Origin: Buttiauxella selenatireducens
GTDB lineage: Bacteria; Pseudomonadota; Gammaproteobacteria; Enterobacterales; Enterobacteriaceae
Assembly (NCBI RefSeq): GCF_031432975.1
Contig: NZ_CP133838.1
Span: 4,030,001-4,094,000 of the forward strand
Direction of reading: 5' to 3'
DNA length: 64,000 nucleotides
Shown piece by piece: positions 1 through 64,000 of this stretch (position 1 is the first letter of the stretch; each line of letters starts with the position of its first letter). A program made the translations under genes and the position numbers. The notes below the pieces were generated by a model that was not told where the DNA came from, ran no database searches, and was given only the letters and a program-made list of their open reading frames with translations.

Positions 1-241
1 TGTGCCAGTCCAAAGTGCTGCATTAAGCGGCGTCGACAGTCTCTATTCCATTGTTCAAATGCCGCGTGGTATTCCGGTCGGGACGTTGGCTATCGGTAAA
101 GCGGGTGCCGCCAATGCCGCTCTGCTGGCCGCCCAAATCCTGGCGCTGCACGACCAGGCACTCAATCAACGCCTGCAAAACTGGCGTCAAAGCCAAACCG
201 ACGAAGTGCTGGAAAACCCAGACCCACGGGGTGAAGCATGA
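1..241 (+). CDS. purE: N5-carboxyaminoimidazole ribonucleotide mutase, C-terminal part
   Basis: Only the last 79 or so codons are present; the gene begins left of the window. PurE moves the carboxylate of N5-CAIR to carbon 4 of the imidazole ring in de novo purine synthesis in the cytosol. The visible part has the family sequence [20 protein letters not shown] and a following alanine-rich helix ([16 protein letters not shown]), both typical of PurE. Its TGA stop overlaps the purK start (ATGA, 238-241), so the two are translationally coupled. The PurR operator expected upstream of purE lies outside the window. Confidence 0.97.
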
Positions 242-1308
242 AACGGGTTTGCGTGCTGGGTAACGGTCAATTAGGCAGGATGTTACGCCAGGCGGGCGAA
301 CCGCTGGGTATCGCAGTTTATCCGGTTGGCTTAGATGCCGAACCCGAAGCCGTTCCGTTTGCACAAAGCGTGATTACCGCTGAAATTGAGCGCTGGCCTG
401 AAACCGCCCTCACCCGCGAACTGGCTCGCCACAACGCTTTTGTAAACCGCGATGTGTTCCCGATAATCGCCGACCGCCTGACGCAAAAGCAGTTGTTCGA
501 TAAGCTCGAACTGGCAACCGCGCCGTGGCAATTGCTTTCCAGCCGCGACCAATGGGCCGATGTATTCCAGAACTTGGGCGAACTGGCGATTGTGAAACGC
601 CGCGTCGGTGGATACGACGGGCGTGGACAGTGGCGTTTGCGCAGCCAGGAAACCGACCAGTTACCCGATGATTGCTACGGCGAATGTATCGTCGAGCAAG
701 GTATTAATTTCTCGGGTGAAGTTTCTCTCGTGGGTGCTCGTGGACATGACGGCACCACCGTATTTTACCCGCTGACGCATAACCTGCATCAGGACGGCAT
801 TCTGCGCACCAGCGTGGTTTTCCCACAGGTCAATATCGAGCAACAGCAGCAAGCAGAAGCGATGCTGTCGGCCATTTTGCACGAGCTGAACTATGTTGGC
901 GTCATGGCGATGGAGTGCTTTATCACGCCAGCCGGTTTGTTGATTAACGAACTCGCCCCGCGTGTGCACAACAGCGGGCACTGGACGCAAAACGGCGCAT
1001 CCATCAGTCAGTTTGAATTGCATCTGCGCGCCATCGTAGATCTGCCGCTGCCACAACCTGTTGTCAATTCACCGTCTGTGATGGTTAACCTCATCGGCAC
1101 AGACCTGAATTACGACTGGCTAAAACTGCCGTTAGTGCATTTGCATTGGTACGACAAAGAAGTGCGTGAAGGTCGAAAAGTGGGCCATCTCAATCTCAAT
1201 GACAGCGATATCGGCAGACTTGGCGCGTCGCTTGAAGCGCTGGTGCCACTATTACCTGCGGAATACGCAAGTGGGATTTCCTGGGCGCAGAGTAAACTCT
1301 CCATATAG
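238..1308 (+). CDS. purK: N5-carboxyaminoimidazole ribonucleotide synthase
   Basis: PurK uses ATP and bicarbonate to make N5-CAIR from AIR, the substrate of PurE, and the two genes overlap by 4 bases. At 356 aa it matches the family length. The N-terminal part has the Rossmann-like GNGQLGRML, the middle is the ATP-grasp fold ([13 protein letters not shown] near residues 120-133), and the nucleotide/metal-binding [14 protein letters not shown] lies near residues 237-250. The start is fixed by the ATGA overlap. A REP-like palindrome follows the stop codon. Confidence 0.98.
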
Positions 1309-1318
1309 TTAGTCATCG

Positions 1319-1348
1319 CGGCGGATGGCGCTTGCGCTTATCCGCCCT
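1319..1348. repeat. REP-like palindrome after purK
   Basis: Inverted repeat with arms GGCGGATG.CGC and GCGCTTATCCGCC around a short loop, the usual form of an enterobacterial REP unit. It lies 11 bases past the purK stop and before selU. REP units usually stabilise mRNA 3' ends or bind gyrase. Similar units occur at 31761-31790 and 58747-58772. Confidence 0.75.
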
Positions 1349-1428
1349 GGAATTCATTCCCCCCATAACTTTCTTTTCTTTGTTTCAAGGCGCACAATCC
1401 ACGGCGTTTCTGGCCTCAAGGTTTAACC

Positions 1429-2526
1429 ATGGAAAACGCTCGTCCCAACACCCAAAATTATGAACATCTGCTGCGCGCAGATATTCCGCTTATCGACGTG
1501 CGGGCGCCGGTTGAATTCACCCAGGGGGCCATGCCTGCCGCGCTGAATTTGCCGCTGATGTCAGATGATGAGCGTGCGCAAGTGGGTACGTGCTACAAAC
1601 AGCGTGGGCAACAAGCAGCGATTGAGTTAGGTCACAGTCTGGTTCAGGGTGAAATTCGTGAGGCCCGTTTGCAGAAGTGGCTCGAACTTTGTCGCCAAAA
1701 TCCGCAGGGGTATCTGTGCTGCGCCAGAGGCGGCCTGCGCTCCCATCTGGTTCAGCAATGGCTGCGTGAAGCGGGTGTCGACTATCCGCTGGTCGAAGGC
1801 GGTTATAAGGCGCTGCGCCACTATGCGATGGATGTGATTGAGTCTCGCTCACGTTGGCCTATGGTGCTGGTCAGCGGTAATACAGGCGGCGGTAAAACGA
1901 TTCTAATCCGTTCACTGCCGACAGGCGTCGATCTTGAAGGGCTGGCTCATCATCGCGGTTCGTCATTTGGCCGCACCATTGTCGAACAACCCTCGCAGAC
2001 CAACTTTGAAAATAACCTGGCGGTGACGCTACTTAAGAAAAGTGACGGCTCGCAAAAAAGATGGGTTGTTGAAGATGAAGGCCGGATGATTGGTTCGCGC
2101 CATATCCCGGAATGCTTCAGGGAACAGATGTTACGCTCTCCAATTGTGGTGATTGATGAACCATTTGAGCAGCGTTTAGCGCGTTTAAAAACCGAATATT
2201 TCCAGCAAATGAGCGAAGCGTTTTTGTCGGTACACGACGAAGATACCGCCTGGCAAAACTACGGCGAGTATCTGCATCATGGCTTGTTTGCCATTCGCCG
2301 CCGTCTTGGAATGGAGCGTTTTGCACAGTTCACCGCACGACTGGAAGACGCGCTGGTGCTGCAACGTAAAACGGGTTCTGTTGAAGGGCATCTCGCCTGG
2401 CTTTCGCCACTGCTCGAAGAGTATTACGACCCGATGTATCGTTATCAGCTCAGCAAAAAAGCGGACAACATTGTGTTTCGCGGCAACTACCAGCAGGTGG
2501 AAGCCTGGCTGCGTGACGCGACTTAA
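1429..2526 (+). CDS. selU: tRNA 2-selenouridine/geranyl-2-thiouridine synthase
   Basis: SelU (YbbB) replaces the sulfur of 2-thiouridine at the wobble base of tRNAs for Lys, Glu and Gln with selenium, through a geranylated intermediate. The 365 aa length is normal. An N-terminal rhodanese domain ends in the loop [11 protein letters not shown] with the expected catalytic Cys97, and a C-terminal P-loop domain starts at GNTGGGKT (about residues 150-157). The gene is alone on its strand here and converges with ybbP. Its close similarity to the E. coli protein makes the assignment secure. Confidence 0.96.
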
Positions 2527-2533
2527 TCAGTGG

Positions 2534-2565
2534 ATGGGCTGGTGTTTAACACAACGCCAGCCCAT
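2534..2565. terminator. Hairpin between convergent selU and ybbP
   Basis: A 9-bp stem (ATGGGCTGG / CCAGCCCAT) with a 14-base loop fills the gap between the convergent 3' ends of selU and ybbP. No long T run follows on either strand, so it may be a weak bidirectional terminator or only a 3' stabiliser. Confidence 0.55.
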
Positions 2566-2572
2566 GTCGTTG

Positions 2573-4987
2573 TCAGCCAACAAACTGACGGAATAGCGCT
2601 TTGCCTTTCAACAGGCGCACACCTAACCAACCACCGCAGAGCGAAAGCAATACCGCGCCGCTCACAGGCAGAATAACCCACAGCCGCCAGTCAGGTTCCC
2701 ACGGGAAATCAAACACCCGAGTTTGCAGCAGCCCAAGCGCGGTTTCAGTACCGATGGCAGCAACCAGCCCGGACACCAGGCCCAGCACCGCAAACTCGCA
2801 CCACAATGTCGTGCGCAGCAGGCGCTTTCCAGCTCCCAACGTGCGATAAACCACAAGTTCCTGATGGCGTTGACGCATGCCGACCTGAACCTGGGCCAGC
2901 AACAGCAAGACACCACATGCCGTCACCAACACCACCATCACTTCCAGCGCTCGACTGACCTGCTCCAGCACCTGCCCGACCTGGCGCAAAATCGCGCCAA
3001 TATCCAGCAAGCTGACCGTTGGGAATTCACGGTTAAGCTGCGTCAACATGCCGTTCTTCCCTTCCCAGCGGAAACTGGTTAACCAACTTTGTGGCTGGTT
3101 ATCAAGCGCGCCCGGCGGGAAGATAAAGTAGAAGTTAGGGCGCAGGCTTTCCCAGTCGACTTTACGCAAGCTGGTGACTTTGGCGGAGAAATCCTGGGTA
3201 TCACCCATAAACGTGACGGTATCACCCAGTCCTATTTTCAGCCGTTTCGCGACACCTTCATCCATCGACACTTCACCCGCTTTCGGCGGCCAGGAGCCCG
3301 CGAGTATTGGGTTATGCGCCGGCTTTTGGCTTTGCCACGTCAGATTCAGTTCTCGATTGAGCGCTTCATCTGGATTCCCTTCCGTCGATTTTCCGTTTAT
3401 CGCCGTCATGCGCACGCGCACAATCGGGTAGAACGATTCCGGGATAATCTGGTGCTCAGCCAAAAACTCCTTCACCGGCTGAACTTGTTCCGTGGCAATG
3501 TTTAGCAGGAAATAGTTCGGGCTTTCTGGTGGTAATTGTTGCTGCCAGCGGTCGAGCAAATCGCCACGCAGCACCAACAATAAGGCCAATAGCATAAACG
3601 ACAGCGAGAACGCCGCGAGCTGGCTTAACGTTGCCCACGGCTGGCGCAGCAGTCGGTTCACAGCCAGACGCAGCGCGAGGTTTTTCAGCGTCAGCTTTTT
3701 CAGCAGTTTCAACACGCCCCAGCCAACAATGCCGCACAACGCCGCCAGCACGACCGTTCCTGCCAGTACCGCCCACAGCAGTGTGCTTCCGCCCATCAGC
3801 AGGGCTAACAGCGCCACCACGACTAGCGTAATAATCGGCAGATAGATTTTCAAAGGCCAGACATTTGCTACCGCGTCACGGCGTAAAACCCTTAGCGGTT
3901 GCGTTGCCAGTAATAATCGATAAGGGCGCAGACCCACCAACAGCGAAATCACGACCATCGAACCGATTGCCCAAACCCATGGCCACAAGCTTGCAGGCGG
4001 AAGTGCCGCAGGTAAAACAGGCTTCAGCAAGCGCATTAACACCGCCTCAAACACCAGCCCCGCTGCACCACCGGCTACCGCGGCGAGTGCCAGCACCATC
4101 AGCCATTGGCCGATAATCAATTTACGCAGTGCGGCACGCCCGGCGCCAAGGGTTTTCAGGATAGCCACTAAATCGTAACGGCTGCGGCAATAATGGTTCA
4201 TCGCCACAGCAACGGCGGCGACAGCCAGCAGCAGCGTCAGAAGCGCAGACAGCAGCAAGAATTGTTGCGACCTTTCGAGGGATTTCCCGAGCGCGCCGTC
4301 ATCTTGCTCCATGCCGTACCAGCGTTGTTCAGGCTTCAGCTTCGGCAGCAGATAGTTTTCAAACTTATCGAGCTGCTGCGCCGTACCGCCAAATTTGTAG
4401 CGCCAGGTGATGCGGCTACCCGGTTGTATCGCTCCGGTTTTTTCCACATCAGCCAGGTTCATCATTAGGCGCGGTGCCATCTGGAACGGGTTAAAACCGG
4501 AATCGGGTTCCTGAATAACCTCTCCAGCAATACGTAACGTAGTGTCACCCACATCCAGCGAATCCCCGACATTGAGATTCAACAGAGCCATTAAACGCGG
4601 TGCCAGCAACACACTTCCCGGCTCAGGCTTCAAACCCGGCGGGTTGGTGTCGAGCTGGCCATACATCGGATAGATCTCATCTACCGCCTTTACCGACGCC
4701 AGTTGAGGCGTGTCTCCAGCAAACGTCATGGTGGCAAAGGTCAGTTGCTTACCAACTTTCAGCCCCTCTTTTTTTGCTTGATCCAGCCATTCTTGCGGCA
4801 CTTCACGCGAGCTTCTCAATGCGCGGTCGCCCGCCATAAAATCGCGACTTTGCTGATTAAGCCCTTGTTCCATGCGATCGCTGATATTCCCCAGCGCCAG
4901 TACACACGCCACTGCCAGGCTTAACGCCAACCAGACAATCAGTAATGATGGCGAGCGCCATTCGCGCCAGAACCAGCGAGCAATCAT
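2573..4987 (-). CDS. ybbP: ABC transporter permease, FtsX/MacB type
   Basis: YbbP is the large permease partner of the ATPase YbbA in the inner membrane. The substrate is not firmly known; the family (LolC/MacB-like) extracts or exports lipophilic or envelope material. The protein of 804 aa begins MIARWFWREW; an ATG four codons upstream is in frame, but the chosen one gives the E. coli N-terminus and a 4-base overlap with the ybbA stop (4984-4987). It shows an N-terminal helix, a long periplasmic region, and two clusters of membrane segments around residues 250-470 and 690-800, as in double-FtsX permeases. Confidence 0.93.
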   Translation of the reverse strand: MIARWFWREWRSPSLLIVWLALSLAVACVLALGNISDRMEQGLNQQSRDFMAGDRALRSSREVPQEWLDQAKKEGLKVGKQLTFATMTFAGDTPQLASVKAVDEIYPMYGQLDTNPPGLKPEPGSVLLAPRLMALLNLNVGDSLDVGDTTLRIAGEVIQEPDSGFNPFQMAPRLMMNLADVEKTGAIQPGSRITWRYKFGGTAQQLDKFENYLLPKLKPEQRWYGMEQDDGALGKSLERSQQFLLLSALLTLLLAVAAVAVAMNHYCRSRYDLVAILKTLGAGRAALRKLIIGQWLMVLALAAVAGGAAGLVFEAVLMRLLKPVLPAALPPASLWPWVWAIGSMVVISLLVGLRPYRLLLATQPLRVLRRDAVANVWPLKIYLPIITLVVVALLALLMGGSTLLWAVLAGTVVLAALCGIVGWGVLKLLKKLTLKNLALRLAVNRLLRQPWATLSQLAAFSLSFMLLALLLVLRGDLLDRWQQQLPPESPNYFLLNIATEQVQPVKEFLAEHQIIPESFYPIVRVRMTAINGKSTEGNPDEALNRELNLTWQSQKPAHNPILAGSWPPKAGEVSMDEGVAKRLKIGLGDTVTFMGDTQDFSAKVTSLRKVDWESLRPNFYFIFPPGALDNQPQSWLTSFRWEGKNGMLTQLNREFPTVSLLDIGAILRQVGQVLEQVSRALEVMVVLVTACGVLLLLAQVQVGMRQRHQELVVYRTLGAGKRLLRTTLWCEFAVLGLVSGLVAAIGTETALGLLQTRVFDFPWEPDWRLWVILPVSGAVLLSLCGGWLGVRLLKGKALFRQFVG

Positions 4988-5670
4988 GCTTCCTCCCACA
5001 ATTTACCTTCACGCAGACGCAGGCGGCGGTCGCAGCGTGCAGCCAGTTGTTCATCATGGGTCACGAGGATCAGCGTGGTGGCGAAATCACGATTCAGAGA
5101 AAAGAGTAAATCCGCAATGCGGTCACCGGTGTGGCGGTCGAGATTGCCGGTAGGCTCATCGGCAAATAACACGCCAGGACGTCCATTAAACGCGCGAGCC
5201 AGCGCCACACGTTGTTGTTCACCGCCCGAAAGTTGCGCCGGAAGATGATCCATACGTTTGCCAAGCCCGAGCTGTTCGAGCAAGGCTTTGGCCTGCGCAC
5301 GGCTGGAGGCGTCGTTTTCACCGCGAAGTAGCGCCGGGAGTTCGACGTTTTCCAGCGCGTTGAGCGTCGGCACTAGCATGAATGACTGGAACACAAAACC
5401 GACGTTTTTCGCCCGTAGCGCCGCTCGCGCTTCTTCATCCATGGTGTGTAACGGCTGGCCGCAGAGGTGAACTTCCCCGTCGCTGCCATCATCCAACCCT
5501 GCGAGTATCGCCAGTAGTGTAGACTTCCCGGAACCTGACTCCCCGATTAACGCAATGGTCTGCGCCGGTTTGACAACCAGCTCAACTCCAGTAAGGATGG
5601 AGAGCTGATGTTCCCCCTGACCCACGGACTTACTAAGATGATGAACTTCAACAATGTTTTCCGCTGGCAT
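4984..5670 (-). CDS. ybbA: ABC transporter ATP-binding protein, LolD-like
   Basis: This 228 aa ATPase drives the YbbP permease. It shows Walker A GESGSGKS (residues 43-50), the signature LSGGEQQRV, Walker B with DEPTGNLD, and the H-loop THD. The start MPAENIVEVHHL gives the E. coli length; the reading frame stays open 65 codons further upstream, but that stretch is the antisense of tesA. Its first 33 bases overlap the first codons of tesA on the other strand, so each promoter must lie inside the neighbouring gene. The stop overlaps the ybbP start. Confidence 0.95.
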   Translation of the reverse strand: MPAENIVEVHHLSKSVGQGEHQLSILTGVELVVKPAQTIALIGESGSGKSTLLAILAGLDDGSDGEVHLCGQPLHTMDEEARAALRAKNVGFVFQSFMLVPTLNALENVELPALLRGENDASSRAQAKALLEQLGLGKRMDHLPAQLSGGEQQRVALARAFNGRPGVLFADEPTGNLDRHTGDRIADLLFSLNRDFATTLILVTHDEQLAARCDRRLRLREGKLWEEA

Positions 5671-6267
5671 GTGCCCTTCCTGTTTCTGGCTTTCTTGACC
5701 ATTCGCGCCGCACATGCGGACACGCTGCTGATTTTGGGTGATAGCCTGAGTGCCGGGTACAGAATGTCTGCAACCGCGGCCTGGCCTGCGCTGCTGGATG
5801 CGAAATGGCACCAGCAAAATACCAAAGTTGTGAACGCCAGTATTAGTGGCGACACCGCACCGCAAGGGCTGGCGCGGCTACCAGCGCTACTGAAACAACA
5901 TCAGCCTCGCTGGGTCTTAATTGAACTGGGTGGCAACGATGGACTGCGTGGTTTTCAGCCACAAGCCATCGAAAAAAGTCTGCGCCAGATAATCACCGAT
6001 GTGAAAGCAGCAAAGGCACAACCTTTGCTGATGCAAATACGTCTGCCGGCAAACTACGGTCGTCGTTATAATGAGGCGTTTAGCGCTATTTATCCGCAAC
6101 TTGCCAAAGAGTTTTCTATACCTCTACTGCCATTTTTTATGGAGGAGATCTATTTGAAACCGCAATGGATGCAGGATGACGGCATACATCCCAATAGCGA
6201 CGCACAACCGTTTATCGCCGACTGGATGTCCTCCCGTCTGGCACCTTTAGTAAAACACGACTCATAA
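5638..6267 (+). CDS. tesA: Multifunctional acyl-CoA thioesterase I / protease I / lysophospholipase L1
   Basis: TesA is a periplasmic SGNH hydrolase that cleaves long-chain acyl-CoA, lysophospholipids and some esters. The 209 aa precursor has a signal peptide (about residues 1-26, cleaved before ADTLL), then the GDSLSAGY block with catalytic Ser36 (Ser10 of the mature form), the GGND block, and DGIHP with the catalytic Asp and His. The start is the first of two adjacent ATG codons, as in E. coli. It is divergent from and overlaps ybbA by 33 bases and is followed 28 bases later by ybbO. Confidence 0.96.
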   Translation: MMNFNNVFRWHVPFLFLAFLTIRAAHADTLLILGDSLSAGYRMSATAAWPALLDAKWHQQNTKVVNASISGDTAPQGLARLPALLKQHQPRWVLIELGGNDGLRGFQPQAIEKSLRQIITDVKAAKAQPLLMQIRLPANYGRRYNEAFSAIYPQLAKEFSIPLLPFFMEEIYLKPQWMQDDGIHPNSDAQPFIADWMSSRLAPLVKHDS

Positions 6268-6295
6268 CCAATCGGAGCTTCGCGCGGGTAAAGTT

Positions 6296-7066
6296 ATGCA
6301 AAAATCAGTTTTAATTACAGGTTGTTCCAGCGGTATTGGTCTTGCCTGCGCACAAGATTTAAAACAACAGGGTTACCGCGTTCTGGCCGCCTGCCGCAAG
6401 AACGAAGATGTCGAACGCATGAATCAGGCCGGATTTACCGGAGTATTGCTCGATCTCGACTCCCCTGAAAGCGTGCAAGCAGCGGCAGCAGAGGTTATCG
6501 AACTTACGGGTAATCGCCTGTACGGGCTGTTTAATAATGGCGGATATGGCGTTTATGGGCCGCTACAAACGCTTTCGCGAGAACAGCTTGAGCAGCAATT
6601 TTCGACCAATTTATTTGGCACCCATCAACTGACGATGCTGTTGCTTCCGGCGATGCTCCCGCATCGTGAAGGGCGAATCGTGATGACCAGTTCGGTCATG
6701 GGACTGGTTTCCACGCCGGGTCGTGGAGCCTATGCTGCCAGCAAATATGCGCTGGAAGCCTGGTCTGATGCGCTACGCATGGAACTGCATCACAGCGATA
6801 TTAAAGTCAGTTTGATTGAGCCTGGCCCCATTCGTACGCAGTTTTCGCAAAACGTAAACCAGACGCAATCCGACCATCCGGTAGAAAATCCGGGGATCGC
6901 CGCACGCTTTACGCTTGGCCCAGAAGCAGTGGTGGTAAAAGTGCGCCATGCTTTTGAGAGCCCGAATCCAAAATTACGCTATCCGGTCACGTTAGTTGCC
7001 CATGCTTTAACATGGTTGCGTCGTCTGTTACCGGGTCGCATGTTAGATAAAATTTTACGTGGTTAG
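6296..7066 (+). CDS. ybbO: Short-chain dehydrogenase/reductase
   Basis: A 256 aa classical SDR. It has the NAD(P)-binding GCSSGIGLA near the N-terminus, an NNGGYGVYG loop replacing the usual NNAG, a serine in the TSSVMG strand, and the catalytic pair Tyr146/Lys150 in YAASK. YbbO is described as an NADP-dependent reductase of aldehydes and retinal-type substrates, but its physiological substrate is uncertain. It lies in the same direction as tesA and cnoX. Confidence 0.9.
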   Translation: MQKSVLITGCSSGIGLACAQDLKQQGYRVLAACRKNEDVERMNQAGFTGVLLDLDSPESVQAAAAEVIELTGNRLYGLFNNGGYGVYGPLQTLSREQLEQQFSTNLFGTHQLTMLLLPAMLPHREGRIVMTSSVMGLVSTPGRGAYAASKYALEAWSDALRMELHHSDIKVSLIEPGPIRTQFSQNVNQTQSDHPVENPGIAARFTLGPEAVVVKVRHAFESPNPKLRYPVTLVAHALTWLRRLLPGRMLDKILRG

Positions 7067-7124
7067 TTGAAGCACCCGCCGCCAACCCCCATGTAAAAAA
7101 CAAATCTTGAAAAGAGAGTGACTC

Positions 7125-7979
7125 ATGTCTGCACAGTACAATATCGATATCACCGAAGCGAACCTGCACCAGACGCTAGAACAATCCGTTACTACGCCGG
7201 TGCTGTTTTACTTCTGGTCGGCGCGCAGCCAACATTGCGAGCAACTCACGCCGGTTCTGGACAAACTTGCCGCACAGTATCAGGGGCAGTTTCTGCTTGC
7301 CAAAGTGGACTGCGATGCCGAGCAAATGGTCGCATCACAGTTTGGTTTGCGCAGCATTCCTACCGTGTACTTGTTCCAGAATGGCCAACCGGTAGACGGT
7401 TTCCAGGGGCCGCAACCAGAAGAAGCGATTCGCGCCCTGCTGGAAAAAGTGCTGCCGCGTGAAGAAGAGTTGAAAGCGCAAGAAGCCATGCTACTGATGC
7501 AAGAAGGCAAACACGCTGAAGCGTTGCCGTTGCTCAAAGATGCGTGGCAATTGTCTAACCAAAACAGCGAAATTGGCCTGATGCTGGCGGAAGTGCAAAT
7601 CGCACTGACGCGTTGCGAAGACGCTGAAGCGGTGCTTAAAACCATTCCATTACAAGACCAGGATAGCCGTTATCAAGGGCTGGTCGCGCAGATTGAGCTG
7701 CTAAAGCAAGCGGCTGATACCCCCGAGATCCAATTGCTGCAACAACAGGTTGAGCAAGATCCTGAAAATGCACTGTTAGCCAGCCAACTGGCGCTGCAAC
7801 TGCATCAGGTCGGGCGCAATGAAGAAGCGCTGGAACTGCTGTATACCCATATGAAAAAAGACCTCGGTGCAGCAGATGGTCAAGTGCGCAAAATGATGAT
7901 GGAAATCCTTGCCGCCCTCGGAACAGGTGACGCACTGGCATCTAAATATCGCCGCCAAATTTATTCGTTGCTCTATTAA
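7125..7979 (+). CDS. cnoX: Chaperedoxin, thioredoxin-TPR protein
   Basis: CnoX (YbbN) holds proteins damaged by bleach and passes them to GroEL or DnaK. The 284 aa protein has an N-terminal thioredoxin fold (about residues 1-110) and C-terminal tetratricopeptide-like helices. The active-site motif is SQHC instead of CxxC, so a single cysteine remains, as in E. coli, which fits holdase activity over disulfide reduction. A ribosome binding site (AAAAGAGAG) precedes the ATG. In E. coli fetAB follow; here the next gene is qmcA. Confidence 0.95.
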
Positions 7980-8078
7980 TTCAAATAATTCAAAAAGCTT
8001 ATTCAGGACATGGAAGTCGCAGAAAATTTCCGCGTTAAGCGTTAGACTTACATCAAAATAACAATGGAGGTTTTTTTG

Positions 8079-8993
8079 ATGTTAATCGTCATTCCTGTAC
8101 TGATCCTCGTCGCGCTGATTATCGTCGGCGCCGGGGTAAAAATCGTGCCGCAAGGCTACCAATGGACAGTGGAGCGCTTCGGTCGTTACACCAACACTCT
8201 GATGCCAGGCTTAAGCCTTGTGGTGCCGTTCATGGACCGCATTGGCCGCAAAATCAATATGATGGAGCAAGTGCTGGACATCCCTTCCCAGGAAGTCATC
8301 TCTAAAGATAACGCCAACGTCGCCATCGATGCCGTGTGCTTTATTCAGGTTGTTGACGCGCCGCGTGCGGCCTATGAAGTCAGTAATCTTGAACTCGCCA
8401 TCATTAACCTCACCATGACCAACATTCGTACGGTGCTGGGTTCTATGGAGCTTGATGAAATGCTATCGCAGCGTGACAACATCAATACGCGCCTGCTGCA
8501 TATCGTGGATGAAGCGACAAATCCATGGGGTATCAAAATCACCCGTATCGAGATCCGTGATGTGCGCCCACCGGCTGAACTGATTGACGCGATGAATGCT
8601 CAGATGAAAGCCGAGCGTACTAAACGTGCATACATTCTGGAAGCCGAAGGGATCCGCCAGGCTGAAATTGTTAAAGCCGAAGGGGATAAGCAGTCGAAAA
8701 TCCTGAAGGCTGAAGGTGAACGCCAGTCTGCTTTCCTGCAAGCGGAAGCTCGTGAACGTAGTGCTGAAGCGGAAGCACGTGCGACGCAAATGGTGTCCGA
8801 AGCTATCGCCAAAGGGGATATTCAGGCGATTAACTACTTCGTTGCCCAGAAATACACCGACGCGTTGCAGCACATTGGCTCATCCAATAACAGCAAAGTG
8901 GTGTTAATGCCGCTGGATGCCACCAGCCTGATGGGGTCGATTGCCGGTATTAGCGAACTTATCGCGCAAAGCGGTAACGAGCGTAAAAAATGA
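8079..8993 (+). CDS. qmcA: SPFH-domain membrane scaffold protein
   Basis: QmcA is an inner-membrane stomatin/prohibitin-family protein that forms large cage-like multimers and is thought to modulate membrane proteases. The 304 aa protein starts with a hydrophobic segment (residues 1-24), then the SPFH domain ([15 protein letters not shown] onward), then a long Glu/Ala-rich coiled coil. The start MLIVIPV was chosen because GGAGG at 8066-8070 sits eight bases before it; an ATG 15 bases upstream overlaps that site. It overlaps ybbJ by 4 bases; NfeD-type and SPFH proteins commonly work as pairs. Confidence 0.95.
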
Positions 8994-9436
8994 TAACCCT
9001 GCTGTTTGCTCACGCTCATATCTTCTGGCTGACGCTGGGTGGCCTGCTTCTGGCCGCTGAAATGCTCGGCGCCAGCGGTTATCTGCTGTGGAGCGGCGTT
9101 GCAGCAGTGCTGACCGGTTTGCTGGTATGGGTTGTGCCACTGGGTTGGGAATGGCAAGGCGTTTGCTTTTCCATTCTCACGCTGGTTGCTGCATTTTTGT
9201 GGTGGCGCTGGCTGTCTACACGTAAGCAGCAAGAGCCGGGGGAAGCGCTCAATCAGCGCGGTCATCAACTCATTGGCAGGCACTTGCGTCTGGAGACTAC
9301 CCTGGTGAATGGCCGAGGCCATGTGCGCGTAGCCGATAGTTCATGGCCGGTGATGGCCGAGAGTGATTTAGCCGCAGGCACTGAAGTTGTGGTGGTAGCT
9401 GTTGAAGGCATCACGTTGAAAATACAGGCCGTTTAG
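8990..9436 (+). CDS. ybbJ: NfeD-family inner membrane protein
   Basis: A 148 aa protein with several hydrophobic segments in the first 75 residues and a small soluble OB-fold domain at the C-terminus ([26 protein letters not shown]). This is the short NfeD form without a protease domain. The start overlaps the qmcA stop (ATGA, 8990-8993), and NfeD proteins are known partners of SPFH proteins, so YbbJ most likely helps QmcA assemble or act. Confidence 0.93.
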
Positions 9437-9519
9437 CGCGTGTATTGTAGAATGTCGCCACGCTAATCCGGCCGACGAAAACCATTGCAGGGTGGATTAG
9501 CGAGCGACATTCACCACCA

Positions 9520-9921
9520 TTATTGGCGGTGGCAACATCCCGCAAGATTATCGATGATGGGGCAATCCGCGCTGTCATCACCTGGGCATGATTCGGCAAG
9601 CGCGAGCAATTGCTGACGCATCGCCTGCAATTCACCGATGTGTTTCTCAATATCCGCGACTTTCTGCAAAGTGCGCGCTTTTACATCCGCACTGTGGCGC
9701 GCCGGATCATTGAACAAGTTAACCAGTTCCCCGCACTCTTCAAGATTAAACCCGACCTGGCGCGCCTGGCGCAGTAATGTCAGCTCATCAAGATGCTTTT
9801 GCGTGTAAGTCCGGTAGCCGTTTTCGCCACGGTTCGGCACGGTCACCAACCCCTTCTCTTCATAAAAACGAATCGCTTTGCTGGTTAAACCGGTCTTTTT
9901 GGCAACATCGCTAATATTCAC
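9520..9921 (-). CDS. cueR: Copper-responsive MerR-family activator
   Basis: CueR senses cytosolic Cu(I) and activates copA by distorting its promoter. The 133 aa protein has the MerR winged-helix start [25 protein letters not shown], a dimerisation helix, and the metal loop with two cysteines eight residues apart ([10 protein letters not shown]), matching Cys112 and Cys120, followed by a CC pair near the end. The start codon is GTG behind a purine-rich GGGGGAAAA. It is divergent from copA; in E. coli glsA and ybaT lie between the two genes, here they do not. Confidence 0.97.
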
Positions 9922-9930
9922 TTTTCCCCC

Positions 9931-9961
9931 TTGACCTTCCCCTGACTGGAAGGTTTAAGCT
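9931..9961 (+). promoter_or_regulatory. CueR-activated copA promoter
   Basis: -35 TTGACC (9931-9936) and -10 TAAGCT (9956-9961) are separated by 19 bases, the over-long spacer needed for MerR-type activation. Inside the spacer is the CueR dyad ACCTTCC (9934-9940) / GGAAGGT (9948-9954). This is almost base for base the E. coli copA promoter. Confidence 0.92.
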
Positions 9962-10012
9962 TTATAGTAAGTCATGAAAAAAACTTCGACGAGTAAAATT
10001 CAATAATCCAAT

Positions 10013-10141
10013 TATATACCCGAGGGATTTCGGATTGCAGGAAGGCGGCAAGCGAGCGAACCCCGATGAGCTGACTAAAGTCAGTGATTCGGGTGAGTGA
10101 ACGTAGCCAACGCATCTGCAATTTGAAAGACAATGGGGATA
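10013..10141 (-). repeat. ERIC element in the copA 5' leader
   Basis: About 128 bp bounded by TATACC and GGGATA, with the conserved ERIC core in diverged form (GCGAACCCCGATGAGCTGAC and GTCAGTGATTCGGGTGAG) and the GGCGGCAAG and GCCAACGCA arm segments. It is inverted relative to the two copies at 32913 and 33604. It sits between the CueR-dependent promoter and the copA ribosome binding site, so it is transcribed as part of the copA leader. Confidence 0.85.
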
Positions 10142-10155
10142 CAAGGAGTCTGATG

Positions 10156-12663
10156 ATGTCTCATATAATCGATCTCAACCTTGATGGCCTGACTTGTGGC
10201 CATTGCGTTAAACGCGTTAAGGAAAGCCTGGAACAACGGCCTGACGTTGAACAGGCCGAGGTGACGCAAACTCACGCCAGCGTAACGGGCACGGCTTCCG
10301 TTGACGAATTAATCAATACCGTGAAACAAGCCGGATACGACGCGACGGAGGCTAGCCACCCAAAGGCTGATCCGCTGGCAGAGTCATCAATCCCGTCGGA
10401 AGCACTGACAGCGGCATCCACCTCGCTTCCGACAGCCACCGAAGATGACGACGATAGCCAACAGTTGTTGATCAACGGGATGAGCTGCGCCAGTTGCGTG
10501 ACCCGGGTACAGAGTGCGTTACAAAACGTCCCTGGTGTCAGCATGGCGCGGGTAAACCTTGCCGAGCGCAGCGCCCTGATTATGGGCTCTGCCTCCGCCG
10601 AATCATTAGTTAAAGCCGTTGAAAGCGTAGGTTACGGCGCTGAAGCCATTGAAGATGATGCGAAACGCCGTGAACGTCAGCAAGAAACCGCCAACGCTGC
10701 CGTTAAACGTTTCCGCTGGCAGGCGATTCTGGCGCTGGCCGTCGGTATTCCCGTGATGGTGTGGGGAATGTTCGGTGACAATATGATGGTTACCGACGAC
10801 AACCGTTCGTTGTGGCTGGCTATCGGCATTGTCACGCTAGGCGTCATGGTGTTTGCCGGTGGACATTTCTATCGCAGTGCCTGGCGTAGCTTGCTCAACA
10901 AAACCGCCACCATGGATACGCTGGTCGCATTGGGTACCGGGGCCGCATGGATCTACTCCATTACCGTCAACATTTGGCCGCAGCACTTCCCGATGGAAGC
11001 ACGCCATCTTTATTACGAAGCCAGTGCGATGATTATCGGTCTGATTAACCTCGGACATATGTTGGAGCAACGTGCCCGCCAACGTTCTTCTAAAGCGCTG
11101 GAACGCCTGCTGGATTTAACGCCGCCTACCGCACGAGTGGTCACTGAGGAAGGTGAGAAAAGTGTCCCGCTGGCTGAAGTGACCGCTGGGATGGTACTGC
11201 GATTGACGACCGGTGACCGCGTGCCGGTCGATGGTGAAATCACCCAAGGCGAAGCCTGGTTTGACGAAGCGATGCTGACCGGCGAGCCGGTGCCGCAACA
11301 AAAATCAACTGATGAGCCGATTCACGCAGGGACCGTGGTGCAAGATGGTAGCGTGCTGTTCCGCGCTACCGCAACAGGTAGCCACACCACGCTTTCACGT
11401 ATTATCCGTATGGTGCGCCAGGCGCAGAGCAGTAAGCCGGAAATCGGCCAGCTTGCCGATAAAATCTCGGCGGTATTTGTTCCCGTCGTCGTGCTCATTG
11501 CGTTGTTTAGCGCCGCAATCTGGTACTTCTTCGGCCCGGCTCCACAAATCGTTTATACGTTGGTCATTGCGACTACCGTGCTGATTATTGCCTGCCCTTG
11601 TGCGCTGGGCCTGGCAACGCCGATGTCGATTATTTCTGGCGTGGGCCGTGCCGCTGAGTTTGGTGTTTTAGTCCGTGATGCCGACGCGCTGCAACGCGCC
11701 AGTACGCTCGATACTATCGTCTTTGATAAGACCGGGACGCTAACCGAGGGCAAACCGCAAGTGGTCGCGGTCATAACCGACAACACCTGGTCTGAGGATG
11801 ATACGTTGAGGCTGGCAGGCGCACTGGAACAAGGCTCAAGCCACCCGCTGGCACGCGCGATTCTTGATAAAACAGACGGTGTAGAACTGCCCCAAGTGAA
11901 TGCCTTCCGCACCTTGCGTGGGCTGGGTGTCAGCGGTGAAACCGAAGGGCATCAGTTGTTGCTCGGCAACAAAGCGCTGATGGATGAGCAAAATGTGGAT
12001 ACCGCCCAGATGGCGGCAGAAATTGAAGCTCAGGCCAGCCGTGGCGCAACACCGGTTCTGCTGGCGGTAGATGGCAAACTGGTCGCATTATTTGCCATCC
12101 GCGATCCCCTGCGCGCCGACAGCGTTAGCGCGTTGCAACGCTTGCACCGTAACGGTTATCGCCTGGTGATGTTGACCGGGGATAACCCAACAACGGCTAA
12201 CGCGATTGCGAAAGAAGCCGGTATTGACGAAGTGATTGCAGGTGTTCTGCCGGACGGCAAAGCGGATGCGATTAAAAAGCTGCAACAACAAGGTCGACAA
12301 GTCGCGATGGTCGGCGATGGTATCAACGATGCGCCAGCTTTAGCGCAGGCTGAGGTAGGGATTGCGATGGGCGGTGGGAGTGATGTTGCTATCGAAACCG
12401 CCGCCATTACCTTAATGCGCCACAGTCTGGTTGGGGTTGCTGACGCGCTGGCAATATCCAAAGCCACGCTTCGCAACATGAAGCAGAACCTGTTAGGGGC
12501 GTTTGTCTATAACACCCTGGGGATCCCAATTGCCGCCGGGATTTTGTATCCATTGACCGGCACGTTACTCAACCCGGTGGTTGCCGGAGCAGCAATGGCG
12601 CTGTCATCCATTACCGTGGTCAGCAACGCCAACCGTTTGTTGCGCTTTAAACCGAAAGACTGA
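10156..12663 (+). CDS. copA: Cu(I)-exporting P1B-type ATPase
   Basis: CopA pumps Cu(I) from cytosol to periplasm. The 835 aa protein has two N-terminal metal-binding domains (GLTCGHC with Cys14/Cys17 and GMSCASC with Cys111/Cys114), membrane segments, the TGEP actuator motif, the intramembrane CPC in [12 protein letters not shown], the phosphorylated Asp near residue 524 in DKTGT, the SSHP motif and GDGINDAP. Start: ATG at 10156 is seven bases after AAGGAG (10143-10148); the ATG just before it is only four bases away. Expression is from the CueR promoter. A -1 frameshift site at codons 69-70 also yields a short CopA(Z) chaperone. A strong terminator follows. Confidence 0.98.
10359..10370 (+). 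promoter_or_regulatory. copA(Z): Programmed -1 frameshift site producing CopA(Z)
   Basis: The heptamer C CCA AAG spans the codons for His68-Pro69-Lys70. A -1 slip re-reads it as CCC AAA, followed by GGC and TGA (10365-10370), so the shifted product is the first 70 residues plus one glycine: one complete metal-binding domain with its CxxC. This is the arrangement shown in E. coli, where the product is a soluble copper chaperone. The stimulatory pseudoknot expected downstream was not folded here. Confidence 0.88.
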
Positions 12664-12670
12664 CCTGGCT

Positions 12671-12700
12671 TCCCCACTCCACCAGGAGTGGGGAAATTTG
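12671..12700 (+). terminator. copA terminator
   Basis: A GC-rich stem CCCCACTCC / GGAGTGGGG with a four-base loop follows the copA stop by eight bases and is followed by AAATTTG. It is a strong hairpin though the T run is short. Confidence 0.75.
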
Positions 12701-12764
12701 CGCCCAACGCATTGCAGCGGTAGCATGACTTTTTAGCCATCTATTTATCCAGGAACAGAGCTAT

Positions 12765-13559
12765 ATGGGTCTGTTGCAAAGAATTAGCACGCTTTTCTCA
12801 CGCTTCACTGCAGCGACTTATCCCTGGCCCGCGCTTGATATCACACTTCCAGGTAACCGCTCGCTGCACCTACTCGGCAGTATTCATATGGGCACATGCG
12901 ACATGGCGCCGCTGTCCGAGAAGTTGATTAACAAACTCAAGGATGCCGACGCGCTGATTGTTGAGGCTGACATCACTGAGAGCGGTTCCCCCTTCCCCGA
13001 TATTCCCGATGACCTGCCGCTAGAGCAGCGCCTGTCTGCCGAAAACTGGGCACAGGTGATGTCGCTCATCGAGGAGTTGGGAATCCCGTTGAGCCAAATT
13101 GATAACCAACCGGCCTGGCAAATAGCCCTGGTGCTACAAGCTCACCAGGCGCAGCGCCTCGGTTTGCGTGCCAATTACGGGATTGATTTTCAGTTACTGG
13201 AAGCGGCAAAAGCGATGGCGGTTCCCGTTATTGAGCTGGAAGGTGCGCAGCATCAAATTGATATCCTCACCCGTTTGCCCGATGGCGGTATGCCGCTGTT
13301 AACCGACACGCTAACGCACTGGCACACGAATGCTCGCCTGCTGCAAAAGATGATCAGTTGGTGGCTGGAAGCACCGCCACAGCGTGGGAATGTGGAATTG
13401 CCGAACACGTTTGGCGACGAACTCTACGATGTACTGATGCATCAGCGTAATCTTGCGTGGCAGCATTTCCTGCAACAATTGCCCGCCGGGCGCTATGTCG
13501 TTGCCGTTGGCGCATTGCATTTGTATGGAAAGGGAAATTTACCCGAGCTATTGAAGTGA
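12765..13559 (+). CDS. ybaP: TraB/GumN-family protein
   Basis: A 264 aa member of the TraB/PrgY/GumN family, related to the EreA/ChaN fold, with probable but unproved metal-dependent hydrolase activity. The two typical motifs are present: LLGSIHMG near residue 35 and a C-terminal VVAVGALHLYGKGNL. The middle holds acidic VEADITES and ELEGAQHQ. Function in E. coli is unknown. It is followed by an ERIC remnant and by chiX on the other strand. Confidence 0.88.
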   Translation: MGLLQRISTLFSRFTAATYPWPALDITLPGNRSLHLLGSIHMGTCDMAPLSEKLINKLKDADALIVEADITESGSPFPDIPDDLPLEQRLSAENWAQVMSLIEELGIPLSQIDNQPAWQIALVLQAHQAQRLGLRANYGIDFQLLEAAKAMAVPVIELEGAQHQIDILTRLPDGGMPLLTDTLTHWHTNARLLQKMISWWLEAPPQRGNVELPNTFGDELYDVLMHQRNLAWQHFLQQLPAGRYVVAVGALHLYGKGNLPELLK

Positions 13560-13596
13560 TACCCGCAATAATACGAGTGGCAGAACGGTGGCGAGA
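13558..13596. repeat. Half-ERIC remnant after ybaP
   Basis: GATACCCGCAATAATACGAG followed by GGCAGAACGGTGGCGAGA closely resembles one outer arm of an ERIC (compare the reverse complement of 33690-33728). The rest is missing; the sequence runs directly into the chiX terminator. Confidence 0.45.
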
Positions 13597-13599
13597 GAT

Positions 13600-13682
13600 A
13601 AAAAAACGGCCAATATCGCTATTGGCCCGTCAAAGAGGAATTTGTATATTATTGTTGTTCTTCTAACCAATTTAATGGCCAG
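13600..13682 (-). ncRNA. chiX: ChiX small RNA
   Basis: On the minus strand the segment CCTCTTTGACGGGCCAATAG and the following terminator (GGCCAATA, GCGA loop, TATTGGCC, then seven or more T) match E. coli ChiX (SroB/MicM) essentially exactly, and it occupies the same place, between ybaP and ybaK. ChiX is an Hfq-dependent RNA that silences the chitoporin mRNA chiP and is removed by the chb mRNA decoy. The pairing region is conserved. The 5' third differs: instead of the E. coli 5' hairpin there is a possible GGCCA/TGGTT stem. The 5' end near 13682 is inferred from the usual length of about 84 nt. Confidence 0.9.
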
Positions 13683-13809
13683 AAATGGAATTGTCGCTCA
13701 ATGTGACGATTAACGCTATCACTATTAAGTCTCAATATAATTTTTATAAAACATATCACGTTGTTTACTAGATCGTGCGCTTTTAAGACAAAGCCACCAG
13801 GAAGGTTAT

Positions 13810-14289
13810 ATGACACCAGCAGTAAAACTTCTCGAAAAAAACCGCATTTCATTTCAATTACATGCTTACGACCACGATCCCAGTGAGACAAATTTTGGTG
13901 ACGAAGTCGTCCGAAAGCTGGGTTTGAATTCCGATCAAGTCTACAAAACGTTACTGGTTTCCATCAACGGTGATATGAAGCAACTTGCGGTAGCCGTTAC
14001 GCCTGTTTCCGGACAGTTGGATTTAAAGAAAGTGGCTAAAGCACTGGGTGCCAAGAAAGTGGATATGGCCGACCCGATGGTGGCACAGCGCATCACCGGT
14101 TATCTGGTTGGCGGCATTAGTCCGCTGGGGCAAAAGAAACGCCTGCCGACAGTCATCGACGCCCCCGCGCAGAATTTTCCTTCTATCTATGTTTCAGGAG
14201 GCAAGCGCGGGCTGGATATTGAACTGGCCGCCGCTGATCTCGCAAAACTGCTGAATGCGACCTTTGCAGAGATTGCCCGCCGCGATTGA
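13810..14289 (+). CDS. ybaK: Cys-tRNA(Pro)/Cys-tRNA(Cys) deacylase
   Basis: YbaK edits cysteine mischarged on tRNA-Pro by ProRS, releasing it through substrate-assisted thiolactone chemistry. The 159 aa protein is a single YbaK fold with the HAYDHDP start, an essential lysine region in DQVYKTLLV, and [10 protein letters not shown] with the conserved GxxxPxG loop. The ribosome binding site AGGAAGG lies seven bases before the ATG. chiX is transcribed away from it just upstream. Confidence 0.95.
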
Positions 14290-14390
14290 CGCACTTACCA
14301 GGTAATCCTCCCATACCCTAAATAAAGAGCAATATCAGTCAGGACTGCACCATCTGATACCGGCAAAGTAAACGCCTTGAGGGAGGAATA

Positions 14391-15278
14391 ATGAATAGCG
14401 AAAGACATCAACTTTATGCCCGGCGTTTTGAGCAAGTTTTTGCCTATATCGAACAGCATCTGGACAGCGCGCTAACCGTCGAGCAACTCAGCGAAGTCGC
14501 CTGTTTTTCGCGTTTTCACTTTCATCGGCAATTCAGTCAATTCTGTGGAATCAGCATTAGTCGTTACATCACGCTAATGCGGTTAAAAAGGGCCTCTTTC
14601 CGGCTGGTAAACGACCCACAAGAAAGAGTCATTAACATTGCCCTTGATGCCGGATTTGAAAATCCTGAATCATTTTCCCGAGCCTTCAAAAATACCTTCG
14701 GCCTGACGCCCAGCGAGTTTCGCAAAGATCCTGTCTGGGTTGACTGGCATGTACATTTTCAATTTCCCGGAAGGGAAAATCAGCAGAGGCTTGAAAATAT
14801 GGATGTGAAAATTATTACCGTCGAACCGATGAAGGTGGCAGTGCTGGAACATCTTGGTGACCCGATGCGGGTCAATAATACGGTTGCGACGTTTATTGAG
14901 TGGCGTAAAGCGTCAGGGCTTTCAGACTACATTACGCATGGGACTTACGGTGTGCCGTACAGCGACCCGGCGACAACTCCGGGTGAAGAGTTTCGTTTCG
15001 ATGTTTGCGGGGAGTTAAGCAAAGAAGCCAAAGGCCAGGTTCCAGAAAATCCGCAGGGTGTTATCTGTAAAACCTTGCCCGGTGGCCGTTGTGCAGTGGT
15101 TCGGCATGTCGGTGCCTACGAGCGCATCAGCGATAGCGTTTACTATCTTTACCGTCAGTGGTTGCCGCAAAGCGGTGAGGAGTTACGCGATTTTCCGGTC
15201 TATTTCCGCTACCTGGAACTGGATCAAAATCACCCGGAACATGCGCAGCAGACGGATATTTTGTTGCCGTTGAAATAG
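14391..15278 (+). CDS. AraC-family regulator with GyrI-like domain
   Basis: A 295 aa protein with the AraC helix-turn-helix pair at the N-terminus (residues about 10-112: DSALTVEQLSEVACFSRFHF and ALDAGFENPESFSRAFKNTF) and a GyrI-like small-molecule domain at the C-terminus (about 135-295). This is the architecture of Rob and of BmrR-like drug-sensing proteins, but it is not Rob itself. AGGGAGGA precedes the ATG. E. coli has no gene here between ybaK and ushA, so it is an insertion relative to that genome. Ligand and targets are unknown. Confidence 0.85.
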   Translation: MNSERHQLYARRFEQVFAYIEQHLDSALTVEQLSEVACFSRFHFHRQFSQFCGISISRYITLMRLKRASFRLVNDPQERVINIALDAGFENPESFSRAFKNTFGLTPSEFRKDPVWVDWHVHFQFPGRENQQRLENMDVKIITVEPMKVAVLEHLGDPMRVNNTVATFIEWRKASGLSDYITHGTYGVPYSDPATTPGEEFRFDVCGELSKEAKGQVPENPQGVICKTLPGGRCAVVRHVGAYERISDSVYYLYRQWLPQSGEELRDFPVYFRYLELDQNHPEHAQQTDILLPLK

Positions 15279-15406
15279 CCCTCACCCCGGCCCTCTCCCC
15301 CAGGAGAGGGAGAAAAACTGGTCAGTGAACGTCTTCAGGGAGAAAACCAGGCCAGTGAGAACACAGTCAGTTCCCTCTCCCTTTGGGAGAGGGTTAGGGT
15401 GAGGGG
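15279..15406. repeat. GC-rich palindromic repeat R1
   Basis: Begins CCCTCACCCCGGCCCTCTCC and ends GGGAGAGGGTTAGGGTGAGG; the outer ends are inverted copies, with shorter inner hairpins (CTCTCC..GGAGAG). It fills the gap between the convergent AraC gene and ushA. Related copies are at 20363, 23761 and 29258. It may act as a bidirectional terminator or 3' stabiliser. Confidence 0.8.
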
Positions 15407-15414
15407 AAATGCTC

Positions 15415-17067
15415 TTACTGCCAGCTCACTTCCCCCTTCGGCTCGTAAGCATTCACATCAAGTGGAGAATTTTGCTCGATGTACTGTTTCAGCACTTCCG
15501 CATCCACAAAACCGGTATTCACATAGCCCGGTTTTTTGTCGATTTCTGGATATCCATCGCCACCGGAAGCGTTAAAGTTCAATGTCGCCATACGGTAAGT
15601 TTTTGCGGGATCTACGGGCTCACCTTTGATTTTCAAATCTTGCAGGCCTGCGGCTGTTGCCACAAAGCTGACATTTGAGAACTGCGGATACGCGCCAGAG
15701 TCAGGTTTCTTCTGCGCAACCGCGCTCAGATACTCGACCACATCTTTGCCCGTCATATCGATATACGTGACGGTATTCCCAAATGGCTGCACTTTCAGCA
15801 CGTCTTTATAAGTGATGTCTCCGGCTTCAATAGAATCACGGATACCACCACCGCTCATGACGGCAAAGTCTGCACTGGTGCGCGCCATTTGTGCCGCAAG
15901 CAACAGGTGCGCAAGGTTAGTTTGCACAAAACGCACTTTACTGCGATCGCCTTCCATGTGGCCGTTAACACTGCCAACTTTAACATTCAGCTGTGCCTGA
16001 CCTTTATTCTGGAATGGCGTCAGCAGTGAGAGCATCTGCTGGTTTTCAGGGATCTGCGGCGTGTAGAGTACGCGCTCACTTTCACCGTTATCGTAGGTTA
16101 TCTTTTTCTTCAGGTTGATCGGGATTAGCTGGTAATGCACCAGTTTCATTTCGCCATTACGGAACTCGAAATCAGCACGGCCAACGTATTTGCCCCATTC
16201 GTGAGCCTGAACAATCCAGATCCCGTTTTGCTGATCCGGTGCACAAGGTGTGCCGGGTACGTAATCAACCTGCTTTTTATTCTCGGCAGCCATACAAACT
16301 GGGTTTTGCGAGTGTCCACCCACAATCATCGTCAGCGCACCAGCCGGCAAACTGCGAGCCATTTCCACATCGCCTGGCGCGTTAGAACCATGTTGACCAT
16401 TATCGTAGTGGCCCATATGCGTTGCCGCGATCAAGACGTCTGGTTTTTCAGTCGATTGCAGCTCCTGAATCACCAGTTTCGCTTCATCCGCCGGTTTACG
16501 AAATTCGATGTCGACGAAGTTTTCCGGATTGCCAATTTTCGCCGTGTCGTCCGTGGTTAAACCGATAACCGCGATTTTAATACCCTGCGGCTTGAAGATA
16601 GCCCACGGTTTAAACAGACGCTCGCCGGTGCTTTTCTGGTAAATATTGGCCGACAGCAGCGGGAATTTGGCCCACTTTTCTTGCTGGCGTAAAACAGAGA
16701 GCGGGTTGTCAAATTCATGGTTGCCGATAGCCATCGCATCGTAGCCAATCAGGTTCATGCCACGGAAATCAGGTTCTGCATCCTGCAAGTCAGATTCAGG
16801 AACACCGGTGTTGATATCACCACCAGACAGGAGCAGTACGCTGCCACCCTGCTCTGCCACCTCTTTACGAATGCTATCGACCAGAGTTTTTTGCGCAGCC
16901 AGCCCGTATTCCGCGTGTTCATTACGCCAAAAATGACCATGGTGATCGTTGGTGTGCAGAATGGTGATGTTATAGGTTTTATCTTTTTCCCACGCCAGTG
17001 CAGACGCGCTGGTTAGGCTAACTGCCATCAGCAATGCTGTGGCCACCCCTTTCACTACGAACTTCAT
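15415..17067 (-). CDS. ushA: Periplasmic UDP-sugar hydrolase / 5'-nucleotidase
   Basis: UshA hydrolyses UDP-glucose and nucleotides in the periplasm to salvage nucleosides. The 550 aa precursor has a signal peptide ending ASALA (about residues 1-25), the metallophosphatase motifs ILHTNDHHGHF, GDINTGVPES and GNHEFD, a GGHSQ motif, and the C-terminal substrate domain with SGGGIRDSIEAG and NFNASGGDGYPE. Length and motifs match E. coli. It is divergent from fsr. Confidence 0.97.
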   Translation of the reverse strand: MKFVVKGVATALLMAVSLTSASALAWEKDKTYNITILHTNDHHGHFWRNEHAEYGLAAQKTLVDSIRKEVAEQGGSVLLLSGGDINTGVPESDLQDAEPDFRGMNLIGYDAMAIGNHEFDNPLSVLRQQEKWAKFPLLSANIYQKSTGERLFKPWAIFKPQGIKIAVIGLTTDDTAKIGNPENFVDIEFRKPADEAKLVIQELQSTEKPDVLIAATHMGHYDNGQHGSNAPGDVEMARSLPAGALTMIVGGHSQNPVCMAAENKKQVDYVPGTPCAPDQQNGIWIVQAHEWGKYVGRADFEFRNGEMKLVHYQLIPINLKKKITYDNGESERVLYTPQIPENQQMLSLLTPFQNKGQAQLNVKVGSVNGHMEGDRSKVRFVQTNLAHLLLAAQMARTSADFAVMSGGGIRDSIEAGDITYKDVLKVQPFGNTVTYIDMTGKDVVEYLSAVAQKKPDSGAYPQFSNVSFVATAAGLQDLKIKGEPVDPAKTYRMATLNFNASGGDGYPEIDKKPGYVNTGFVDAEVLKQYIEQNSPLDVNAYEPKGEVSWQ

Positions 17068-17256
17068 CGCAAATCTCCATATTCAATAAATACTTCCGCA
17101 CCAATAGCAGACAGCTACTAGCATAGACAAATAACTTTTCACGATTGTGACTTTCTTCGGAACTTTTCAGAAGGTATGTTAGCAGGGTAACGATATTCTA
17201 CGGTTCCTCCCGTGAGCCGTTCTAAAATATAATAATCAAATCTATTACAGGTACTT

Positions 17257-18465
17257 ATGGCAATCTCGGAACAAACTCTCGCAGCGACGGAGCCTAAAAA
17301 GGCGCGCACTGCGTTCGGAATTCTTGGAGCAATCAGCCTTTCTCATTTGCTCAACGATATGATTCAGTCGCTCATTCTGGCCCTCTACCCGCTTTTACAG
17401 AGTGAGTTCTCGCTGAGTTTTGTCCAGATTGGGATGATAACGCTGACCTTCCAGGTCACATCATCACTGCTTCAGCCGGTAGTAGGATACTACACCGACA
17501 AATACCCGATGCCATGGTCATTGCCGATTGGTATGTGCTTCACACTTTGCGGCTTAGTGATTCTGGCATTGGCCGGTAGTTTCCCGATGGTGCTACTGGC
17601 GGCAGCGCTCGTGGGCACAGGTTCTTCGGTATTCCACCCGGAATCGTCCAGGGTGGCGCGTATGGCATCCGGTGGTCGTCATGGCCTTGCGCAGTCGCTG
17701 TTCCAGGTTGGCGGTAATTTTGGTAGCTCACTCGGCCCGTTGCTGGCTGCGCTGATCATTGCCCCATACGGCAAAGGTAATGTCGGCTGGTTTGTGCTGG
17801 CAGCCCTGTTGGCGATTATTGTATTGTTGCAGATTAGCCGCTGGTATGCCGCGCAACATCGCATGGCTAAAGGTAAAACCGCCGCGCCGGTGGTTAACCC
17901 GCTGCCGCGCAAAAAAGTGATTCAGGCGGTGACCGTTTTGCTGGTGCTGATTTTCTCCAAGTATTTTTATATGGCGAGCATCAGCAGCTATTACACCTTC
18001 TACCTGATGCACAAATTCGGTTTGTCGGTGCAGAACGCCCAGTTCCATCTGTTTGCCTTCTTGTTTGCGGTGGCAGCGGGTACGGTGATTGGTGGGCCGG
18101 TCGGCGACAAGATTGGCCGTAAATATGTTATCTGGGGTTCAATCCTCGGCGTCGCGCCATTCACCCTTTTCCTGCCGTATGTTTCGCTGTACTGGACGGG
18201 GATCCTGACGGTTATTATCGGTTTTATCCTCGCCTCGGCATTTTCAGCCATTCTGGTTTATGCGCAAGAGTTGATGCCAGGACGCATCGGTATGGTTTCC
18301 GGGCTGTTCTTCGGTTTTGCCTTTGGTATGGGCGGTTTGGGTGCTGCGGTACTCGGCCTGGTAGCCGACCATACAAGTATCGAGTTAGTCTATAAAATAT
18401 GTGCTTTCCTGCCACTTCTTGGGATACTGACCATATTCCTGCCTGACAATCGACATAAGTCATAG
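17257..18465 (+). CDS. fsr: MFS fosmidomycin resistance exporter
   Basis: A 402 aa major facilitator superfamily transporter with twelve predicted membrane helices. It has the MFS loop motif GGPVGDKIGRK between helices 8 and 9 and the family-typical LSHLLNDMIQSL in helix 1. Fsr expels fosmidomycin in E. coli and lies next to ushA in the same divergent arrangement. The natural substrate is unknown. Confidence 0.95.
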   Translation: MAISEQTLAATEPKKARTAFGILGAISLSHLLNDMIQSLILALYPLLQSEFSLSFVQIGMITLTFQVTSSLLQPVVGYYTDKYPMPWSLPIGMCFTLCGLVILALAGSFPMVLLAAALVGTGSSVFHPESSRVARMASGGRHGLAQSLFQVGGNFGSSLGPLLAALIIAPYGKGNVGWFVLAALLAIIVLLQISRWYAAQHRMAKGKTAAPVVNPLPRKKVIQAVTVLLVLIFSKYFYMASISSYYTFYLMHKFGLSVQNAQFHLFAFLFAVAAGTVIGGPVGDKIGRKYVIWGSILGVAPFTLFLPYVSLYWTGILTVIIGFILASAFSAILVYAQELMPGRIGMVSGLFFGFAFGMGGLGAAVLGLVADHTSIELVYKICAFLPLLGILTIFLPDNRHKS

Positions 18466-18471
18466 TTATAA

Positions 18472-18494
18472 GGGCCAGAGAGACGCTCTGGCCC
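18472..18494 (+). terminator. Hairpin after fsr
   Basis: GGGCCAGAG / CTCTGGCCC form a 9-bp GC-rich stem with a five-base loop just after the fsr stop. No T run follows, so termination may be weak. Confidence 0.55.
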
Positions 18495-18679
18495 ATCATT
18501 CCCGCCACAGTTCTCCAGACCTTTCTTAAATTAAGCGTATAAAACTCCCATCAGGCACTGCTTTTTGTCTAAATGCGCCTTATATCCAATATTCGCTGAT
18601 TTTACATCTACATTGATGGAAAAATTGTCATAAACTAAAAATAGCTTTTTGGATTTGAACACTTACGCAAGGAGACGGA

Positions 18680-20356
18680 ATGCACCACGCCACCCCGCTT
18701 ATCACCACCATTGTCGGAGGCCTCGTACTGGCCTTTTTACTCGGTATGCTTGCTAACAAACTGCGCATATCACCGTTGGTGGGCTATTTGTTAGCTGGGG
18801 TATTAGCTGGCCCTTTTACGCCAGGTTTTGTCGCGGATACGAAGCTTGCTCCAGAACTTGCTGAGTTGGGTGTGATCCTGCTGATGTTTGGCGTCGGTCT
18901 GCATTTCTCCTTAAAGGATTTGATGGCGGTAAAGGCTATCGCCATCCCAGGAGCTATCGCCCAGATTGGTGTGGCGACGCTGCTGGGAATGGCGCTTTCA
19001 TCGCTGATGGGCTGGTCACTGATGACCGGTATCGTGTTCGGCCTGTGTCTTTCTACCGCCAGTACCGTCGTATTGCTGCGTGCGCTTGAAGAACGGCAAT
19101 TAATTGACAGCCAGCGCGGGCAAATCGCGATTGGCTGGTTGATTGTTGAAGATCTGGTGATGGTATTAACGCTGGTTCTGCTGCCTGCTGTTGCGGGTAT
19201 GATGGAAAAAGGCGACGTCGGTTTTGCGACTCTGGCGCTGGACATGGGGCTGACCATCGGCAAAGTTGTAGCATTCATCGCGATTATGCTGATTGTAGGC
19301 CGCCGACTGGTCCCCTGGATCCTGGCGCGGAGCGCGGCTACCGGTTCACGCGAGCTGTTTACGCTGGCTGTTCTCGCCCTGGCGCTTGGCATCGCCTTTG
19401 GTGCGGTCGAATTGTTTGATGTGTCATTTGCGTTGGGTGCGTTCTTCGCCGGGATGGTGCTCAATGAGTCTGAGCTCAGCCATCGTGCCGCCCATGACAC
19501 ACTGCCGCTACGCGACGCTTTCGCAGTGCTGTTTTTTGTCTCAGTCGGTATGTTGTTCGACCCGATGATCCTGATTCAGGAACCACTCGCGGTAGTTGGC
19601 ACCGTCGCTATCATCATCTTTGGCAAATCTGTGGCCGCATTCTTCCTGGTGCGCCTGTTCGGCCACTCACAACGTACCGCATTAACCATCGCCACAAGCC
19701 TCGCGCAAATTGGTGAGTTCGCATTCATCCTTGCGGGTCTGGGCATGGCGCTCAATCTGTTACCGCAGACCGGGCAAAATTTGGTGCTGGCCGGTGCGAT
19801 TTTGTCGATTATGCTCAATCCCATTTTGTTTGCGGTACTTGAGCGTTATCTCGCGAAAACCGAAACCCTGGAAGAGCAAACCCTGGAAGAGGCCATCGAG
19901 GATGAGAAGCAGATCCCGGTGGATATTTGCAATCACGCGCTGCTGGTGGGCTTTGGCCGCGTAGGGAGTTTACTGGGCGAGAAGTTAATGGCTCAGGGTA
20001 TTCCGTTAGTGGTGATTGAAACCTCTCGTAGCCGGGTTGATGAATTGCGCGAGCGTGGGATCAGAGCAGTACTCGGAAATGCAGCCAATGAAGAGATCAT
20101 GAATCTTGCCCATCTTGATTGTGCTCGCTGGTTGTTGTTGACGATTCCGAACGGTTACGAGGCCGGTGAGATTGTCGCGACAGCGCGCGCGAAATATCCG
20201 GATATCGAGATCATTGCCCGCGCCCATTATGACGATGAGGTGGATTACATCACCGAGCGTGGTGCGAATCAGGTGGTGATGGGCGAGCGTGAGATCGCCA
20301 ATACGATGATGGGGATGTTGGATAAGCCGGTGGTTCAGGAAACGGTGACGGGTTAA
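18680..20356 (+). CDS. ybaL: Putative cation:proton antiporter, KefB/C family
   Basis: A 558 aa CPA2-family inner-membrane antiporter. The first 390 residues form about twelve hydrophobic helices. After a charged linker (EEQTLEEAIEDEKQ) comes a TrkA-N/RCK regulatory domain starting HALLVGFGRVGSLLGEKL near residue 418, with a nucleotide-binding GxGxxG-like loop. KefB and KefC exchange K+ for H+; YbaL itself has no firmly proven substrate. AAGGAGACGGA precedes the start. Confidence 0.93.
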   Translation: MHHATPLITTIVGGLVLAFLLGMLANKLRISPLVGYLLAGVLAGPFTPGFVADTKLAPELAELGVILLMFGVGLHFSLKDLMAVKAIAIPGAIAQIGVATLLGMALSSLMGWSLMTGIVFGLCLSTASTVVLLRALEERQLIDSQRGQIAIGWLIVEDLVMVLTLVLLPAVAGMMEKGDVGFATLALDMGLTIGKVVAFIAIMLIVGRRLVPWILARSAATGSRELFTLAVLALALGIAFGAVELFDVSFALGAFFAGMVLNESELSHRAAHDTLPLRDAFAVLFFVSVGMLFDPMILIQEPLAVVGTVAIIIFGKSVAAFFLVRLFGHSQRTALTIATSLAQIGEFAFILAGLGMALNLLPQTGQNLVLAGAILSIMLNPILFAVLERYLAKTETLEEQTLEEAIEDEKQIPVDICNHALLVGFGRVGSLLGEKLMAQGIPLVVIETSRSRVDELRERGIRAVLGNAANEEIMNLAHLDCARWLLLTIPNGYEAGEIVATARAKYPDIEIIARAHYDDEVDYITERGANQVVMGEREIANTMMGMLDKPVVQETVTG

Positions 20357-20362
20357 GTTTTC

Positions 20363-20480
20363 GCCCTCATCCCGACCTTCTCCCACAGGGAGAAGGGGAA
20401 AAACGGGTTATCCCCTCTCTTACGGGAGAAGGGAAAACCGGACTATCCCCTCTCTTGCGGGAGAGGGTTAGGGTGAGGGC
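20363..20480. repeat. GC-rich palindromic repeat R2
   Basis: Starts GCCCTCATCCCGACCTTCTC and ends GAGAGGGTTAGGGTGAGGGC, with three internal copies of a CCCTCTCTT.CGGGAGA-type unit. It lies between the convergent genes ybaL and gsk, starting six bases after the ybaL stop. It is the same family as R1, R3 and R4 but more internally duplicated. Confidence 0.8.
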
Positions 20481-20494
20481 AAAAAACGCGTTGA

Positions 20495-21799
20495 TTAACG
20501 CTCCCAGTAAGACTCTTCGAGACTATCTTCGCGCTCTGGCAAACCCCGCGTCAGACGCGGAGAATGCTGGTTCAATACCTGATAACTCACACGGTTCGCG
20601 TATTTGCACACCTGCGCCAAAGACGAATAAGTCAGCCAGGTAAACTGATGTTTGCTGGAATTTGGCACGTTAGAGCGGTGATAATTATTTGCCGTAATAT
20701 CATGCAGTAATGCCGCCAGCGCACCATCACCCGCGCCATTGGTATTCATAATTTTCTCAGGCCCGCCCATGTATGGCGCAATGTGCGAGAAAATACGCAT
20801 CGGGTTCTGGCAATCTTTATGGCGCATGGCACGGCTAAATTCGTACTGGTTAAATTCAGCGATCGCTCCTGGCAACAGCGGATGTTGCGTGGTGCGTTTT
20901 GCCGATTCTTCAGTAAAGGCCGCCATGTACAGCCCGACCGGCCCCGCGGTACACAATACTAAATCGACCCAATCCAGCGCTTTATCGGCCGCCAGCAGCG
21001 GATCGTTTTCACCTGTCAGTGCCAGCCCTTCTTCTTCGTTCATCGCCAGAATCGAGACATGCTCTTTCAGGAATGCCTGCCACCACTCTGGGTTTTCGGC
21101 AATAACGTATTTGGTGCCCAGCGTCAGCACTACCGGTACATTGTACTTTTTCGCGTAAGCGATGGCCTGCATGGTCGCTTCCGGCATGGGCTCGCCGTCT
21201 TTGCAACGCACTAAATATGAGGTCAACACCAGCGCAGACGCACCGGCAATCACCTCTTCAGGAATGCTGTCGGCGCGTAGCTGATTCATATGACCCGGAC
21301 TAATGGCAAAGGTACGTTCACCCTGCTCGCCAATCAGCGTAAAGCAGCGGCCAATCGCGCCGTCCACACCTTGCAGGTAGTTGAGGTCAGTACGGCTGGA
21401 GGTATTGCACAGATAGCGGTAGGCGTAGCTACCGATTTCGATATTGCTGCACATTACGCCCAGCAGAACAGAGCGGTCATCGGCCAGAACCGAATAGTTG
21501 TGCATCGTATTACCAATGGTGCCGCCAGCAAACTGGTGAGTAATCAGATCTTTTTGCACCAGTTCCTGATATAGCGCTTCGGCCACATCGTCTTCAATCA
21601 CCAGTGAATGGCCGAAACTCAAACCGTAACGATGAACAAACTCGTCATCCACTTTGGCTTCGATATCCACCAGCGTTTGATCGATCCCGACGACCCAGGA
21701 AGTACCAGTTTCATTTTCAGGCTGAGCCTGTTGCAGTAAAGGATCGCGCGCGCTCACCGGGAAGTAGTGTTTGGATTTTCGTTTGCCGGGAAATTTCAT
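20495..21799 (-). CDS. gsk: Inosine/guanosine kinase
   Basis: Gsk phosphorylates guanosine and inosine in purine salvage. The 434 aa protein is a PfkB-type sugar kinase: VVGIDQTLVDIEAKVDDEF near the N-terminus, the FAGGTIGNTMHNYSVL substrate loop, and the anion-hole and catalytic NTNGAGDGALAALLHDI near residues 350-366. The length matches E. coli, and the neighbours ybaL and hemH are as there. Confidence 0.97.
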   Translation of the reverse strand: MKFPGKRKSKHYFPVSARDPLLQQAQPENETGTSWVVGIDQTLVDIEAKVDDEFVHRYGLSFGHSLVIEDDVAEALYQELVQKDLITHQFAGGTIGNTMHNYSVLADDRSVLLGVMCSNIEIGSYAYRYLCNTSSRTDLNYLQGVDGAIGRCFTLIGEQGERTFAISPGHMNQLRADSIPEEVIAGASALVLTSYLVRCKDGEPMPEATMQAIAYAKKYNVPVVLTLGTKYVIAENPEWWQAFLKEHVSILAMNEEEGLALTGENDPLLAADKALDWVDLVLCTAGPVGLYMAAFTEESAKRTTQHPLLPGAIAEFNQYEFSRAMRHKDCQNPMRIFSHIAPYMGGPEKIMNTNGAGDGALAALLHDITANNYHRSNVPNSSKHQFTWLTYSSLAQVCKYANRVSYQVLNQHSPRLTRGLPEREDSLEESYWER

Positions 21800-21862
21800 G
21801 ATGTTGTTCGGAAGTAGCTAATCAGGCCGGAAATGGTAGCACATTAACGGCCAAAAGCGGGA

Positions 21863-22825
21863 TCAGCGATATTTTTCTACAAGACTCATCATCATTGCGA
21901 TATGCGCCGGGTCATCATTGAGGGCAGGAATATATTCATACTTGGTGCCACCCGCCTCGAGGAACACTTCACGGTTTTGCACCGCCATCTCTTCGAGAGT
22001 TTCGAGGCAATCGGCGGAGAAACCAGGGCACATGACCTGAATGTGTTTCACCCCTTTTTCAGCCAACATTTTCAGCGTTTCGTCGGTATACGGCATTAGC
22101 CACGGTTCGCGGCCAAAACGCGACTGATAGGTCATCATCACTTTTTCTGGTGGCAGCTCGAGGGCGGAAAGCAACTCGCGCGTGGTGTCGCGGCAACGCT
22201 GTGGATAATCATCGCCTTCGTTGGCATAACGCTGCGGAATTCCATGGTAGGAAAGCAGCAAAACATCCGGCTCGCCGTGCTGGGCGAAAGAGTGTTTGAC
22301 CGAAGCCACCAGCGCATTGATGTAGGAGGTGTTATCGGCGTAGTCACGAATCAGGGAAATCGACGGCAGCGAACGGTAATCAGCAAAAATGCGCCCTAAT
22401 TCATCCCAAACAGCAGCAACAGTCGAGCAAGAGAATTGTGGATACAACGGCAGCACGACGATGTGATCAACGTTGTGAGACAAAAGTTCGTCCACTGCAC
22501 TTTTCAATGACGGTGAGCCATAGCTCATGCCGAGCGCGACTGGGGTACCCGGCATTTGCGCTGCCAGAGCGACTTGCTGACGTCGGCTATAAACAAGTAG
22601 CGGCGAGCCTTCGTCCATCCAGACGGACTGATACAACTTTGCAACCCGTGAGGAGCGCAGCGGTAAAATCACGCCTCGCAGCAGTGGCCACCACAACAGA
22701 CGCGGGGTATCAACGACGCGTTTGTCGCTGAGAAACTGGCGCAGGTAGCGTTTTACCGCCGCCGGAGTAGGGGCATCAGGTGTGCCAAGGTTTGCCAGTA
22801 AAATACCCACTTTTTCCTGATTCAT
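21863..22825 (-). CDS. hemH: Ferrochelatase
   Basis: HemH inserts ferrous iron into protoporphyrin IX, the last step of haem synthesis, at the inner face of the membrane. The protein is 320 aa, with [14 protein letters not shown] at the start, the metal-binding His in [12 protein letters not shown], and the conserved Glu in [15 protein letters not shown]. The ATG at 22823-22825 was chosen because AAGGAG lies five bases before it; a GTG two codons upstream overlaps that ribosome binding site. Confidence 0.97.
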
Positions 22826-22917
22826 TTCCACTCCTTATCAACAAATTGCTGATAATTGTAACGTAAAAGTGGCACAGGAGAACCGATTACAGCGAAAGGG
22901 TAAAAAATGGATAAAAA

Positions 22918-22946
22918 AATACCAGGAACAAGTCCTGGTATTTTTA
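22918..22946 (-). terminator. adk terminator
   Basis: Read on the minus strand, ATACCAGGA, a five-base loop, TCCTGGTAT and then a T run form a textbook intrinsic terminator downstream of adk and upstream of hemH. The stem is flanked by A and T runs, so it could work on both strands. Confidence 0.85.
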
Positions 22947-22948
22947 TC

Positions 22949-22990
22949 GACCCAAAAGATTTCGAGGTGCAACTTGAAAGATGACGGGTT
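22949..22990. repeat. Internally deleted ERIC remnant after adk
   Basis: GACCCAAAAGATTTCGAGGT resembles one ERIC end (ACCCAAAATAATGCGAGTT) and the directly adjoining AACTTGAAAGATGACGGGTT resembles the other end. The roughly 85-bp core is gone. It sits between the adk stop and its terminator. Confidence 0.5.
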
Positions 22991-22993
22991 GGG

Positions 22994-23716
<723 letters not shown>

Positions 23717-23760
23717 TCAAGAATGGCAGGTATTTCAGGTGGGGTTAGTTGATTTGAAAT

Positions 23761-23877
23761 GCCCTCACCCCGGCCCTCTCCCCCAGGAGAGGGAGAAAAC
23801 TCGATCCATTTCTCCCAGGAGAGGGGGAACGACTCGATCCAGTCCCCTCTCCCTGAGGGAGAGGGTTAGGGTGAGGG
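23761..23877. repeat. GC-rich palindromic repeat R3
   Basis: Starts GCCCTCACCCCGGCCCTCTC and ends GAGAGGGTTAGGGTGAGGG, with inner repeated hairpins. It begins 122 bases upstream of adk and ends five bases before the htpG stop codon. The first 33 bases are almost identical to R1 and R4. Confidence 0.8.
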
Positions 23878-23882
23878 AAAAC

Positions 23883-25757
23883 TTAGGAAGCCAGCAATTG
23901 ATTCATACGGCGAATGAATTGGTTTGGATCTTCCAGGGTGCCACGTTCAGCTAACAGCGCCTGGTCGAGCAGTAATTCGACCCATTCGCCGAACTGCGCT
24001 TCATCCTGAGTATCTGCAACACGTTTCACCAAACCGTGATCCGGGTTCAGCTCGAAGATGTACTTCACTTCTGGCACTTCCTGGCCCGCAGCGGCAAACA
24101 ATTTCGCCATTTGCGTGCTCATGTCGTTGCTGTCAGTGGTCACGATAGCAGGCGTGTCGGTCAAACGGTGCGTCAGGCGCACTTCTTTAACACGCTCGCC
24201 CAGCAGGGTTTTCACGCGGTCAACAAATGGCTCAAGCGCTTTTTCAGCTTCTTTCGCTTCTGGTGTCTCTTCGTCAGCCAATTTTTCCAGCGTCTCATCA
24301 GTCTTACTGACTGACTGGAATGCTTTACCATCGAACTCAGTCAGATAGCTCATCATCCACTCATCGATGCGATCGGAAAGCAGCAGAACTTCAATGCCTT
24401 TCTTACGCAGCAACTCCAGGTGCGGGCTGCTCTTCGCGGCCGCATAGCTGTCGGCAGTGATGTAGTAAATCTTCTCCTGGCCTTCTTTCATGCGTGACAC
24501 GTACTCTTCCAGCGACACAGTTTGTGCAGCGGAATCGCTATGCGTCGTCGCAAAGCGCAGCAGTTTAGCGATAGTTTCCTGGTTCGCATTATCTTCAGCA
24601 GGGCCTTCTTTGAGCACCAGGCCAAAGTTTTTCCAGAAGGTTTGGTATTTTTCGCTATCGTCTTTCGCCAGTTTTTCCAGCATCTGCAATACGCGTTTGG
24701 TCAGCGCACTACGCAGGTTCTGAGTCACACGGCTGTCTTGCAGAATTTCACGCGACACGTTCAGCGGCAGGTCATTGGAATCTATCAGGCCGCGAACAAA
24801 ACGCAGGTAGTTCGGCATGAACTGCTCTGCGTCGTCCATGATGAACACGCGCTGCACGTACAGTTTCAGGCCGTGTTTATGATCGCGATTCCACATATCC
24901 CACGGCGCCTGGGACGGGATGTACAGCAAGCTGGTGTACTCTTGTTTCCCTTCCACGCGGTTGTGGCTGTAGGTCAGCGGGTCGGTGAAGTCATGAGCAA
25001 CATGCTTGTAGAACTCGTTGTACTCTTCGTCTTTAATTTCAGACTTGCTACGGGTCCACAGTGCCTGAGCTTTGTTGATTTTTTCCCAGCCGAGGATAGT
25101 TTCGCCATCTTTCTCTTCACGGGTTTCAATCTCAACCGGCAGAGCAATGTGGTCGGAGTATTTACCGATGATAGAGCGCACACGCCAGTCATCTAAGAAC
25201 TCGTCTTCGCCTTCACGCAGGTGCAAGGTAATTTCGGTCCCGCGGTCTGCTTTGGTGATATCCGCAACGGTATATTCGCCCGCACCTTCAGATTCCCAGA
25301 ACACCGCTTGATCCGCAGGAACTCCAGCCGCACGAGTACGCACGGTCACTTTGTCCGCCACGATAAATGCAGAGTAGAAGCCCACACCAAACTGGCCGAT
25401 AAGCTGGCTGTCTTTCGCCTGGTCGGAACCCATGGATTCAAGGAAGGCTTTGGTGCCAGATTTTGCAATGGTCCCGAGGTGATCAATCGCTTCGTCGCGC
25501 GTCATCCCGATGCCGTTATCAGCAATCGTCAGGGTGCGTTTTTCTTTATCAAATGAGACACGCACACGCAGCTCACCGTCACCCTCGTAAAGATCGGCCT
25601 GGGACAGCGCGCGGAAGCGCAATTTGTCTGCCGCATCGGAGGCGTTGGAGATCAGCTCACGCAGGAAAATTTCTTTATTTGAGTAGAGGGAGTGGATCAT
25701 CAGGTGCAGAAGTTGTTTCACTTCAGACTGGAAGCCACGAGTCTCTTGTCCTTTCAT
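23883..25757 (-). CDS. htpG: Molecular chaperone HtpG (bacterial Hsp90)
   Basis: HtpG is the cytosolic ATP-dependent Hsp90 chaperone. The 624 aa protein starts [17 protein letters not shown]. It has the GHKL ATPase domain (residues 1-230: [31 protein letters not shown]), the middle domain with the catalytic loop and SREILQDS, and the C-terminal dimer domain. An ATG two codons upstream is also in frame, but this start gives the E. coli length. A sigma-32 promoter is visible upstream. Confidence 0.98.
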
Positions 25758-25813
25758 GGTCATTGATACCTCAACAAAATCAAAATACAGGGGTGATGAA
25801 AACGTTGAGGGAG

Positions 25814-25842
25814 ATATGAGGATAAGCAGAGGAGATTTCAAG
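25814..25842 (-). promoter_or_regulatory. Sigma-32 heat-shock promoter of htpG
   Basis: On the minus strand CTTGAAA (25842-25836) and CCTCATAT (25821-25814) are separated by 14 bases, fitting the sigma-32 consensus CTTGAAA - N13-15 - CCCCATNT with one mismatch. It lies 57 bases before the htpG start codon. Confidence 0.82.
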
Positions 25843-25872
25843 CGGGGGAGAAAAGAATCTCCCCATTTTCAA

Positions 25873-26478
25873 TTAGAACGTAATTTTGTGGCGGCCCGCC
25901 AGAGAATGCGAAAGCGTGGTGCCATCAACCATTTCCAGCTCGCCGCCCACCGGCACACCGTGCGCGATACGACTGGCATCTACGCCATATTGCCCACACA
26001 GTTCGGCGATATAGTTCGCGGTGGCTTCACCTTCAACCGTTGGGTTAGTCGCAAGGATGAGCTCTTTGATAGTTTCGTGCTCAAGGCGCTGTTCCAGCCT
26101 GTCGAGACCGATGTCCTGGGGGCCAATGCCGTCGAGCGGTGAAAGATGCCCCATCAACACAAAATAGCGTCCAGAGAATTGGCCCGTCGCTTCAATCGCA
26201 TGGATATCCGCAGGCGTTTCCACCACGCAAATCTGGCCATTTTCCTGGCGGCGTGGATTGGAACAAATTGCGCAGACTTCTTGTTCGGTAAAAGTACGGC
26301 AATCCGCGCAGTGGCCGATTTCGGACATTGCACGCGTGAGGGCTTGCGCTAGTCGCATTCCGCCGCTGCGGTCGCGTTGCAGGAGCGCGAACGCCATACG
26401 TTGAGCTGACTTAGGGCCAACACCTGGCAAGCAGCGCAGGGATTCCATAAGGGCGGTAAGTAAAGGACTGGTTTGCAT
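25873..26478 (-). CDS. recR: Recombination mediator protein RecR
   Basis: RecR works with RecF and RecO to load RecA at gaps. The 201 aa protein has the N-terminal helix-hairpin-helix ([16 protein letters not shown]), a four-cysteine zinc motif ([16 protein letters not shown]) and a Toprim domain ([13 protein letters not shown]). In E. coli it follows ybaB directly in the dnaX-ybaB-recR operon; here a three-gene block of about 2.8 kb lies between them, so it needs its own promoter or read-through from the YcaC-like gene. No strong ribosome binding site is visible. Confidence 0.97.
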
Positions 26479-26548
26479 CGCTCAGACTTCTGAAAAAAGA
26501 GTGGGACATAGCCTAACATTAGCCCAGCGGACGGGTATAGAAAAAGAT

Positions 26549-26581
26549 AGTCCCCCTGCGGGATGTCTCGCACAGGGGGAA
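26549..26581 (-). terminator. Terminator between the YcaC-like gene and recR
   Basis: Read on the minus strand, TTCCCCCTG and CAGGGGGA form a strong stem with a 14-base loop that can pair further, followed by ACTATCTTTTT. It would stop transcription before recR. Confidence 0.7.
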
Positions 26582-26586
26582 TTTAT

Positions 26587-27264
26587 TTAAGCGCGCTGAG
26601 AATCCAGAGACTCTTGATTCGTCACCACATCTTGCGCTTTCTGGTAACTTTCCATCAGCAAGCCATATTCAATAAATACACCGCCCCAAAGGTTGGCCCA
26701 CTCCATTGCATCCTCACGGTTCCATGTGTGCTGAATCTCAGCTACAACCGCTGCGGTATCCATCGGAACCACGCCCGCTTGTACTACTCGCGCCAGGGTG
26801 ACTTCCTGCGCCATTTTGGAATAAGTGCCTGAAGCATCGATCACCGCGAAGACTTTAAAGCCTTCGGCAACCGCGCTGATAGCCGGAAACGCCATGCAAA
26901 CGCTGGTCACCGTGCCCGCAATGATTAACGTTTTACGCCCTGTTGCTTTGACTGCCGCAACGAAATCAGGGTTATCCCAGGCGTTAATTTCACCTTTACG
27001 CGGCACATACTGCGCATGAGGGGCATATTGGTGGATCTCAGGGATCAGCGGGCCATTTGGGCCTTGCGGCACAGAAGCGGTGGTGATGACCGGAATATTG
27101 GCCAGCGTCGCGATTTTTGCCAGTACCGTGGCGTGGGTACGCAACGTAGGCATCGGCATGTCGTGTACTAGCTGGAACAAACCGCTCTGGTGGTCAATGA
27201 GTAGCATGACTGCATCGTTGGCATCAATGGTCGGAATTTGTCCGTTAAAGTTTGCAGGTGTCAT
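26587..27264 (-). CDS. Isochorismatase-family hydrolase, YcaC-like
   Basis: A 225 aa cysteine hydrolase of the isochorismatase superfamily. It resembles E. coli Yca[13 protein letters not shown] with the catalytic Asp, the conserved Lys in RKGEINAW, and the nucleophile Cys in [12 protein letters not shown]. YcaC-type proteins form ring octamers and have no settled substrate. GAGG precedes the start. It lies downstream of a pirin gene and near a LysR regulator. The pirin terminator between the two suggests separate or attenuated transcription. Confidence 0.85.
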
Positions 27265-27294
27265 ATTCGTATCCTCTGATAGTGAAATAGTGCT

Positions 27295-27323
27295 TAAAAA
27301 ACGGCTACCGGAGCGATAGCCGT
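27295..27323 (-). terminator. Terminator after the pirin gene
   Basis: On the minus strand ACGGCTA and TAGCCGT form a perfect 7-bp stem around a nine-base loop, followed by a run of six T. It stands between the pirin gene and the YcaC-like gene. Confidence 0.8.
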
Positions 27324-27330
27324 GAGTTTT

Positions 27331-28200
27331 TTACTCTATGGACTGGCCAAAACGACCCTGATTGAAATCGTCGATAGCCTCTTTAATTTCTTCACGAGTG
27401 TTCATTACAAACGGCCCGTAACCCACCACTGGCTCATTGAGTGGCTCACCGCTCAGCACCAGCACAACGGCGTCGTTATTGGCTTCAAGCGTGACGGTTT
27501 CGCCTTTTGCATCCAGTACCACCAGCTGCGCCTCACGAGCAATTTCCTCGCCGTTAACCTGCACCGTGCCTTTCAGCACAACCAGTGCGGTGTTCCAGCC
27601 GTCAGGCAGCGTCAGTTGTGTGGTGCTTTGCGCATTCAGACGCACATCCAGTACGCGCAGCGGTGAAAACGTGCGTGCCGGGCCTTTACTGCCCTCCATT
27701 TCACCCGCGATAACACGCACCTGACCTGCGTTATCGGGCAATGTCACCACCGGAATATCCGCATCTGTAATCGACTGGTAGTTCGGTGGCGTTGACTTGT
27801 CCTTCGCAGGCAGATTGACCCACAGCTGAACCATTTCCAGCGTGCCGCCCTTCTCGCTGAACGCTGGCGAATGGAACTCCTCGTGCAAAATCCCGCTACC
27901 GGCCGTCATCCATTGCACATCACCGGGGCCAATTACCCCGCCACTGCCGGTGGAGTCACGGTGCGCCACTTCACCTTTGTAGACGATGGTGACCGTTTCA
28001 AAACCACGATGCGGATGCACATCAACGCCGCGCTGGCCTTTGTTGCTCGGTTTAAAATCTGCCGGGCCTGCGTAGTCCAGCAGCAAGAATGGGCTGAGCT
28101 GTTTTTCAAATTTCGAATAAGAAAACAGTGAACGAACCGGGAATCCATCACCCACCCAGTGGGAAGCCGGTGCGGAATACACGCCTAAAATTGATTTCAT
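27331..28200 (-). CDS. Pirin-family protein
   Basis: A 289 aa bicupin. The N-terminal cupin has the metal ligands of pirins, DVHPHRGFETVTIVYKGEVAHRDS and later ILHEEFHS, matching His/His/His/Glu. Pirins such as E. coli YhhW can act as quercetinases, but the natural role is unknown. The start MKSILGVY follows GGAG by six bases; an ATG four codons earlier overlaps that site. The gene is divergent from a LysR regulator with 110 bases between them, the usual arrangement for regulation by the neighbour. Confidence 0.9.
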   Translation of the reverse strand: MKSILGVYSAPASHWVGDGFPVRSLFSYSKFEKQLSPFLLLDYAGPADFKPSNKGQRGVDVHPHRGFETVTIVYKGEVAHRDSTGSGGVIGPGDVQWMTAGSGILHEEFHSPAFSEKGGTLEMVQLWVNLPAKDKSTPPNYQSITDADIPVVTLPDNAGQVRVIAGEMEGSKGPARTFSPLRVLDVRLNAQSTTQLTLPDGWNTALVVLKGTVQVNGEEIAREAQLVVLDAKGETVTLEANNDAVVLVLSGEPLNEPVVGYGPFVMNTREEIKEAIDDFNQGRFGQSIE

Positions 28201-28310
28201 CGTTATCTCCATTGAGTGTCGATTTCTGTTGAGTTAAAGCTTACTCATAAGACGAAAATCCCGGTAGACTCCAGAAATGAACTCAGTGTTCCATATACAG
28301 GACAATAACG
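28201..28310. promoter_or_regulatory. Divergent pirin / LysR control region
   Basis: This 110-bp gap must hold both promoters and, by analogy with other divergent LysR pairs, the regulator's binding site. I could not pick out a convincing T-N11-A dyad by eye. Confidence 0.4.
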
Positions 28311-29216
28311 ATGCAAGATCTCAATGACCTGTGGTACTTCGTGCAAGTGGTCGATTTCGAGGGGTTTTCTCCCGCCAGCCGCGCAATTGGCATTCCAAAA
28401 TCCCGGTTAAGTCGGCGTATCGCCTTGCTGGAGGAGAGTCTGGAAACGCGGCTTATTCAGCGCTCAACGCGCAGCTTCACCGTGACGGAGGCCGGGCAGA
28501 TATTTTATCGCCATTGCAAAGCGATGATTATTGAGGCTGAAGCGGCACAAGAGGCGATAAATACGCTACGAGCCGAACCACGTGGGCTTATTCGCCTGAC
28601 GTGTCCGATTGCCCTACTGCATGTGCATATTGGCGATATGCTGGCGCGGTTTATGACGATGTATCCGCAGGTTACGGTGCAGCTTGAGGAGACAAATCGC
28701 CAGGTTGATGTATTGAATGAGAACGTCGATTTGGCGGTACGCGTTCGCCCATTACCACTGGAAGATAGTGATCTGGTGATGCGCAAACTGGCCGATCGCA
28801 ATATGTGTCTGGTTGCCAGCCCTGAGTTAGTTGAACAATTTTCGCAACCCTCGTCACCCGCCGATCTACAACACTGGCCGAGCCTGGCACTCTCCAAACC
28901 ACAGCAGATTTACCGATGGTGTCTGTTTGGCCCAGATAATCAGGAAGTGATACTGCACCATAAGCCACGTTTTGTGACCACCGATATGATTGCATTACGG
29001 GCGGCTGCTTTGGCGGGCGTAGGGATTGTTCAACTACCCATATTGATGATTAAGAAGCAGATACTGGATGGAACGTTGGTGCGATTGTTACCGGATTGGC
29101 ATACAAGACGGGAAATCATTCATTTGGTGTTTCCTTCGCGTCGCGGGCAGTTACCGGCGGTCAGGTCACTGATTGATTTTCTGGTGGAGAGTTATGCGGC
29201 GTTTGATGAAGAGTGA
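28311..29216 (+). CDS. LysR-family transcriptional regulator
   Basis: A 301 aa LysR-type regulator with the N-terminal winged helix (DLNDLWYFVQVVDFEGFSPA, then IPKSRLSRRIALLEESL) and a periplasmic-binding-like effector domain (about residues 90-295). It is divergent from the pirin gene and reads towards ybaB, whose 3' end it faces. It most likely controls the pirin and perhaps the YcaC-like gene. Inducer unknown. Confidence 0.88.
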   Translation: MQDLNDLWYFVQVVDFEGFSPASRAIGIPKSRLSRRIALLEESLETRLIQRSTRSFTVTEAGQIFYRHCKAMIIEAEAAQEAINTLRAEPRGLIRLTCPIALLHVHIGDMLARFMTMYPQVTVQLEETNRQVDVLNENVDLAVRVRPLPLEDSDLVMRKLADRNMCLVASPELVEQFSQPSSPADLQHWPSLALSKPQQIYRWCLFGPDNQEVILHHKPRFVTTDMIALRAAALAGVGIVQLPILMIKKQILDGTLVRLLPDWHTRREIIHLVFPSRRGQLPAVRSLIDFLVESYAAFDEE

Positions 29217-29257
29217 TTACGGGGTAAAAAAGTGAGGCGTCGCTTTGACGACAGGAC

Positions 29258-29291
29258 GCCCTCACCCTGACCCTCTCCCCCAGGAGAGGGG
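29258..29291. repeat. GC-rich palindromic repeat R4 (half copy)
   Basis: GCCCTCACCCTGACCCTCTC, a short spacer, then GGAGAGGGGA: the left half of the R1/R3 type. It lies between the convergent LysR gene and ybaB, at the edge of the inserted three-gene block. Confidence 0.7.
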
Positions 29292-29298
29292 ATCAATA

Positions 29299-29628
29299 TT
29301 AGAATGGCATTTTGAAGCCTGGTGGCAACTGCATACCACTGGAAACGCCAGCCATTTTCTCTTTCTGCGCTTCACCGATACGACGAGCTGCATCATTGAA
29401 GGCCGCTGCAACCAGGTCTTCTACCATCTCTTTATCGTCTTCCATCAGGCTTGGATCGATTTCCACACGACGGCAGTTATGCGCACCATTGATGGTCACT
29501 TTTACCAGACCCGCACCTGATTCGCCGGTGACTTCCATGTTGGCGATTTCTTCCTGAACCTGGGCCATTTTTTCCTGCATCTGCTGGGCTTGCTTCATGA
29601 TGTTGCCCAGACCGCCTTTTCCAAACAT
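29299..29628 (-). CDS. ybaB: Nucleoid-associated protein YbaB/EbfC
   Basis: A 109 aa DNA-binding dimer, the same length as in E. coli. It begins [20 protein letters not shown], has the conserved [17 protein letters not shown] strand region and ends LPPGFKMPF. YbaB binds DNA as a tweezer-shaped dimer and is usually co-transcribed with dnaX and recR. Here dnaX lies upstream with a gap of 126 bases and recR has been displaced by 2.8 kb. Confidence 0.96.
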
Positions 29629-29665
29629 AGTCTTCTCTCTTTTGCTCGGGCCGATTAATCGCATT

Positions 29666-29706
29666 TCCCCATCATCCTTCAAGCTGTAGGGGTGTTGATG
29701 GGTATA
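29666..29706. repeat. Internally deleted ERIC remnant, dnaX-ybaB gap
   Basis: CATCCTTCAAGCTGTAGGGG TGTTG matches the left arm of the ERIC at 32913 (CATACTTCAAGCTGCAGGGG TGTTG) and is joined directly to ATGGGTATA, the other ERIC end. The conserved core is missing. It lies between dnaX and ybaB. Confidence 0.6.
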
Positions 29707-29754
29707 ACAATTAACGGCTATCAGGGTTTACAACAAACCGGTGTAACCAGCCTG

Positions 29755-31671
29755 TCAAATTGGTCGAATACTGTCTTCATCCAGCTCCGCATCAAAAAAA
29801 CGACGCAGCGTTTGGATATTGTTATCAGTACTCATAGATTCCCGCGCACGTGCCAGCTTCTCTTCGTAGATAGCCTGACGCCATTCCAGCGGGGTACGTT
29901 GTGCAAGATTATCATCTTCAATAATAGTCAGCTCAACAGTTTCTCCGCTAAAAGTACTCATCGCATCAGCCAGCGTTTTCTGCGCCGACGGTGAATTCAG
30001 ATGCCGTAATGCCGGGCGTAAGTGCAAACAAACTCGGCTGCCATCCTGCTCTTTCCAGGCATTTAACGCGAGTTGCTGCACGAGTTTTGGCAACACCAGT
30101 TGGCTAATTTCCGCCGCCCAACTGTCACGCTCGATGGCTTCCAATGCCAGTTTCTGCGCCAGCTCTGGTGTTTTCTCATGCTCCAGCGCGCGCTTTAATG
30201 CTTTTGGTGTCGCAACCGGTTCTTCAACAACATCAGAAACAATTTGCGACTTCCAGCGATAAGCTTCTGGCTTCTCGGCAGGTTTTTCTTCTGCCACTGA
30301 TGGCCGGGACTGAATACGCTCGGTTACCGAGGCTAAACGTTCCAGAGCGGTGGTTTTAGCTGCCGGCCGCGCTAGATCTGGCGCTGCCGGCTCACTCTTT
30401 TTTGCTTTGTTGGCTCCCTGCTGGCGCATTAACTGGGTTCGCGCTTGCAGCACCTGGCTTGTGGTGTCCGGCAACGGGGTTTCATTTTGCCGTGGCGGAG
30501 GTGAAGTTTGTTGTCGAACCGGAACAGGATTGACGACAGGAATACTCGCTACTTGTCGCGGTTGCTCCGGTTCTGGTAATGGTTTGCGCGGATGGAACGC
30601 CAGCGCACGCAGCAGTGTCATCTCAATGCCCATACGACGATCGGGAGCCCAGGAGAGCTCTTTGCGACCAATCAGCAGGGTTTGATAATACAACTGGACT
30701 TCAGCAGGCGGTACGACTCTCGCGAGCTCACGCATACGCTGTTCGATTGCCGCCATGTCGTTGCCCAATGCTGCCGGAGAGAGTTGCACCATGGCCACAC
30801 GGTGCAGCAAGCCCAGCATTTCTACCAGCAGCGCTTCCCACTCAATACCGCGACCGGCGGCATCGTTAAGCAAGCTCATCACTCGCTCACCATCGGCCTG
30901 CACCATCGCTTCTATCAGCGCCAGTGCCTGGTCGTCATCCAATGTGCCGAGCATGGTGCTGACTGCCGCAGTGGTCACTTGCCCATCACCACTGGCAATT
31001 GCCTGGTCGGTAAGACTTAATGCATCACGCAGGCTGCCATCCGCAGCTCGCGCCAACAGTTGCAGCGCGCGAGTTTCAGAAGGGATTTTCTCCTCGCCAA
31101 GAATGTATTCCAACTGATGGCGGATTTGTTCAACATCCAGCGCTTTCAGGTGGAATTGCAGACAGCGGGAAAGAATAGTCACCGGCAACTTTTGCGGATC
31201 GGTTGTCGCCAGCAAAAATTTGACATGCGAAGGTGGCTCTTCCAGCGTCTTCAACAGCGCGTTGAAGCTGTGGCGGGAAAGCATATGGACTTCATCGATT
31301 AAGTAGACTTTGAAGCGACCACGCGCCGGTGCGTACTGAACGTTGTCCAGCAAGTCACGGGTGTCTTCGACTTTGGTGCGTGAGGCGGCGTCAATCTCTA
31401 TCAGATCAACAAAGCGTCCTTGTTCGATTTCGCGGCAGTTATCGCACACACCGCAAGGGGTGGCAGTGATGCCGGTTTCACAATTTAACCCTTTCGCCAA
31501 CAAGCGAGCGATGGACGTTTTACCCACGCCGCGCGTCCCTGAAAAGAGATAGGCGTGGTGGATTCGGCCCATGGATAAGCCATTAGCCAGCGCAGTCAAC
31601 ACGTGTTGCTGGCCGACGACATCAGCAAAAGTTTGTGGGCGCCATTTGCGGGCTAAGACCTGGTAGCTCAT
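29755..31671 (-). CDS. dnaX: DNA polymerase III subunits tau and gamma
   Basis: DnaX forms the clamp-loader motor and, as full-length tau, couples the polymerases to DnaB. The 638 aa protein has the RFC box start SYQVLARKWRPQTF, Walker A GTRGVGKTS, a zinc module (CETGITATPCGVCDNC), Walker B DEVHMLS, a Pro/Ala-rich linker, and the C-terminal tau domains IV-V. At codons 424-425 a slippery A AAA AAG gives the short gamma form. Downstream on the same strand are ybaB and, further away than usual, recR. Confidence 0.98.
   Translation of the reverse strand: MSYQVLARKWRPQTFADVVGQQHVLTALANGLSMGRIHHAYLFSGTRGVGKTSIARLLAKGLNCETGITATPCGVCDNCREIEQGRFVDLIEIDAASRTKVEDTRDLLDNVQYAPARGRFKVYLIDEVHMLSRHSFNALLKTLEEPPSHVKFLLATTDPQKLPVTILSRCLQFHLKALDVEQIRHQLEYILGEEKIPSETRALQLLARAADGSLRDALSLTDQAIASGDGQVTTAAVSTMLGTLDDDQALALIEAMVQADGERVMSLLNDAAGRGIEWEALLVEMLGLLHRVAMVQLSPAALGNDMAAIEQRMRELARVVPPAEVQLYYQTLLIGRKELSWAPDRRMGIEMTLLRALAFHPRKPLPEPEQPRQVASIPVVNPVPVRQQTSPPPRQNETPLPDTTSQVLQARTQLMRQQGANKAKKSEPAAPDLARPAAKTTALERLASVTERIQSRPSVAEEKPAEKPEAYRWKSQIVSDVVEEPVATPKALKRALEHEKTPELAQKLALEAIERDSWAAEISQLVLPKLVQQLALNAWKEQDGSRVCLHLRPALRHLNSPSAQKTLADAMSTFSGETVELTIIEDDNLAQRTPLEWRQAIYEEKLARARESMSTDNNIQTLRRFFDAELDEDSIRPI
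30392..30403 (-). promoter_or_regulatory. dnaX: Programmed -1 frameshift site for gamma
   Basis: On the minus strand GC A AAA AAG AGT GAG is read in the tau frame as Ala-Lys-Lys-Ser-Glu. A -1 slip gives AAA AAA GAG TGA, so gamma ends one Glu after the shift, at about 426 aa. An AGGGAG about ten bases upstream acts as the internal stimulatory site, and downstream GCCGGC / GCCGGC with GCGC arms can form the stem-loop. All three parts match E. coli. Confidence 0.93.
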
Positions 31672-31760
31672 TCGAGATAGGCTCTACATCGCGGGAAGGT
31701 GAATTCGAGGGGTAATGCTAACATAAGCCTCACCCATCGGGCGAGGCTGTTTGATGTCCT

Positions 31761-31790
31761 GGCGGATGACGTTGTACTTATCCGCCCGGC
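31761..31790. repeat. REP-like palindrome upstream of dnaX
   Basis: GGCGGATGACG and CTTATCCGCC form the stem of a REP unit, in the gap between apt and dnaX on the minus strand. Confidence 0.7.
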
Positions 31791-31818
31791 CCGGTGCGTT
31801 GCAGAGGTGAGATTAAAC

Positions 31819-32370
31819 TCAGTGGCCAGGGAAAAGTACGAGGCTGTAGCTTTTCACGCCCATTTTTTCCAGACGCTGCTCACCACCAATATCAAACAGA
31901 TTGATGATAAATGCGGCATCGGTCACTTCACCACCCAGACGGCGGATCAGTTTAACGGTCGCTTCAATGGTGCCGCCTGTGGCCAGCAAATCGTCCACGA
32001 CCAGAACTTTGTCGCCCGGCTCGATTGCATCAACGTGGATTTCCAGTTGATCGGTACCGTATTCCAGCTCGTAGTTCTCCGCGATCGTTTCGCGTGGCAG
32101 TTTACCTGGCTTACGCACCGGCACAAAACCAACACCTAATTCCAGCGCAACCGGCGCGCCAAACAAAAAGCCGCGCGCTTCAGTACCCACTACTTTAGTG
32201 ATACCGGCATCTTTAAAGCGTGAGACTAATAATTCGATGCTGGTGGCGTAGGCTTTCGGATCTTCAAGCAAGCTGGTAACGTCACGGAATAAGATCCCAG
32301 GCTTCGGGTAGTCTGGAATGCTTTTAATGCTGTTTTTCAGATATTCAAGCTGCTGCGCAGTCGCGGTCAT
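31819..32370 (-). CDS. apt: Adenine phosphoribosyltransferase
   Basis: Apt converts adenine and PRPP to AMP in purine salvage. The 183 aa protein matches the family length. It has [15 protein letters not shown] in the middle and the PRPP-binding loop [13 protein letters not shown] near residues 123-135. It lies upstream of dnaX on the same strand, as in E. coli. Confidence 0.98.
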
Positions 32371-32519
32371 AATTAATGCCTGCTAAAAACGGGGTTCTAA
32401 CTAAGCACGTGTCTGTTTAATAAACACACTATCGGTGATTCATTAATCAATCATACCGTGCTCGAAAGCGGTCGAATTTACTGGCTGCAAACAACAATTG
32501 CAACCACAGCAAATGCGCT

Positions 32520-32897
32520 TTATGGCTTTTGTTGCTTTTCGTCAATTACCGGCATCCGCCACATACAGAACAGCAACGCGCACATCATCATCAATAAGAG
32601 TAGTCTGACCCAAAGAATGTTGACCAGGTAAATGGACACAGCAAAAGTTAAAACAATAAAAATCAATGCCCTGGGTTTAGCTCCGGGGGGTAAGGCCCGA
32701 TGCTGCTGCCAATGGCGGATGTAACTGCCAAACCATGAGCGGTAGAGTAGCCAATAGTGGAAGCGTGGCGAGGAGCGGGCGAAACACCAGGCTGCCAGAA
32801 GTAAAAAAGGGGTTGTGGGAAGTAAAGGTAATACGACTCCCAGCGTCGCAAGGACTACCGCCAGCCAACCAATGATGATTAATATAGTCCGTTTCAT
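32520..32897 (-). CDS. ybaN: DUF454 inner membrane protein
   Basis: A 125 aa protein with three or four hydrophobic segments (residues 3-30 LIIIGWLAVVLATLGVVLPLLPTT and 78-112), matching the DUF454/YbaN family. The function is unknown. The conserved LPTTPFLLLAAWCFARSSPRF identifies the family. It is divergent from priC, with an ERIC element 16 bases before its start codon. Confidence 0.92.
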   Translation of the reverse strand: MKRTILIIIGWLAVVLATLGVVLPLLPTTPFLLLAAWCFARSSPRFHYWLLYRSWFGSYIRHWQQHRALPPGAKPRALIFIVLTFAVSIYLVNILWVRLLLLMMMCALLFCMWRMPVIDEKQQKP

Positions 32898-32912
32898 TCC
32901 CTATTCCATTAA

Positions 32913-33039
32913 TATACCCGTCATACTTCAAGCTGCAGGGGTGTTGGCTGCACTCACTTACCCCAGTCACTTACTCAAGTAAGCTCCTGGGGATAAGCTC
33001 CCTTGCCGCCTACCTGCAACTTGAATTATTTAGGGTATA
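32913..33039 (+). repeat. ERIC element between ybaN and priC
   Basis: A complete 127-bp ERIC bounded by TATACCC and GGGTATA, with the diagnostic core CCCAGTCACTTACTCAAGTA followed by AGCTCCTGGGGA. It has the same orientation as the copy at 33604. It lies between the divergent ybaN and priC and may carry or separate their promoters. Confidence 0.95.
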
Positions 33040-33067
33040 AATATGAGTCGTATTGGAGAGTCATTTT

Positions 33068-33604
33068 GTGAAAACCGCTGCGCTGTTACAAGCTTTGGAT
33101 ATTCGCGTCGCGGAACTCGCGCAGGCCATTGCACCCATTTCGTTGCAACGCGCCTCGCAAGCACGCTTTGATCGTAAACTGTTTTCCACTCACAGCACGC
33201 AACTAAAAGATTATCTGACCGAAGTTCAGGCAAATCACGCACAGTTACAGCTTAGCGTGAAAGTTGGTAAAGCGGATCAAGTTGCGTACCTTGCCGAAAA
33301 ACTGGTAGCGCAAATTGCCGCATTGCAGCGTGAACTCGCGACCTTGCAGATGCGTAAAAACGATCCCCAGCCACCGGTTGTCGAAAACCTGTATGAGAAG
33401 CTCTCCACGCATCAGGATTATGAACGCCGCCTGCAAAGTATGATTAGCGATCGTGAAAGCCAGCTTTCTATTCAAGCCACTCTCGCTGGACAGCAAAAAC
33501 TGCAAAAAGAGCTCGCCGCCCTTGAAGGCCGCCTGCAACGCTGCCGCCAGGCCATTGCGCGTATCGAACGTGCGATTGAACGACGGGAACGAGGACTAAG
33601 CTAA
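33068..33604 (+). CDS. priC: Primosomal replication protein N''
   Basis: PriC reloads DnaB at stalled forks in a PriA-independent way. The 178 aa protein is largely helical with charged coiled coils and shows the family features ARFDRKLF, QVAYLAEKLVAQI, HQDYERRL and LEGRLQRCRQAIARIE. The start is GTG at 33068, nine bases after GGAG; a TTG further upstream in frame overlaps that site. Its stop codon TAA (33602-33604) touches the end of an ERIC element, so the last residues may be set by that insertion. Similarity to E. coli PriC is moderate. Confidence 0.9.
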   Translation: MKTAALLQALDIRVAELAQAIAPISLQRASQARFDRKLFSTHSTQLKDYLTEVQANHAQLQLSVKVGKADQVAYLAEKLVAQIAALQRELATLQMRKNDPQPPVVENLYEKLSTHQDYERRLQSMISDRESQLSIQATLAGQQKLQKELAALEGRLQRCRQAIARIERAIERRERGLS

Positions 33605-33728
33605 TACCCGCATACTTCAAGCTGCAGGCGCGTTGGCTGCACCCGTGCGCCCCAGTCACATAGTTAGCTATGCTCCTGGGGACTTACGGCTTTGCCGCCT
33701 TTACGCAACTCGCATTATTTTGGGTATA
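33604..33728 (+). repeat. ERIC element between priC and rsmS
   Basis: About 125 bp from ATACCC to GGGTATA with the core CCCCAGTCACATAGTTAGCT followed by ATGCTCCTGGGGA. It has the same orientation as the copy upstream of priC. Its left end shares the TAA stop codon of priC. Confidence 0.95.
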
Positions 33729-33760
33729 TATTTATTATTTGATTATTACGGATTAGCTAT

Positions 33761-33916
33761 ATGTCGCTGGAAAATGCACCCGATGAAGTGAAACTGGCTG
33801 TCGATTTGATCATGCTACTGGAACAACATGAAATCCCGACGGAAACCGCGCTTGCTGCGTTAGAGATTGTCCGTCAGGATTTTTTGCGTAAGCGGGAAGA
33901 GAACGCTTCCCGCTGA
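33761..33916 (+). CDS. rsmS: Pleiotropic regulatory protein RsmS
   Basis: A 51 aa protein ([20 protein letters not shown]...) clearly homologous to E. coli YbaM, now RsmS. RsmS is described in plant pathogens as affecting secondary metabolism and exoenzyme output; the mechanism is unclear. It lies downstream of priC, from which an ERIC separates it. Its stop is only two bases from the stop of the convergent mscK. Confidence 0.92.
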
Positions 33917-33918
33917 TT

Positions 33919-36900
33919 TTACTGTACCGGAACGATGTCGCCGCCGTTCGTTTTGCCATTGTTATGGCGTTTCACTTCGGTCAATTCATCCCCTTTTTCA
34001 TTACGCAGATGAACTTCGAGTTGGTTGAAGGCGATGTTAATGTCATTTTCGCGACACAGGCGATCGATGGTCCGGTTCAGCTCATCAACGGTATAGCTGC
34101 GATCGCGCAGCTCGCGCACGTACAAACGTAATTCATGATCCAAAGTACTTGGCCCGAAGGTGGTGAAGAATACCGTCGGCTCCGGATCGTGCATCACTTT
34201 CGGATGGTCATGCGCCGCTTTGAGTAAGATTTCACGCACTTTATCCAGATCGGAGCCGTAAGCGACGCCAAGGCGGATAACCACTCGCGTAATGGTGTCG
34301 GTCAGCGACCAGTTGATCAATCGCTCCGTAACAAACGCTTTGTTCGGGATGATCACTTCCTTGCGATCGAAGTCAGTTATCGTGGTGGCACGAATACGAA
34401 TCTTACTGACACTCCCCGAGAAGGTACCGATGGTCACCGTATCGCCGATACGCACCGGGCGTTCGAACAGAATAATCAGGCCGGAAACGAAGTTACCGAA
34501 TATCTCCTGCAAACCGAAACCCAGACCGACCGATAACGCTGCCGCCAACCATTGCAATTTATCCCACGACACACCGAGCGAGCCAAAAATGGTCATCGCA
34601 CCGACAGCAATAATCACGTAGTTAAGAATGGTGGTAATGGCGTATGAAGCGCCCTGACGCATTTGCAGGCGTGAAAGCACCAGTACTTCCAGCAAACCAG
34701 GTAAGTTGCGAATCAATACCCAGGCGATAGCGAAGGCAATCACCGCAAATAACAAGCTGCCCATGGTGACGTTTTTCACCACCGCAGCCCCCGCTTCCGT
34801 GCCGTTATAGCTCCACAGCTGGATGCTATCGAGATAACCGAATACCCCAAACAAATCTGACCAAATGGTGTAGAAGAAGAGCGCAAACAATGCGAACAGA
34901 GCAATGATGGCAAGGCGCATGGTTTGTTGGTTGATTTGATCAAGCGCCAACGGCGGCTCTTCTACCGGCTCGCCACCTTCAGCCCCCTCTTTCACCAGAT
35001 TTTCGCGGCGCAACACAGCGCGGCGATACGCCATACGACGCGCCGTTACACTCAACCCACGCAGTACGGTTTGGTAAACCAGGTTCCAGATGAGAACCAG
35101 GTAGATGGTTTCTATCCAACGTCCCGCAAGGCGCAAAGTCGTATAGAAATAGCCCATCGCTGTCAGCACCATCAACACCACTGGCACCACGCCCATCACC
35201 GTGACGGTAAACAACTGCATGGTGTGGTTGTTTTTGTTGCGCCAGTTTTCACGACACATCGGGAAGACCAATGCAGTGATGAGCAACAGGTTGAAGAAAA
35301 TAATAAGCTGACCCAGCGCATCTTCAACCAAATGCAACGGAGAACGTTCACCCAACACCGACCAGAATAACAGCGGCAACAGTGCACAACCGATGCGCAC
35401 CAATTGGCGGCGATAATGGCTGCACTGCTGTGGCGACATATTAAAGTGGCTGACAGCAACGCCGTTGGTCGAAAGCACCTGGTATGTCAGGCCAAAGACC
35501 AGCCAGGACAGAGAAAGCTGTTTACAGAACGCCAGCATGGTTTCGCTGATGTTCATATCTATTCCGGCAAACCCTAAGCCGATGGCATAGATAATCAACG
35601 CGCCGGGTAAGACTTTCACCAGCGTCAACGCGATGGCTTTCGGCGTCAGCATTTGGCTGTCGTTACGCAGTTGCCCAACCCGACTTGCCTGCTTTTCCAA
35701 ATAGCGATCAATGGCTTTAAAGCGCCAGCGAATAACACCGGCCAGCAGCAGTGTCGGAACCATCAGCAGCAGAATGGTGAGTATTTTTAGCGAGCTTTCC
35801 GGCCCTTTAATATTGAGATGGGCATTTTTAAACTGATCGCGTAACGAAGAAGGCAACGATTTCAGCCAGTCCCAATCCATCGGTTTGTTACTGGTGACCC
35901 AAAAAATCTGCTCGGTCAGAATTTGGTCGAGCGATTTCGTCACGTTTTGCAGTTGCTGCTTATTATTCTGCAGGTTGATGGCCAGCATTAATTGCATGCC
36001 GAGCTGCTTATTCAGCTGATCCAGCAATTCGCGGCGAGTATCCAGAATTTGCAAAAGCGCGTCGTGGACATCAGGCGTGACGTCAGTAGTGTGCCCTTCT
36101 TCTATTTTCGCCACTAAGTCATCAGGCTGGAACAGTGCATCACGCTGCTGATTGACATCAAACTGCTCGAGGCGAATATCCGCAATACGATTGGTCAGGT
36201 CTTCTGTGTCTTCCGCTGAAGGCATGTTCTGCTGTTGCTGCTGATAGAGAATGCGCGATAACAGCAAGCTGCCTTTCAGGACTGCAATTTGCTCTTTCAA
36301 ATTGCGTTCTGATTGCAGTGCACGATCCAACGTGTTTTTGATGCGGATGCTCGGCGGCACCATCTCATTAGCATGTTGAGTGGCCTCTATCAGGCGTTGG
36401 CTTAACTGGTGGTTAATATCCAGCTCTTGTTTCACCAACGGATTCTGCTGAATTTTAACGGTATCTTCTGAGTCGATGGCTTCCTGCGCAGTCTGCTGGG
36501 TCAGCGTCAGGCGCTTGCTGCTGACGGCTTTTTGCAACAGTTGCAGCGTGTGTTCCATCTGGTTGATATGGGCGTTGGTGTAATCACGTTGTTTTTGCAG
36601 AGTATCTTGCAACAGCGTGTTGCCTTTCAGGCTGTCGCGCTGCTGGTCCAGTTGCGCATTCAGTAACGCCTGCTGCGCCAGTAATAATGTTTGCTGGCTT
36701 GGACGCAATTCCGCAGCACCAGGCGTGACGCCATTCAGGCGATTACGGATTGCCTCAAGCTGAGCCGAAGCAGCCATCATCGCATTCTGCACGCGCTCTG
36801 GTTGCGTTTGCAGTGAAATCAGTTGGCTATTCCAGGTGGCTAAATCGCTTTGTGAATTCTGTAAATCCGTCATCAAGTCATTCAGACGAGATTCTAGCTG

Positions 36901-37299
36901 GCGCAAACTCAGCGCTTCAATTTCAGCCTCTTCATTGGCCTGATCTTCTCGCTGATTTTTAAGCTCGTTTAGAGCATCCGTTGCTTTGCGCAGCGTTTTT
37001 GGCGCTTCACTGATCTGCTGATGGAGTTTTGCCGCTTCATCCTTGATCCGGTCAATTTTGTCCAAAACCTCAAGCGTTTCATTGAGATCTTGTTGTGTCA
37101 GTTTGTCATTAGGTGACAGCGTCTTTTGCTTATTAAGCGCGGTCAGCTGGTTTTGAATTTCATCGCGGCTCGGGAGATCGTTATTATTATTTTTCGCCCA
37201 AACTGGCTGCGCCAGCAGACAAAACAGGCTAATAAACGCGATAAATAATAACCGTGCTGGTATGCGACGTGAATACAGTGAACACAAGAGTTGCGGCAT
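33919..37299 (-). CDS. mscK: Potassium-dependent mechanosensitive channel
   Basis: MscK (KefA) is a large mechanosensitive channel gated by tension and external K+. The 1126 aa protein has a signal-like segment (about residues 15-36, ending PVWA), a long periplasmic coiled-coil region up to residue 490, a series of membrane helices, and the MscS-type pore and beta domain near the C-terminus (GASYAITTILNYVIIAVGAM, LQWLAAALSVGLGFGLQEIF, GLIILFERPVRIGDTVTIG). No clear ribosome binding site precedes the chosen ATG. It follows acrR on the same strand, as in E. coli. Confidence 0.96.
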   Translation of the reverse strand: MPQLLCSLYSRRIPARLLFIAFISLFCLLAQPVWAKNNNNDLPSRDEIQNQLTALNKQKTLSPNDKLTQQDLNETLEVLDKIDRIKDEAAKLHQQISEAPKTLRKATDALNELKNQREDQANEEAEIEALSLRQLESRLNDLMTDLQNSQSDLATWNSQLISLQTQPERVQNAMMAASAQLEAIRNRLNGVTPGAAELRPSQQTLLLAQQALLNAQLDQQRDSLKGNTLLQDTLQKQRDYTNAHINQMEHTLQLLQKAVSSKRLTLTQQTAQEAIDSEDTVKIQQNPLVKQELDINHQLSQRLIEATQHANEMVPPSIRIKNTLDRALQSERNLKEQIAVLKGSLLLSRILYQQQQQNMPSAEDTEDLTNRIADIRLEQFDVNQQRDALFQPDDLVAKIEEGHTTDVTPDVHDALLQILDTRRELLDQLNKQLGMQLMLAINLQNNKQQLQNVTKSLDQILTEQIFWVTSNKPMDWDWLKSLPSSLRDQFKNAHLNIKGPESSLKILTILLLMVPTLLLAGVIRWRFKAIDRYLEKQASRVGQLRNDSQMLTPKAIALTLVKVLPGALIIYAIGLGFAGIDMNISETMLAFCKQLSLSWLVFGLTYQVLSTNGVAVSHFNMSPQQCSHYRRQLVRIGCALLPLLFWSVLGERSPLHLVEDALGQLIIFFNLLLITALVFPMCRENWRNKNNHTMQLFTVTVMGVVPVVLMVLTAMGYFYTTLRLAGRWIETIYLVLIWNLVYQTVLRGLSVTARRMAYRRAVLRRENLVKEGAEGGEPVEEPPLALDQINQQTMRLAIIALFALFALFFYTIWSDLFGVFGYLDSIQLWSYNGTEAGAAVVKNVTMGSLLFAVIAFAIAWVLIRNLPGLLEVLVLSRLQMRQGASYAITTILNYVIIAVGAMTIFGSLGVSWDKLQWLAAALSVGLGFGLQEIFGNFVSGLIILFERPVRIGDTVTIGTFSGSVSKIRIRATTITDFDRKEVIIPNKAFVTERLINWSLTDTITRVVIRLGVAYGSDLDKVREILLKAAHDHPKVMHDPEPTVFFTTFGPSTLDHELRLYVRELRDRSYTVDELNRTIDRLCRENDINIAFNQLEVHLRNEKGDELTEVKRHNNGKTNGGDIVPVQ

Positions 37300-37429
37300 A
37301 GTTTGACTGTGATTTAGAACAGGCCGAATGGATGGCGAGTTAAAGACGAAATACGAGCGTTCAGATTAGCACGACTTTTCAGAAAATCCTTGGTCAACTC
37401 GCTTCGGAATTGCCCTAATAAGCATAATT

Positions 37430-38071
37430 TTAGTGTGGAGTAGTACGAAGGGTTGGGCAGGTTTGAAACATTTCTATCAAAATAGCAACGTAGTCTTCTG
37501 CCTGGCCGTGTAAATCAAAGCTATCTGGCGCAAGCAGCCAGTTTTCGATGAGCCCGGTGATATAACTGCGCATCAAAATAACGGCAAGGTGAATCCGCAA
37601 ATCGGCTGGTAACATTTCTGCATCAATACAACGCTGCAACGAATTTTCAATTCGCTCCTTTCCTTCCAGATAAAATTCGCGTCTGGCCTGTTGTAACACC
37701 GCCAGTTCTCCAACAAATTCGCATTTGTGGAAGATGATTTCTGTCATTAAGCGGCGACGTTCATCAGTGACAGTTGCTTGCAATATGTAAATTAATAACT
37801 CTCTTACAACAGAAAGTGGATCGTCAGGAAATTTTGCCTGATACTCAGTCTCTAAATCACCAATACTGGACTCAGTTAGCTCCCAGATTTCATTAAACAA
37901 ATCCGACTTATTTTTGAAATGCCAATAGATTGCACCACGGGTAACACCGGCCGCTTTAGCAATATCAGCCAGCGAAGTTGAGGACACACCGTGTTGAGAA
38001 AACAAGCGAATTGCCACATCGAGAAGATGTTGGCGAGTTGCAAGCGCTTGTTGTTTGGTTTTTCGTGCCAT
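37430..38071 (-). CDS. acrR: TetR-family repressor of acrAB
   Basis: AcrR represses acrAB and itself and is released by drug-like ligands. The 213 aa protein begins [20 protein letters not shown], with the TetR helix-turn-helix [25 protein letters not shown] (residues 32-56) and a ligand-binding C-terminal domain. The frame is open far upstream, but that is antisense to acrA; the chosen start gives the known N-terminus. It is divergent from acrA with the operator between them. Confidence 0.96.
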
Positions 38072-38098
38072 AAATGGGGAAAGTAAGGTGGTTGGATT

Positions 38099-38122
38099 TA
38101 CATACATTTGTGAATGTATGTA
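38099..38122. promoter_or_regulatory. AcrR operator
   Basis: A 24-bp inverted repeat with arms TACATACATT and AATGTATGTA around TGTG, almost identical to the E. coli AcrR site, centred 40 bases upstream of acrR and about 100 upstream of acrA. Confidence 0.92.
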
Positions 38123-38213
38123 CCATAGCACGACGATAATATAAACGCAGCAATGGGTTTGTGGACATTTGATCCATTGAACAACTTTGAAATCGGACAC
38201 TCGAGGTTTACAT

Positions 38214-39413
38214 ATGAACAAAAACAGAGGGTTTACGCCTCTGGCGGCCGTTCTGATGCTTTCAGGCAGCTTAGTGCTTACAGGATGTAATGACAAAGAA
38301 GCACAAAAGAGTGCGCCGCATACCCCAGAAGTGGGTGTCGTCACTCTGAAAAGTGCTCCTTTGCAGATAACTACTGAGCTTCCAGGCCGTACCAGTGCTT
38401 ATCGTATTGCAGAAGTTCGCCCACAGGTCAGTGGCATCATTCTGAAACGCAACTTTGAAGAAGGGAGTGAAATTAAAGCTGGCGTTTCGCTGTACCAAAT
38501 CGATCCTGCGACTTATCAGGCCGCATATGACAGCGCCAAAGGTGACCTCGCGAAAGCTCAAGCAAGTGCAAATATTGCGCAGCTGACGTTGAAGCGTTAT
38601 CAGAAACTGTTGGGCACTAAGTACATCAGTCAACAAGACTACGACACCGCGCTTGCCGATTCTCAACAGGCAAATGCTTCTGTCGTTGCCGCTAAAGCCG
38701 CTGTTGAAACAGCTCGTATTAATCTGGCTTATACCAAAGTGACCTCTCCGATCAGTGGTCGTATTGGTAAATCTGATGTTACTGAAGGCGCGCTGGTCAC
38801 TAGCGGTCAGGCTACTGCAATGGCTACCGTACAACAGCTCGACCCGATTTATGTGGATGTGACCCAATCAAGCAACGATTTCTTGCGCCTTAAGCAAGAG
38901 TTAGCTGACGGCAAACTGAAGCAAGAAAACGGCAAAGCCAAAGTGAAGTTAGTCACTAACGACGGTGTTGCGTTCCCACAAGAAGGTTCTTTAGAGTTTT
39001 CTGACGTCACCGTTGACCAGAGCACCGGCTCGATCACATTGCGTGCCATCTTCCCTAACCCAGATAAAACGCTGCTTCCGGGCATGTTTGTCCGCGCACA
39101 GCTGGAAGAAGGGACCAATCCAAACGCACTGCTCGTTCCACAACAAGGCGTCACTCGTACACCACGTGGTGATGCTTCTGCGATGGTGATTGGCAAAGAT
39201 GACAAAGTTGAAGTCCGCAATATTACAGCAACACAGGCTATCGGCGATAAATGGCTGGTAACTAATGGGTTGCAGGATGGCGATCGCGTTATTGTGACCG
39301 GTTTACAAAAAGTTAAACCCGGTGTTCAGGTAAAAGCGCAGGAAATAGCGGCAGAAGATAAAGGCCAGGATCAAGTAGCCGCTGGCGCTCAGACTGAACA
39401 AACGAAGTCTTAA
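38214..39413 (+). CDS. acrA: Multidrug efflux periplasmic adaptor AcrA
   Basis: AcrA links the AcrB pump to the TolC channel. The 399 aa lipoprotein precursor has a signal peptide with lipobox LTGC (lipidated Cys25), then the HlyD-type membrane-proximal, lipoyl, alpha-hairpin (about residues 95-170) and beta-barrel domains, and an acidic/glutamine-rich tail. The ATG at 38214 gives the E. coli N-terminus; an in-frame start nine codons earlier is unlikely. It forms an operon with acrB, 22 bases downstream. Confidence 0.98.
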
Positions 39414-39435
39414 CTTAAACAGGAGACGTTAAGAC

Positions 39436-42400
39436 ATGGCTAAGTTTTTTATCGATCGCCCGATTTTTGCCTGGGTAATCGCCATCATTATTATGTTGGC
39501 GGGCGGGCTTGCGATCATGAAATTGCCAATCGCGCAATATCCAACCATTGCGCCACCAGCGATTTCGATCTCAGCAAACTATCCAGGTGCGGATGCAAAA
39601 ACGGTACAGGATACCGTTACACAGGTTATCGAACAGAACATGAACGGTATCGACAACCTGCTGTACATGTCCTCTTCCAGTGATTCCTCTGGCTCTGTAA
39701 CTATTACCATTACTTTTGACTCTGGTACTGACGCGGATATCGCACAGGTTCAGGTTCAGAACAAATTGCAACTTGCGATGCCGCTGCTTCCTCAAGAAGT
39801 ACAGCAGCAAGGTGTTAGCGTTGAGAAGTCCTCCAGTAGCTTCCTGATGGTTCTCGGTATGATCAACACCGATGGCTCCATGACACAGGAAGATATTTCG
39901 GACTACGTTGGCGCGACCATTAAAGACCCTATCAGCCGTACTCGTGGTGTCGGTGATGTTCAGCTGTTTGGTGCTCAGTACGCGATGCGTATCTGGATGG
40001 ATCCGAACAAACTGAATAACTACCAGCTCACCCCGGTCGATATTATTAATGCTATTAAAGCGCAGAACGCCCAGGTAGCAGCAGGTCAGTTAGGTGGTAC
40101 TCCACCGGTTAAAGGTCAGCAACTTAACGCCTCTATCATTGCTCAGACCCGTTTGAAATCTGCCGATGAGTTCAGCAAAATTTTGCTGAAAGTGAATCAA
40201 GATGGCTCACGTGTTCTGCTTAAAGATGTGGCCAAAGTTGAGTTGGGCGGCGAGAACTATAACGTTGTCGCACGTTACAACGGCCAACCCGCATCTGGTT
40301 TAGGTATTAAACTGGCAACCGGTGCTAACGCCCTGGATACTGCTAACGCGGTACGTGCCACAGTTGAAAAACTGCAACCGTACTTCCCGGCGGGTCTGAA
40401 AGTGGTTTATCCGTATGACACCACGCCATTCGTTAAAATCTCTATCAAAGAGGTAGTAAAAACCCTCGTTGAAGCAATCGTGCTGGTGTTCCTGGTAATG
40501 TATCTGTTCTTGCAGAACTTCCGCGCCACATTGATTCCAACGATTGCAGTGCCGGTGGTATTGCTGGGGACGTTCGCTATCCTTGCCGTCTTTGGCTATT
40601 CGATAAACACCCTAACGATGTTCGGGATGGTGCTTGCGATAGGCCTGTTGGTTGATGACGCCATCGTGGTAGTAGAAAACGTTGAGCGTGTGATGGTGGA
40701 AGAAGGATTGCCACCGAAAGAAGCCACACGCAAATCAATGGAGCAGATTCAGGGCGCTCTGGTCGGGATCGCGATGGTACTGTCAGCGGTATTTATACCG
40801 ATGGCATTCTTCGGCGGTTCTACAGGGGCAATCTATCGTCAGTTCTCTATTACCATCGTATCGGCAATGGTGCTTTCTGTTCTGGTAGCAATGATTCTGA
40901 CACCAGCACTCTGCGCCACCTTGCTCAAACCGATTGCTAAAGGCGAACACCACGAGAAGAAAGGCTTCTTCGGCTGGTTTAACAACATGTTCGATAAGAG
41001 CACGCATCATTATACCGACAGCGTCGGTAACATTTTGCGTAGCACCGGTCGTTACCTGGTGTTGTATCTGTTGATTGTGGTGGGTATGGCTCTCCTGTTT
41101 ATTCGTCTGCCAAGCTCCTTCTTGCCAGATGAAGACCAGGGTGTATTCCTGACCATGGCTCAGTTGCCTGCGGGTGCGACACAAGAGCGTACACAAGCCG
41201 TTCTTGATGACGTGAGCAAGTACTACCTGGAAAAAGAGAAAGACAACGTTAACTCCGTATTTACGGTTAACGGCTTTGGCTTCTCTGGTCAGGGACAGAA
41301 CACCGGTCTGGCATTCGTTTCCTTGAAAGATTGGGATGAACGTCCAGGTGAAGAGAACAAGGTTCCGGCGATTGCTGCTCGCGCCAGTGCCCAGTTCTCA
41401 AAAATCCAGGATGCCATCGTATTCGCATTTAACCTGCCAGCTATCGTGGAACTGGGTACAGCAACGGGCTTCGACTTCCAGTTGATTGACCAGGCTAACC
41501 TTGGGCACGAAAAACTGACTCAGGCGCGTAACCAATTGTTTGGTGAAGTCGCTAAACACCCTGACCTGTTAGTGGGTGTGCGTCCAAACGGTCTGGAAGA
41601 TACGCCGCAGTTTAAAGTCGATATCGACCAGGAAAAAGCGCAAGCATTGGGCGTGTCTATCAGCGATATCAACACCACATTGGGTGCTGCATGGGGTGGT
41701 AGCTACGTGAACGACTTCATCGACCGTGGTCGTGTGAAGAAAGTTTACCTGATGGCTGATGCACCATTCCGTATGCTGCCAAGCGATATCAACAACTGGT
41801 ATGTGCGTGGTTCTACCGGTCAGATGGTGCCATTCTCTGCGTTCTCTACTGCGCATTGGGAATACGGTTCACCACGTCTGGAACGTTACAACGGCTTACC
41901 TTCCATGGAAATCCTTGGTCAGGCTGCACCGGGTAAGAGTACCGGTGAAGCGATGAACTTGATGGAAGAATTGGCCAGCAAACTGCCAACCGGTATCGGT
42001 TATGACTGGACGGGTATGTCATATCAGGAACGTCTGTCTGGTAACCAGGCTCCTGCCCTGTATGCCATTTCCTTGATAGTTGTATTCCTGTGTCTGGCAG
42101 CATTGTACGAGAGCTGGTCCATTCCGTTCTCGGTCATGCTGGTTGTTCCATTGGGTGTTGTCGGTGCGTTACTTGCCGCAACCTTACGTGGGCTGACCAA
42201 CGACGTGTACTTCCAGGTAGGCCTGCTGACAACCATTGGCTTGTCGGCGAAGAACGCGATACTTATCGTGGAATTCGCCAAAGACTTAATGGAGAAAGAA
42301 GGCAAAGGCTTGATTGAAGCTACGCTCGAAGCCGTTCGTATGCGTCTGCGTCCGATTCTGATGACATCACTGGCGTTTATCCTCGGGGTAATGCCGCTGG

Positions 42401-42585
42401 TCATCAGCTCCGGTGCTGGCTCCGGTGCGCAGAACGCCGTAGGTACGGGCGTAATGGGCGGGATGGTAACTGCAACTGTCCTGGCTATCTTCTTCGTACC
42501 GGTGTTCTTCGTGGTCGTGCGCCGTCGCTTCAGTCGTAAGAGTGAAGACCTTGAGCACACTCACCCGATTGAGCATCACAAGTAA
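39436..42585 (+). CDS. acrB: Multidrug efflux RND transporter AcrB
   Basis: AcrB is the proton-driven trimeric pump of the AcrAB-TolC system in the inner membrane. The 1049 aa protein equals the E. coli length. It has twelve membrane helices and two large periplasmic loops. The proton-relay aspartates Asp407 and Asp408 are visible in [14 protein letters not shown], and the second repeat has [17 protein letters not shown] with the relay Lys near residue 940. AGGAGACG precedes the start, and a strong terminator follows. Confidence 0.99.
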
Positions 42586-42602
42586 GTTCTGAACTGTAAA
42601 TA

Positions 42603-42629
42603 AAAGGCCGCGCAAGCGGCCTTTTTTAT
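42603..42629 (+). terminator. acrAB terminator
   Basis: AAAAGGCCGC and GCGGCCTTTTTT form a GC-rich stem with a short loop and a T run, 18 bases after the acrB stop. Confidence 0.9.
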
Positions 42630-43136
42630 ATCTGCTCACCTAATTTGTCGTATTATTAAATAGTGAAAGCGGCTTACTTTCTCTGCTAAAAGTTTCAAAA
42701 TGTTGCGATTCAGATGATATCTCTCTCGAATATCATGACAAAATATTTCTTAAACTAACTGGTGAGTTTGCAAGTAGAGATTCATGCTTTTTTATTAGGA
42801 ATATTCTTATCCTGTTATTTATTTATGATCATCCACAAAGCATTGCAGCAGCATCAGGACAACCCATTGAAAATAAAGTTATTTTTTAATGGCCTATAAA
42901 ATGTGTTTTAAAAGACAATGCTTATAAAAAGTGTGAAAGTCTTTATAAACATTACGTTAGCGTAAATCGGTTTGATACAAATGTAATTTTTCGTAATAGT
43001 GAAAGGAAATCTACCGCGGATTGATTTATAGTGAAAGTATATGGAATAATCGTTGTTATTGATCCCCACCTCATCCAGGTGTGTCCACCCCAACGCGTAG
43101 TGTTTATCAAATTTCTTCGATAAAAGGGGCTGCATT
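42630..43136. other. AT-rich gap between acrB and tomB
   Basis: About 500 bases without an ORF that I can support on either strand. The sequence is clearly more AT-rich than its surroundings, with long T and A tracts, which suits H-NS/Hha-type silencing upstream of the tomB-hha operon. The tomB promoter should lie near its right end. I recognise no sRNA or repeat. Confidence 0.5.
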
Positions 43137-43511
43137 ATGGACGAATACTCACCAAAACGGCATGATATTGCGCAGCTTAAATTTCTCTGCGAAAACCTGT
43201 ATCATGACTGCCTTACCAACCTTGGCGAGAGTAATCATGGTTGGGTTAATGATCCTACTTCGGCCATTAACTTGCAGTTGAATGAATTGATTGAGCACAT
43301 AGCTGCCTTCGCGCTTAATTACAAAATTAAGTACGATGATGAGAGTAAATTGATTGAACAAATTGACGAATATTTGGACGATACATTTATGCTATTCAGC
43401 AACTACGGCATCAACGCACAAGACTTGCAGAAATGGCGTAAGTCCGGGAATCGATTATTCCGATGTTTCGTCACAGAGAGCCGCGCTAACCCTGTAAGTC
43501 TCTCCTTTTAA
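43137..43511 (+). CDS. tomB: Hha antidote TomB
   Basis: TomB (YbaJ) is the antitoxin-like partner that counters Hha and affects biofilm formation and conjugation. The 124 aa protein is acidic and begins MDEYSPKRHDIAQLKFLCEN, with an LNELIEHIAAFALNYKIKY helix and a C-terminal NRLFRCFVTESRANPVSLSF typical of the family. GGGG lies upstream of the ATG. It is followed 29 bases later by hha. Confidence 0.96.
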   Translation: MDEYSPKRHDIAQLKFLCENLYHDCLTNLGESNHGWVNDPTSAINLQLNELIEHIAAFALNYKIKYDDESKLIEQIDEYLDDTFMLFSNYGINAQDLQKWRKSGNRLFRCFVTESRANPVSLSF

Positions 43512-43540
43512 AAATATTACAAGATGTATAAGGTGATTTC

Positions 43541-43759
43541 ATGACAACTAAACCATTAACTAAGACCGATTATTTGATGCGCCTGCGACGCTGCCAAACA
43601 ATTGATACCTTAGAACGTGTAATTGAAAAAAATAAATACGAATTATCAGATAATGAACTGGCTGTATTTTATTCAGCTGCTGACCATCGACTCGCTGAAC
43701 TCACTATGAATAAGCTTTACGATAAAATACCACCTTCTGTATGGAAATTTATCCGCTAA
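43541..43759 (+). CDS. hha: Haemolysin expression modulator Hha
   Basis: Hha is a 72 aa partner of H-NS that helps silence horizontally acquired and AT-rich genes. The sequence [21 protein letters not shown] and the C-terminal [17 protein letters not shown] match E. coli Hha closely. It forms an operon with tomB upstream. Confidence 0.98.
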
Positions 43760-44080
43760 TACTTCGTAAATGTTATTACGTTCAAGATTTAAACCGAATG
43801 CTGCTGTAGCCTTAGGGTACGGATGCTATAACCCAATTTAACTCATATTGCGGTTGACTCGCTTTATTCGCTGGATTGCGTTGTCGTGCGTGACACACGA
43901 TGGTCGTCGGTACATCAGTAAGCTCAGCGGTTGCATACGTCTGTCGCTGTTCATTCTCTGTGATTGTCGAACACACATTAACTGTGTGATTAAAATCACA
44001 AAAAGAAACAACGCTTTTATTAATCACAAGCGAATCGCTTACGGTAACGCCTGTTCTGTCTATTGATTAAAGGCATCGCT
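43760..44080. other. Gap between hha and maa
   Basis: About 320 bases. The only element I can name is a CRP-type palindrome at 43985-44000. A short minus-strand frame (43812-44027, 71 codons) is open, but it lacks a ribosome binding site and family features, so I do not call it. Confidence 0.5.
43985..44000. promoter_or_regulatory. Probable CRP site upstream of maa
   Basis: TGTGA-TTAAAA-TCACA is a perfect CRP half-site pair with the standard six-base spacer, centred 88 bases before the maa start. Cyclic-AMP control would suit a sugar-modifying enzyme. FNR binding is less likely, since the TTGAT half is missing. Confidence 0.72.
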
Positions 44081-44647
44081 ATGAGTGAAGAAAAACGGAA
44101 AATGATTGCAGGCGAGCTTTATCGCCCTGATTGCCAACAACTTCGTGATGACCGCATCAAAGCTCGCCACTTGATTCATCGCTTTAATCACACCGCGCCG
44201 GATGAACAGGCGGTTCGTGCAGAATTGCTGGGGCAACTTCTCGGTCAAAGTCTTAATGCATATATTGAACCGTCGTTCCGCTGTGATTATGGCTACAATA
44301 TTTTTCTCGGCAAAAACTTCTACGCCAATTTTGACTGCGTCATTCTCGATGTTTGTCCGGTTCACATTGGCGAAAACTGCATGCTGGCGCCTGGCGTTCA
44401 TATCTATACCGCAACCCATCCGCTGGATGCAGAAACACGCAACAGTGGCGTTGAGTTTGGCAAGCCCGTCACAATTGGCAATAACGTCTGGATTGGCGGA
44501 CGCGCGGTCATCAATCCCGGTGTCACCATCGGCGATAACGTAGTGATTGGCTCAGGCTCAGTGGTCACGAAAGATATTCCAGCCAATGCGGTGGTGGCAG
44601 GAAATCCAGCGCGTGTGATTAAAATGATTCCTGTCGTCAGCCCGTAA
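44081..44647 (+). CDS. maa: Maltose O-acetyltransferase
   Basis: Maa acetylates maltose and glucose from acetyl-CoA, probably to detoxify or expel excess sugar. The 188 aa protein has an N-terminal MAC domain ([14 protein letters not shown]) and a left-handed beta-helix of hexapeptide repeats ([20 protein letters not shown]) with the catalytic His in IYTATHPLD. The start MSEEKRKM has AAAGG seven bases upstream; an ATG six codons earlier does not. Confidence 0.95.
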
Positions 44648-44749
44648 CTGTTATGGTTTTTTTTGGCATAACTGTTACTTTTTTACCCTTACAGGGCTTC
44701 TTAGAATAGCTGTTCTCTGCCTGTCGTGTTTCCGTTCAGAAGGCCCATA

Positions 44750-45208
44750 ATGACCGAAATTCAGCGCCTGCTCACCGATACTATCGAGCAACTTAATACC
44801 GATGAAAAACGCGACAACCGTCCACGTTTTAGCATCAGCTTCATTCGCAAACATCCGGGCCTGTTTATCGGTATGTGGGTAGGTTGGTTTGCCACACTGT
44901 GGGTAATGCTGGAGTCGGACACCCTGGCAGGCTCGGTCTGGTTACTGGTGGTTCTGTTTGCATTACTGAATGGCTTCTTCTTTTTTGATGTGAACCCCCG
45001 CTATCGTTACGACGATATTGATGTGCTTGATTTACGCGTTTGCTACAACGGCGAGTGGTACAACACGCGCAACGTCCCATCGACGTTGATTGATAAAATC
45101 CTGCATTCCCCTGGTGTTGACGAACAACAAAAATCGCTACTGCATAAAATGGTTGCCACGAAAGGCGAACTCTCTTTTTACGATATCTTCTCACTCGGGC
45201 GTTCTTAG
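44750..45208 (+). CDS. ylaC: Inner membrane protein YlaC
   Basis: A 152 aa protein of unknown function with two hydrophobic segments (about residues 37-58 and 63-80), then a soluble part with [22 protein letters not shown] and [10 protein letters not shown]. It is closely similar to E. coli YlaC (156 aa). The start MTEIQRLL agrees with the E. coli protein, and GAAGG lies before it. It converges with rpmJ2. Confidence 0.92.
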
Positions 45209-45227
45209 CCTTCCCGAGTTGTAAAGA

Positions 45228-45245
45228 AAGGGGCTTAAGCCCCTT
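45228..45245. terminator. Bidirectional terminator between ylaC and rpmJ2
   Basis: AAGGGGCTTAAGCCCCTT is a perfect 18-bp palindrome between the convergent stops of ylaC and rpmJ2. It is GC-rich and short, with TGTCTT after it on the plus strand and CTTTAC on the minus. Confidence 0.65.
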
Positions 45246-45248
45246 GTC

Positions 45249-45389
45249 TTAACGTCGCTTCTTCCCGCCCTGCACCGCTTTAAACCGCGGATTACTTTTG
45301 CAAATCACATACAGCCGTCCTTTGCGTTTTACAATCTGGCAATCCGGATGACGCTGCTTTGCACTGCGCAATGAATTCAGAACCTGCAT
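45249..45389 (-). CDS. rpmJ2: Alternative ribosomal protein L36 (zinc-independent)
   Basis: A 46 aa protein, [20 protein letters not shown]...[15 protein letters not shown], clearly the YkgO/L36B paralogue. It has two cysteines (HPDC and VICK) but not the full four-ligand zinc set of normal L36. Such paralogues replace the zinc-binding version when zinc is scarce. In E. coli it follows rpmE2 (ykgM); no rpmE2 is present here. A candidate Zur site lies just upstream. Confidence 0.93.
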
Positions 45390-45405
45390 AACCTTCGCTC
45401 TCATT

Positions 45406-45425
45406 TAAACGTTATAACATAACAA
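45406..45425. promoter_or_regulatory. Candidate Zur box upstream of rpmJ2
   Basis: On the minus strand TTGTTATGTTATAACGTTTA contains the palindromic centre GTTATAAC and the ATGTTATAAC block common to enterobacterial Zur sites. It lies 17-36 bases before the rpmJ2 start codon. Zur control is known for the ykgM-ykgO operon in E. coli; here it is inferred. Confidence 0.5.
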
Positions 45426-45508
45426 TAAAATAAAGAGTGAACGGAAAAATTGCAAGCCCGTTTGCCAACAAAACCCTCCCAGGCGTCAATATCCAGATTC
45501 TGCAAATG

Positions 45509-45538
45509 CTTAGAACCCCAACTCGCCATAACTTAGAA
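45509..45538. promoter_or_regulatory. Direct repeat CTTAGAA x2 upstream of the poly-Cys ORF
   Basis: CTTAGAA occurs at 45509-45515 and again at 45532-45538, spaced 23 bases start to start, roughly two helical turns. Such a pair could bind a dimeric activator of the operon starting at 45620; a sulfur regulator of the CysB/Cbl type would be the first guess. No motif match to a named regulator is claimed. Confidence 0.35.
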
Positions 45539-45619
45539 GATAACAATATTGGGCGGCGAGACAGGCTTGCGGCAATGTCATTTCCACGAACACATCTTCA
45601 TTCCAGAAAGGGACAAACC

Positions 45620-45763
45620 ATGATTCAGCGCTGTTGTTGTCGAGGCAAATGTTGTTGTGCCAAAAAATCAGAATTCGTCGGGAAATTATTTGTCTTAAGC
45701 GGAGTTCATCATGAACCAAACAACGACCCAGGCCTTGCCAATACTCGATCTCTTAGCCCTTAA
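45620..45763 (+). CDS. Poly-cysteine leader peptide (small ORF)
   Basis: A 47-codon ORF starting MIQRCCCRGKCCCAKKSEF. Codons 5-7 and 11-13 are all TGT, giving two Cys-Cys-Cys runs. AAGGGA lies six bases before the ATG, a better ribosome binding site than many genes here have. It overlaps the next gene: its stop (45761-45763) lies 50 bases inside the oxygenase gene in another frame, so a ribosome translating it passes over the oxygenase ribosome binding site (GGAG, 45701-45704). Poly-Cys small ORFs upstream of sulfur genes are known as cysteine-responsive attenuators in mycobacteria. A role here as a cysteine sensor is inference; a metal-binding peptide is an alternative. Confidence 0.65.
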   Translation: MIQRCCCRGKCCCAKKSEFVGKLFVLSGVHHEPNNDPGLANTRSLSP

Positions 45764-46748
45764 TGGCACAGCCACCGACAGGGCGGCATTTCTTAAACAA
45801 TTACGCCATGCCGCTCGTGACATCGGTTTTTTCTACCTGATTAATCATGGTGTCAGCCCTGAACTGCAACAGGCCGTTCAGAATGAAGCGCGACTCTTTT
45901 TCTCTTTGCCCGAAGAGGAAAAACAAAAAGTGGCGATGATCAACTCCCCTCATTTTCGTGGTTACAACCGCGCCGCCAGCGAATTAACACGCGGCAAACC
46001 AGACTGGCGTGAACAGTTTGATATCGGCGCTGAACGCCCGGCACTTCCGGTCAATGACGCGCAGCACGGTTGGCTGCGATTACAAGGCCCAAATCTGTGG
46101 CCAGAATCGTTACCGACTCTGAAACCTACCCTGTTGCAATTTCAGCGCGAAATGACCGCTGTCGCACTCAAACTACTGCGTACTTTTGCGCAGGCGTTAG
46201 AACTTCCAGCGAACAGCTTCGATAACCTGTACGGCAATAAACCCAACGAACACATCAAGTTGATTCGCTATCCAGGCCTGCAGGCTACGGAGGGTAATCA
46301 GGGTGTCGGCGCCCATAAAGATTCAGGATTCCTGAGTTTCCTGTTGCAAGACCAACAGCAGGGTTTGCAGGTCGAAGTCTCGCCGGATAACTGGATAGAT
46401 GCCGCCCCTCTGCCTGGTAGTTTTGTGGTGAATATCGGTGAATTGCTGGAGCTTGCCACCAATGGCTATTTACGGGCGACGGTACATCGGGTTATTTCCC
46501 CACCGCCGGGCCAGGAACGCCAGTCGATTGCATTTTTCCTCGGCGCTCAATTAGACGCTGTCGTCCCGGTTTATGCATTGCCGCCTGAACTCGCACAACA
46601 CGCTCATGGGCCTGAAAGCGATCCTCGCAACCCGTTACTGCGTGATGTTGGATGGAATTATCTAAAAGGTCGCCTACGTTCGCATCCCGACGTGGCGGAA
46701 CGTTATTACCCGGATGTCTTGCGTAACAGCACTGAACTCATCGCTTAA
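45711..46748 (+). CDS. Isopenicillin N synthase-family 2-oxoglutarate/Fe(II) oxygenase
   Basis: A 345 aa non-haem iron oxygenase. The N-terminal DIOX_N domain has DIGFFYLINHGV and the C-terminal jelly roll carries the iron ligands His and Asp in GAHKDSGFLSF and the distal His in RATVHRVISPP, then Arg-x-Ser in RQSIAFF for 2-oxoglutarate. The substrate is unknown. It starts after GGAG (six-base gap) and overlaps the poly-Cys ORF. It heads an apparent operon with a MetQ/N/I-like transporter, which suggests oxidation of an imported sulfur compound, perhaps a thioether or sulfonate. Confidence 0.87.
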   Translation: MNQTTTQALPILDLLALNGTATDRAAFLKQLRHAARDIGFFYLINHGVSPELQQAVQNEARLFFSLPEEEKQKVAMINSPHFRGYNRAASELTRGKPDWREQFDIGAERPALPVNDAQHGWLRLQGPNLWPESLPTLKPTLLQFQREMTAVALKLLRTFAQALELPANSFDNLYGNKPNEHIKLIRYPGLQATEGNQGVGAHKDSGFLSFLLQDQQQGLQVEVSPDNWIDAAPLPGSFVVNIGELLELATNGYLRATVHRVISPPPGQERQSIAFFLGAQLDAVVPVYALPPELAQHAHGPESDPRNPLLRDVGWNYLKGRLRSHPDVAERYYPDVLRNSTELIA

Positions 46749-46766
46749 ACATTAAAGGAAAACACC

Positions 46767-47576
46767 ATGAAAAATGCCTCTTTTAAACTGGCAGGGATCG
46801 CGCTGTCTTTGACTCTGGCTTTCAGCGCTCACGCAGCAGAAACCTTGCGCATCGCGGCTGATGCAGTACCCCATGCAGAAATCCTCGCGTTTGTGCAAAA
46901 GCTCGATCCGAATTTAAAGCTCAAAGTGGTTGAGTTGAGTAACGGCGTAAATGCCAACGAATTGCTGGCGAACGGCGATGTCGATGCTAACTATTTCCAG
47001 CACGTCCCCTATTTGCGCGATCAGGAAAAAGCGCTGGGTAAAAAATTCACCGTCGCGGCGACCGTGCATATCGAACCGCTTGGTATCTATTCACACAAAT
47101 ATAAAGACCTGAAGTCGGTTCCCGAAAACGCCACCATTGCCCTGCCGAACAACGTGACCAACTTGAGTCGCGCACTCTATCTTTTGCAGGACAAGGGGCT
47201 TATCACGCTGAAATCAGAATTTAAAGATGCCTCGGTGAATCAAGCCACGCCACGTGATATCGCCAGCAATCCTAAGAATCTGAAGATCGTTGAGATCGAA
47301 GCACCACAACTGCCGCGTTCGCTCGATGATGTTGATCTGGCCGTAATCAATGGCAACTACGCGCTGGAGGCTGGATTAACGCCGTCGAAGGATGCGCTGG
47401 GGCTGGAAAGTGCGACGCACAATCCGTACGCCAATATTCTGGTCACCAATCCAAACCTGGCTAATGATCCGCGAATCAAAGAGTTGGCGAAAGATCTGCA
47501 ATCTCCACAGGTTGCTGAATTTATTCGCCAGCAATTCAACGGCTCAGTGATCCCGGTCGCCACTCCGCAATCATGA
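46767..47576 (+). CDS. MetQ/NlpA-family substrate-binding protein
   Basis: A 269 aa periplasmic binding protein of the NlpA/MetQ family, recognisable by [42 protein letters not shown] and [19 protein letters not shown]. The signal peptide ends [10 protein letters not shown], a signal peptidase I site with no lipobox cysteine, so the protein should be soluble in the periplasm, unlike the lipoprotein MetQ. AAAGGAAA precedes the start. Its stop overlaps the ATPase gene by 4 bases. The ligand may be a methionine-like or other sulfur compound; the sequence does not settle it. Confidence 0.88.
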
Positions 47577-48364
47577 TTACCCTCGAGCGGCTGAGCAAAG
47601 TGTACGCCGGAGCAGGCCAACCGGCACTGGACGATATCTCGCTAACCGTACCGGATGGCGCAATCTACGGCATTCTCGGGCGCAGTGGCGCCGGGAAAAG
47701 TACCTTGATTCGCTGCTTAAACTTACTGGAACGGCCCACATCGGGCCGTATTCTGATGAATGGAGTGGATATCACCACGCTTGATAACCGTGAATTGCGC
47801 ACTCATCGCCAGCGCACCGGCATGGTGTTCCAGCACTTCAATCTGATTCATGCACGCACTGTGGCTGACAACATTGCCGTGCCGCTGGAAATCACCGGCC
47901 AGCGGCGTGAGGTTCGCCAGAAACGCATTGCAGAACTGCTCGAGTTAGTCGGCCTGAGCGATAAAGCGCAGGCTTTCCCCTCACAGCTTTCTGGTGGGCA
48001 AAAGCAACGCGTCGGCATCGCTCGGGCGCTTGCCGCGCACCCTGATGTCTTGCTTTGTGACGAAGCAACCAGCGCATTAGACAGCGAAACCACCGCTTCT
48101 GTGCTGGCACTATTAATGGATATCAACCGTAAGCTGGGGGTCACGATTGTGCTGATTACTCATCAACTGGAGGTCGTGAAAGCGATTTGCGATCACGCAG
48201 CGCTACTGGAAAACGGCAGGCTAATTGAAAGCGGTTCATTATCAGAATTGCTGGCTACCCCCTATTCCCGTCTTCGTCAGGCATTGCTGCCTGGCGACGC
48301 CGCCGAACAAGCATTTTTACGCCGGATTGGCGTATCCGGGAGAGTGTTATGCGAAGTCGCTTAG
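47573..48364 (+). CDS. MetN-like ABC transporter ATPase
   Basis: A 263 aa ATPase with Walker A GRSGAGKS (about residues 38-45), signature LSGGQKQRV, Walker [10 protein letters not shown] and a TH switch. MetN of E. coli is about 343 aa and ends in a C-terminal domain that binds methionine and inhibits transport; this protein stops before that domain. It should therefore lack methionine feedback. It overlaps the upstream binding-protein gene (ATGA) and the downstream permease (16 bases). Confidence 0.9.
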
Positions 48365-49020
48365 CATGGGAGGATTTATGGCCATTACTGCTTGATGGCA
48401 CCCTCGATACGCTTTACATGGTCGGGCTTGCGGCGTTGTTTACCGTGATTATCGGTTTACCGCTTGGGGTATTACTGTTTCTCACTCGTCGCGACGGAGT
48501 GCTACCCGCGCCGGTCTTCAATCAGATTATTGGCAGTGTGGTGAATGTCGGGCGTTCACTGCCGTTTATTGTGCTGTTGATTGCCTTAATCCCATTCACC
48601 CGCATTATTATTGGCACCACGTTGGGCAGTACTGCGGCGGTGGTTCCCATTACGATTGGCGCATTTCCGTTTTTTGCGCGAGTGGTGGAAAACGCATTAG
48701 ATGAAGTCGACAAAGGCCGCATCGAAGCCATTTTATCGATGGGTGGCAATGTCTGGCATATCATCGGAAAAGTGTTGTTACCCGAGGCGCTACCGGCTCT
48801 GCTGGCGGGGATCACACTCACAGTAGTGATGTTGATTGGGTTTTCGTCAATGGCGGGCGTGATTGGCGGCGGTGGGCTGGGGGATCTGGCGATCCGTTAC
48901 GGTTACCAGCGATTTAACGATCAGGTCATGGTCGGCACGGTGGTGATTTTAGTGGTGATGGTGCAATTAGTACAAAGTGTCGGTGACCGTTTAGTACGCC
49001 GTCTGGCACACCGACGTTAG
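48349..49020 (+). CDS. MetI-like ABC transporter permease
   Basis: A 223 aa inner-membrane permease with about five helices and the BPD_transp_1 coupling motif region ([33 protein letters not shown]). Similarity to MetI is clear, including the [25 protein letters not shown] segment. Its start lies inside the ATPase gene, so the two are coupled. This is the last gene of the operon that begins with the poly-Cys ORF. Confidence 0.9.
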
Positions 49021-49108
49021 CATAATCCTTTGATTTTTTAGGGTGGGTAATCAATAGCGCCATTTACCTTTGGCATGTGACGCTATGTTTACCCTTCCTG
49101 GACTCTTC

Positions 49109-50482
49109 TCACTCAGCCTTTTCGCGCACCAACAACATCGTCATGGTAAACGACAACCCTAGTGCCAGCGCCACGCCCAGTAGTGCAAAGATAAAATACT
49201 GACCAATATAAGCAGGCAGGCTAAAAATGCTCGATAAAATATAGCCATACAAACGCACACCGAAGAAGGCGATGAATGCCGAAGCGATGGAACTTGCCAC
49301 CGTTGCGGCAATAAACGCTTTTTTATAGCGAGTCAGAACGCCGAACAGCGCAGGTTCCGTAATCCCCAGCAGAGCCGAAATCGCCGCAGGCAGAACTACC
49401 GCACGCTCTTCACGTGATTTGCTCTGCTTCCAGATAGCAAAAGTGGAGCCTGCAATCGCCATATTGGCCATAAACATCATTGGCATCAGCATGTCGTAAC
49501 CACGGTCAGTAAAGTTTTGCAGGGCGATTGGCGTCATCGCGTGATGCATCCCCGTCAAAATGGCCACCGGGCGAATCGCCCCGACAACCAGACCGGCAAA
49601 ACTTGCTGAGACACCAAACAAACCTTCGATAAACCACGCCAGCGCCTTGCCCAGATAAATCCCCATCGGCCCAATCACCACCAGCGCGACCAATGCGGCG
49701 AGAAACAGGGTGAGCGTTGGGGTAAACACGGTTTTCAAAATATCTGGCATTATTTTATCCACCCAGCGATGGATGTAACTCAGTGCCAGGACCGAGAAAA
49801 TAACCGGGATAACGCTTGAAGCGTAGTTAAACACCGAAACAGGCACGACGTTCAGGAAATAGAACGCATCGACGGCATTAGGTGAATGCGTTGCCAGCGC
49901 CTTCGCCGCTTCAATCAGCGACGGATACATCAAACATGCAGCAACCGCAGCGGCCAGATACTCATTGGTTTTGAAGATACGCGCGGCAGAAATCGCCAGG
50001 AAAAATGGCAAAAAGTAGAACACGCCGCTCGCAATCAAATCGATAACGATCACGGTGTCGCTTTTCGCTGAAACCATTTTCAGTGCGATCAGCCCCGCCA
50101 GCAGGCCTTTAATCATCCCGGCACCCGCAATCGCGGGAACAATCGGACCAAACACACCTGACACCGTATCCATAAACATCGATACCAGGCTCTTACGTGC
50201 TTTCTTTTGCTGGGCTGGCGCGGTTTGTTCAGGAGCGGAACCGAGCACTTGAGTCAATTGTTCGTACCAACTGTTTACCTGCGGGCCAATAATAATCTGG
50301 AATTGATCGCTCTGAATTTGCGCCCCTAAAACACCGGGGATTTTTTTAATCTCAGACTGATCAATTTTATTTTCGTCAATCAAAGAGAAGCGCAAGCGCG
50401 TCATACAGTGCCAGGCTTTACTAATATTATCTGCACCACCTATCAGGTGAATAATATTATTAATGGCATCACGAGTCCCCAT
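49109..50482 (-). CDS. PTS transporter subunit EIIBC, glucose/beta-glucoside superfamily
   Basis: A 457 aa fused PTS permease. The EIIB domain (residues 1-80) has the phosphorylated cysteine in WHCMTRLRF, and the EIIC domain (about 100-455) has ten or so helices with GMHHAMTPIALQNF and GITEPALFGV, the latter typical for sugar binding. There is no EIIA domain and none nearby, so it would use EIIA-Glc, as TreB and ScrA do. It is divergent from a broken dehydratase gene and near a GntR regulator. The sugar is unknown. Confidence 0.9.
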   Translation of the reverse strand: MGTRDAINNIIHLIGGADNISKAWHCMTRLRFSLIDENKIDQSEIKKIPGVLGAQIQSDQFQIIIGPQVNSWYEQLTQVLGSAPEQTAPAQQKKARKSLVSMFMDTVSGVFGPIVPAIAGAGMIKGLLAGLIALKMVSAKSDTVIVIDLIASGVFYFLPFFLAISAARIFKTNEYLAAAVAACLMYPSLIEAAKALATHSPNAVDAFYFLNVVPVSVFNYASSVIPVIFSVLALSYIHRWVDKIMPDILKTVFTPTLTLFLAALVALVVIGPMGIYLGKALAWFIEGLFGVSASFAGLVVGAIRPVAILTGMHHAMTPIALQNFTDRGYDMLMPMMFMANMAIAGSTFAIWKQSKSREERAVVLPAAISALLGITEPALFGVLTRYKKAFIAATVASSIASAFIAFFGVRLYGYILSSIFSLPAYIGQYFIFALLGVALALGLSFTMTMLLVREKAE

Positions 50483-50797
50483 CTGTCACTCCCGAAAAAA
50501 TTGCTTATTGTTATGTGTTGAATGCCAATGATGGTAGGGAATCACAAACACAAAAACAAACCAATAAAACTTAAACAACATCACACTTAGCCAATACAAA
50601 GGCACTTAAACCACCAAAAGACGATAATTGGTATGGTTTTTACGTACTCTACGCCTCTTTTCCTGACCAATAAAAATATGCAAAAAAAACATTTACCCGC
50701 ACACAAAAATAAGGTGATAGTAAATAACAGAAGCCGACATTGAATAAGTCACCACCCATGAACTGCCCTAAATAATTCCAGGGTGTGGAGTAATTTT
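50483..50797. promoter_or_regulatory. Divergent control region, EIIBC / dehydratase
   Basis: About 315 AT-rich bases between two divergent genes. CCAATA occurs three times on the plus strand (50561, 50591, 50667) and a reversed TTGGTAT near 50629, which could be sites for the neighbouring GntR regulator. No clear CRP palindrome was seen. This is by eye only. Confidence 0.4.
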
Positions 50798-51996
50798 GTG
50801 AAACCAACCATTATTGAAAATATCGAATGTTTCATCACCCGTCCTGACCGCCACAACCTGGTCACGGTACGCGTCACCACCGATAAAGGCGTGATTGGCC
50901 ACGGTTGTGCCACTTTCCAGCAGCGCCCTTTGGCCGTCAAAGCGATGGTCGACGAATACCTCAAACCGTTACTTCTCGGGCGTGATGCCAACAACATTGA
51001 AGACTTGTGGCAAATGATGACGGTCAACGCCTACTGGCGCAACGGCCCGGTTATCAACAACGCGATTGCCGGTGTTGACATGGCGCTTTGGGATATTAAA
51101 GGCCAACTGGCAGATATGCCGCTGTATCAACTTCTGGGGGGAAATCGAAAGACGCTATCGCCGCTTACAGCCACGCCGCCAGTGAAACGCTGGAAGGATT
51201 ATTCCTGGAGGTCGATAAACTGCTGGCACAAGGGTATCGCTATATTCGCTGTCAGTTAGGTTTTTACGGCGGTACGCCACAAGGGCTGCACGCCACGAAA
51301 TCGCCAACTCCTGGCGCGTATTATTGCCAGGATGAATACATGGCGAATACCGTGGCGATGTTCAAAGCGCTACGCGAGAAGTACGGCAACCAGTTCCATA
51401 TTCTGCATGATGTGCATGAACGTTTATTCCCACAGCAAGCGGTGCAACTGGCAAAAGCACTCGAACCATACCAACCCTGGTTTATCGAAGATATTCTGCC
51501 GCCACAACACAGTGCATGGTTAGAACAAGTCCGCGCGCACTCCAGCATTCCACTGGCAATGGGTGAACTGTTTAATAACCCAGCTGAATGGCATGATCTC
51601 ATTGTGAATCGGCGCATCGATTTTATCCGCTGCCACGTTTCGCAAATCGGCGGGATAACGCCTGCGCTCAAACTCGCCATTCTTTGCCAGGCATTTGGAG
51701 TGCGTCTGGCCTGGCATGGCCCCGGAGATATGACACCGATTGGCGTGGCGGTGAATACGCATTTAAATATTCATCTGCACAATGCGGCGATTCAGGAATT
51801 TATCCCGAATAAACCGAATACCGAATCGGTATTCCCCGGCGCGCCAGTCGCTGAGCAAGGATATATCTATCCTATTGAAAAACCGGGTATTGGTGTGAGC
51901 TTTGACCAACAAAAAGCAGAGGCCTTCCCCGTGGAGTATCGCCCACATGAGTGGACGCAGAGCCGCTTACCCAACGGGGCCATTCATACTCCCTGA
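50798..51996 (+). pseudogene. RspA/ManD-like enolase-superfamily dehydratase, frameshifted
   Basis: The gene reads as two pieces. The first (50798-51141) starts [20 protein letters not shown] behind GGAG and runs to MPLYQLLGG; the second, in the next frame, continues to 51996 with [30 protein letters not shown] and HGPGDMTP, the metal ligands and catalytic region of the family. Adding one G to the run of six at 51136-51141 restores an uninterrupted 399 aa protein with [19 protein letters not shown] at the joint, close to the length of E. coli RspA (404 aa). The enzyme would dehydrate a sugar acid such as mannonate or gluconate. The break may be a real mutation, a phase-variable tract or a sequencing error. 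Confidence 0.85.
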
Positions 51997-52706
51997 GTGC
52001 CCTGCCGCCAGGCCAAATTGTCATGGTTATAGGGGATGACGTAAGTACAGGAATAATTGATATCGACGATTTCGCTGATTTCAAATACTCGTCCCCCTTC
52101 GAGGATCCCGCGGTTGATGATATGCATCGCCGGGATCCCTTTTTTACATTCCAGTAATGCTGCCTGTTCCTTGCTAATCGATACGGCCTGATAACTGGTT
52201 AGCAGGTGCGAAATTCGAAATCCTTTACTGAGCACATATTGTTGAATGGATCGTTCAATCACTTGCTGATTAAGATCGGGGAAATCCTGCACGGGCATTC
52301 GTGAAATCTCAATTTGCACCTTTTGATTATCGACATATCGCAAACGGCAAAACTGCCAGATGTACGCATTTTCATCCACACCAAAGACTTGCTGCTCATC
52401 GCGATTCGGTAGCTTTTTATGCAGATTGACCATACGAAAAGCCATCTGATCAAAACGTTTTTCGGTAATGGAGTTATATACCAGCGGGTTATTACGGGCT
52501 TGTGTGTTAATCCAAATCCCGGACCCCTGAATAATTTCAACCACCCCAATACTCACCAGCCTTTCCAGGGCTTTGCGAATAGTGAAACGCGAAACATCAT
52601 ATTCTTCTGCAAGCTGACGCTCTGGGGGTAATTTGCGTCGTTGCGAATCATTATGCTGATAAATTTTGCTCAACAAATCCTGGATAACAAACTCTTTTTT
52701 CTTCAT
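51984..52706 (-). CDS. GntR/HutC-family transcriptional regulator
   Basis: A 240 aa regulator with the GntR winged helix ([33 protein letters not shown]) and a UTRA effector domain (about residues 90-235). It converges with the frameshifted dehydratase, and their 3' ends overlap by 13 bases. It most likely controls the PTS and dehydratase genes in response to a phosphorylated sugar. Confidence 0.88.
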
Positions 52707-52848
52707 TCAATGCTCACCAGATGCTCGCGTCTAAAGATTCCATGCACACTTAGCATGAAAACATAACATCCCTCAAACATGTGAGATAGACTAACCTCTT
52801 CTATGTAAAACCATTATAAAAACTATTCTCATAACGGGGTCTACCAGA

Positions 52849-54408
52849 ATGACGTCCCGAAAGCTCATCAGCCTGGTCAGTGGCATACTTATTTTGGCCG
52901 TATTGCTTCCCATTTTGTTGAGCATTTATCTTGCTCATCGTAAGGCTGAACAAGCATTTCATAATGAATTGAATGAATTTGCCAACCACGCTTTGATGCG
53001 TACCGGGCAAGTCATCGACGACGCTATTTCTGCCGTTGACGATATTAACCGCTTTAAAGACCCAACCTGCTCTCATGCACACGCTGAAGCCATGCGCCGT
53101 ACCGCCCTTGAATATCGCAATGTGCAAGAAGTGATGCTTGAAAAAGATAACCGTATTCTGTGCAGTTCACTGGAATCCTTTGCCTACAATGAACGGTTAG
53201 GCGAACCTGATCGCATCGGTGAACACGGCTTTAGTGCGTGGTATACCACTCCACCGATACCGGGTTTTAAACGCAAGATGATTTTTATCGGCAAAGCGCC
53301 GCATATTGCGTTAGTCGACCCAATGTCATTTATTGATGTGCTTCCTTTTGGAAGTTATACGCTCAATATTGCGATGGTGGGTCTGGGTAAAAACGAACTT
53401 ATCGCCACAAACAGTACCTATATTTCAGATGACTGGCGCAAGCCGCTGGCACAGGGCGCAGAAGAGTTTCAAAGCGATAATAATATCTATGTCATTCGTC
53501 GGGATGACAATCTTGGCCTGGCCATGATCGCCTGGGCATCAGTGGAACCGCTGACCGAAGCCTGGTACCAGCAACTCTATATTTGGCTACCTGTGGGATT
53601 AATCATCAGCTTCGTCACGGGATGGTTCTTACTTCGTGTTTTACGTCGGCTGTTATCGCCTCAAAATCGTTTGATGGATGCCATCAAAAACCATGAGTTA
53701 CGCGTGGTTTACCAGCCTATAGTGAATCTTGAAAGTGGCGAAAGTGTCGGTGCAGAAGCATTAATTCGCTGGCAGCAGCAAGACGGTACCATGCTTACTC
53801 CGGATGTATTTATTCCGCTGGCAGAACATACCGGCCTGGTCACGCAATTAACAGAGCAAGTCATTGAACTGATATTCCTCGAACTAGGCGAGTGGCTTCA
53901 CCAACATCCTGATTATCATATTTCAGTTAATTTAGGCACCCGCGATGTCCGGAGTTTACATATACTGGAAGTCATCATCCCTTATTTGTCACGTTACTCC
54001 GTCAAGCCGGGCCAAATAGCATTTGAAATTACCGAGCGTGGTTTTGCCGATCCGAAAGTGACCGCGCCGATAATTGCACAATATCGCGAGGCTGGTCATG
54101 CAATCTATATTGATGATTTTGGCACCGGCTATTCTAGCCTGAGTTATTTGCAGGATCTTGATGTCGATATTCTGAAAATAGATAAGTCATTTGTAGACGC
54201 GATTGGATATAAAAATATCACTCCGCATATCATTGAAATGGCCAACTCTTTGGGGATTTTAATGGTCGCCGAGGGGATCGAAACCCCCGTCCAGGCCACC
54301 TGGTTACGTACTCAGGGTGTGCAGTACGGCCAGGGCTGGTTGTTCAGTAAAGCCCTGCCAAAAGATAAGTTCATCGAATGGGTCGCAAACTATAGCGCCA
54401 GGGGATAA
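52849..54408 (+). CDS. Cyclic-di-GMP phosphodiesterase, CSS-EAL type
   Basis: A 519 aa membrane protein with two transmembrane segments (about 8-30 and 242-262) flanking a periplasmic CSS-motif sensor, with CSS in ILCSSLESF, followed by a cytosolic EAL domain. The EAL signature AEALIRW, DDFGTGYSSLSYLQ, KIDKSFVD and EGIETPVQA are all intact, so it should be active. CSS-EAL proteins respond to periplasmic thiol redox state through the two sensor cysteines. It converges with norR. Confidence 0.93.
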   Translation: MTSRKLISLVSGILILAVLLPILLSIYLAHRKAEQAFHNELNEFANHALMRTGQVIDDAISAVDDINRFKDPTCSHAHAEAMRRTALEYRNVQEVMLEKDNRILCSSLESFAYNERLGEPDRIGEHGFSAWYTTPPIPGFKRKMIFIGKAPHIALVDPMSFIDVLPFGSYTLNIAMVGLGKNELIATNSTYISDDWRKPLAQGAEEFQSDNNIYVIRRDDNLGLAMIAWASVEPLTEAWYQQLYIWLPVGLIISFVTGWFLLRVLRRLLSPQNRLMDAIKNHELRVVYQPIVNLESGESVGAEALIRWQQQDGTMLTPDVFIPLAEHTGLVTQLTEQVIELIFLELGEWLHQHPDYHISVNLGTRDVRSLHILEVIIPYLSRYSVKPGQIAFEITERGFADPKVTAPIIAQYREAGHAIYIDDFGTGYSSLSYLQDLDVDILKIDKSFVDAIGYKNITPHIIEMANSLGILMVAEGIETPVQATWLRTQGVQYGQGWLFSKALPKDKFIEWVANYSARG

Positions 54409-54432
54409 AACGCATCTGAAAAATGCCAGACA

Positions 54433-55947
54433 CTATTTCACGCCAAGGCGTTTTGCCAGGCGGTGTAAATTGGCAACATCTAATTGTAGCTGTCTGGCAC
54501 TCGCCGCCCAGTTTCCGGCGTTGGCATCCAGCGTACTGATAATAATCTGGCGCTGGAAATCGTCGGTCGCGGTACGCAAATTATCCACCACCGGCACTGT
54601 TGCACCCTGAATGTCAGCCGGTTTGGTATCGGCTTCGCTCAGTTGAAAATGTTGCGGTTGAAGCCAGACTTCACCGTCCGGCTTGCCTGAACGCGCTAAC
54701 ACGGTCGCGCGGTAAAGCGCATGTTCCAGCTCGCGAATGTTCCCTGGCCAGTCGTAACGACGCAGTAAATCACGTGCAGCATCGCTCAACGCCACCTGTT
54801 TAAGCCCCATTTTTACGCGGCTTTGCTCGCAGAAAAACCCCGCCAATAGCGTGATATCGTCACCTCGTTCGCGCAATGGGGGAACATGGAGCGGAAACAC
54901 ACTTAAACGGTGGAACAAATCGGCGCGAAATTCCCCTGCCAACACATGCTGTTTGAGATCACGATTGGTCGCCGCCAGCACGCGCACATTGACTCTTTGG
55001 CTGCTGTCATCGCCCACACGCTGTATATCGCCATACTGTAAAACGCGCAGCAATTTTGCCTGAAGCGTTAACGGCAACTCCCCGATTTCATCCAGAAAAA
55101 GAGTGCCGTTATCTGCCATCTCAAATTTGCCCGTTCGATGGTGAATAGCCCCGGTAAAGGCCCCTTTTACGTGGCCGAACAGTTCGCTCTCCGCCACACT
55201 TTCCGGCAACGCCGCACAGTTGAGATACACCAGAGGATTGGCGGCACGCGCCGAACCACTGTGAATTGCCCGCGCCACCAGCTCTTTGCCGACGCCCGTT
55301 TCCCCGGTGATCAGCACATTGAGATCGGAACCGGCGACGATTTCGATCTCTTTCTTAAGCTGCATAATTCCCGCAGATAACCCGACCATTTCGGTGCTGC
55401 TGGTTTTACCGGCAGCGGGAAGCATGGTTACAGCAGGCGTTTGATTTTCAAGTTGTTCCATTAGCATCGCATTATTCAATGCACCTGCCGCCAGAACGCT
55501 TATCAAACGTAACTCTTCATCACTGAAATGATCGAACTGCAAAGGGTCCATACCATCGACGGTTAACGCACCAATCAGGTTTTGATCGGCAAACAACGGC
55601 AGACCGAGGCAAGCATGCACTTTTAAATCGGTGTGATCGGGAATAAGCCCATCGTAAGGATCGGGCAGCTCGCTATCTGCCGGGAACCGCACCACATCCC
55701 CTGCCCGCGCAATAGCCTCCAGACGTGGATGTGCATCTAAATCGAAGCGCCGTCCGAGCACATCTTCCGCCAGCCCATCAATGGCCAACGGGCGAAATTG
55801 CCGCGCTTCGTAACGCAGCAACGCCGTCGCATCACCACCTAAAAGCTGGCGCAGGGTGCGAATCAAACGGGCAAAGCGATCCTGATGTGAAATGCCGCTT
55901 TGCAGTTCGATAGCAATATTGGCAAGGGAAGTAATAGACAGGCTCAT
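54433..55947 (-). CDS. norR: Nitric oxide-responsive sigma-54 activator NorR
   Basis: NorR senses NO through a mononuclear iron in its GAF domain and activates norVW with sigma-54. The 504 aa protein has the GAF domain (about 1-170), an AAA+ domain with Walker A GETGVGKE and the sigma-54 contact loop GAFTGA, and a C-terminal Fis-type helix-turn-helix ([24 protein letters not shown]). The start [15 protein letters not shown] follows GGAG by six bases. Three NorR sites lie in the norR-norV gap. Confidence 0.97.
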
Positions 55948-55989
55948 AAGCGGCTCCATAAAACGATTTCGCTAACTTACCTTTCAGTA

Positions 55990-56044
55990 GTCAAAAAGAC
56001 AATTCAATTGTCAAAACGACATCTCTTTGCATTGTCATTATGAC
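55990..56044. promoter_or_regulatory. Three NorR enhancer sites
   Basis: GTCAAAAAGAC (55990-56000), GTCAAAACGAC (56010-56020) and GTCATTATGAC (56034-56044) are three 11-bp sites with GTC-N5-GAC symmetry. E. coli norVW also has three NorR sites with this GT-N7-AC core. They lie 55-110 bases upstream of the sigma-54 promoter. Confidence 0.9.
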
Positions 56045-56098
56045 AACTAAATTTTATCCAATTTCATTAAACCACTTTAAAATCAACAAAATAAAAAG

Positions 56099-56116
56099 TT
56101 GGCACGCCATTTGTAA
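56099..56116 (+). promoter_or_regulatory. Sigma-54 promoter of norVW
   Basis: TTGGCACGCCATTTGTAA fits the sigma-54 consensus TTGGCACG-N4-TTGCA at the -24 element, with GT in place of GC at -12. It starts 67 bases before the norV ATG. Confidence 0.78.
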
Positions 56117-56165
56117 TATATCCAGCACGAGCATCATTTTTTTAATTCTTTTTGAGGTATGACAG

Positions 56166-57605
56166 ATGGCTATTTTAGTAAAAAACAACATTCATTGGGT
56201 TGGCCAACGTGACTGGGAAGTGCGTGATTTCCACGGCACCGAATACAAAACGCTGCGTGGCAGCAGCTACAATAGCTATCTTATCCGTGAAGAAAAAAAT
56301 GTGCTGATCGACACCGTCGACCACAAATTCAGCCGCGAGTTTGTGCAGAACTTACGTAGCGAAATCGACCTGGCTGATATTGATTGCATCATCATCAACC
56401 ATGCGGAAGAAGACCACGCGGGCGCACTGACGGAGTTGATGTCCTGCATCCCGGATACCCCAATTTACTGTACGGCTAACGCCATTGATTCCATTACCGG
56501 CCATCATCACCATCCTGAATGGAACTTCAACGTGGTGAAAACCGGTGACAGCATCGATATCGGTAACGGTAAACAATTGATCTTCGTTGAAACCCCAATG
56601 CTGCACTGGCCTGACAGCATGATGACCTATATGACAGGCGACGCGGTGCTGTTCAGTAATGACGCCTTCGGCCAGCACTATTGCGATGAACGCCTGTTCA
56701 ATGACGAAGTCGATCAAAGCGAGCTGTTCGAACAGTGCCAGCGCTACTACGCCAACATCCTGACGCCGTTCAGCCGCCTGGTGACGCCGAAAATTACCGA
56801 GATCCTTGGCTTTAATCTGCCGGTGGATATGATTGCCACTTCCCACGGTGTGGTATGGCGCGATAACCCAACTCAGATTGTCGAAATGTACCTGAAATGG
56901 GCGGCAGATTATCAGGAAGACAGAGTCACGATTTTCTACGACACCATGTCCAACAATACCCGCATGATGGCTGACGCCATTGCTCAGGGGATTAACGAAG
57001 TTGACCCCAGTGTGGCGGTAAAAATCTTTAACGTGGCCCGTAGCGACAAAAATGACATTCTCACCAACGTCTTCCGTTCCAAGGGCGTGCTGGTCGGCAC
57101 CTCCACCATGAACAACGTGATGATGCCAAAAATTGCCGGACTGGTTGAGGAAATGACCGGCCTGCGTTTCCGTAATAAACGTGCCAGCGCCTTCGGTTCT
57201 CACGGCTGGAGCGGCGGCGCGGTAGACCGCCTCTCTACCCGCTTACAGGATGCGGGTTTTGAAATGTCGATGAGCCTGAAAGCCAAATGGCGTCCGGACC
57301 TCGACGCGCTGGAAGTCTGCCGCCAGCATGGCCGCGAAATTGCTCGTCAGTGGGCGCTGACTCCGCTGGTTTCAACACCTGCTGCTCCACAGCAAGTAAA
57401 CGTTGCTGAAGTGAAAACCTGCGCCGATTTAGGTCCACAAATGCAGTGCAGCGTTTGCCAGTGGATTTACGATCCCGCCACCGGCGAGCCAATGCAGGAC
57501 GTCGCACCAGGCACCCCGTGGAGCGAAGTGCCGGATACCTTCCTGTGCCCGGAATGCTCGCTCGGCAAAGACGTGTTTGATGTACTGGCAACGGAGGCAA
57601 AATGA
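56166..57605 (+). CDS. norV: Anaerobic nitric oxide reductase flavorubredoxin
   Basis: NorV reduces NO to N2O without oxygen in the cytosol. The 479 aa protein has an N-terminal metallo-beta-lactamase diiron domain (NHAEEDHAG around residues 78-86, [19 protein letters not shown]), a flavodoxin domain ([16 protein letters not shown] near residue 258), and a C-terminal rubredoxin with CSVC..CPEC. Length matches E. coli. It is expressed from the sigma-54 promoter and overlaps norW by 4 bases. Confidence 0.98.
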
Positions 57606-58735
57606 AACATGGCATTGTGATTATCGGTTCGGGCTTTGCCGCCCGCCAACTGGTTAAAAACATCCGCAAGCATGATGCGCAGGTTCCTGTACGCCTGATT
57701 GCCGCCGACAGTATGGATGAATACAACAAACCCGATCTCAGCCACGTAATGAGCCTGAACCAACGTGCAGACGACCTCACCCGGCAACGTGCCGGGGAGT
57801 TTGCCGAGCAGTTTAATCTCACGCTGAACGCCAATAGCTGGGTTTCGTCTATCGACCGTAAAGAACGTCTGGTTAAATGCGGTGACCAGCAATGGCCGTA
57901 TGACAAACTGGTGCTGGCAACCGGTTCAAGCGCCCTGCTTCCGCCGATTCAGGGTAAAGAGCTGATGTTGACACTTAACAGCCAGCAAGAGTTTATGGCC
58001 TGTGAATCATCGCTGCGTGACTCCCGTCGGGTGATGATTTTAGGCGGGGGCCTGATTGGTACTGAACTGGCGATGGATTTTTGTCGCGCGGGCAAACAGG
58101 TGATTCTGGTGGATAACGCTGCCAGCCTGCTCGCCTCGTTGATGCCAGCGGAAGTCAGCAGTCGTCTTCAGCATCGGCTCAATAACATGGGCGTGGAACT
58201 GCTGTTTAATCAGCGCCTTGAATCACTGAAAAAAACTGAACAGGGCATAAATGCCACGCTGAGTAATGGAAGAAGTGTCAATGTGGATGCAGTTGTCGCC
58301 GCCATTGGCCTGCGTTCCAATATCGGGCTGGCGCAACACGCCGGTCTTGATGTGAATCGCGGTATTCAGGTCAATCGCCAGTTGCAGACTTCCGATGCCA
58401 ATATCTACGCGCTCGGAGACTGTGCAGAAATAGACGGCAAGGTACTGCCGTTCCTGCAACCGATTCAATTTAGCGCCATGACGCTTGCCAAAAATTTGTT
58501 GGGTGCCACTGATGGTCTTGCACTTCCAGCCATGCTGGTGAAAGTGAAAACACCTGAATTGCCGTTGCATCTGGCGGGCGAAACGCAGCGTAGTGATTTG
58601 CACTGGCAGATTTCAGCCGAGCCGCAAGGTTTAATCGCGAAAGGTTATGATATCGAGCAGCAATTGCGGGCGTTTATTGTGAGTGAAGCTCATATGAAAC
58701 AGGCATTTGGATTGTTACGCGAGCTGAAGGTTTAA
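57602..58735 (+). CDS. norW: NADH:flavorubredoxin reductase
   Basis: NorW passes electrons from NADH to the rubredoxin domain of NorV. The 377 aa protein has an FAD-binding start ([16 protein letters not shown]), an NADH-binding [13 protein letters not shown] near residue 150 and the second FAD motif [12 protein letters not shown]. The start overlaps the norV stop. A REP-like unit follows. Confidence 0.97.
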
Positions 58736-58746
58736 CTGTTTTTACA

Positions 58747-58772
58747 GGGTGGATGACGCTAAGCGCATCCAC
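58747..58772. repeat. REP-like palindrome after norW
   Basis: GTGGATGACGCT and AGCGCATCCAC form a nearly perfect stem, as in REP units, between norW and the convergent ybaA. Confidence 0.65.
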
Positions 58773-58811
58773 TCTGCATAAAAGCGGTCGGCGTTAGCGC
58801 CCCCGCCCGAT

Positions 58812-59165
58812 TTACTCGTCGAGCAGTGGCGAAAAGCCACCATAAATCATGCGCTTGCCATCAAATGGCATTGATTCGCCAAACTCTTTCATCCGTGGGT
58901 CAGACATCATTTTGGCATTCGCGGCATCCCGCACTTCTTTAGACGGATATTCAATCCAGCTGAAAACAACTTCTTCGCTCTCTTCAGCTTTTACCGCCAT
59001 ACGAAAATCAGTGAGTTTGCCATCGGGCACATCGTCAGCCCAACATTCCACGACGCGTAGCGCACCAAATTCTTTAAATAACGGTGCGGCTTTGGCAGCC
59101 ATTTCCTTATACGCATCTTTATTTGCTGCCGGTACAGCAACAACGAAACCATCAACATAAGGCAT
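58812..59165 (-). CDS. ybaA: DUF1428-family protein YbaA
   Basis: A 117 aa cytosolic protein almost identical in layout to E. coli YbaA (VDGFVVAVPAANKDAYKEMA, CWADDVPDGKLTDF, VVFSWIEYPSKEVRDAANAKMMSDPRM). It has a ferredoxin-like alpha/beta barrel fold and unknown function. GGAGG lies six bases before the ATG. Confidence 0.95.
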   Translation of the reverse strand: MPYVDGFVVAVPAANKDAYKEMAAKAAPLFKEFGALRVVECWADDVPDGKLTDFRMAVKAEESEEVVFSWIEYPSKEVRDAANAKMMSDPRMKEFGESMPFDGKRMIYGGFSPLLDE

Positions 59166-59261
59166 TGTAAACCTCCACGGTGTGGGGAAGACGGGCAGAT
59201 GTTTTCCACCCGTGATGATTACGATTGATAAGTTTAGTCGTTAAGAATGAATGCCGCCCGC

Positions 59262-60083
59262 TCAAAGTTTGAGCAACATTTCATATTGCGTAATGGGATC
59301 CTGACGGTAGCCGCTACTTAAGAAAACCGGCGCAATGGGCTCGGGAATGGCCGTTGCGGTATAAAGCCCGCTAAAACGTTCGCGCAGCAGCGTCAGCAAT
59401 TTTTTCGCCAGGCCCTGGCCACGCGCGGCTGGGTCAACATAAAGCATGCGCACTCTGAACCCTTGAGGAGCAGTCGCCACCATGGCGTATGCCACATCGT
59501 TTAACACGAACGCTTTGCCCGGTAATTTATAGAGCGTTTCTGGGGCACTCAGCCATGGCAATCGCAGGTTGGCATCGGTCATCATTTTGTTTGCCATTAC
59601 CAGCGGGTCGATTTCCTGCAATTCGCCCGTTTGTGTAAACAGCGCTGCACTGACGGCGTTAAACCCGACCAGAGTCTGCTGGCGCACAAATCCCATGCGT
59701 TCATACAACGCAAGCCCAGAGTCATTGCCGACAATGACTTCCAGCCACATGCTTCGGTCGCCACGCGCACGCGCTTCATCGATCAGTTGCTGCATAAACT
59801 GCCTGCCGAACCCTTGCCCGCGTAACTCAGGACGAATCGCGAAGGCGGCAAGACGGCTGGTTTGTCCACGTCGGCTGATGATCGCCAGCGCTTTCGGTTC
59901 GCCATTTTGCGTCCAGATTCGACTGTCATTAAGGCTCATATCTTCTGCCGCAAAACGCATCGCAAAGGTTTCACCGTCAATGGTGAAAGGGACCAGATAT
60001 CCTTCAAAACAGTGGGACAAAATGTCTGCTAGCTGATAGCTATTCCAGTGTGCCGCCGCGTTGCTGATGACCTCGCTGTGCAT
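59262..60083 (-). CDS. Double GNAT-domain N-acetyltransferase
   Basis: A 273 aa protein with two GNAT folds. The N-terminal one has the acetyl-CoA loop ELRGQGFGRQFMQQLIDEAR (about residues 87-106) and the C-terminal one has VDPAARGQGLAKKLLTLLRE. The substrate is unknown. The ATG at 60081-60083 follows GAGG by five bases; an earlier ATG overlaps the stop of the upstream gene (TAATG) but lacks such a site. It is probably co-transcribed with the YczE-like gene. Confidence 0.85.
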   Translation of the reverse strand: MHSEVISNAAAHWNSYQLADILSHCFEGYLVPFTIDGETFAMRFAAEDMSLNDSRIWTQNGEPKALAIISRRGQTSRLAAFAIRPELRGQGFGRQFMQQLIDEARARGDRSMWLEVIVGNDSGLALYERMGFVRQQTLVGFNAVSAALFTQTGELQEIDPLVMANKMMTDANLRLPWLSAPETLYKLPGKAFVLNDVAYAMVATAPQGFRVRMLYVDPAARGQGLAKKLLTLLRERFSGLYTATAIPEPIAPVFLSSGYRQDPITQYEMLLKL

Positions 60084-60118
60084 TGTTACCTCATCGAATC
60101 GGGATTTTGGCTTCAACA

Positions 60119-60736
60119 TTAGGGCACAATAGTCGGTTCAACCAGGTTTTTTTGCGAACGGGTCTGAATGCGAAACCACGGCAAACAGAGTTGGATTAAC
60201 GGGCCAATCGCCAGCGCATACAGCACCGTACCGACACCAAACGTGCCTCCCATCAACCAACCGGCCAGTAAGACGGTTAACTCAATCGCCGTCCGTACAC
60301 TGCGTACTGACCAACCGGTGCGCGCATTAATCCCGGTCATCAAACCATCACGCGGGCCGGAGCCAAACCCTGCACCGATGTACATCCCGGTCGCAATCGC
60401 ATTCACCAGAATGGCAGCCAACAGTAAAATGCTACGCATCACCATCGATTCAATCGGCGGCATTAAGGCGAGTGCGGCATCAGCGGCCAGACCCAACACA
60501 ATCACGTTGCTGATTGTCCCCAGCCCTGGTTTCTGGCGCAGCGGGATCCACAGTAGCAATACCAGCGCGCCCACCACGATCATCACCATGCCAATATTTA
60601 AAGAGAAGATCCGCGCCACGCCGAGGTGGAAAACGTTCCAGGGATCAGCACCTAAATTGGCCCGCACGAACATCGCCGTGGACACACCATACAGTACCAG
60701 GCCGGTATAAAGTTGCAGCAAGCGTCGAGCGATCAT
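60119..60736 (-). CDS. YczE/YitT-like membrane protein
   Basis: A 205 aa protein with five hydrophobic segments and the family sequences YGVSTAMFVRANLGADPWNV and GAGFGSGPRDGLMTGINARTGWSV. The YczE family is of unknown, possibly transport, function. The ATG at 60734-60736 follows GAGG by eight bases; a GTG three codons earlier overlaps that site. It is divergent from a MocR regulator; in other bacteria yczE is paired with and controlled by the MocR protein YczR. Confidence 0.85.
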   Translation of the reverse strand: MIARRLLQLYTGLVLYGVSTAMFVRANLGADPWNVFHLGVARIFSLNIGMVMIVVGALVLLLWIPLRQKPGLGTISNVIVLGLAADAALALMPPIESMVMRSILLLAAILVNAIATGMYIGAGFGSGPRDGLMTGINARTGWSVRSVRTAIELTVLLAGWLMGGTFGVGTVLYALAIGPLIQLCLPWFRIQTRSQKNLVEPTIVP

Positions 60737-60823
60737 CTTCTTCACCTCAGTGTTCTTTTGTGGCTTTACTTTTACGCAAAATGGATCTGAAATTAAGGTC
60801 CAGTTAATACAAAGTGGATTGAT

Positions 60824-62254
60824 ATGGCGCAGCGCAGAACCGGTTCTTCATCTCTGACAAAGTTGCTGGGAAACTGGCATCAAGAATTAACCCGCACCCC
60901 GGTTTATCGCCAACTGGCAGATGGACTACGGTTGTTGATTCTGGATGGGCGTTTGCCGCTCGATAGCCGCCTCCCGGGTGAACGTGAACTGGCAAAAGCG
61001 CTCGGCGTTAGCCGAACCACTGTAGCGACCGCGCTCGCACAATTGCGTGATGAAGGATACCTGGCAAGCCGACAAGGTTCGGGGTCTGTCACCATGCTGC
61101 CGGAAGGGCTACAAGCTGTTTCTCCACTCCCCGGCCGAGGGGCAACGTTGGACCTCTCCACCGCAGCGCTTGCGGCGGGGCCCGAAATTCATCAGGCCTA
61201 TGCCAACGCGTTGATTGCCTTGCCGGAGTATTTGGGTTCGACCGGTTACAACCAGCAGGGTTTGCCGGAACTGCGTCAGGTTATCGCACAACGCTATGCT
61301 GCCCGAGGACTGCCGACTCACGCCGATCAGATTATTATCGTCAATGGCGCACTGAGTGGTTTTGGGTTGATCCTGCGACTGCTGACTGGTCCTGGCGATC
61401 GCGTCGTCATGGATCACCCCACTTATCCGATGGCGCTGACGGCAATTAAAGGGGCGTCCTGCCGTGCCGTTCCCGTAAGCCTGACTGAACAGGGGTGGGA
61501 CACTGAGGGACTTGCAGCCACCATTGCGCAAACCTCCCCACGGCTAGCCTACTTGATTGCCGATTTCCATAATCCCACCGGGCGTTGTATGGATGTGGAT
61601 ACGCGTATCGCTATCGCCGAAATGGCTGCCCGTACGCGCACCACGGTGGTGGTTGATGAAACTATGGTCGATCTGTGGTTTGACAACCCACCACCGCCAC
61701 CGTTGGCCGCCTTTGATAACGATGATCGAATAATCACCCTGGGATCGGGCGGAAAAAGTTTCTGGGGCGGTATGAGGATAGGCTGGATCAGAGCCTCAGC
61801 GCGGACCATTGCGTCACTGATTCAAATCCGCGACACGTTGGATTTAGGCTCGCCGGTTCTGGAACAGCTCGCTGCAATCCACTTATTTAACGAAGCGGAT
61901 AACTTCCTGCCTGGGCGGCGCGACATGCTGCGCCAGCATAGAGATGCCTGCGGTGAAGCCATCAAAGAGATATTCCCGGACTGGAAAATAACCGTTGTCC
62001 CGGAAGGAGGATTATCCTGGTGGATTGAACTGCCAAAACCACTGGCAACCGTCTTTGCCGCCAGCGCGGAATCCATCGGTATTCGCATTGGCGCAGGCCC
62101 ACGTTTTGGAGCCGAAGGAGCATTTGAACGGTATTTGAGATTGCCATTTACGCTTGAACCCACGCAAATGCGCGCAGCACTGGAGCGATTAAAGCCAATT
62201 TGGGATAACCTGGCACAAACTCGGGATGAATATTTAAGGAGAACAGTGGTTTAG
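60824..62254 (+). CDS. MocR-family regulator (GntR + aminotransferase-like)
   Basis: A 476 aa fusion of a GntR winged helix (about residues 10-85, LPGERELAKALGVSRTTVATALAQL) and a fold-type I aminotransferase-like domain. The PLP-binding lysine is in LGSGGKSFWGGMRIGW and VVDETMVDLWFD provides the cofactor aspartate. Such proteins sense PLP and a ligand and do not usually act as enzymes. The divergent YczE-like gene fits the YczR subgroup. ATGGATCTGA (60781) and GTGGATTGA (60814) could be its direct-repeat operator. Confidence 0.88.
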   Translation: MAQRRTGSSSLTKLLGNWHQELTRTPVYRQLADGLRLLILDGRLPLDSRLPGERELAKALGVSRTTVATALAQLRDEGYLASRQGSGSVTMLPEGLQAVSPLPGRGATLDLSTAALAAGPEIHQAYANALIALPEYLGSTGYNQQGLPELRQVIAQRYAARGLPTHADQIIIVNGALSGFGLILRLLTGPGDRVVMDHPTYPMALTAIKGASCRAVPVSLTEQGWDTEGLAATIAQTSPRLAYLIADFHNPTGRCMDVDTRIAIAEMAARTRTTVVVDETMVDLWFDNPPPPPLAAFDNDDRIITLGSGGKSFWGGMRIGWIRASARTIASLIQIRDTLDLGSPVLEQLAAIHLFNEADNFLPGRRDMLRQHRDACGEAIKEIFPDWKITVVPEGGLSWWIELPKPLATVFAASAESIGIRIGAGPRFGAEGAFERYLRLPFTLEPTQMRAALERLKPIWDNLAQTRDEYLRRTVV

Positions 62255-62318
62255 CGGGAGGCGAAATTGGGTGCGATGAGTATTAAACCCGCACCCGGTT
62301 AAGATAAATTGCCACTTT

Positions 62319-62957
62319 TTAATAATCTTCAGGTAATACTTTATTAATCGAAATCAATTTGCCACTTTTCACTGAAATATATCCCCCTTCCTTTAAATCC
62401 GCCAGCACACGAAACACATGCGTACGCGATAATTTGGTACGTCGAATAATAAAATTCGCCAGACCTTCGCTTTCGTTGGGGAATGTCTTCGATCTGTATA
62501 GATAACGATATAACATCGGTTTAATCGTTTGGTAACTTGTCAGCTGTTTCCTCTCAGAATGAAGCTCCAAAGAGAATATGGTCATAAAAATCAAAATTTT
62601 TGATAACACCTGCATATATTCAGCATTTTGAAAAAAGATCCCATCAAAATCCTGCCAGGAGATTTTAATCAATTCAACAGGTGTCATGCATTTATATTCA
62701 AAGTTGAGTTGCGGGCAATACCTTTCCATTAGGCCAATTGGCATAAGTTCAATGACATTGCCAATAGTGAGTTCACTTTCCGCATGGGATATGGCGACTG
62801 AACCCTCCAGGGGAAAGTAAATAAAACCAGATATTGGCTCTATTTTTTCTTTATCTGAAAAGATGAGTTTCTCGCCTTTTTCACTAACGTCAACAATAAA
62901 GCCTCTCAGATCAAGTGATTGATAACAGAAGTGAATGTTTTCAAAATCAGCTTTCAT
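62319..62957 (-). CDS. IprA-like winged helix regulator
   Basis: A 212 aa protein with a cyclic-nucleotide-domain-like N-terminal half lacking obvious cAMP residues, and a C-terminal winged helix (FIIRRTKLSRTHVFRVLADLKEGGYI) ending KSGKLISINKVLPEDY. The ending closely resembles E. coli YaiV/IprA (GKLISINRLPSEY), a family tied to oxidative stress and virulence control. The ATG at 62957 follows GGGGAG by only three bases; a TTG 14 codons earlier is in frame but unlikely. It is divergent from an alkyl sulfatase gene. Confidence 0.82.
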   Translation of the reverse strand: MKADFENIHFCYQSLDLRGFIVDVSEKGEKLIFSDKEKIEPISGFIYFPLEGSVAISHAESELTIGNVIELMPIGLMERYCPQLNFEYKCMTPVELIKISWQDFDGIFFQNAEYMQVLSKILIFMTIFSLELHSERKQLTSYQTIKPMLYRYLYRSKTFPNESEGLANFIIRRTKLSRTHVFRVLADLKEGGYISVKSGKLISINKVLPEDY

Positions 62958-63237
62958 AGGCTCCCCAAATATACCATCAGTTGTTGCAGTATAGTGCAAC
63001 CGAAGGTGGGATGTCTGTACTGACTAAAGTTTCTATTTCGTCCCCTATTAATAACGCACAGTCCCATTTGGGACTATTGTGCTTTAAAACAATCCACTAA
63101 AATTGACGAAATAGTGAATAGATTTTTTAACCTACATCAATCGTCAATATTAGATTGTGCTTAAAAAATATATTTACTCTCGCCATGGCGACTCTGATTC
63201 GTCAAATACATAACATTGCCACTTAGAGGTTGAATTA
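62958..63237. promoter_or_regulatory. Divergent IprA-like / sulfatase control region
   Basis: A 280-bp AT-rich gap. It carries the palindrome AGTCCCA-TT-TGGGACT at 63060-63075, described separately, and a TGGGA half-site near 63007. Promoter boxes could not be fixed by eye. Confidence 0.45.
63060..63075. promoter_or_regulatory. Palindromic candidate operator
   Basis: AGTCCCA, TT, TGGGACT: perfect 7-base arms around two bases, 162 bases before the sulfatase start and 102 before the regulator start. By position it may be the binding site of the divergent IprA-like regulator. Confidence 0.5.
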
Positions 63238-64000
63238 ATGAGATTGAATCTGATAGCCAGTAGTCTGGCTGTCGCGGGTTTACTGGTCACCATGTCAGTA
63301 ACAGCGGCAACTCCTGCGCCGACAAAAGAAGCAACGGCAGCAACCAAACGCGCCAATGAAGCCATTTACAACCAACTTCCCTTCGCGGATAAAACCGATT
63401 TTGCCAATGCGCATAAAGGTTTTATTGCCGCACTTCCACAAAGTATTATTAAAGGTGAGAAAGGAAATGTTGTCTGGAATCCTCAACAATATGCTTTCAT
63501 TAAAGAAGGCGATAAAGCACCAGATACAGTAAACCCAAGCCTTTGGCGTCAGTCTCAACTCATCAACATTAGCGGTCTGTTTGAAGTCACTGACGGTGTT
63601 TACCAGATCCGTAACCTTGATTTGTCCAATATGACGATTATCGAGGGTAAAAAAGGCATTACCGTCATTGACCCGCTCGTTTCCGCAGAAACAGCTAAAG
63701 TCGGCATGGATCTTTATTACAAAAGTCGCGGTAAAAAACCGGTAGTTGCCGTTATTTATACCCATAGCCACGTTGACCATTACGGCGGCGTTCGTGGTGT
63801 TGTTGATGAAGCCGATGTAAAGGCGGGGAAAGTTAAAATCTATGGCCCGCAGGGGTTCATGGAAGCCTCTGTTGACGAAAATATCATGGCGGGTAACGCC
63901 ATGAGTCGTCGCGCAAGCTATATGTACGGCAATCTTTTACCTGCTAATTCAAAAGGCCAGGTGGGTGCGGGATTGGGGACGACCACTTCTGCAGGTACCG
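63238..64000 (+). CDS. Alkyl/aryl sulfatase (SdsA/YjcS type), N-terminal part
   Basis: The gene is cut by the right edge after 254 codons; homologues are about 660 aa. A signal peptide is visible (MRLNLIASSLAVAGLLVTMS, ending VTAA-TPAP), so it acts in the periplasm. The metallo-beta-lactamase zinc motif THSHVDHYGG lies near residue 177, and QSQLINISGLFEVTDGVYQI and the DLSNMTIIEG strand are typical of SdsA1 and E. coli YjcS, which cleave primary alkyl sulfates such as SDS. GAGG lies eight bases before the ATG. The reading frame is open to the window end. Confidence 0.9.
   Translation, partial: MRLNLIASSLAVAGLLVTMSVTAATPAPTKEATAATKRANEAIYNQLPFADKTDFANAHKGFIAALPQSIIKGEKGNVVWNPQQYAFIKEGDKAPDTVNPSLWRQSQLINISGLFEVTDGVYQIRNLDLSNMTIIEGKKGITVIDPLVSAETAKVGMDLYYKSRGKKPVVAVIYTHSHVDHYGGVRGVVDEADVKAGKVKIYGPQGFMEASVDENIMAGNAMSRRASYMYGNLLPANSKGQVGAGLGTTTSAGT

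Follow-up and report, generated by a model that had tools for sequence, protein, structure and literature searches.

A candidate cysteine-codon leader before an oxygenase-transporter operon in Buttiauxella and other Enterobacterales

Introduction

How might a short ORF that is dense in cysteine codons influence an operon whose first gene it enters? The question is raised by a locus of Buttiauxella selenatireducens that lies in a stretch of 64,000 nucleotides (contig NZ_CP133838.1, positions 4,030,001 to 4,094,000), referred to here as the window. In attenuators of the trp and his type, the position of a ribosome on codons for the regulating amino acid sets the level of expression. The original prediction for this locus was that a leader with runs of cysteine codons senses Cys-tRNA and exerts translational control over a sulfur-type operon. 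The leader, its relatives and their predicted RNA folds were analyzed computationally, and the results are set out below with the alternative explanations on which they bear.

The leader ORF and its surroundings

The leader extends from an ATG at 45620 to a TAA at 45763 and encodes MIQRCCCRGKCCCAKKSEFVGKLFVLSGVHHEPNNDPGLANTRSLSP. Two TGT-TGT-TGT runs within the first 13 codons of an ORF led by a ribosome binding site were confirmed, as was the claim that this ORF spans the ribosome binding site and ATG (45711) of an oxygenase gene (Table 1). The ORF list opens the frame at an upstream GTG, 45437; relatives conserve the ATG at 45620 as the start. The sequence TGTTGTTGT by itself is common, occurring at 75 places in the Buttiauxella genome. 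It is the recurrence of ORF, ribosome binding site, frame and cysteine run together before the same gene in many genera that sets the leader beyond chance, and it is almost certainly translated and under selection. The ORF has the clustered codons of one amino acid behind a ribosome binding site that mark a leader-peptide attenuator, and the operon that follows has a putative role in sulfur metabolism.

A terminator scan of 45400-45800 revealed no terminator-like site, in line with the original observation that the overlap has none, and the leader overlaps the gene. As no intrinsic terminator lies between the leader and the first gene, the leader was not classed with the classical terminator-type attenuators. 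An Rfam search of 45000-46200 gave no match above threshold and two matches far below it. The gene for a type B ribosomal protein L36 is located just upstream of the leader region on the opposite strand (45249-45404, -).

Table 1. Positions in the window of the leader, the operon and the associated predicted elements.
Feature	Position	Strand	Remarks
Conserved block CATAACTTAGAAGATAACAATATTGG	45527..45552	+	Candidate promoter or activator site; putative role
Leader ribosome binding site AGGG	45609..45612	+	7 nt 5' of leader ATG
Leader ORF, 47 codons, 6 Cys	45620..45763	+	Overlaps oxygenase gene by 53 nt
First Cys run TGT-TGT-TGT	45632..45640	+	Codons 5-7
Second Cys run TGT-TGT-TGT	45650..45658	+	Codons 11-13; 45651-45658 predicted to pair with 45720-45727
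Inner hairpin (predicted)	45671..45707	+	45671-45683 with 45693-45707; contains oxygenase GGAG, 45701-45704
3' arm in first oxygenase codons (predicted)	45720..45737	+	45720-45727 with second Cys run, 45732-45737 with 45641-45646
2OG-Fe(II) oxygenase (PF14226+PF03171)	45711..46748	+	No Cys
MetQ/NlpA-family binding protein (PF03180)	46767..47576	+	No Cys, no Met after start
MetN-like ABC ATPase (ABC_tran)	47573..48364	+	
MetI-like ABC permease (BPD_transp_1/MetI)	48349..49020	+	

The operon and its sulfur-poor proteins

The description of the operon as an isopenicillin-N-synthase (IPNS)-like oxygenase gene followed by MetQ/N/I-like genes was borne out by domain matches. By these matches the first gene product is more precisely a 2OG-Fe(II)/IPNS-superfamily oxygenase, a label that names no substrate. 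The nearest solved chain, 9ovh, is named as an ethylene/succinate-forming enzyme and likewise gives no substrate. An IPNS-like oxygenase beside MegL features in part of one published account (PMC3228920) and provides a lead only. All three transporter genes are positioned 3' of the oxygenase gene in 77 of 80 loci, with low identity in Rouxiella.

Proteins that are made in sulfur starvation tend toward few cysteine and methionine residues. The oxygenase possesses no cysteine and two methionines beyond the start, and among 48 ORFs of the window (median 3.2%) the binding protein has the smallest share of sulfur amino acids and the oxygenase the third smallest, these ORFs being mechanical ORFs of at least 150 codons and not gene calls. 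The ATPase and permease are ordinary in this respect (2.7%). No cysteine occurs in 78 of 80 oxygenase orthologs, nor in any of the 75 binding-protein orthologs with 60% identity or more. The scarcity of these residues in the first two proteins is as expected of sulfur-starvation proteins. Since sulfur-poor versions of both proteins occur whether or not a leader is present, this property goes with the operon itself and is in keeping with the proposed sensor. The operon probably scavenges an organic sulfur compound. The MetQ-like protein, being devoid of cysteine, has no lipobox and should be soluble in the periplasm, unlike classical MetQ/NlpA proteins. Elsewhere in the window, the ORF at 31822-32370 (-) also is very sulfur-poor (0.55% sulfur amino acids, no cysteine).

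Distribution of the leader among relatives

Eleven of 12 Buttiauxella genomes matched the leader stretch and the twelfth gave no match. The leader is open in all 11 loci, that of B. selenatireducens included, with a ribosome binding site, three to six cysteine codons and a stop at +53, and each has an AAGG-type site 5' of the leader. More distant loci were gathered in two sets that may share species. A contig scan gave 158 oxygenase relatives, of which the best 80 were kept. A family search located the oxygenase gene in 68 of 246 genomes, and removal of two partial matches, the own locus and two further Buttiauxella loci left 63. A Cys-run leader, defined by an ATG at -110 to -40, an SD and at least two cysteines within the first 12 codons, precedes the oxygenase gene at 57 of the best 80 of 158 loci and at 32 of the 63 loci from the family search; the other 23 of the 80 have no such leader.

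After identical start regions were dropped, 74 distinct leaders were left. Among them are leaders from Klebsiella, Raoultella, Kosakonia, Phytobacter, Kluyvera, Trabulsiella and Pseudocitrobacter, and also from Cedecea, Dryocola, Franconibacter, Brenneria, Dickeya, Sodalis and one Serratia record. The original comparison was framed for Enterobacteriaceae; with the Brenneria, Dickeya and Sodalis loci, the leader reaches beyond the family in the narrow sense. No Cys-run leader satisfying the definition above was detected at the Pseudomonas, Erwinia, Pantoea, Rouxiella, Pluralibacter and Pseudescherichia loci examined, and blastn against the E. coli collection gave no match to the locus. On a quick tree of 125 oxygenases, the leader switched between present and absent at least eight times. 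In the one Klebsiella plasmid record examined, the leader sequence is present with no CDS assigned to it in a gene table that is known to be incomplete.

Second copies of the leader were sought within genomes. The own genome was searched with SD-ATG-CC patterns and AGGA/AGGG/GGAG sites, and in-frame matches were inspected by eye among the matches listed; none of the 20 examined made a persuasive leader for a gene downstream. In the 12 Buttiauxella genomes, SD-ATG-CCC patterns with AGGA/AAGG sites yielded nine further in-frame types by eye, and none of the five types examined, which were those other than MTSCCC, MMCCC, MTRCCC and MRSCCC, was convincing as a leader. The candidate MILCCC was rejected: it overlaps the beginning of a gene that we take to be bioH-like, in a different frame. 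Additional leaders with other start codons or ribosome binding sites may be present.

A block related to CATAACTTAGAAGATAACAATATTGG is situated 54-95 nt 5' of the leader ATG in 61 of the 74 leaders, as judged by three nested patterns, the least strict of which accepts any TATTGG. A promoter scan did not pick the block in the window. It is perhaps a binding site for a sulfur regulator. Similar blocks also precede the oxygenase gene at loci that lack a Cys leader, for example, L140 and L143.

Constraint on the reading frame and cysteine codons

A comparison across genera had been set beforehand as the means by which the proposal could fail, and the cysteine codons, the leader ribosome binding site and the frame all proved to be kept. 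The distance between the leader and oxygenase ATGs varies from 67 to 100 nt, and 72 of the 74 distinct leaders are in one frame relative to the oxygenase. On the quick tree, this distance underwent at least 19 length changes and only two phase changes. The untranslated spacer from the conserved block to the leader ATG underwent at least 27 length changes and 21 phase changes among the 61 leaders with the block. Two or fewer phase shifts in 19 changes have a probability of ~6 in ten million by hand calculation, if each length change is assumed to shift phase with a chance of two-thirds. At L100, the cysteine run is retained and a phase shift stops the ORF 35 nt before the oxygenase start; the sister locus L103 has the usual overlapping form, making L100 a natural variant for comparison.

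A scan that was blind to cysteine identified an SD+ATG ORF at the leader position in 75 of 125 distinct loci, and 71 of these ORFs have at least two cysteines in the first 12 codons. In 22 representatives, 65 of the 242 residues at positions 2-12 are cysteine, as are nine of the 581 beyond, a share that is descriptive and not a test as the representatives were drawn from Cys leaders. Codon usage for cysteine alternates (185 TGT and 67 TGC), and some runs are broken by CGC or CGT. Apart from the cysteine run and the stretch that overlaps the oxygenase gene, leader peptides show little resemblance between genera, and this constancy of cysteine only suits a device that reads codons more than a functional peptide. 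Short cysteine-rich proteins, such as those that bind metals or thiols, do exist, and the leader product might be another of this kind. However, the dissimilarity between genera and the presence of only two cysteines in some leaders render this explanation scarcely credible.

The four ORFs without a cysteine run from the blind scan came from two genera, read MLI(I/L)RLY..., and overlap the oxygenase gene. In a pattern search, MLIIRLYG.PVFIG or a near form was found in five of 295 family genomes, again in two genera and each time before the oxygenase gene (L129, L130, L140, L145 and L268), where it occupies the place and frame of the Cys leader with an unrelated but conserved sequence; the five comprise the four from the blind scan and one additional genome. 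This second type may serve the operon as a sensor of a different kind; it could be an arrest peptide or respond to some other signal.

Predicted pairing between the cysteine codons and the oxygenase start

When 20 leader folds were read by eye, the cysteine tract, often with the CUCC or CCGA that follows it, commonly paired with GGAG-N6-AUG of the oxygenase or with the codons just 3'. At least six expected pairs between the arm and start region are predicted in 61 of 74 leaders, and the cysteine codons take part in at least three expected arm pairs in 53 of 74. The latter value would suit an RNA element that acts by its structure, for example a thermometer, and codes for cysteine only incidentally. 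Yet the tract follows an ATG in frame, this ATG has its own ribosome binding site, the frame has been held through the length changes described above, the TGC-containing and CGY-interrupted versions preserve cysteine and not UGU repeats, and Rfam offered no match above threshold; an RNA element of this sort is most improbable.

Almost no arm is predicted in L028, L061, L063 and L065. The sister of the window, L013 (Buttiauxella sp. A111), also counts as armless, as scoring covered only the first cysteine run; in the predicted folds of both the window and L013, the first run is unpaired and the second is paired.

Three comparisons favored the native pairing, with relatedness handled only by the choice of representatives. 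In a swap test with 22 representatives, which used three oxygenase starts that were corrected for the opening-cost and later tests, the duplex energy was -16.8 kcal/mol for native pairs versus -15.3 kcal/mol for mismatched pairs (p 0.007). The cost of opening GGAG-AUG in 22 representatives was 8.56 kcal/mol for native sequences versus 7.50 kcal/mol for chimeras (p 0.0066). The best covarying register among 19, in 37 representatives, gave p 0.0035, and hand reading matched it to the Trabulsiella, Klebsiella and Serratia folds. The wider start site did not differ significantly in opening cost (11.30 native versus 10.88 kcal/mol for chimeras, p 0.19), and covariation of the last cysteine wobble base with its partner was not significant (Fisher p 0.12; independent pairs were uninformative).

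Placing a ribosome on the cysteine codons lowered the cost of opening GGAG-AUG to 5.80 kcal/mol in the 22 representatives, the core being cheaper to open in 19, equal in one and more costly in two. For the wider site, the drop on stalling was 3.49 kcal/mol in native sequences versus 2.47 kcal/mol in chimeras (p 0.015). In the window, opening 45696-45727 is predicted to require 14.9 kcal/mol in the free RNA and 7.3-9.7 kcal/mol with a ribosome at any of four cysteine codons, and the gain at the core (45701-45713) is small, at 7.9 kcal/mol free versus 5.4-7.0 kcal/mol stalled. The pairing of the cysteine codons with the oxygenase start region, a new feature of the leader, is a prediction, and the balance leans toward the hairpin acting as a switch.

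One alternative is occlusion alone, in which the oxygenase ribosome binding site is blocked by ribosomes moving along the leader and left open when they stall, the pairing being incidental. This was the original view of how ribosome position exposes or covers GGAG, and it stands insofar as 70 of 74 leaders extend across the oxygenase start to a stop 32-62 nt within the gene; the several leaders that almost lack an arm also accord with it. It would be incomplete in that the cysteine codons are predicted to pair with the start, for which the native partners were favored in the three comparisons above. Moreover, the other four leaders, ending at -35, -22, -22 and +4, stop before or at the oxygenase start and still hold the cysteine run. 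Occlusion as the sole principle is therefore unlikely. Given the predicted pairing of the cysteine codons with the start region, a stalled ribosome would probably open the site and not merely leave it uncovered.

A proposed mechanism of control by cysteine

The evidence is best accommodated if the leader acts in cis as a translational attenuator that senses cysteine, to which we assign a probability of about 0.7. That the leader responds to Cys-tRNA, through stalling that would follow cysteine shortage, is very likely. When Cys-tRNA is ample, ribosomes would cross the cysteine codons fast. The Cys-codon RNA (UGUUGU...) behind the ribosome would pair with the oxygenase start region, and ribosomes that read through would travel over the oxygenase ribosome binding site and stop ~50 nt inside the gene. 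Pairing and ribosome passage would both hold oxygenase translation low. When Cys-tRNA is scarce, a ribosome stalled on the cysteine codons would sit on the 5' arm of the hairpin, freeing GGAG and AUG for a second ribosome and raising oxygenase production. The transporter would rise with the oxygenase by coupling or by relief of polarity.

Polarity enters differently if leader translation decides Rho-dependent termination in or after the leader. The absence of an intrinsic terminator-like site is compatible with this possibility, and Rho has been suggested for actinobacterial Cys leaders in the excerpted account of these operons (PMC1262725). However, an early stall would bare the downstream RNA and favor Rho unless the oxygenase was translated, which is the wrong direction for induction, and Rho polarity is accordingly rated as quite improbable. 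The original proposal of a leader that senses Cys-tRNA and controls translation of a sulfur-type operon is partly supported, with cysteine shortage as the presumed inducing condition.

Attenuation of this kind would add a direct Cys-tRNA sensor to sulfur control in enterobacteria, and would hint at the function of the operon. It makes the sharp prediction that a few codons let cysteine limitation turn the operon on. More tentatively, the locus may represent an Enterobacterales Cys-tRNA switch in which the cysteine codons double as sensor and as anti-start strand of the sequestering hairpin, placed before a sulfur-scavenging operon with two proteins nearly free of sulfur, and in which unrelated leaders have replaced each other as sensors.

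Comparison with known systems

A literature search of open-licence PMC papers found no Cys leader in Enterobacterales; Pos19, as excerpted in PMC5036791, was set aside. Two systems share some of the features described here. The upstream ORF uORFC-8-2, which precedes cysS in Rhodobacterales, has a conserved tandem pair of cysteine codons in which TGC and TGT alternate, as in the present leader (PMC8632094). In contrast, the excerpted description of uORFC-8-2 proposes an intrinsic terminator, places the cysteine pair at codons 14-15, and has a tRNA synthetase gene as the target (PMC8632094); the leader studied here has neither a position before cysS nor a terminator stem. The leaders of actinobacterial cys and cbs operons possess runs of cysteine codons and no conserved terminator hairpin, as observed here, but the runs are near the leader stop codon, Rho is the suggested factor, and a start-region hairpin as predicted here is not among the features in the excerpted description (PMC1262725).

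Compared with transcription attenuators of the trp and his type, the leader has the logic of ribosome position in common, but lacks a terminator and has its predicted switch at a translation start. The closest parallel is with the mycobacterial polycysteine short ORFs of Canestrari et al. in 2020 (Mol Microbiol 114:93), in which stalling of a ribosome reportedly releases a ribosome binding site that is otherwise sequestered. Both systems place consecutive cysteine codons in a short ORF ahead of genes with a known or putative role in cysteine or sulfur metabolism, and neither has a terminator. The mycobacterial ORFs are leaderless, belong to Actinobacteria and are present at several loci, whereas the ORF described here is led by an SD site, overlaps the gene and occurs in Enterobacterales, with an oxygenase-MetQNI-like operon as the target and no second leader copy seen in limited searches. 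The SD site before the leader argues against a leaderless transcript, and the leader is therefore not filed in the mycobacterial leaderless class. Instead, the enterobacterial leader is viewed as polycysteine attenuation in a new form, in which a response to cysteine would be exerted at the start of the oxygenase gene.
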